26,096 nt of DNA from a virus: the IMG/VR virus record IMGVR_UViG_3300033987_000042, positions 1 through 26,096 of that record; one strand, written 5' to 3'. The notes below the pieces were generated by a model, which was not told the origin of the DNA, searched no databases, and was given only the letters and a program-made list of their open reading frames with translations. Positions 1 to 26,096 of this stretch are shown here, one piece after another. Within the stretch, counting starts at the first letter, position 1; each line of letters begins with the position of its first letter. A program made the translations under genes and the position numbers.

Positions 1-231
1 AAGCTCATCACCTGCCTCTTTGGCTATGCGTGTTATGTCTTTTATGTCTTGTGTTATCTTGTCAATTTTTTGTAATGCATCTTTACTTTCACGCAATGCT
101 TCTTGTGTAGCCTTAATTGTTTCTTGGGCTTGCATTAGCATTTCTTGCGTAGAAACATGATTACGCCACACAAATATAAGACTTATTATAAGGACAATAG
201 TTATAATAATCCACAGAGTCTTAGAGTTCAT
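1..231 (-). CDS. Inner-membrane spanin-like protein (Rz-like), partial
   Basis: The reading frame opens at an ATG at 231 and is still open at the window edge, giving the first 77 residues. Residues 5-22 form one hydrophobic N-terminal membrane segment (LWIIITIVLIISLIFVW). A long polar helical stretch rich in Gln, Lys and Glu follows, as in the periplasmic coiled coil of i-spanins. The start overlaps the stop of the holin-like gene (ATGA). Its place after endolysin and holin is where Rz genes usually sit. Spanins fuse inner and outer membranes in the last step of lysis, so this points to a Gram-negative host. Family assignment rests on topology and context, not on a recognised sequence motif. 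The C-terminus and any nested Rz1 lipoprotein lie outside the window. Confidence 0.6.
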   Translation of the reverse strand, partial: MNSKTLWIIITIVLIISLIFVWRNHVSTQEMLMQAQETIKATQEALRESKDALQKIDKITQDIKDITRIAKEAGDEL

Positions 232-461
232 GAATTTACCTTCTTTTCAGTGGTAGTATCTATCTTGTGTTCATACGCTGATTTGCCGAAATACCCCACG
301 ATGATAGTACTACCTAACCATTTCAACAAATCGGCAGATCGTTCAGTTAGTGGGCAAAGTGTGGTAACGTCTAATACTATAAGGACACATGTAAATATAG
401 TAAAGCACAATGCGATAAGTTTTGTAAGGGGTAACTTTCTAATCCTATCATTTAACGACAT
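228..461 (-). CDS. Holin-like small membrane protein
   Basis: A 77-residue protein with a short positively charged N-terminus (DRIRKLPLTK) and two hydrophobic segments, about residues 15-35 and 45-58, joined by a polar turn. The charged C-terminal tail is rich in Lys and Glu. Size, two-segment topology and position between endolysin and spanin fit a class II holin, which would form the inner-membrane lesion that releases or activates the endolysin. The start follows closely on the stop of the upstream coiled-coil gene, and the end overlaps the spanin start. No family-specific motif was recognised, so the call is by topology and context. Either this protein or its 117-residue neighbour could be the true pore former. 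Confidence 0.6.
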   Translation of the reverse strand: MSLNDRIRKLPLTKLIALCFTIFTCVLIVLDVTTLCPLTERSADLLKWLGSTIIVGYFGKSAYEHKIDTTTEKKVNS

Positions 462-463
462 TC

Positions 464-817
464 TTAATCACCCAACATCTTTACAATTATAGTAGCAACC
501 AAACCACCCACACCTCCAGCGGCCGCTACCATACCAGTTAGCTTAGAATTACTCATGCTGACACGCCACAACCGCTCTGGTACATCGCGTAGCGTGCCAA
601 GTTCTCCCTCAACATTGCGGATGCGCACTTCGTGGTTTTCAAGCGTTTTCTCATATCTATTGAATTGACGCTCACGCTCCGACATCTGAGTTTCTATCCT
701 TGTTAGTCTATCATGAATATGATTAAACGATACTCTGTTTTCTTCGCTCAATTTTTGTACTTGTTTAGATAGATCTCTTAAGGTAGATTGTAGTATCTCA
801 ATATCAGAAAGCGTCAT
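464..817 (-). CDS. Coiled-coil protein with C-terminal membrane segment (XhlA-like architecture)
   Basis: A 117-residue protein. Residues 5-75 are strongly helical with heptad-like spacing and many Glu, Arg and Gln residues. Residues 95-114 form one Gly- and Ala-rich hydrophobic segment (MVAAAGGVGGLVATIIVKML) close to the C-terminus. This layout resembles XhlA-type haemolysin or holin-associated proteins of phage lysis cassettes. It starts at an ATG preceded by AAAGGGGTGG and lies a few bases after the endolysin stop. It could be a holin partner, an antiholin or a membrane anchor. No enzymatic motif is seen. Confidence 0.55.
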   Translation of the reverse strand: MTLSDIEILQSTLRDLSKQVQKLSEENRVSFNHIHDRLTRIETQMSERERQFNRYEKTLENHEVRIRNVEGELGTLRDVPERLWRVSMSNSKLTGMVAAAGGVGGLVATIIVKMLGD

Positions 818-830
818 CGTACCACCCCTT

Positions 831-1412
831 TCAAAGTCCTGCCTGTTGTTTGAGTTTGGTTACTCTATTTACGATCCAACCCTTGAAGAATCTTTCCTGT
901 GATTTGTTATTTGTGATGATGGATGTATAAAGTTCAACTCTATTCATCAATACGTCAATGCACAAATAGCGAACCAACGAGTTAGGCTGTAGCCACATGT
1001 TATGATCCATACTAACTACATCTTTTACTGCAGCGAGCGTTTTAGGCCCAATTATACCATCTACTACCAAACTATTACCTGCTTTGAGTATCGAGTTAAG
1101 CGATTGTTGAAGTATTTTAACAGCAGTATTTGGTCCATGGTTAACAGCCATATCGAATATTATTAGATCAAGAGGATCTGGCAAACTATCAGCTTTGACA
1201 ACGTCCCAATAGCCCTTTTTGTAGATAGTTTTAGCGTGGTCAAGTTTGATGTTTTTGATGGTCACGTTTGTAGGTATCCACCCCTTAATTTTAGCTGACT
1301 CAAGGGTGGTGGTGGTGATACCATAATTGGTCTCACCACCCTTGTCGGCTGGGTCATTGACATAGCCACCTTCAAAGCCTAAGACAATTTTGAATGCATC
1401 CTCAAATCGCAT
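831..1412 (-). CDS. Endolysin, glycoside hydrolase family 108 with peptidoglycan-binding C-terminus
   Basis: Peptidoglycan hydrolase of about 193 residues. The N-terminus carries the GH108 signature FEGGYVNDPADKGGETNYGI, in which the Glu of EGGY is the family's catalytic acid. A following segment (YKKGYWD, then DLIIFDMAVNHGP) is typical of the same family. The C-terminal part (VDGIIGPKTLAAV) matches the PG_binding_3 pattern. No signal peptide is seen, so export probably depends on a holin. The ATG at 1412 is preferred; a GTG nine bases upstream is in frame, but homologues generally begin MRFEDAF-like. The gene starts right at the end of the DUF4376 gene and is followed by two small membrane protein genes, forming a lysis cassette. 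Confidence 0.88.
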   Translation of the reverse strand: MRFEDAFKIVLGFEGGYVNDPADKGGETNYGITTTTLESAKIKGWIPTNVTIKNIKLDHAKTIYKKGYWDVVKADSLPDPLDLIIFDMAVNHGPNTAVKILQQSLNSILKAGNSLVVDGIIGPKTLAAVKDVVSMDHNMWLQPNSLVRYLCIDVLMNRVELYTSIITNNKSQERFFKGWIVNRVTKLKQQAGL

Positions 1413-1414
1413 GA

Positions 1415-1921
1415 TTACCACTCAATTGTGTTTAACTCTTCTATTGTAGTTGCCGCTTCGACCTGTTCTTGCAGTTCTTTCTCACGGTCAAAACATGCCT
1501 GAACGTGGCTCCTGACCGCATTGCCGATGGCTATCAGCGTTGCGGCGTCCAGCTCGAACCAGCCGTTCTTGGCCTTCCAGTTGACAGCATATTCAGGGTT
1601 ATTCTGCGCCGCCAGCACGGCGCCCATCAGCAACGCTTGGCTCTCCCTGTCTGTTGCGATTTCAACGCCATCAACAATGATGCCGCCCGTTTCCTCTCGC
1701 CAGCGCTTGTCTGCGATTTCCCACACCTTCACCTGCTTGAGCGTTTCGAAGTCAACCTCACCGAATACTGGCATGTCGCCGTCTGCCGATACAGGCTCAG
1801 GCGGCGTCTCGACTGGTATAACCCGCTCACCCTGAGAGGTGTGGTGCGCAAGTATTTTGTCGTTCAGCTCATCGTACGTTGTGCCTGTGTATTTGCAGTT
1901 TTTTATCACTGTATATTTCAT
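1415..1921 (-). CDS. DUF4376-containing protein, tail-fibre associated
   Basis: A 168-residue soluble protein. The C-terminal two thirds match the DUF4376 pattern: a conserved ADKRWREETGG, a DGVEIATDRESQALL block, a WKAKNGWFELDA block, then AVRSHVQACFDREKEL and a closing EELNTIEW. DUF4376 proteins often sit directly after phage tail fibre genes, like tail fibre assembly proteins, and this one does too. The biochemical role is unknown; fibre chaperone or fibre tip component are both possible. It starts at an ATG with a good GGAGGTG site. The C-terminal half of the gene is visibly more GC-rich than the flanking genes, which suggests recent acquisition. Confidence 0.75.
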   Translation of the reverse strand: MKYTVIKNCKYTGTTYDELNDKILAHHTSQGERVIPVETPPEPVSADGDMPVFGEVDFETLKQVKVWEIADKRWREETGGIIVDGVEIATDRESQALLMGAVLAAQNNPEYAVNWKAKNGWFELDAATLIAIGNAVRSHVQACFDREKELQEQVEAATTIEELNTIEW

Positions 1922-1939
1922 GTAAGCACCTCCACTCTA

Positions 1940-3193
1940 TCACTGGAATATAATCCCGCTTGAAGTCACAGTGTTGGCCGTTTGGCTCAAAGTTCCGGTG
2001 GCACCGCTGGCGTTGATTGTGCTGCCGCTAACGATGTATATGCCATACGTCCCAGCCACTGATGCGTCGGCATCGGAGGCATTGATTGTGCTACCTCTAG
2101 AGGCAAATATGCCATAATCCCCAGCCCCTGATGCGTCGGCACCGCTGGCGTTGATTGTGCTGCCGTAATCGGCAAATATGCCATGTATCCCCGCACCTGA
2201 TGCGTTAGCTCCACTGGCGTTGATTATAGCCCCACCGAGCGCGATAATACCATATGTGCCCGCACCTGATGCGTTAGCTCCACTGGCGTTGATTGTAGAC
2301 CCAGATAGCGCGTGAATACCACTCGCGCCCGCATCTGATACGTTAGCTCCATTGGCGTTGACTGTAGCCCCCATGTACGCGTCGATGCCATATGTGCCCG
2401 CACCTGATGCGTTAGCTCCACTGGCGTTGATTGTAGACCCAAGGCTCGCCTGAATACCAATCGCGCCCGCGTTTTTCACTCCTTTGCCAGGCAAAATATT
2501 AGCGCTAGAGCCTGCACCATATGTTATAATGCCATTCCTAATGCTTGCACTGCCAGATGCGTCCATGTTGAACAATTGGCCTATAATCGGCAACGATCCT
2601 CCGTATGAAGCGCCAAAAGCAGGGTAAGACCCAACAAATCCCCTTGTCAACGCACTTCGGATTATCGTAGTTTCAGCATCGTCGCCAGAAATTGTTATCC
2701 ACGATAGGTTGATGCCGCTAACAAGGACCTGCTCCGCCATTGTGAAACCAGAAAGAAGATGTACTGTGGCTTGCGGAACTGAACCAGTAGAAATATAAAT
2801 TGGGTAGTAGAGCGCAACAAGAGCTGCGAGCGCCTCGTTGATCGTGGCATAATCACCGCCGGTCCCAACAGTAACGGTTATTGGGGAGGCAAGTTCTGTT
2901 TTCGCCCCACCAGGTGCCCATTGAAGACCTTCAGTAGTTCCAGAATTCACCTTGAGTATTTCACCGTCATTACCTCTTGGAAGACGTGTGATAGCACCTG
3001 TGCCTGTTGCTACATAAAGGTCACCTTTCATGGTTAAAATATCTACATCGAGTTTCCCGTCCAGAAGCGCTTGAAGATCAGACCCTCTTAAGGTAAGCTT
3101 GTCTGTATAAACGTTATTCCAGTTTTTGAGCGCCGTACCCAAATCCGCATCTTGGTTATTACGTGGAACAATATTTCTACCCATATCAATCAT
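1940..3193 (-). CDS. Tail fibre protein with beta-helix tandem repeats
   Basis: Fibre of about 417 residues. The N-terminus (DADLGTALKNWNNVYTDKL) and the segment MKGDLYVATGTGAITRLP are recurrent phage fibre motifs. A GTGGDYATINEAL stretch marks the start of a pectate-lyase-like beta-helix. The C-terminal third is six copies of a 23-residue unit (GSTINASGANASGAG..GI..) followed by a truncated seventh. The protein probably binds a host surface receptor or is carried on the tailspike complex. Three in-frame starts exist (TTG 3199, ATG 3193, ATG 3184); 3193 is preferred because AGGATTGGGG lies just upstream. It follows the tailspike gene by about 20 bases and precedes the DUF4376 gene. Confidence 0.8.
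   Translation of the reverse strand: MIDMGRNIVPRNNQDADLGTALKNWNNVYTDKLTLRGSDLQALLDGKLDVDILTMKGDLYVATGTGAITRLPRGNDGEILKVNSGTTEGLQWAPGGAKTELASPITVTVGTGGDYATINEALAALVALYYPIYISTGSVPQATVHLLSGFTMAEQVLVSGINLSWITISGDDAETTIIRSALTRGFVGSYPAFGASYGGSLPIIGQLFNMDASGSASIRNGIITYGAGSSANILPGKGVKNAGAIGIQASLGSTINASGANASGAGTYGIDAYMGATVNANGANVSDAGASGIHALSGSTINASGANASGAGTYGIIALGGAIINASGANASGAGIHGIFADYGSTINASGADASGAGDYGIFASRGSTINASDADASVAGTYGIYIVSGSTINASGATGTLSQTANTVTSSGIIFQ
2027..2440 (-). repeat. Six 69-bp tandem repeats inside the fibre gene
   Basis: Six consecutive in-frame units of 69 bp encode 23 residues each, with a partial seventh to about 1997. The framework G-S-T-I-N-A-S-G-A-N-A-S-G-A-G is nearly constant, while the four residues after each GI differ (DAYM, HALS, IALG, FADY, FASR, YIVS). 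At the DNA level the first three units (2234-2440) and the last three (2027-2233) form two codon-usage subfamilies, for instance TTAGCTCCACTGGCG-type against TCGGCACCGCTGGCG-type text on the plus strand. This suggests duplication within each subfamily. One unit per helical turn would stack variable residues on one face. Confidence 0.93.
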
Positions 3194-3213
3194 CCCCAAT
3201 CCTATGTTGTTTT

Positions 3214-5217
3214 TTACACTAAATCACTATTAAAATAACTAGTAGTAGCCGGAATTGTCGAACAAATAGGAAGTGTTATTTCTTGCAGTGTATTAAGGAC
3301 AACGTTATTTTCTGATCTTATAACTACATTAGGATTTGTTGTGTATATAAAATAATCTATAGTTCTATTAGCTAAATTTATGTAAAGAGCGTTAAAGTCA
3401 AATATAGGTGTTACCTGTTCTGGAATATCCAATCTTATAAATGCTCTATTGGATGTGAGGTTATCGGCAAAACCCCATACATAACAATTATGAAGCGCAA
3501 GGATTGTTTTTGGAAAACCAGGTACAGGTACATGATACAAGTCTATAGAATAGCCAGTATTACCTTCAAAATAACAATTAGTCAAAGTCAACCTTAATTG
3601 CATGTTAGCTTTAAGTCCTGTTATATTACCCTCAAAATAACAATTATTGAAATATATACCGTTACAGTAATCAGTTCCCGTTGTTCCTGGAGCGTAATAA
3701 AATCCAATATCGCACCATCTAAAATCACATCTATCAAACGCAGATCCATTCCCTACATCGTTTGTTACAAAACCTTTAGTAGCGTTCTTACATCTTACTC
3801 CAGTAAATTGAGAATAATAATAGTGTCCATCTATTTGAATGCATGTTTCAAAAGATGATACTGTAATATTATCCAAAACTAATCCAAGGCAATTATTAAA
3901 ATGCAACCCAATCGTTCCAGTGTCCTTGCCGGGTCCTTTGATAATAATATCTTTTATTGTCAATCCAGACGAAAGGTGTATATTGGAGCTATTGGGAAAA
4001 TCTATAAATATTCCAGATGTGCCTAAGTACCTTAGGCATGGTCTATTTGTATCGGTACTAACGAAGTCGTAATCATGATGGCCCTGATCTATAGAACCTC
4101 GCAAGGTGATATGTTTTATATTGCCTTCAAAAAGCGGCATAGTAATAGTTTGTCGGCAGTTATATATCCCGGGACCGAATATCAACACTGAATTACTTGG
4201 CATAACATTTAATGCATTTTGTATCAAAATACTATTATCTGCAACAAAATTTGAATTTGTAGATACACCAAACCAGCTTGCATAATATTCTTCAAAAACA
4301 CCCAAACGTTTCCATACCACATTATTGGCGTCAACAAAAACAGTCCCTCCATTATCCGTTTCGCTGGTTCCCGCATCACGATAGAACAATCCACCACCAG
4401 GAGTCCCCTTGCCATAGTATCCATCAAGATAAAGATATTCGACTCTACCAGAAAACGTACTTGATCTCAATTCAGCGACAGAGTCTACGTGTTTTATGTT
4501 GACACTTTCAGATATAAGTTCATCTAATTCGCTTACAGCGAGATCAGGGTCTAATCGTGGCTGGATATCACCAAGTTCATCAAGCATCCATGGACCAGTT
4601 TTTGCGACAGGAGCGATTACTGGTTGTAAATCATAATTTGTGTCGTATTCAAAGAACCCATCAGGACCGACAGTAATCCGTGTCCAGTTGATTTCGTCAT
4701 CGACACCATCAGTATTCGGTGGAGTTGTAACATTGCTCCCTATGCACCTATAAGTATGCCCATTATCAAAAGAAACGACATCGTTGTAACTGTAAGTCGT
4801 TGTGCTATCCCACGCAGGAGCGGCAGCACCAAAGGCTTTAGCGGCAGACCCGGCAGCATCCAAAGCCGCAGCCTCGGCGTTCGTTTCAGATCTGGCAGCT
4901 TTCGTCGCATGATGCAGGGCAGAGTATTTACCAGGTTCTACCTCAACATTCTCGGGGTTCTCGGCCCATTGCCTAGCTTTTTCTACCCATTCAAGAGTTT
5001 CAGAGAGATTGTTAAAATAAATTGCATCACTCCATGTTATGCCATTATCAGTGCTGAAGCTAAGATACTTGTCGGTTTCTACAGGGGTATTATGCCATGC
5101 CACACCATCAGCGGAATATCTAATTTTCATATGTGGAGCCGCAGCTCCCTGAGGCCCTGGCGAGTTCATTGGCCTTACAACTACAGCTTGTCTTAAATCT
5201 TCAAAAGGATTACTCAT
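3214..5217 (-). CDS. Tailspike, beta-helix (pectate lyase-like) adhesin or depolymerase
   Basis: A 667-residue protein. Residues 18-65 hold a short GPQGAAAP collagen-like stretch and a DNGITWSDAI motif. Residues 100-132 are Ala-rich helix. Residues 135-182 (AWDSTTTYSYNDVVSFDNG, then WTRI) look like a small carbohydrate-binding module. Residues 260-316 form the linker common in phage tailspikes (LYLDGYYGKGTPGGGLF, then YYASWFGV). From residue 325 the ADNSILIQNALN and GPGIYNC motifs open a right-handed beta-helix. Such spikes bind and often cleave surface polysaccharide. The catalytic residues cannot be assigned by eye. Its start overlaps the stop of the preceding gene (TAATG). The C-terminal half is clearly more AT-rich than the N-terminal third. 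Confidence 0.85.
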   Translation of the reverse strand: MSNPFEDLRQAVVVRPMNSPGPQGAAAPHMKIRYSADGVAWHNTPVETDKYLSFSTDNGITWSDAIYFNNLSETLEWVEKARQWAENPENVEVEPGKYSALHHATKAARSETNAEAAALDAAGSAAKAFGAAAPAWDSTTTYSYNDVVSFDNGHTYRCIGSNVTTPPNTDGVDDEINWTRITVGPDGFFEYDTNYDLQPVIAPVAKTGPWMLDELGDIQPRLDPDLAVSELDELISESVNIKHVDSVAELRSSTFSGRVEYLYLDGYYGKGTPGGGLFYRDAGTSETDNGGTVFVDANNVVWKRLGVFEEYYASWFGVSTNSNFVADNSILIQNALNVMPSNSVLIFGPGIYNCRQTITMPLFEGNIKHITLRGSIDQGHHDYDFVSTDTNRPCLRYLGTSGIFIDFPNSSNIHLSSGLTIKDIIIKGPGKDTGTIGLHFNNCLGLVLDNITVSSFETCIQIDGHYYYSQFTGVRCKNATKGFVTNDVGNGSAFDRCDFRWCDIGFYYAPGTTGTDYCNGIYFNNCYFEGNITGLKANMQLRLTLTNCYFEGNTGYSIDLYHVPVPGFPKTILALHNCYVWGFADNLTSNRAFIRLDIPEQVTPIFDFNALYINLANRTIDYFIYTTNPNVVIRSENNVVLNTLQEITLPICSTIPATTSYFNSDLV

Positions 5218-5582
5218 TATAATCCCACCTTGTCACATGTAACTATTTTTACTTTGCCACAGATAATTGGATACGTGTATATTGGTCCTCCAAAATTAGG
5301 AGTAGTTAAACTTGCTACCCATACATAAGAACCCTCGGGAAGAGCATTGGTTTGCATTGATGATAATTTCATTTCTATCATGCCATCGTCCGTTAGAGTA
5401 ATTTCGTTTCCTGTGGTCCACCTTGCCACAAATACAGTAGAATCAAAATCATTCAATACTTCTACATCTAAACTGTATCCAGTGAAGTTAAATGGTTGAC
5501 CATAAACCTCAAATAGAAATCTGTGGTCCCACGAATAGCCCCTCATTATTGGTGGTAGGTTTTCATGCGCAGGGTAAAGCAT
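5217..5582 (-). CDS. Small beta-rich virion protein (possible BppU-type N-terminal domain)
   Basis: A 121-residue protein predicted to be mostly beta strand. It has a pattern seen in small phage baseplate or adhesin-adaptor domains: a strand with NFTGYSLDVEVLND, then NEITLTDDGMIEMKLSS, then LPEGSYVWVASLT and a closing GKVKIV. This resembles the N-terminal fold of BppU-like upper baseplate proteins, but the resemblance is weak. It sits directly before the tailspike gene, with its TAA overlapping the tailspike ATG, so a role in attaching or folding the spike is plausible. No signal peptide or membrane segment is seen. Confidence 0.55.
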   Translation of the reverse strand: MLYPAHENLPPIMRGYSWDHRFLFEVYGQPFNFTGYSLDVEVLNDFDSTVFVARWTTGNEITLTDDGMIEMKLSSMQTNALPEGSYVWVASLTTPNFGGPIYTYPIICGKVKIVTCDKVGL

Positions 5583-5584
5583 GG

Positions 5585-6007
5585 CTATATACCAACAAAA
5601 AGCAAGCCAATGGTTCTATCTACAGCTTGAGTGACCGCAGCTGCGCTGGTCCCTGATCTTATTTTGAAATATGCCATACCTGCAAACTTATCTTTACTCG
5701 TTGAAAGAACAGTATTCTTGCCAGCTGATACAGGAACAGAAACCTCTACTGGTATAGCATCTGTAACTGGCATAAGATCTCCGTTTGCATCAAACTCGAA
5801 ATACCCATTTACATCATCGTATAAATCTTGGAATGGACCGTCAGGTGATGGTGCCTCTTGGAAGGTTAAAACTGCATCTGTCCATGCAGTAGGCATAAAT
5901 ATTTTAGTGAGGCGATATCCTTTGCCATCTATTACATTACTAAGACTACTACCTGCTTCTATCTTAGCCTCTGTATAATATGTGCGTACCGCTATTCTTT
6001 CTGCCAT
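5585..6007 (-). CDS. Conserved phage structural protein of unknown function, first gene of the adhesin module
   Basis: A 140-residue protein without a named domain that I can assign. Its pattern (SSLSNVIDGKGYRLTKIFMP, AWTDAVLTFQEAPSPDGPF, YFKIRSGTS) occurs in small proteins next to phage fibre genes. It is probably a beta-sandwich virion protein. The ATG at 6007 is preferred over the in-frame GTG at 6016 because AAAGGAGTG lies at good distance upstream of it. It is the first gene after the strong promoter at 6055-6083, with a leader of roughly 40 bases, so it should be the most promoter-proximal product of the fibre and lysis transcript. Confidence 0.65.
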   Translation of the reverse strand: MAERIAVRTYYTEAKIEAGSSLSNVIDGKGYRLTKIFMPTAWTDAVLTFQEAPSPDGPFQDLYDDVNGYFEFDANGDLMPVTDAIPVEVSVPVSAGKNTVLSTSKDKFAGMAYFKIRSGTSAAAVTQAVDRTIGLLFVGI

Positions 6008-6054
6008 ATATCCCACACTCCTTTCTGACTTACTGTCTCTGTGTGGTTCTGCTT

Positions 6055-6083
6055 ATTATAGCGCATTTTCAAATAATTGTCAA
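6055..6083 (-). promoter_or_regulatory. Consensus sigma70-type promoter for adhesin and lysis module
   Basis: On the minus strand TTGACA (6083-6078) and TATAAT (6060-6055) are separated by exactly 17 bases, a full match to the sigma70 consensus. The -35 box begins immediately after the TGA stop of the 2001-residue gene. The first gene downstream starts at 6007 with an AAAGGAGTG site. This is the only intergenic gap of about 70 bases inside the late gene block left of 17.9 kb. Confidence 0.85.
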
Positions 6084-9000
6084 TCATTTATTTTTTGGCG
6101 CATTAAACAAAAATCTGCGCCATTCAAATTCCTTGCCAACCTCTTCGGACATCCAGTACTCCATAAGGTATGCGAAGTTTTGTCGTAGGCCTTTAGTTGG
6201 GAGCCTCCACCAATATTCAGCTGCAGAATATGTTGCCTTAGCGAGATTTTGTAATCTTTCTGGCAATACCTTGTCAGTATCTTCGAATGCTTTATACATA
6301 TAATTAACCACATTGGCTATTGCTTGGAATCCTTGGACTGCAGGAGAGAACTGGTAATTTTCATATCCACTAAAAATACCAAAGAAATCTCTTAGTATAA
6401 TCCACGTACCCATATAATACCCAAACGTATTCTTAGCTGCCCACTTGGCCCAAGTCCACCATGCTGCCTCATCGTCCATTGGGTCTTCATCGTCTGGACC
6501 ACCACGGCGCATCCATTCCAGGGCTATTGCTGGTATCGTCAATCCCCAAAGCAGGAATGCTGCAAACCTTGCCACATCACCTGTCTTCATCAAGTGCTGT
6601 GTTTCAAGATATGTCATATTGCGTAACGTACCCATGAAAGAGTAAAACATCGAGAGCAATTGGTCGAACTCTGATCCTCTTTGTTTGGTCACAAGGTCGA
6701 TAGCACGCCCGACGTTTTGAGTTTGTCTAATAACCATATCGGCATACTCTATGGCTCTTTGTTCGCTCAAGCCCTCTTCGATCTTCATGTTATATGCTTC
6801 AAGCCAAACAGGTATGGTAACAGATGCATCCATAAACCCTATAAAGTAAAATCCAGTTTCACGAATGCGATCCATAGTACCTGCTTGTATCATCCTCTTC
6901 ATTGTTGCTGCTACGTCACGATCCCACGATTGACGCCTAAACCTCATGAATGGCGATCTATCGTGCACAAATTTAACCTTCTCGTTCCAAGATGTCGGGT
7001 CGCTATAAAATGTCATTATAGCGTGAGCCACACGAGTAGGGCCTATCATTGTGGCAGCTGAAGAGTAGCCCATAATCTGAGCCAACGCAGGCGACATCCT
7101 TAAACCTAGCCCCACCATCGTTGCACCCATCCTTGCCCTTCGCAACATTCGTTGTGTTGAAGTTAAGGCAGGGGCAAATCCCGATTGAATATGGTCTAAC
7201 CATTTATCAAATTGTTCTACAGCGTGAGTACCCATAGCTTTTGTTATTGCACTTCTAATCTCGGGATCATTTATAATGCGTCTTACGTCGCGTATTGGGC
7301 GTTTGAATGCTAAGTCTTCTGTAACATCAGCAACATGTTTGGCCAATACAGGCGTAACGCTTAACATGAGCTTAGCATCTTCACCCACAGTAGCCGCGCG
7401 CTCTTCCATGTATCCCGAGATCATTGACCTGACGCCAGATATCATCCTGATGTTATCTTCTATATTGGTATCAGTGAAGAACCTAAGATGAGATAGACGC
7501 CTATCGTATGCTATCGGATAATATCCTCCAGTTATCCATCCGTATGGCGTCATCATACCTGCAGGTTCTACTTTTTTAGGTCTTGATCCAGTGAGGTCAA
7601 CCGTTAAAGCCTCAACCTCTGGCCAGAAAGATTCAAGAAATGCTATAACATCCTTGACAAAGTTCCAATCAGCTTCGGTCATATTCTCATTTAACCAAGA
7701 TTCTATAGCTTCCTCGGTTAATCCGAAACCAGTAAGTAACCTTTCTCTACCTTCCACATTTAGGTAGTTTAGGGCTATAGCAAGCATATTGTCTCTATTC
7801 ATTCTTTCTCCAGGTATGAGTGATGTGGGAAGCCACTGTTTGTACCACTTTCGCATTTCTTTTTCTGGATAGTGCTTATTCAACATTGCTGTTATTTTTT
7901 CTGCAGCTTCAAATTGGCGTATCATGGCTTCATTGGTAGCTCTTTCTAATGGGTTATATATAGCGTCTCTGAATGCACCGAAGTCTTCAAAGTTATCAAG
8001 TATTTTTACAAGAAAATCAACTCTATTGTGGTCCATAATCCATTTATCTAATCCTTCTTTGAATTTTTGCATCAAAGTAGGATTCAACATGCCAGCTTTT
8101 TCGCCCTTATCCACAGTGATAGAGCTTATCTGATCCAATAGAGTTTGCTTTACTTTGTCGAATGTCTCTTGCCGTCCAGCCTCAAGGAATTTGTTTTCCA
8201 TTTTACCAATGTATTCTAAGGTTTTAATTGCATCTATGAGATCATAAAATTCACCTACTGTCATTTGGTCTATTGGTATACGCGCAAGAGAGTTTATTTG
8301 TTTTTCAGTGAAACCTATTTCTTCGCCCAGTGCTCTACGTTCTTCTATGTATTGCCTAAGTACATCACGAACCTCTCGTTCTTCTGGTGTCCTGTGCTTG
8401 GCATCCACAGAATCTACCAGAGCCGATATGGCATTAAGAATATCGAGAGGAAGCCCGTAGGTTTTTCTACCTCGGTTCTTGTGCTTCCTGATGAGCTGCA
8501 TACCACGCTTGACTTGTTCTCTTACCTCGATGGCCTCACGAGCAATAGCAAAGTTCTGAGCCTGGAGGTCTTTGTAGTAGACCGCCGCCTCAAGTTCACC
8601 ATCCAAAACTGCCTGCTCGTATTTACGTGCATATTTTGCTTCTTGAGCAAAGTATTTAGCAGGAGAGACTTTACTCACTGTATCACGCATAATCAAGAGC
8701 TTGGCATTAGCGCGCATCATTTTTGCTCTTTTGATTGCAGTCTCCACCATATTTTGCTTAGTGGTTCTTGCGTCAAGGATCAACGATTCAAGCACAAGCG
8801 AAGCAAGCATGTTATCATTGTGGGTCGCTTTCTCAGCGAGCTCCCTTAGTGCATCACCAAAAGCACCAGATTGAATTTCTCTGTTCAGGTTGTCTTGATA
8901 TGCGTTCCTAATTACAGCAGCTATGGGCTGGGCTGAGGCGAGTTCTTTGTACATTTCATCAATACTTGCAAAGCCAAACATTGCCACAGCGTCACTGAGA

Positions 9001-12000
9001 GATAGATTGGCGTCCTTAACCTTATACATGTGCCTGAAGACCTTGAGGCCCTCTTCACCGAATACGTCAAGTATCTCTTGCTTTGACAAACTAAATCTTG
9101 GCTTTGGTCTTCTCAGCACAGATATCATCTTGTATACAGGCTGAGACCTAATCATTGCGCTTACTTCTTTTTTGATCTGTTTGCGCCTGTCTCCGAGCGT
9201 ATCCTGCAACCTATCGACCATGGGCTTAAGGCCTTCTTCTACAAGCGACGCATGCTGCTCTTGGACGGCCTTGTTGACAAGCTTGGCTAACGTTTCTATA
9301 TCATCGGTGCTAACTCCAGCTCTTTCAGCAACTTCAATAATTCTATCAAGACGCTGTCGCTGCATAACAGCATCTGCTTCGTCCTCGAGCATTATCCATC
9401 TATCAAAGACACTTCTTACTTCGTCCGACAACTCAACACCTAAGACTGCTATATCACGATATATATCAAGTAACCAGCGTTTTATCCTCTCAAATATAGT
9501 GAGCACCTCGGGTGTGGGAGCTTTGCCTTCCATGAGATAGGTTTCAAACCCTTTGGCTATTTGTTCTTTATGCTCAGTTGTTAATGCTTCGCCCTCAGTA
9601 ACACCTACCCAATTACGAAGGACAGATAGGTCACGTAGTCCACCTTCGGACAGTGTGCCCATTGCCTCAGCACGAAGCATATGTTCGATAGCAAAGTGCC
9701 CAGTAAACTCATGCACCGCAGTTGATATATCTGCATCTTTGAAGATTCTTATGATTGCCTTGCCTGAGTCTTGGTCAAAAGAGATACCGCCCCGAGGGTC
9801 TTGCTTAAACTTAACCTCTGCTTCACCAATTTCGTCTCTTACTATTGTCAGGTTGTTCAATATATTTTGTGGATCTTCACCAGTGTATTTTGAGACAGTA
9901 AAGAGCACCCTGGCATTTATATCAGACACAGTCTCTGCTTGCTCCAAACTAAGCCCAGCATCAGATAGCTTTATCCTGATGTTTTCTTTCAGATCTCTTA
10001 GATTTTTCGCTCTTATGTCAAGGTCTTCCGTAAATGCGTCTATCTCACGCTCGAGCTCTGCTCTTATGTTTTCTACTTCGCGTTCTGTTACACCAGTTTC
10101 GCTAAATGCAACATCTTTTATCAACCCAGCATGGTGTTCTGTACCTGCAATTTTAGAAGCATATATCTCCGTAGGTATTGCCATCCTTGCGCCATCATCA
10201 CCCAAAGCCTCAACAAGTTCTCTTTCTTTTGTAGTGTCTCTTTCAGTTGACAAAACATTAGATTCATCGACGGCCTTCTTGTATTCATTCTCCACACCAA
10301 GATTAGCTGCTGCTTCTTGTGGGTCAACACCTTGGTCTTGCCAGTAGGTTTGCCACTGTCTGATTGGTATGTATACACTTTCTCTTGGTGTACCATCTAC
10401 GATGTCTCTGATGTTTCTTTCAAACGTGGATGGGGAGCGTTCTTTGGTCTTTGATTCTGCAACTATATTGTTCAGCTCTTCAAAGATTTCGCGATTCTGG
10501 TTGTATTCATCAAGGCGTGCCTTATCCTCAAGTATGTGGCCACCTATACCAAGCATAGACCACAAGCCAAAAGACCAGAATGCCATTTTTGACTCTTCTA
10601 ACGGATCAAAAAACTCTTCAGTAAAACTTGTCAATGGAAACGGTCTACCAGAAGAATACTTGAGGTATCTATTAGCAAGAGCACCAACTGAACCTTGCAA
10701 AAACTCTTCGGCTATTTCATTAACAATATCAACTGCACCCTCCATTGTTCGTTTCGTAAATATTTTCAAAAGTTGCGATCTGTTAAAAATCTTTGACGTA
10801 ACCGTAGAGGCAGGTGCCAAAAACTTATATACAGGCCTAAACCACCTGATAGGTACCCAGGAGGCAGCAAGGCTTAACTGCATTAGTTCTATTGGTGCCT
10901 GGCCAAGACTTGCAATATAAGACCACTTGGCCATATCGTAAGGATCCAGCCCCTGGCCATAGATATCTCTCTCCTGCTCCATGTCTCTATAATTACCAGA
11001 CATTTCAGAAAGCTGTATTGCGCGCAGCATTCCATATGACCAAGCCCACGACGCCGCGCGCCTGATTATTGCCTGTTCAATTGTGGTCTTGGCAGAAAGG
11101 AGAGCACCAGCACCAACAACGGCTGGGCCAGTCATTTTGCCCACTCCAGCTACGGCACTTGCACCAAGTGCAGCAAGCAGTGCCCACGTGGCTTGCCCCG
11201 CAGCTGTGGATGACCATGCATATTTTTGACCTACATATTGGGCAAGACCATGTGCAAGCTTACCAAAGAAACCTTTATCTCTATACCAATCTACGTAATC
11301 CCCATTGCGTTCATTAGCTTCTCTACTTAATTTCCATTCAAGTAATCTATCTTCAATATCTACACTACTAATTTGTGCCCATGCATCATTTATATCAGGA
11401 AACAAAGACAAAGGTATTTCTTCTTTTTGTGCTATATAGCGAGCATTCAATATCCCTTCTTCTGTAGATATGGCACCGTGTCTAAAGGTTGCATATATTT
11501 CTTTAAGCGCCTTACCTGGTCCAAAATCAACAGGAGTCCACGTTTCTGATTGGATGCTTCTCTCGTGGATGCGCTTTCTTTCTTCGGTGCCTCTTGAAAA
11601 AGCAGGTCTATCTTTGGCACGTCTTTTGTCAGATATGACAGGTATGGATGGCCTTGATAGCACCTCTTCTATTTGTTTGATATTATCAAGATCATCTCTA
11701 ACTATGCCCATCCTGTATACTTCTCTGGCCAAGATCTCTGCCATCTTTGGCGCAGAGAGTGTGAACGAATCCCAGTCGTAATCGTTTGGAGTTAAAGTTT
11801 TACCACGCTTCTCTATGTCGTTACGCACTTCAGGGAGGTTCATTATTGTGGCCATGGTATATCCATACTCATCAGCCATCTGCTGATAATGAGCAATTTG
11901 ATCTGGGCTCATATCACCAAAAGTCTTGTATGCATCGATGAGCGGCTGTTTTGGCATGTATGGTCGCTGTCTTTTTTGCTGTATGACCGAAAAAGCAGCT

Positions 12001-12089
12001 GCTATATCGTTTGCAATATCTGAGGGGATATTTACCCCCTGTATGTTCTGTTCCTCTTCTTCTTCCTCAAACCACAACTTATCTGCCAT
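6084..12089 (-). CDS. Giant internal virion (ejection) protein, T7 gp16 position, with metallopeptidase-like region
   Basis: A 2001-residue protein, much longer than T7 gp16 (about 1300). Hydrophobic Ala/Gly-rich segments lie near residues 296-350. Region 780-900 resembles the zincin-like part of large polyvalent phage proteins: HEFTGHF at 793-799, then GFETYLMEGKAPTP from 847 and WLLDIYR, with E849 as possible third ligand. Long helical stretches fill 900-1400. The C-terminus has the conserved ADMVIRQTQNVG and RGSEFDQLLSMFYSF block followed by two hydrophobic segments near 1840-1862 and 1890-1915. No lytic transglycosylase motif is seen. It probably enters the host with the genome and helps form the ejection channel. 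Its ATG overlaps the upstream TGA (TGATG). Confidence 0.8.
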   Translation of the reverse strand: MADKLWFEEEEEEQNIQGVNIPSDIANDIAAAFSVIQQKRQRPYMPKQPLIDAYKTFGDMSPDQIAHYQQMADEYGYTMATIMNLPEVRNDIEKRGKTLTPNDYDWDSFTLSAPKMAEILAREVYRMGIVRDDLDNIKQIEEVLSRPSIPVISDKRRAKDRPAFSRGTEERKRIHERSIQSETWTPVDFGPGKALKEIYATFRHGAISTEEGILNARYIAQKEEIPLSLFPDINDAWAQISSVDIEDRLLEWKLSREANERNGDYVDWYRDKGFFGKLAHGLAQYVGQKYAWSSTAAGQATWALLAALGASAVAGVGKMTGPAVVGAGALLSAKTTIEQAIIRRAASWAWSYGMLRAIQLSEMSGNYRDMEQERDIYGQGLDPYDMAKWSYIASLGQAPIELMQLSLAASWVPIRWFRPVYKFLAPASTVTSKIFNRSQLLKIFTKRTMEGAVDIVNEIAEEFLQGSVGALANRYLKYSSGRPFPLTSFTEEFFDPLEESKMAFWSFGLWSMLGIGGHILEDKARLDEYNQNREIFEELNNIVAESKTKERSPSTFERNIRDIVDGTPRESVYIPIRQWQTYWQDQGVDPQEAAANLGVENEYKKAVDESNVLSTERDTTKERELVEALGDDGARMAIPTEIYASKIAGTEHHAGLIKDVAFSETGVTEREVENIRAELEREIDAFTEDLDIRAKNLRDLKENIRIKLSDAGLSLEQAETVSDINARVLFTVSKYTGEDPQNILNNLTIVRDEIGEAEVKFKQDPRGGISFDQDSGKAIIRIFKDADISTAVHEFTGHFAIEHMLRAEAMGTLSEGGLRDLSVLRNWVGVTEGEALTTEHKEQIAKGFETYLMEGKAPTPEVLTIFERIKRWLLDIYRDIAVLGVELSDEVRSVFDRWIMLEDEADAVMQRQRLDRIIEVAERAGVSTDDIETLAKLVNKAVQEQHASLVEEGLKPMVDRLQDTLGDRRKQIKKEVSAMIRSQPVYKMISVLRRPKPRFSLSKQEILDVFGEEGLKVFRHMYKVKDANLSLSDAVAMFGFASIDEMYKELASAQPIAAVIRNAYQDNLNREIQSGAFGDALRELAEKATHNDNMLASLVLESLILDARTTKQNMVETAIKRAKMMRANAKLLIMRDTVSKVSPAKYFAQEAKYARKYEQAVLDGELEAAVYYKDLQAQNFAIAREAIEVREQVKRGMQLIRKHKNRGRKTYGLPLDILNAISALVDSVDAKHRTPEEREVRDVLRQYIEERRALGEEIGFTEKQINSLARIPIDQMTVGEFYDLIDAIKTLEYIGKMENKFLEAGRQETFDKVKQTLLDQISSITVDKGEKAGMLNPTLMQKFKEGLDKWIMDHNRVDFLVKILDNFEDFGAFRDAIYNPLERATNEAMIRQFEAAEKITAMLNKHYPEKEMRKWYKQWLPTSLIPGERMNRDNMLAIALNYLNVEGRERLLTGFGLTEEAIESWLNENMTEADWNFVKDVIAFLESFWPEVEALTVDLTGSRPKKVEPAGMMTPYGWITGGYYPIAYDRRLSHLRFFTDTNIEDNIRMISGVRSMISGYMEERAATVGEDAKLMLSVTPVLAKHVADVTEDLAFKRPIRDVRRIINDPEIRSAITKAMGTHAVEQFDKWLDHIQSGFAPALTSTQRMLRRARMGATMVGLGLRMSPALAQIMGYSSAATMIGPTRVAHAIMTFYSDPTSWNEKVKFVHDRSPFMRFRRQSWDRDVAATMKRMIQAGTMDRIRETGFYFIGFMDASVTIPVWLEAYNMKIEEGLSEQRAIEYADMVIRQTQNVGRAIDLVTKQRGSEFDQLLSMFYSFMGTLRNMTYLETQHLMKTGDVARFAAFLLWGLTIPAIALEWMRRGGPDDEDPMDDEAAWWTWAKWAAKNTFGYYMGTWIILRDFFGIFSGYENYQFSPAVQGFQAIANVVNYMYKAFEDTDKVLPERLQNLAKATYSAAEYWWRLPTKGLRQNFAYLMEYWMSEEVGKEFEWRRFLFNAPKNK

Positions 12090-13906
12090 CAGCGTTTTCT
12101 CCTATCGATAGGCATACCACCAAGCACTTCCCATGCTGGCATTAACTCTCCATCCACATCTATATACCACTGCCAACTACCATCTGGAGCTTCTTTGAGT
12201 ATACCACCCATATTGTATATTTGGTAACCTTTCAATTTATACTTTTTGAATAAACCTTGTGAAACTACTACATCTTCAGTCAATGCCTCAGCAATAGCAT
12301 AATGTGTAGTTGGGCTTATTTGAGCTTGGCCAGTAGCTCCACCCATAGCATCAATAATCTCAAGATACGCTTCTTGACATTCAAGCAAAGCTTTTGGATC
12401 ATTTTTATATCCAGGGAAAAATTTATTTTTGAACCATTGGTCTATCTCTGGCGGTACATTTCTACCAAAATTTGAAGTTATATATGGTCGTACAGCTTCT
12501 CTTATTATTGATTCAACCTCTGGCTTGGTAAGGATACGTTTTTCTGCTGCTTGTCTTTTGTCAATAGTATCATATACGTCACCAGTAACTCTTGGGGAAA
12601 GTGCTTCTGAAATATTATAATCACTCATAGCCTTATAAATAGAATCGTGAAGCTCTGGATGTGCATCCCTTGTACGCCATGCCTGGTAAATTGTTTTCTG
12701 CTCTTCTTTGGTAAACCTTCCACCAAGCATAGCAAATATTTCAGCTTCACTTCTAATGGCCTCAGGATGATCTGGTGGCAATGTTACTCTCCATAAAATA
12801 TAATCATAATCCTTAAAACTTTGCCATCTGCCTACATCTGATTTTTCATAATTAGACCTTGTTTGGTTTTGTAAACTTAACTTATCCTTAGGGTCTAAGT
12901 TAGACTCTTCAATTATTTTGAGAGCATCGGTCAAAGACCCAGCAGATGAAATTCTAACTACAATAGAATTTAAATAATTATCGTAACGTTCTGCCTCAAA
13001 TCTTCGTTCATCCACATAAATACCCTGCACGTATGTCATAAGCTTATTTTCTCTTTCGCCACTAAAATTTTCTCTAATATACTCTAAGGCTCCCTCTTCG
13101 TTCTGTAGACCAAACTGTTGAAATATTTTATACCCAGTTTCTTGGACAAATATAACCTCTTCTTTATCATTTATAAAACCTTCTATTTTAGTCTGATTAG
13201 CTGTGCTTATCTTATCTTTGTTTTGTTCATAGTAATTTTTAGCTGCTTCAAGTTCATCGTTCGCCAATAAATTAGAAATAATGCCACTGTGTACATTATT
13301 GTGCCATTCATCCATAGCAAGTTTTACTGGCTCTTCACCATAACTACCATAAATGGCTGTAACTACACGCTCTGCCTCTTGAGTAAGCGTAGCCATAGCT
13401 TCGGGATCACCCTTAGATGCTATAGCTGCTTCTGTGAGAGATGCAAGATTTGCATTAAGTTGTTGTACTCTAGCTTTTTGCATTTCAGCAGCTTCGTGTT
13501 TAGAAATCTGGCTTTGATATGCTGGTAGTTGTCGTAACATTGATTGTATCAATACATTTCTTTGATTAGTGTTTTCTGCTTTAGCGGCAATTTCTTCAAT
13601 TATTTTATTATAGTCTTCACTAAATCTTTTATATACACCATCTGCATTTAACCCCTCTTGAAGCATATATCCATTCTCGCCATACAAAATATTAGTAACA
13701 CGTTGCTGAGCTTCTACCGTAAGGTTTAAACCTTTGATCGCATCCCTTTCTTCCTGCATACGCTTGGCATGAGCTTCTAGCTCTGATCCAGCTTGCGATA
13801 AAGCAGATGCTATTGATCCACCAAAAGCTTCAGGTCCAGGTGCTGTAGCTCGAGGAGTCGGAGGAGTTTTTATCGTTTCTTGTGGGATAAGTCTAGGCAC
13901 TCTCAT
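12089..13906 (-). CDS. Internal virion protein, T7 gp15-like
   Basis: A protein of about 605 residues that is almost entirely helical. It has a Pro-rich N-terminus (RLIPQETIKTPPTP) followed by an AFGGSIASALSQAGSELEAHA segment that is common at the start of phage inner-core proteins. The middle holds helical-hairpin stretches such as NDELEAAKNYYEQNKDKIS, like TPR repeats. No enzymatic motif is visible. Order (gp14-like, this gene, giant gene) matches T7 genes 14, 15 and 16, whose products form the periplasmic DNA-ejection tube. The ATG at 13906 is chosen over a GTG at 13915 because the latter overlaps the upstream stop and leaves no binding site. Confidence 0.75.
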   Translation of the reverse strand: MRVPRLIPQETIKTPPTPRATAPGPEAFGGSIASALSQAGSELEAHAKRMQEERDAIKGLNLTVEAQQRVTNILYGENGYMLQEGLNADGVYKRFSEDYNKIIEEIAAKAENTNQRNVLIQSMLRQLPAYQSQISKHEAAEMQKARVQQLNANLASLTEAAIASKGDPEAMATLTQEAERVVTAIYGSYGEEPVKLAMDEWHNNVHSGIISNLLANDELEAAKNYYEQNKDKISTANQTKIEGFINDKEEVIFVQETGYKIFQQFGLQNEEGALEYIRENFSGERENKLMTYVQGIYVDERRFEAERYDNYLNSIVVRISSAGSLTDALKIIEESNLDPKDKLSLQNQTRSNYEKSDVGRWQSFKDYDYILWRVTLPPDHPEAIRSEAEIFAMLGGRFTKEEQKTIYQAWRTRDAHPELHDSIYKAMSDYNISEALSPRVTGDVYDTIDKRQAAEKRILTKPEVESIIREAVRPYITSNFGRNVPPEIDQWFKNKFFPGYKNDPKALLECQEAYLEIIDAMGGATGQAQISPTTHYAIAEALTEDVVVSQGLFKKYKLKGYQIYNMGGILKEAPDGSWQWYIDVDGELMPAWEVLGGMPIDRRKR

Positions 13907-13911
13907 CGTTA

Positions 13912-14469
13912 TCACTTACCCAGGGGCTGGCCCATCCAGTCCCATTTATCAGAAAATCTGGTAACAGCTGTGCCAAGATGAGTTAGTCCACCAATGATTC
14001 CTGCCGTCCTTGCCTGTTTACCTGCAGCACGAGCTGCAGCTGCTTGATATCTTTCCATATTGGCACGATTACCATAGCCCCATTGGTCAAGCATGGCATT
14101 ATATCTTATTGTGGCAGCGTCCTGTTCTATCGACCATTGCGTGCTAAGTAAAACGTCCAAGGGGCTTCCTGCATCAGGCACAAGACCAGCAGCACCAAAA
14201 GCAGCACGCTGAGCACCCTTTGTTAGTGCTCCTCTGAGCCTTAATTGTCTTTCTTCTTGTGCAGCTCTTTCTGCTGAGATAGCAGCCTTACTTTCTTCAA
14301 TTTTGGCATTATATTCTGCAGCTTTTGCTTGAGCCTCAGCACTTTGCTGAGCAGCTCTGCCAGCCATTACTGGAGCTGCCACAGACATAACTGTACCTAA
14401 ACCACCAAGAAACGCAGGAACACTGCTAAAGGTTTTAGTTACCCAAGCAGTAAGTGCGTTAATGCACAC
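13912..14469 (-). CDS. Internal virion protein, T7 gp14-like
   Basis: A protein of about 185 residues. A short hydrophobic Gly/Ala segment (FLGGLGTVMSVAAPVMAG) near residues 20-40 is followed by an Ala/Glu/Arg-rich helix (residues 40-85) and a GAAGLVPDAGSPLDVLL motif. Then comes AATIRYNAMLDQWGYGNRANM, a pattern widespread in gp14-like inner-core proteins. In T7 gp14 forms the outer-membrane part of the ejection channel. The GTG at 14469 is preferred because AAGGAG lies eight bases upstream; a GTG at 14478 is also in frame. It overlaps the end of the gp13-like gene. Confidence 0.72.
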   Translation of the reverse strand: MCINALTAWVTKTFSSVPAFLGGLGTVMSVAAPVMAGRAAQQSAEAQAKAAEYNAKIEESKAAISAERAAQEERQLRLRGALTKGAQRAAFGAAGLVPDAGSPLDVLLSTQWSIEQDAATIRYNAMLDQWGYGNRANMERYQAAAARAAGKQARTAGIIGGLTHLGTAVTRFSDKWDWMGQPLGK

Positions 14470-14938
14470 CTCTATCACTCCTTACCCAAACCATCTTGTA
14501 AAACTTAGCTGAGGTGTCAACACCAGGATAAACTTCTTCTAAAATTTTGAACCCTACCCACTCAAGCATCTTTATCACTTCAGTGTTTTCTGAGTATATT
14601 ATACACTCAAGCGCATTAAACCTAACCTGTAAACCTTTCATCATTTTTTTGAAATGCTTTAAAAACGTTATGCCGTATTCGTTGATAATGCTTGAGCATA
14701 TAAGCCAAGGATATGCTCTCTTGATCAACTTAGACGGCTCACGAAAACCAAAGATAGCTGCAGTGTTTCCATCTGCAGTTACCGCATATACCTCGTCAGA
14801 AAGAGAAACTGACTTCATCAATACATCTTTATCTGCTGAGCCAAACAAGACTTTTAACTCAGCTATATTACCAGGATGCATTGTTTCTATTATTTGATCT
14901 ACGTGATGATCTTGGCATACTTCAGTTTTAATCTCCAT
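14459..14938 (-). CDS. T7 gp13-like protein with acetyltransferase-type fold
   Basis: A 159-residue protein with the outline of a GNAT fold. A central YAVTADGNTAAIFGFRE strand pair is followed by a helix, and near the end comes SENTEVIKMLEWVGFKILEEVYP, the recurrent 'position, level, goodness' ending of GNAT domains. Phage gp13-type (DUF2833) proteins share this layout and lie before the gp14 homologue, as here. In T7 gp13 helps virion assembly. The canonical acetyl-CoA-binding loop is not obvious, so activity is doubtful. Its ATG overlaps the last codons of tail tubular protein B. Confidence 0.7.
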   Translation of the reverse strand: MEIKTEVCQDHHVDQIIETMHPGNIAELKVLFGSADKDVLMKSVSLSDEVYAVTADGNTAAIFGFREPSKLIKRAYPWLICSSIINEYGITFLKHFKKMMKGLQVRFNALECIIYSENTEVIKMLEWVGFKILEEVYPGVDTSAKFYKMVWVRSDRGVH

Positions 14939-17261
14939 GAGCCACCCTCACAGTCCAGTTTAGTATATTAAATGGATATGGATGTCTTTGCTCTATGGTA
15001 ACTTGACCATAGTAATCATATTCAGAACTCAGGTCTTCGGTTAATACACCAGAGTATAGTTCAAGATTTTCATTAGGATAGTAGATAGGATACATATCAT
15101 CTTCTCTGGTGCCAATATAACCAAATCTGCTATCTAAAACCTGTAGAGTGACACTTGCGGCACGCCGCCGGGAGCCTGTGGATATGCCCTCTCTAACCTC
15201 ATATATCAATGGCAGAGATTGTATTGTACCAATATATTGTAATCCAACAACTACATATGAGGCTGGATTCTTTAGTGTGATGGCTCCATTGCTTACTGTA
15301 TGGCCAAAGATTGGAACACCATCGGCTAAAACCACAACTTGTTTACCTTCAAGATGATTTAATCCACTTATTGTCGCAGTTGGGTCTCCATCATGAGCTA
15401 TAACAGCGCAGTCAAGGTGCATTTCTTCAGGTCTTGAGCTAAGTTTTTCTACGTATCGTACATCGTTACCATTGATGTTTCTTTTGACTACCATGTATAC
15501 TTCGTCTTCAGTAAGCCCTGGAGCAGATGAAATAGATTCAACGACACCACCCACGTCGTGCATATGCCACGCCCACACCTCTTGCTCTTTCATGTATGTT
15601 AGACCAAGAAGTTTGCCGTCAGAACGCACAACCCACAATACACTCCATGGCTCTTGCTGATAACACCAGTCTACAATAGTATAATCGTCAAACAGATGTG
15701 TGGCAAAAATGGATAAGTCTACGCTATCATAACCGTCGCTTTCAAAAGAGTATGCTAAGTCACGTACTCTCTTACCAAACTTTTGTACGAAAAGAACAGA
15801 AGCTCCAGATATCATTGGCTCAATTGGGTGACTACCACGGTAACCTTGATTGGATATATACATTGAATCTGGAGTAATGGCGTTACCTTCGGCACTTCCT
15901 GTGATGCGCCATTCGCCGCCAGTAGTAAGTACAACAAGATCTTTTAGAGAAACAATGCCCTGTATTTCATCAAGCGAGCGTGATCGTATGGGAATTTTGA
16001 CTGAATCATCAGCCTGGACGGGCTCTGAAACGCCAAAATTATTGTAATCACCAGTAACACTCTGCCAAATATCAAATGGGCTTGTAGGAGTTCTACCTAA
16101 AGTCAATCTATCTTGGTGAAATGTAATAACAGCAGGCCACCCAGGAACGTCACCCCAGGCACCTAAAGACCACTTTTTTGTAGGGGTGTTAAGATATAAA
16201 CACTTGCGTTTAACCTTACATCTCACTTGTGTAGGGGATATATATTGAGTAATCTCTAAAATGCCATTGACTTCTTGTCTGGAGTATTTTAAAATCCAAC
16301 TAAATGGGTAAATGTCAGATATAGCATATAATCTAATTTGTGGTATAACATCATTATAATCTTCGGAATTGAGCTCTCCTGTAATCTTTACTCTATTTGT
16401 GCTATTCATATTCAAAAAACTGTCAAAAACCTGCCATGTAGAACCACCATCTATTGAATATTGGATTTCAACAGCAGAGCTAATTGTACCATCGCTTACA
16501 CCTCTAAATGTTCCAATAATTTCAAATGCACCATCTACATTCCAGGGACCACCAATAACTCCAGCACCAGAAGGATCAACACGTCCACGTGATATTTGTT
16601 TAGATTCCATAACATATCTAATGTTTATCAATCTACCTACATCACTTAATGTGAACACATCAGAAGAAGAAGTAACGGTAACAGTATCACCAATCTTACC
16701 AGTAGAACCAATATACGATGCTATGGTAAACGTAACATCAGTATCGTTTTCCTTCATAAATGGCCCATTCTCAAATGTAAAATCTTCTATTGTCCAGTTA
16801 TCGTTGGCATAGCGTTTCAATTGTTTAGGTCTATGATGTCCATCGACTATATATAGTACATCTGCCGATTGAACATATCTAATATTTGGGAGATCTGCAA
16901 GCTCATATGGTGCAGAAATTTCATAAGGCACACCGTTTTTGATGACTGGTTCGCCGTCTACAAAAAATCTCATATATAGATGACCAACTTCAATGTGAAC
17001 GGATGGCTCACTTGTAAAACTCATTGGGATAAGGATAGCCTTGCCATTGTTTTTTGTGCTACTTACATACCACGTACCGGGTCTGAAACTGGTGCCACCA
17101 TGTGCGAATGGTATAAAATTACGGCACTTAGCCAATGCAACCTTAATCTTTTCAAGGTCAGACCTATACCACAGAGCTGGGGCAACCTCACCACCAACCA
17201 TCGCAACCTGGTGAGTCTTAAATGTACTTGACGACGGAGATGATCCCATATTACGCGCCAT
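14928..17261 (-). CDS. Tail tubular protein B (T7 gp12-like nozzle)
   Basis: A 777-residue protein, close to T7 gp12 (about 790). The N-terminus has the family's GGEVAPALWYRSDLEKIKVALAKCRNF pattern (shown here split between GGEVAPALWYRSDLEK and the following CRNFIP), then FRPGTWYV and VLYIVDGHHRPKQLKR. The middle part has PAVITFHQDRLTLGRTP, VSEPVQADDSVKIPI and LVVLTTGGEWRI, all typical of this nozzle family. The product should form the distal tube of the short tail, to which spikes and fibres attach. Its ATG overlaps the stop of tail tubular A (TAATG), implying coupled translation. Confidence 0.9.
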   Translation of the reverse strand: MARNMGSSPSSSTFKTHQVAMVGGEVAPALWYRSDLEKIKVALAKCRNFIPFAHGGTSFRPGTWYVSSTKNNGKAILIPMSFTSEPSVHIEVGHLYMRFFVDGEPVIKNGVPYEISAPYELADLPNIRYVQSADVLYIVDGHHRPKQLKRYANDNWTIEDFTFENGPFMKENDTDVTFTIASYIGSTGKIGDTVTVTSSSDVFTLSDVGRLINIRYVMESKQISRGRVDPSGAGVIGGPWNVDGAFEIIGTFRGVSDGTISSAVEIQYSIDGGSTWQVFDSFLNMNSTNRVKITGELNSEDYNDVIPQIRLYAISDIYPFSWILKYSRQEVNGILEITQYISPTQVRCKVKRKCLYLNTPTKKWSLGAWGDVPGWPAVITFHQDRLTLGRTPTSPFDIWQSVTGDYNNFGVSEPVQADDSVKIPIRSRSLDEIQGIVSLKDLVVLTTGGEWRITGSAEGNAITPDSMYISNQGYRGSHPIEPMISGASVLFVQKFGKRVRDLAYSFESDGYDSVDLSIFATHLFDDYTIVDWCYQQEPWSVLWVVRSDGKLLGLTYMKEQEVWAWHMHDVGGVVESISSAPGLTEDEVYMVVKRNINGNDVRYVEKLSSRPEEMHLDCAVIAHDGDPTATISGLNHLEGKQVVVLADGVPIFGHTVSNGAITLKNPASYVVVGLQYIGTIQSLPLIYEVREGISTGSRRRAASVTLQVLDSRFGYIGTREDDMYPIYYPNENLELYSGVLTEDLSSEYDYYGQVTIEQRHPYPFNILNWTVRVAHGD

Positions 17262-17872
17262 TAGTATCGAGCCCTCGTGTATTTACTATCACGGTACTCC
17301 ATGACTTGTACGGCCTCATTGGCATTGATTTCTTTTGAGCCTTCACCCATCTGCATGGACAATTGTAATAAGTCTAAGTGCTTACCTCTGTCTCCAGCAT
17401 GAGCCATAGCTATCTCAGCCGCAAGGCGTGTGGCAAAGGCCTGCACAAAACTCGATGGGAAGGCCTCTTCACGAACATTGTTTGTGGTATATATGGCATA
17501 AGCTTCGGCTTCATTGGTGCCTATCAAAAGCCTGCCAGTATTTTCATCAGTTATAATCTCGTATTCAACTGGTATTTCGTCCTTAGTATCTACGGATGCG
17601 GCAGAAGTTATCATTCTGATAGATAAACAATCATCAGGATATTCATAGCAAAACTCCCATTTAATATGCTCGTAATCTGACAACACCAGGGGTACGGTTC
17701 TTTTAGCGAAACTCCACGAATGGTCCTCTAAGAAAGAGAATAATGTAGGCTCATAAAGATTGTGCAAGGTCTGAGCCAACGGAGAGTCAAGCACCTTGTC
17801 ATCGACAAGCTGCCTTGATATGCCTGCTTTGGCCAATGCCAAATTCCATATTTGCAGTCGGGTAAAACTCAT
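17261..17872 (-). CDS. Tail tubular protein A (T7 gp11-like adaptor)
   Basis: A 203-residue protein, similar in length to T7 gp11 (196). The start TRLQIWNLALAKAG and the following LYEPTLFSFLEDHSWSFAKR, then YPDDCLSIRMI, are hallmarks of the family that forms the ring between portal and nozzle. The C-terminal half has the usual helix (FATRLAAEIAMAHAG). The start at 17872 has AAGGGGTGA at proper distance. It lies just after the 11-bp hairpin at 17889-17915 and is followed by tail tubular B with a four-base overlap. Confidence 0.9.
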   Translation of the reverse strand: MSFTRLQIWNLALAKAGISRQLVDDKVLDSPLAQTLHNLYEPTLFSFLEDHSWSFAKRTVPLVLSDYEHIKWEFCYEYPDDCLSIRMITSAASVDTKDEIPVEYEIITDENTGRLLIGTNEAEAYAIYTTNNVREEAFPSSFVQAFATRLAAEIAMAHAGDRGKHLDLLQLSMQMGEGSKEINANEAVQVMEYRDSKYTRARY

Positions 17873-17888
17873 ATATTCACCCCTTATT

Positions 17889-17915
17889 GTGAGAGGGGGA
17901 CGTGCCCCCTCTCAC
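17889..17915 (-). terminator. Perfect 11-bp hairpin between head and tail genes
   Basis: The arms GTGAGAGGGGG and CCCCCTCTCAC enclose a five-base loop and are fully complementary. No T tract follows on either strand, so it is not a standard intrinsic terminator. It may attenuate transcription, stabilise a 3' end, or be an RNA processing site. It sits between the head genes and tail tubular A, the place where T7 carries its late terminator. Confidence 0.55.
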
Positions 17916-17917
17916 CA

Positions 17918-18217
17918 TCATAGTGTAACCTTTCTCCTCTTCCTATCGGAGCGAATCAATCGAATTATCTCTTGGTTCGTAGCTCCGACAGGGACAGACA
18001 CGCCTTCCTTGCCTGCCAGCTCAAGTAGTTCATCCTTTTTCATTTGATTTAAAGTTTTATATTCCTCTCGTGGATCTTCTTGTTTAACTTCTTTAGCTTC
18101 CCCAATAGGCTTGAACCACTTGGGCACAGGCACACCATCAGGAACGACTACTCGTTCTCCCTTTTTGCGATATCTATGGTTAAAGTCCAAGCAATCAGTA
18201 GTAACTTCATATAACAT
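17918..18217 (-). CDS. Small protein with C-terminal HeH/SAP-like motif
   Basis: A protein of about 99 residues. The N-terminal half is basic and beta-rich (YRKKGERVVVPDGVPVPKWF). The C-terminal 45 residues (LNQMKKDELLELAGKEGV, then ATNQEIIRLIRSD) match the helix-extended loop-helix pattern of HeH, LEM, SAP and Rho N-terminal domains, which often bind nucleic acid. Small proteins of this kind are common between capsid and tail genes in phages and their role is unknown. The ATG at 18217 is chosen; two in-frame GTG codons upstream overlap the cement-protein stop. It ends three bases before the hairpin. Confidence 0.65.
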   Translation of the reverse strand: MLYEVTTDCLDFNHRYRKKGERVVVPDGVPVPKWFKPIGEAKEVKQEDPREEYKTLNQMKKDELLELAGKEGVSVPVGATNQEIIRLIRSDRKRRKVTL

Positions 18218-18228
18218 AGCAAACACCA

Positions 18229-18630
18229 CTAAAAGTTGGTCTGCGGATTATCGGTCAAATAAATATCAAGTGCTCCGCCAGTTATATCGGCTGAAACAAT
18301 TTTTGCTCCGATGTATCTTTTGACCTTCTCTGGTTTTGGGAGTCTGATCATACCAAAACAATATTTATCAGGTATTTTGCCATCAACAGCAGACACAGCT
18401 CCAGATGACCAAAGAACATCAGAAGTGGCATCGGCAAGAGGTACAGTATCACTCGTAACCAACTGAACCTCAACAGATCCTGTGCCTACACATTCTGTCT
18501 CAACATATGCCACAAAATATAGTTCATTAACAGCATCGCCAACCTCAACGGTATCTATTACATTTTCAGAAAAAGCTGTCGTTTTAGCTTCTTGTGCATC
18601 ACTTAAAATCAGATTGCTATCGAGTATCAA
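18229..18630 (-). CDS. Capsid cement (decoration) protein, Bbp16-like
   Basis: A 133-residue protein. The start ILDSNLILSDAQEAKTTAFSENVIDT matches the recurrent N-terminus of the Bbp16 family (split here: ILDSNLILSDAQ, then SENVIDT). The rest is a beta-sandwich pattern ending in DITGGALDIYLTDNP. BPP-1 Bbp16 is a cement protein that binds the outside of the capsid lattice. It starts at TTG, supported by a GGGGAGG site eight bases upstream; no ATG is available nearby in frame. It follows the major capsid gene by 14 bases. Confidence 0.78.
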   Translation of the reverse strand: MILDSNLILSDAQEAKTTAFSENVIDTVEVGDAVNELYFVAYVETECVGTGSVEVQLVTSDTVPLADATSDVLWSSGAVSAVDGKIPDKYCFGMIRLPKPEKVKRYIGAKIVSADITGGALDIYLTDNPQTNF

Positions 18631-18644
18631 TCTTCACACCTCCC

Positions 18645-19646
18645 CTAAACAACCCTAGATTCAGTGGTTAAAATCTTGTCACAACGCCTTATCGGAATTC
18701 CATCAAAAGCAAGTACTTTTTTACCACCATATTCCTCAAGAGACAGATAAATGTTATTCTTCTCGTTGACCATAATTCTGAGCCAAGTTCTGACCTTCCT
18801 GTTACAGTAAATAACAGGTTTACCAAGGTTAACCTCAGGTACAGTTTCAACAGCTTGGATAAGCAATCTAATTAAGTTTGGAGCGGAATCAGAGCCTGAG
18901 TTAAAGGTTGCCAAATCATCCATATCAATATTAGCAATACGTACAACATATCTCCAATCACGCACCGACAAACCACAATCCCACTTGTAGTGCGACTCAA
19001 GCACGTCATACCTTCCGCCATTGGCGTCAGTTACTGTCTGCTTACCATTATCGGTAATCTGCATACCAGCCTTGGACCCCTTGGGGAAGATGCCATGTAC
19101 AGTGTTGGGCCCCCACACTACAAGCCATATGGATGTAAGATTGCTACCTGTGCCTCCAGCATCAATTATCTGCCCAGCATTGTCAGCGTTTAAATCACAG
19201 AACCTTGGAGCCAGACCCATAAACTTCTCTGGTTCATCTCTAGTATCACCATAAAACAGTGTCTTAGCCATCTCCTGGTTCATGCCCTCGATGTGGAGTC
19301 TCTCCTCAGAAAGCCTCCACTCAGCAGAGTTGCCATTCAACTTAGCCAAGTCAATATCAATCTGTGGCCTGGCCTCAAGCATGCCACAAGTATCTACGAC
19401 CTGCTTGGTCGTGCCTTTTGTGGGCTGGACACCACGATACAGCGTCCTCCACGTGGGTTCGGGTATACCCGTAGCCACAGTGGTCTGGTGCCCTGTAGGC
19501 AGGTTACCTTCAATCCACACCATATCTTCTAGTATCTGATTAGTTTCAGCTAGTAGATTAACTACAGTATCTATCTTGCCCTTAGGGTCAAGCCGCTTCG
19601 CCCAATCAAGCAAAGTAGGAAGATTTTGCCCTAATATTTCTGCCAT
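18645..19646 (-). CDS. Major capsid protein (BPP-1/epsilon15-like)
   Basis: A 333-residue protein, near the length of the epsilon15 and BPP-1 capsid proteins. Features seen are LLDWAKRLDPKGK at the N-terminus, the motif EGNLPTGHQTTVATGIPEPTWR, the DTCGMLEARPQIDIDLA block, and FYGDTRDEPEKFMGLAPRF. These are typical of this branch of HK97-fold capsid proteins. It lacks an N-terminal protease or delta region, consistent with a separate scaffold upstream. It has an AGGAGGTG site before the ATG and lies between the scaffold and the cement gene. Confidence 0.9.
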   Translation of the reverse strand: MAEILGQNLPTLLDWAKRLDPKGKIDTVVNLLAETNQILEDMVWIEGNLPTGHQTTVATGIPEPTWRTLYRGVQPTKGTTKQVVDTCGMLEARPQIDIDLAKLNGNSAEWRLSEERLHIEGMNQEMAKTLFYGDTRDEPEKFMGLAPRFCDLNADNAGQIIDAGGTGSNLTSIWLVVWGPNTVHGIFPKGSKAGMQITDNGKQTVTDANGGRYDVLESHYKWDCGLSVRDWRYVVRIANIDMDDLATFNSGSDSAPNLIRLLIQAVETVPEVNLGKPVIYCNRKVRTWLRIMVNEKNNIYLSLEEYGGKKVLAFDGIPIRRCDKILTTESRVV

Positions 19647-19658
19647 TTACTACACCTC

Positions 19659-20300
19659 CTATTGATTATCTTTAAACATTGTCGGATAGAGCGTCTTCAG
19701 GATGTTATCCTCATCGCCAACCCCTGGACGGCCTTCGACGAATTTAGCCTCTGTACCAATCTCTTTACCTATACGATACAGAAAAGCTAAAAGTCTAGGG
19801 TTATTGCCAAATCCAGTCTGGTCGAGCTCCTGAATTAACTGCTCGTCTCCGAACCTATTGAGTACGGGTATGATCACTGTCTTTAGGTTTTCCTCAAACT
19901 TAGGCCCCCCGTACTCCTTATGTTGTTCTGCTTCTTCGCCCCACTTTTTTACCTGATCATACCAAGCCTTGATGCTAGCTTCCTGAACTGCTTTAGCTTG
20001 TTCCTTAATATGTTCAAACAAATCATTGGCTGCTTCCTGAGTTGCGCCGTGTTTTCTTAGAAGTTCAGTGTATTTTGTCTTTTCTTCTTCGGTTAGCTTA
20101 ATGTCTTCAGGAAACTCGTATGATTCAGGTACCTCTGGTTTCGACTTTTCTTCTGCAGGTTTTTCTTCTGCAGGCGCAGATTTTTCTGCTGTAACCTCAG
20201 TCTCACCAGAAGACGGTTTTTGTTCTATCGCTTGTTCGCCTTCCCCCGAGGATTCAGTGTTAGTCTGTGCCTCGGCATTGACGTTAAGCTCTTCAGTCAT
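19659..20300 (-). CDS. Capsid scaffolding protein
   Basis: A protein of about 213 residues with the usual scaffold composition. Residues 1-65 are an acidic, disordered stretch of Glu, Pro, Ala and Ser (for example EEKPAEEKSKPEVPE). The following helical region ends with NILKTLYPTMFKDNQ. A terminal YPTMF-type motif is common in phage scaffolds that act as internal assembly partners of the capsid protein. The ATG at 20300 is preferred to one at 20321, because GGGAGG lies in front of it within the upstream gene's end. It precedes the major capsid gene by 12 bases. No protease motif is seen. Confidence 0.85.
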   Translation of the reverse strand: MTEELNVNAEAQTNTESSGEGEQAIEQKPSSGETEVTAEKSAPAEEKPAEEKSKPEVPESYEFPEDIKLTEEEKTKYTELLRKHGATQEAANDLFEHIKEQAKAVQEASIKAWYDQVKKWGEEAEQHKEYGGPKFEENLKTVIIPVLNRFGDEQLIQELDQTGFGNNPRLLAFLYRIGKEIGTEAKFVEGRPGVGDEDNILKTLYPTMFKDNQ

Positions 20301-20643
20301 TATTTTCTTCCTCCCAATCATGAAGTATTGCTTCTACTTGCTCATTCCATTTAAATGATTCAGCAAACATCTTACCAAACAAATCTCTATCCACACCTGC
20401 TAACTCTTCTACTATCATTAAACCAACCTGACGCATACCATCATTGAAAAAAGTATAACTATTTCCAGTCATTACGGGATGGAAAATGTGACACCTTTCA
20501 ATAATAGAATACACCCACCTCCTACCAGATTCTGTAGAAACAATATCTGCCAAATCACGAAGCCGCATATCTTTAATTATCTTGGCTCTTAGTCTCTGTT
20601 TTTCAGCACCTTCGTTATCAGTAACACTATATTTTCTTGTCAC
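20293..20643 (-). CDS. Bbp19-like phage protein
   Basis: A 116-residue helical protein. The motif SGRRWVYSIIERCHIF, followed by TGNSYTFFNDGMRQVGLMIVEEL, matches the Bbp19-type family found between portal and scaffold genes in BPP-1-like podoviruses. Function is unknown; no catalytic or membrane signature is seen. It overlaps the portal stop by four bases and the scaffold start by eight, so translation of the three genes is probably coupled. Confidence 0.78.
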   Translation of the reverse strand: MTRKYSVTDNEGAEKQRLRAKIIKDMRLRDLADIVSTESGRRWVYSIIERCHIFHPVMTGNSYTFFNDGMRQVGLMIVEELAGVDRDLFGKMFAESFKWNEQVEAILHDWEEENND

Positions 20644-22334
20644 CTTACACCACCTATGGCCCCTTCAATCAGAGCACTCAATGCATTCTGCCCACTCATG
20701 TCAGCCTCAGACAATGTCTTTCCTTGCTCGGCAATCTGCTGCATCTGTGCCATCTGAGCAGCTTGTCTTTCAGCTTCAGCTCTTTGTCGTCGTATTTGTT
20801 CACGCACCCTTGGATCAGTGAGCATCCTTTGTGGTATCTGAATTGCAGATAAATATCCCTCACCAATTGCATCAGGATCCAATATATCTCTTGCCTCAGG
20901 ATACAGACTTGCAAGCTGTGCAATGAATGCCGAACCTTGCTCTATCTTTGCTGATTCTATCATCTGTTGAGCTTGAGCCAAAATAGACACATATTCTATG
21001 GTTATTTCTTGGCCCTCAATGTCTGGCGGTGGAGGTGGAAGTAATCCTCCTCTCAACATAATCCCAAATATTCTGTTTATGGCATCATCCAAATATTCAT
21101 CAGCCCTCTCTAATGCTGGAGACAACATCAAAAGTTTTTCCTGCTGTATCTCCACAACCTCTCTGGCTGTCTTTTCAGCACTACCCCCAGACCTCATCAT
21201 CAAAGCAAGAAACAAATCCTTATAATATGCCTGGTCTATTAACTGCCTCAGCTCACTCAGGCTCAATTGTATGCCGTTCAGGTCAGGAGCAACCTCATAG
21301 AGCGGTTTAATACCTCCGCCAGATCCAGACACCATACCTGAATAAAACGACAGCCCTCCTGGCGCGGCATTGACTATTTTGTCCATGTCTGCCACAGGTG
21401 CCTGCAATGGTGGGTTGACTGACTTTTCTATACCCACACCTCTATCTCTTTGTGTGGCGTGGAGCTCTTTGCAATCAGGGAGAACTACCCAACCTGGCCC
21501 GAAACCATAATCATCTCTGCCAGCTATCTCCCACCTAAATGTTGCGAATGGTTTTTCTTCATAGCCCTTTACCTCAAGTACTCCTTCATCGTCTTCCGAG
21601 ACTTCAGCTTCAAAATATACAGACCTATATGGCATATTTCTATTACTTCTACCGTCACGAATACGATCGTCGTTTGGCTCTATGGCATGAATAATGTGGT
21701 GCCATTGTTCAGTGTTGTTGCGGTCGTACTCATTTCTAACTTGTCGTGATACATTCTCTTTGCCAAATGTATTGACCAACTCCCACGTAGTCATATAGAA
21801 AGACCTATATAATGTATTGTTTCTCAACGTATAATCAGAAGCCAGCGCATATTCGCCAATCATTAATGTATGTGCTCGTATGACGTCCTCAAAGTCCTCA
21901 AGGAATACAGTAACACCTGTGCCATACGTTGGGGCCTGACTCCATACACCATATGTGCCTTCGTAAAAATTGCTCTGCCCCATTACAAAAGTCATACGAT
22001 AAGTAACTTCATCCAACCATCGACGTATTGCAGGGAATCTAGCCATCTCAGGATCAGGCAGGCTGGCACGCCACCACTGCCTTGACTTAGATGTCATCCC
22101 ACTTTGAAGTCCTGCCGCAGTGACACGTGCTGCAAGCGTAGGCCATGACGTAACCATGTCCTCATCGCCACGTCTGGGTCTGGTTTCAAAACCTGGGAAC
22201 AAAGCACGCCCATACTGTGGCAGGACATAACAGCACAAGTCCTTCCATATAGGCTCCCAATGTGACCTATTGTAGAGCAGTTCTTTGTGCCGTTTCTTAT
22301 ATTTTTGTATATCGGTCACACCAGGTAGTTCCAT
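20640..22334 (-). CDS. Portal (head-tail connector) protein
   Basis: A 564-residue protein, like T7 gp8 and related connectors. The N-terminus RSHWEPIWKDLCCYVLPQYG and the GLQSGMTSKSRQWWRAS motif are typical. So are the central ATFRWEIAGRDDYGFGPGWVVLPD and the RSGGSAEKTAREVVEIQQEK helix near the wing and stem. The C-terminus is Gln- and Ala-rich (EAERQAAQMAQMQQIAEQG). The dodecameric ring forms the entry for packaged DNA, docking terminase and later tail tubular A. The ATG follows the previous gene's TAA by three bases. Confidence 0.9.
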   Translation of the reverse strand: MELPGVTDIQKYKKRHKELLYNRSHWEPIWKDLCCYVLPQYGRALFPGFETRPRRGDEDMVTSWPTLAARVTAAGLQSGMTSKSRQWWRASLPDPEMARFPAIRRWLDEVTYRMTFVMGQSNFYEGTYGVWSQAPTYGTGVTVFLEDFEDVIRAHTLMIGEYALASDYTLRNNTLYRSFYMTTWELVNTFGKENVSRQVRNEYDRNNTEQWHHIIHAIEPNDDRIRDGRSNRNMPYRSVYFEAEVSEDDEGVLEVKGYEEKPFATFRWEIAGRDDYGFGPGWVVLPDCKELHATQRDRGVGIEKSVNPPLQAPVADMDKIVNAAPGGLSFYSGMVSGSGGGIKPLYEVAPDLNGIQLSLSELRQLIDQAYYKDLFLALMMRSGGSAEKTAREVVEIQQEKLLMLSPALERADEYLDDAINRIFGIMLRGGLLPPPPPDIEGQEITIEYVSILAQAQQMIESAKIEQGSAFIAQLASLYPEARDILDPDAIGEGYLSAIQIPQRMLTDPRVREQIRRQRAEAERQAAQMAQMQQIAEQGKTLSEADMSGQNALSALIEGAIGGVR

Positions 22335-22337
22335 AAG

Positions 22338-22586
22338 TTACGCCCCCATAGTCTTACGTAATACTGTTTGTGGCTGTTGTGGTTGCTGAGTGGCCGCCCC
22401 TCCACCTGGCACGCCAGTCCTGCTTCCTCTTGTAAGCCACGTAGACTCAAATCCTCTCCTAGCTGCTGCCCGTCTACGCTCAAGGTCTTTGCCAACTTCT
22501 TCACGCTCAGTATCCTGCTCCATAATAGGAGGTGGAGGTGGCTCCATTATTGGGGGTGGGGTTGGGGTAGCAAATAATCCACACAT
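22338..22586 (-). CDS. Small Pro-rich conserved protein between terminase and portal
   Basis: An 82-residue protein. It starts MCGLF and has a Pro-rich repeat (TPPPIMEPPPPPIMEQ), then a basic helix (LERRRAAARRGFESTW) and a C-terminal Gln/Pro stretch ending TVLRKTMGA. Similar small proteins with a Pro-rich head and an R-R-A..G..ST-L motif occur at this position in many podoviruses; their function is unknown. Translation starts at an ATG with a GGAGGT site. A role in virion assembly is inferred only from position. Confidence 0.65.
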   Translation of the reverse strand: MCGLFATPTPPPIMEPPPPPIMEQDTEREEVGKDLERRRAAARRGFESTWLTRGSRTGVPGGGAATQQPQQPQTVLRKTMGA

Positions 22587-22604
22587 ATTTTATACCTCCA
22601 ATTC

Positions 22605-24992
22605 TTAATTATTTACTAGCACGGCATGCGGCCCTCCACCAATGGACCGAGACCTGCCGCCTGATACAAAAAATCTATCACCATTAACACCTAGTCTTTT
22701 AACTACAGGGTAAGCAAATGTTAAAGCCAATGCATCAGCTCTGTCAGGGCTAGGCAACTTACGCACTTTCTTTATGGCCTGCTTCGACTCGAGTTTCATC
22801 TTACCAGTACCCCTGTGGTAGTCATAGTACGGTGTTACCAAGTCATCGCGCAGTTTTCTATCGTCAGGTATAGCCCCACCACTTTTGAGCCATTCCTTCA
22901 TCTCATACCACATCTCCATACGCTTGTTTGCAAGCTCTGGCCTGCTAGATGCTGCCGAGCTATTAACTCCAACGACCTTATCACTCATACCCATGCGCCT
23001 CAACTGGTCGACCACACCTGCCCCTACGCCTGTAACATCTACAAATATTTTATCAGCATTCCTTTCGATAGCAAATCTATATATTTTGTCAGCGTATTCA
23101 AGAGTATCTATATCAGTGCCTTCCCATAGTTTCTCTGAGTATAAACCTTGTCGCAAAAATAAACAACTACTATCGTCACCAAAGTAACTCACGTCAGCCC
23201 CAAGTATCACAGGAGCAAAGTTATACTCACTATCATGCAAGAACCTATGTATTGCTGCTTCGACCAACTCAAGTGGTATAAACTGCTGTACCGAGGCGCT
23301 AGGGAACTCACCAAGCACTCTGACACGGTATTGGTCACTATCCTCGCCATATTCCTGCTTCATTAGCTCTATATATTCTTTAGTTACGAGCGGTGAGTCA
23401 AGACACGAGAAAGTATATGTATCCCACAGATGACGGTTAGAGTTGAATGCCTCATAGAAGTATCCAGTTACCATTGTAGGGTTACCTGTCATCACAACTC
23501 TGGCGTTGCTCGTGGTAAGTGTGCCTCTCATAACCTCAAATATCTCGTCAGGTACTTCGGCGGCCTCGTCTATGAGAAACATGAGGTTCTTAGCATGGAA
23601 CCCCTGCAACGCACTTGGCTGATCGCGGCGTGCTGTGCGAGCCGCGGCGTACTGCTTCTTACCACATCCTTCTATGGTGACACGGTCCTTAGTGACAATA
23701 GTTGCGTCGGCCATGTCCTTGGGCATCTTCATACGCCACGAGTCTATTTCTGACCACAACACGTCATTGAGCTGGTGGGCTGATGGTGCTGTACATGGTA
23801 TTTCAACGTCTAATCTTGTCCAGAGGAACCAAAGAAGTGACCATGCTAGCGTTGAAGTATTATGTGTTGGTACAAAGTCTTCGCCAGCGAGGTACATGTG
23901 GTCTGGTGCTTCTACCTCAATGCACATACTCTCTTTCATGCCAACTTCTTCTATACGATCAATCCAGCGCTTGAGATATCTGTCTTGGACAACATTGTGC
24001 AAATTCTTTTGTTTTCTACTGACGTAACCCAATTTTGTACCAGGCCTGAAACGGATAGTTACATTGTAGGCATCGTTACACTGGACTTTGTAGCCATCTT
24101 CATCAATATAATGTGCTTTTTTTGTTGCTTTTTGTGCTATAGCAATGCCACCAAGTGATCTAACCAACCACACAATATCATCTCTAAGCCTGGGGCTTGT
24201 GGTTGTGTATACACACACACCTCTTTTATCGATATACCCATCAGTGTCAATCAAACCACGTAGAAGCTCAAAACGATCTTCTATAGAAGAGTATTTATAT
24301 ATGTCAGGAATAAACTTTTCGTATGAATAGCAATTAAGTAATCCAATTTCACGCAAATATTTAGAACATCCACGACTGGTAATTTTAGTATTGTCAATGA
24401 ACGAAACATCGATGCCTAATTCTTTGAAGCGTTCATATATTTCAATCTCTGGTTTTTTGATTATACCGCTGCCGCGACATCCATCACCAATCCAGCAACC
24501 AACGAAATACGGATGGAGTGGTAACTCTTTCTTCTTACGGAATGCCACAGGCTCATATGGGGGTATCTCAATCTGTCTTGCCATGGAGCGACCATTACTT
24601 CGTTTACACAGTGGGATCAACTCTTCAGTCGTTGCAATACGCCAACCACGTGAATATCGTCTTTCTTTACGAGTCTTGACCTTCCACAAGTGGTCGCCAG
24701 ATGCTTCTAACGAGCTACCATCGGTAAAAATTACTTTGTATATTTTTAACTTGCCCTGTGGATAAATAGCTTTTATTCTAGTTGGTGAGCCATCAAGGCC
24801 AAATACATCGTCACCAACTTTAAGATCACCCCAGAATCGTGGTCCATCTGGTGTCATGGTAATTGTGTCCATTGTTCCCGCTTTACCGACACCATGTCCG
24901 CTCTTCACAGCAACATGTGCATTGTCCTTTGCTATGGCTCTCAAGAGCTTTTCCTGCTGATGTGTAGGCGTGGCACCAAAAATCTCTCGCAC
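22605..24992 (-). CDS. terL: Terminase large subunit, interrupted by an intein
   Basis: Packaging motor ATPase and nuclease. The P-loop SGHGVGK at residues 31-37 is cut by the intein before its Thr (residue 379). After the intein come Walker B FLIDEA, the coupling motif VVMTGNPT, and nuclease acids in LGADVSYFGDDSS, FVDVTGVGAG and SPDRADALALTF. Without the intein the extein is about 454 residues, normal for TerL. The GTG at 24992 is the only ordinary start in frame, but the frame is open to 25061 and encodes a conserved-looking FAAYRKDPVLF just before it. True translation therefore probably begins further upstream, perhaps at an ATT at 25049 that overlaps the terS stop. It precedes the small Pro-rich gene and portal. 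Confidence 0.93.
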   Translation of the reverse strand: MREIFGATPTHQQEKLLRAIAKDNAHVAVKSGHGVGKAGTMDTITMTPDGPRFWGDLKVGDDVFGLDGSPTRIKAIYPQGKLKIYKVIFTDGSSLEASGDHLWKVKTRKERRYSRGWRIATTEELIPLCKRSNGRSMARQIEIPPYEPVAFRKKKELPLHPYFVGCWIGDGCRGSGIIKKPEIEIYERFKELGIDVSFIDNTKITSRGCSKYLREIGLLNCYSYEKFIPDIYKYSSIEDRFELLRGLIDTDGYIDKRGVCVYTTTSPRLRDDIVWLVRSLGGIAIAQKATKKAHYIDEDGYKVQCNDAYNVTIRFRPGTKLGYVSRKQKNLHNVVQDRYLKRWIDRIEEVGMKESMCIEVEAPDHMYLAGEDFVPTHNTSTLAWSLLWFLWTRLDVEIPCTAPSAHQLNDVLWSEIDSWRMKMPKDMADATIVTKDRVTIEGCGKKQYAAARTARRDQPSALQGFHAKNLMFLIDEAAEVPDEIFEVMRGTLTTSNARVVMTGNPTMVTGYFYEAFNSNRHLWDTYTFSCLDSPLVTKEYIELMKQEYGEDSDQYRVRVLGEFPSASVQQFIPLELVEAAIHRFLHDSEYNFAPVILGADVSYFGDDSSCLFLRQGLYSEKLWEGTDIDTLEYADKIYRFAIERNADKIFVDVTGVGAGVVDQLRRMGMSDKVVGVNSSAASSRPELANKRMEMWYEMKEWLKSGGAIPDDRKLRDDLVTPYYDYHRGTGKMKLESKQAIKKVRKLPSPDRADALALTFAYPVVKRLGVNGDRFFVSGGRSRSIGGGPHAVLVNN
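23859..24881 (-). mobile_element. Intein with LAGLIDADG endonuclease, class 3 pattern
   Basis: The insert spans residues 38-378 (341 residues) between GVGK and TSTLAW of the terminase P-loop. Residue 1 is Ala rather than Cys or Ser. Block A is present (GDLKVGDDVFGLDG). Block B is LEASGDHLWKV, with H101 and W103. Block F is SMCIEVEAPDHMYLAG, with C357 where most inteins have Asp. Block G is FVPTHN, with T376, ending at N378, and Thr is the +1 residue. Trp, Cys and Thr at these places define class 3 inteins. Two endonuclease motifs are present, YFVGCWIGDG (D170) and LLRGLIDTDG (D251), and look intact. The element should excise after translation to rebuild the ATP-binding loop. Confidence 0.9.
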
Positions 24993-25044
24993 GAAGAGGA
25001 CTGGGTCTTTACGATATGCAGCAAATTTATTGATTAAGCGCTCG

Positions 25045-25488
25045 TTAATCTTCGTCTTCTGTCAGCTCCGCAATAGTAATTGGTGATTCTTCGTCCATAC
25101 ACTTCTCAAGAGCACTGAGTAAGCTGGCAGGACTGAAATTAACGTTGACCTGATCCACAAAGTCACCGCTTGCCTTGGCGAGGAGCTCACTTGCTCGTAT
25201 TTTGTCCTTGTGGCTGGCTTCTTCATCGTTCATTATACGTGCCCAGAAGCGCTTTCTTGCTGTTTGTGACTTAACTACCACATCTGCCTCTGGGTCGGCA
25301 GCGTTTTCAATAGCAGTGTAAAAGTCATCCCTGAGGAGAAGTTCATGGGCTTTCTTGGAAGGATTGTCATAGCCCACCATACGACATGCCTTAGCCACAT
25401 CGTTGATGCCTGCTGCCACAAGGTTTATGACGGCTCGTTCTTTCTCGGTGAATGAAGACTTGATCCCTATGTTAGATACTGGATACAC
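25045..25488 (-). CDS. terS: Terminase small subunit
   Basis: A 147-residue protein with an N-terminal helix-turn-helix region (FTEKERAVINLVAAGINDVAKACRMVGY, quoted as FTEKERAVINLVAAG and VAKACRMVGY). A central helix pair (QTARKRFWARIMNDEEASH, then IRASELLAKASGDF) and an acidic tail (ELTEDED) follow. This is the common layout of TerS proteins that recognise the packaging site and form a ring. It precedes terL, with its TAA inside the ATTAA overlap. The GTG at 25488 is the only ordinary in-frame start; a TTGAGGGG site lies close upstream, with short spacing. Confidence 0.85.
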   Translation of the reverse strand: MYPVSNIGIKSSFTEKERAVINLVAAGINDVAKACRMVGYDNPSKKAHELLLRDDFYTAIENAADPEADVVVKSQTARKRFWARIMNDEEASHKDKIRASELLAKASGDFVDQVNVNFSPASLLSALEKCMDEESPITIAELTEDED

Positions 25489-25500
25489 CTCCCCTCAAGT

Positions 25501-25518
25501 ATAAAGCGTGGACTTTAT
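25501..25518 (-). promoter_or_regulatory. Leader hairpin or operator upstream of terS
   Basis: Arms ATAAAG and CTTTAT enclose CGTGGA on the plus strand. The element lies just downstream of the expected transcription start of the late promoter and just before the ribosome-binding site of terS, so it could act as an operator or as a leader stem. Confidence 0.4.
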
Positions 25519-25523
25519 CCACA
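25515..25523 (+). promoter_or_regulatory. DnaA-box match
   Basis: TTATCCACA is an exact match to the DnaA-box consensus and lies at the expected start point of the late transcript. A second copy with one mismatch (CTATCCACA) lies at 25613-25621. Whether DnaA binds here is unknown. Confidence 0.35.
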
Positions 25524-25529
25524 GTATAC

Positions 25530-25558
25530 ATTATAAACAGATGGTGCATATTTGTCAA
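25530..25558 (-). promoter_or_regulatory. Consensus sigma70-type promoter of the late operon
   Basis: On the minus strand TTGACA (25558-25553) and TATAAT (25535-25530) are separated by exactly 17 bases. Transcription would start near 25523 and run into terS and all the structural genes. A GTATAC core (25524-25529), shared with the palindromes to the right, adjoins the -10 box and may be a repressor contact. Confidence 0.85.
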
Positions 25559-25566
25559 GTGGTGAT

Positions 25567-25599
25567 AAAAATTGAGCCACACCTGCGCAGGTGTGGCTC
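25567..25599 (-). terminator. Leftward intrinsic terminator
   Basis: A perfect 26-bp palindrome (25574-25599, half-site GAGCCACACCTGC) is followed on the minus strand by AATTTTT. It lies eight bases upstream of the -35 box of the late promoter and would isolate that promoter from transcripts coming from the right. It has no T tract on the plus strand. Confidence 0.8.
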
Positions 25600-25645
25600 G
25601 TGTTCGGTAACTCTATCCACATACCAAAGGAGGAGGTTTTGTGGT
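25567..25645 (-). ncRNA. Candidate small RNA ending at the leftward terminator
   Basis: A leftward promoter-like sequence (25652-25681) would start an RNA near 25645 that ends at the terminator, about 75-80 bases long. It has no coding potential. Near its 5' end it carries AACCTCCTCCTTTGG, complementary to strong Shine-Dalgarno sequences, which suggests an RNA that pairs with ribosome-binding sites. This is inferred only from promoter, terminator and motif. Confidence 0.35.
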
Positions 25646-25651
25646 AGTTTA

Positions 25652-25681
25652 ATTAAAGCACGTGGGGCTATGGACTGTCAA
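25652..25681 (-). promoter_or_regulatory. Possible leftward promoter for the small RNA
   Basis: On the minus strand TTGACA (25681-25676) and TTTAAT (25657-25652) are 18 bases apart. The -35 is perfect, the -10 has two mismatches. No gene lies downstream before the terminator. Confidence 0.45.
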
Positions 25682-25733
25682 GGGACTAAAGTACTCGGAG
25701 TTCAAAAATACCATGAATGTGGAGGTGGGGTAC

Positions 25734-25773
25734 CTTCGCGCGCGCCGAAGTCCAAATCCCCCCTCCCAGGGGG
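25734..25773. other. Two GC-rich stems, possible packaging site
   Basis: CTTCG and CGAAG enclose CGCGCGC (25734-25750), and CCCCC and GGGGG enclose TCCCA (25759-25773). The patch is far more GC-rich than the surrounding AT-rich sequence. A cohesive-end or packaging site next to terS is possible, but no known cos motif is recognised. Confidence 0.3.
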
Positions 25774-25863
25774 TGTGTAACATTGTATACAGAGCACACC
25801 CCATCTCATATTGCACTATGAATACAATGTATCATATACAATATGTGGCATATAACATAAAGA

Positions 25864-25888
25864 GTGTATGATTGCATACAACATACAC
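25864..25888. promoter_or_regulatory. Operator-like inverted repeat
   Basis: Arms GTGTATG and CATACAC are separated by 11 bases. The arms resemble the outer ends of the perfect palindrome at 25959-25980, so the same protein might bind both. A smaller TGTATACA palindrome lies at 25784-25791. Confidence 0.45.
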
Positions 25889-25958
25889 AAAACAGATATA
25901 AGAGCACATAGGCAAGACAAGCTTGGCTATGCATGCTTAAGGTAAAGATAAAGTCATC

Positions 25959-25980
25959 GTGTATACATGCATGTATACAC
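25959..25980. promoter_or_regulatory. Perfect 22-bp palindromic operator candidate
   Basis: Half-site GTGTATACATG is repeated in perfect inverted orientation, with two GTATAC cores around ATGCAT. It ends nine bases upstream of the -35 box of the rightward promoter, a usual place for a regulator. Spontaneous alternating purine-pyrimidine composition is an alternative explanation. Confidence 0.6.
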
Positions 25981-25989
25981 AAAAAACAC

Positions 25990-26018
25990 TTGACAAACAA
26001 AACATAAGGGCTTATACT
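25990..26018 (+). promoter_or_regulatory. Rightward sigma70-type promoter
   Basis: TTGACA (25990-25995) and TATACT (26013-26018) are separated by 17 bases; only one -10 base departs from consensus. Transcription would start near 26025, about 26 bases before the GTG of the rightward gene. Confidence 0.8.
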
Positions 26019-26050
26019 ACAAGCACAAAGAACAAAGGGGGGGGTTAGAA

Positions 26051-26096
26051 GTGATATACAAGGTCTATCAATACAGTGGCCATATACATGACAAAT
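26051..26096 (+). CDS. Start of a rightward gene, product unknown, partial
   Basis: A GTG at 26051 opens a frame that continues through the window edge (first residues MIYKVYQYSGHIHDK). A run AAAGGGGGGGG (26034-26044) lies six bases upstream as ribosome-binding site, and the rightward promoter lies just before that. It is transcribed away from the late operon, so it may belong to the early or regulatory genes. Only 15 residues are visible and no family can be named. The eight-G run could slip and change the spacing of the binding site. Confidence 0.5.
   Translation, partial: MIYKVYQYSGHIHDK

Follow-up and report, generated by a model that had tools for sequence, protein, structure and literature searches.

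The window analysed here, that is, the whole stretch of 26,096 nucleotides, is a 26 kb linear fragment of viral DNA with a GC content of 0.43, in which a search for end repeats found none. Both homology and the arrangement of the genes point to a podovirus. The portal protein matched Head-tail_con (PF12236) with an E value of 5e-122, and podovirus-type tail proteins and a major head protein of phrog_212 were also present. The closest portals were those of Cobetia phage Carin1, Sodalis phiSG1 and E. coli phiV10, all at about 35–36% identity, and portal relatives belonged to phages of many, mostly proteobacterial, hosts. When genome contigs were searched with the large terminase (TerL) for a host, a single match was obtained, at 33%, in Duodenibacillus. 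A mycobacterial host appears unlikely.

Two further genes of the window, both on the minus strand, were observed. An open reading frame at 1940–3199 contains repeats of about 25 residues (GSTINASGANASGAG...) and gave a borderline Beta_helix match; it is likely to encode a tail fibre or spike. The gene at 6084–12089 encodes a virion protein of 2001 aa that carries an LPD22 (large polyvalent protein) domain and is probably ejected along with the DNA.

The terL gene occupies positions 22605..24992, and all of its features described below lie on the minus strand. It begins with a GTG start and encodes a precursor of 795 aa, intein included, with matches to PHROG families of the terminase large subunit. 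The N-extein (24882..24992) comprises 37 codons and ends at the P-loop SGHGVGK, the codon of Lys37 being located at 24882–24884. It is followed by a class 3 intein of 341 aa with a LAGLIDADG homing endonuclease (23859..24881; precursor residues 38–378), the position given in the initial annotation being exact. The C-extein (22605..23858) contains the remaining part of TerL, with the Walker B motif FLIDEAAE, the coupling motif TGNPT and the nuclease domain. Its first residue, the +1 Thr38 of TerL (23856..23858), is the Thr of the P-loop and, at the same time, the putative nucleophile of the C-extein.

The P-loop SGHGVGK|T is thus split between Lys37 and Thr38, and intein-free homologues with 95–96% identity are uninterrupted at this point. 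Their reading through the site bears out the initial annotation, in which the insertion had been placed exactly between the Lys and the Thr of the P-loop. The position, between the invariant Walker A Lys and Thr/Ser of a large terminase, is that of a TerL1-a type site, defined as lying between the P-loop Lys and Thr (PMC5050341). The insert is in frame and absent from homologues, has a HINT fold and ends in the C-terminal junction THN|T, as an intein does. Judged from these sequence features, the reading of the TerL insert as an intein is far beyond chance. Because the P-loop is interrupted, ATPase activity should depend on splicing, and it is fair to infer that packaging by TerL depends on it wholly.

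Class 3 inteins need no nucleophile at residue 1 and are recognised by Trp at B:12, Cys at F:4 and Thr at G:5, together with Ser or Thr at +1; Cys F:4 is essential (PMC5222942). All of the sequence features in this list were found in the window intein. Residue 1 is Ala (24879..24881; Gly in the relatives L002–L004), which is not a nucleophile. Trp66 (24684..24686) stands at B:12, Cys320 (23922..23924), the presumed initiating nucleophile, at F:4 and Thr339 (23865..23867) at G:5, and the +1 residue is Thr38. These three residues of the W-C-T set correspond to W103, C357 and T376 in precursor numbering. Block B also contains His64 at B:10 (24690..24692), located by phmmer alignment, and block G ends in His340-Asn341 (23859..23864).

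When solved structures were searched with phmmer, the class 3 DnaB inteins 6bs8, 6rix and 6riy were obtained first, with E values from 2e-12 to 2e-11, and the two ends of the query fell on the two ends of each of these chains. Residues H64, W66, C320 and T339 were aligned with His65, Trp67, Cys124 and Thr143, respectively, of MchDnaB1, which are the catalytic residues of that intein (PMC7664689). Since C320 falls on Cys124 of MchDnaB1 (6rix), it lies in block F. The leading Ala and the set W103, C357 and T376, as proposed initially, were therefore correctly positioned by alignment to solved class 3 inteins, with C357 within block F and not outside it. At E <= 0.001, no match to Pfam Intein_splicing (PF14890) was found in the window; this reflects the sensitivity limit of that profile, as phmmer against the PDB and Foldseek did match.

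A class 2-like route, in which Thr38 (+1) would attack the N-terminal junction directly and Cys320 would not be the initiating nucleophile, was also weighed. The residue-1 nucleophile is missing here, as it is in class 2 inteins, but the full W-C-T set sits at class 3 positions and the best matches are biochemically proven class 3 inteins. Moreover, C320 is kept in every near relative (among wider relatives, a lineage with Ser, described below, is the sole exception), and loss of Cys F:4 abolished splicing in the class 3 inteins tested (PMC5222942). This route is therefore regarded as highly improbable. Membership of class 2 itself, which combines the lack of a residue-1 nucleophile with the lack of the class 3 triplet, was rejected, the W-C-T triplet being present.

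The first LAGLIDADG motif of the intein, HPYFVGCWIGDG, is located at 24480..24515 and contains Asp133, while the second, ELLRGLIDTDGYI, is located at 24231..24269, contains Asp212/Asp214 and is covered by Pfam Hom_end and LAGLIDADG_3, both of which matched above their cut-off. The two aspartates D133 and D214 are present in the motifs WIGDG and LIDTDG, respectively, so the arrangement is that of a two-motif LAGLIDADG enzyme with acidic catalytic residues. Both motifs had been described as intact from the start, and the presence of the catalytic Asp residues confirms this. An AlphaFold model of the intein, built on an alignment of 23 inteins (that of the window and those of IMG/VR loci), reached a pLDDT of 90.6 and a pTM of 0.90 and consists of a HINT domain and a two-motif LAGLIDADG nuclease. 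In a Foldseek search of the PDB, PI-SceI and other full-length inteins bearing a homing endonuclease ranked first, giving the PI-SceI fold. The class 3 structures 6bs8 and 6rix were the best matches covering the splicing domain only (TM 0.79–0.85 by target length). Among predicted viral proteins, the best matches were many phage terminases and helicases.

The same intein was found in the IMG/VR loci L001–L005 at 84–97% identity, and the frames of the intein-bearing relatives were open, without stops. TerL without the intein was found at 95–96% identity on four contigs (L008–L011), where the site reads GHGCGK-SATL or GHGVGK-TSCL and where a search for the intein gave no match. As the contigs in general are fragments, a second intact terL may be located elsewhere in the genome, which was counted against the preferred explanation given below. 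The portals of intein-bearing and intein-free contigs were 95–98% identical, which places both states in one phage group, and a single metagenome (3300033999) contained both, L004 with the intein and L009 without it.

Across five copies, the C-terminal splicing part (residues 301–341) had a dN of 0, with dS mostly > 0.5. The dN/dS values were 0.07–0.13 for the endonuclease part and 0.015–0.07 for the C-extein. The splicing and nuclease functions thus both appear to be selected for. Taken with the presence/absence pattern, this purifying selection makes it likely, as far as sequence comparison can tell, that the TerL intein is active in both splicing and homing. The tree of near relatives fits recent homing and vertical inheritance with losses alike.

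In one alternative, the intein would still splice and its endonuclease would be a decaying passenger unable to home, the present pattern being old inheritance with losses. The near relatives do stay together in the intein tree, as this would predict, but both catalytic Asp residues are kept, dN/dS of the endonuclease is as low as given above, and intein-plus and intein-minus terL occur in one group of 95% identical phages and in one sample. Loss of homing is considered unlikely, though it is the strongest of the competing explanations. A second alternative is a domesticated switch: conditional (e.g. redox-dependent) splicing would time the activation of TerL, and this rather than homing would maintain the intein. 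Insertion in the P-loop ties ATPase activity to splicing, and Msm DnaBi1, likewise a P-loop intein of class 3, is under redox control via a Cys48-Cys118 disulfide (PMC6195587). However, Cys48 of DnaBi1 is not matched by a Cys in the window intein, where it aligns with the segment KIYKV; the absence of the intein from 95–96% identical relatives means that it is dispensable; and the conserved endonuclease points to mobility. Such a regulatory role is very unlikely.

Within the near clade, the first eight residues of the intein (window 24858–24881) differ as a block: AGTMDTIT was found in the window and L001 and G[HV]PLELVT in L002–L004, with the rest 84–97% identical. Residue 1 is accordingly Ala in two of the five near copies and Gly in three. 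From these sequences, block A looks to have been swapped as a unit. The first position, which can be Ala or Gly and belongs to the replaced stretch, is therefore not that of a conserved nucleophile. Replacement of these residues while the C-terminal 41 residues stayed identical amounts to a natural experiment, which supports the class 3 mechanism. The block A sequences are nevertheless unusual across the near clade, and this was counted against the preferred explanation.

That explanation, held with high confidence, is a full-length class 3 intein that bears a homing endonuclease and interrupts the P-loop of the large terminase of a podovirus, and for which splicing and homing are deduced. By analogy with other class 3 inteins, Cys320 would attack the bond between Lys37 and Ala1, giving a thioester branch, the N-extein would then pass to Thr38 (+1), and Asn341 would cyclise, after which an O-N acyl shift would rejoin ...GVGK-TSTL... 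and leave an intact Walker A motif. The LAGLIDADG domain would cut intein-free terL alleles at the insertion site, and repair would copy the intein in; as a selfish element, it could thereby persist in a motif that is both essential and conserved.

The intein-free alleles also differ at the site itself. The TerLs at L008:832-2193, L009:79-1440 and L010:3001-4362 have the unusual P-loop GHGCGKS, with differences clustered at the intein site: they read GHGCGK|SATLSWA versus GHGVGK|TSTLAWS in the window. In L008, 5 of the 20 TerL differences from the window fall within 14 residues at the site (binomial p 3e-4), and in L010 this applies to 5 of 23 within the same stretch (binomial p 6e-4); the value for L011 was 2 of 20 (p 0.13). 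Among intein-bearing alleles, the protein is identical over 14 residues around the site, with variation at synonymous positions. It is conceivable, although doubtful, that the intein is still competing with its intein-free sister phages for this essential ATP-binding motif, and that the recoded P-loop may protect them from cleavage. The same positions vary in more distant intein-free TerLs, so the reading as a resistant allele is only a possibility. If it were true, a homing nuclease would be the force behind changes in a catalytic motif that normally stays frozen.

Beyond the near clade, the same TerL site is occupied in L006 (SGHGIGK|S), a 45% relative, and in L045 (SGHGTGK|S). Both inteins are of class 3 and carry an endonuclease, and in the intein tree no group outside the near clade is closer: the window clade joins them there with full support (100/99) and does not join any mycobacteriophage intein. 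They differ from the window intein in being only 43–46% identical to it. The L006 contig lacks the window's portal and therefore represents another phage group.

The initial annotation had suggested that an intein of this kind outside mycobacteriophages would extend the range of class 3. This does not hold, as inteins with the W-C-T set are found in phages of many hosts and 1,701 had been catalogued by 2020. Similar inteins were found by tblastn in 764 phage records, from which a sample of 17 named records was examined for class. The W-C-T set was present in all 17, nearly always in an insert after the GK of a P-loop and before T/S. Their hosts were Klebsiella, Proteus, Salmonella, Pseudomonas, Vibrio, Brevundimonas, Erythrobacter, Enterococcus, Eggerthella, Parabacteroides, Bacteroides, Porphyromonas, Gordonia, Mycobacterium and the archaeon Methanosarcina. 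Class 3 inteins being common in phage P-loops, arguments that treat them as a mycobacterial speciality should be dropped. According to papers that cite them, Tori and Perler (2011) defined class 3 and proposed a phage origin for it. In the 2020 study, 82.5% of the 1,701 class 3 inteins in nr had LAGLIDADG motifs (PMC7891396).

Annotation as terminase was found for the intein genes of, among others, N1M2, MetMV, B124-14, phage005b, YungMoney and SPLA3, the last of which is called a helicase in the annotation of its near relatives. The inteins of Klebsiella N1M2, Methanosarcina MetMV, Bacteroides B124-14, Porphyromonas phage005b and Gordonia YungMoney resemble the window intein in the W-C-T set and in the ...GK|T/S site but belong to other terminase lineages and are 30–34% identical to it. 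The PHROGs terminase families phrog_36964 and phrog_19299 have profiles that align across the window intein.

The mycobacterial DnaB P-loop inteins Msm DnaBi1 (6bs8) and MchDnaB1 (6rix) share with it the W-C-T set, Ala1, the HxW of block B, VPTHN at block G and a P-loop site before Ser/Thr. They are, however, mini-inteins without an endonuclease, located in a helicase with +1 Ser, and DnaBi1 has the redox partner Cys48, whereas the window intein has 341 aa, an endonuclease, a position in TerL and +1 Thr.

In mycobacteriophages, represented here by the records of Phrappuccino, Pinkcreek and LittleE, class 3 inteins were reported in TerL, with TerL inteins exactly at Lys|Thr, and splicing and cutting were shown for representatives (Kelley et al. 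2016; PMC5050341). Class 3 was assigned there to TerL1-c, -d and -e, whereas TerL1-a, which has the identical Lys|Thr position, is given without a stated class (PMC5050341). The LittleE TerL intein, as read from its record, is of class 3 like that of the window, but LittleE and Phrappuccino are about 29–34% identical to the window intein and represent a different phage type.

The window intein is thus a sound new example of a kind of insert that is already recorded by the thousand and that occurs in phages of many unrelated hosts. Its value lies in a clean natural set for testing class 3 homing outside mycobacteriophages: close relatives among the phages either carry or lack the insert, the nuclease is intact, and residue 1 has changed naturally.

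A discrepancy in annotation was noted in the phage record pairs H2/H3, H9/H10, H11/H12 and H58/H59, in which RefSeq gives 'DarB-like antirestriction' versus terminase or helicase in GenBank. The label may track the shared intein rather than the host protein.

Three further IMG/VR loci from three metagenomes (L049:1157-2164, L074:224-1231 and L075:1495-2484) carry TerL P-loop inteins in which Ser replaces the block F Cys. Trp B:12 and Thr G:5 are kept (W conservation in L040–L071 is partly built in, as the search patterns included GDHLW; that of C and T is not), and a conserved Cys is located seven residues upstream of the Ser. Residue 1 is Leu, Leu and Ser, respectively, +1 is Thr, and the frames are open. 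These inteins are 69–82% identical to L049 and form one clade (100/99). Class 3 was defined in the 2020 catalogue by Cys at the block F position (PMC7891396), and only Cys was seen there by Kelley et al. (PMC5050341). A serine-initiated class 3 variant or a relocated nucleophile is possible for this lineage; either would be a real novelty, and the lineage may prove more interesting than the window intein.
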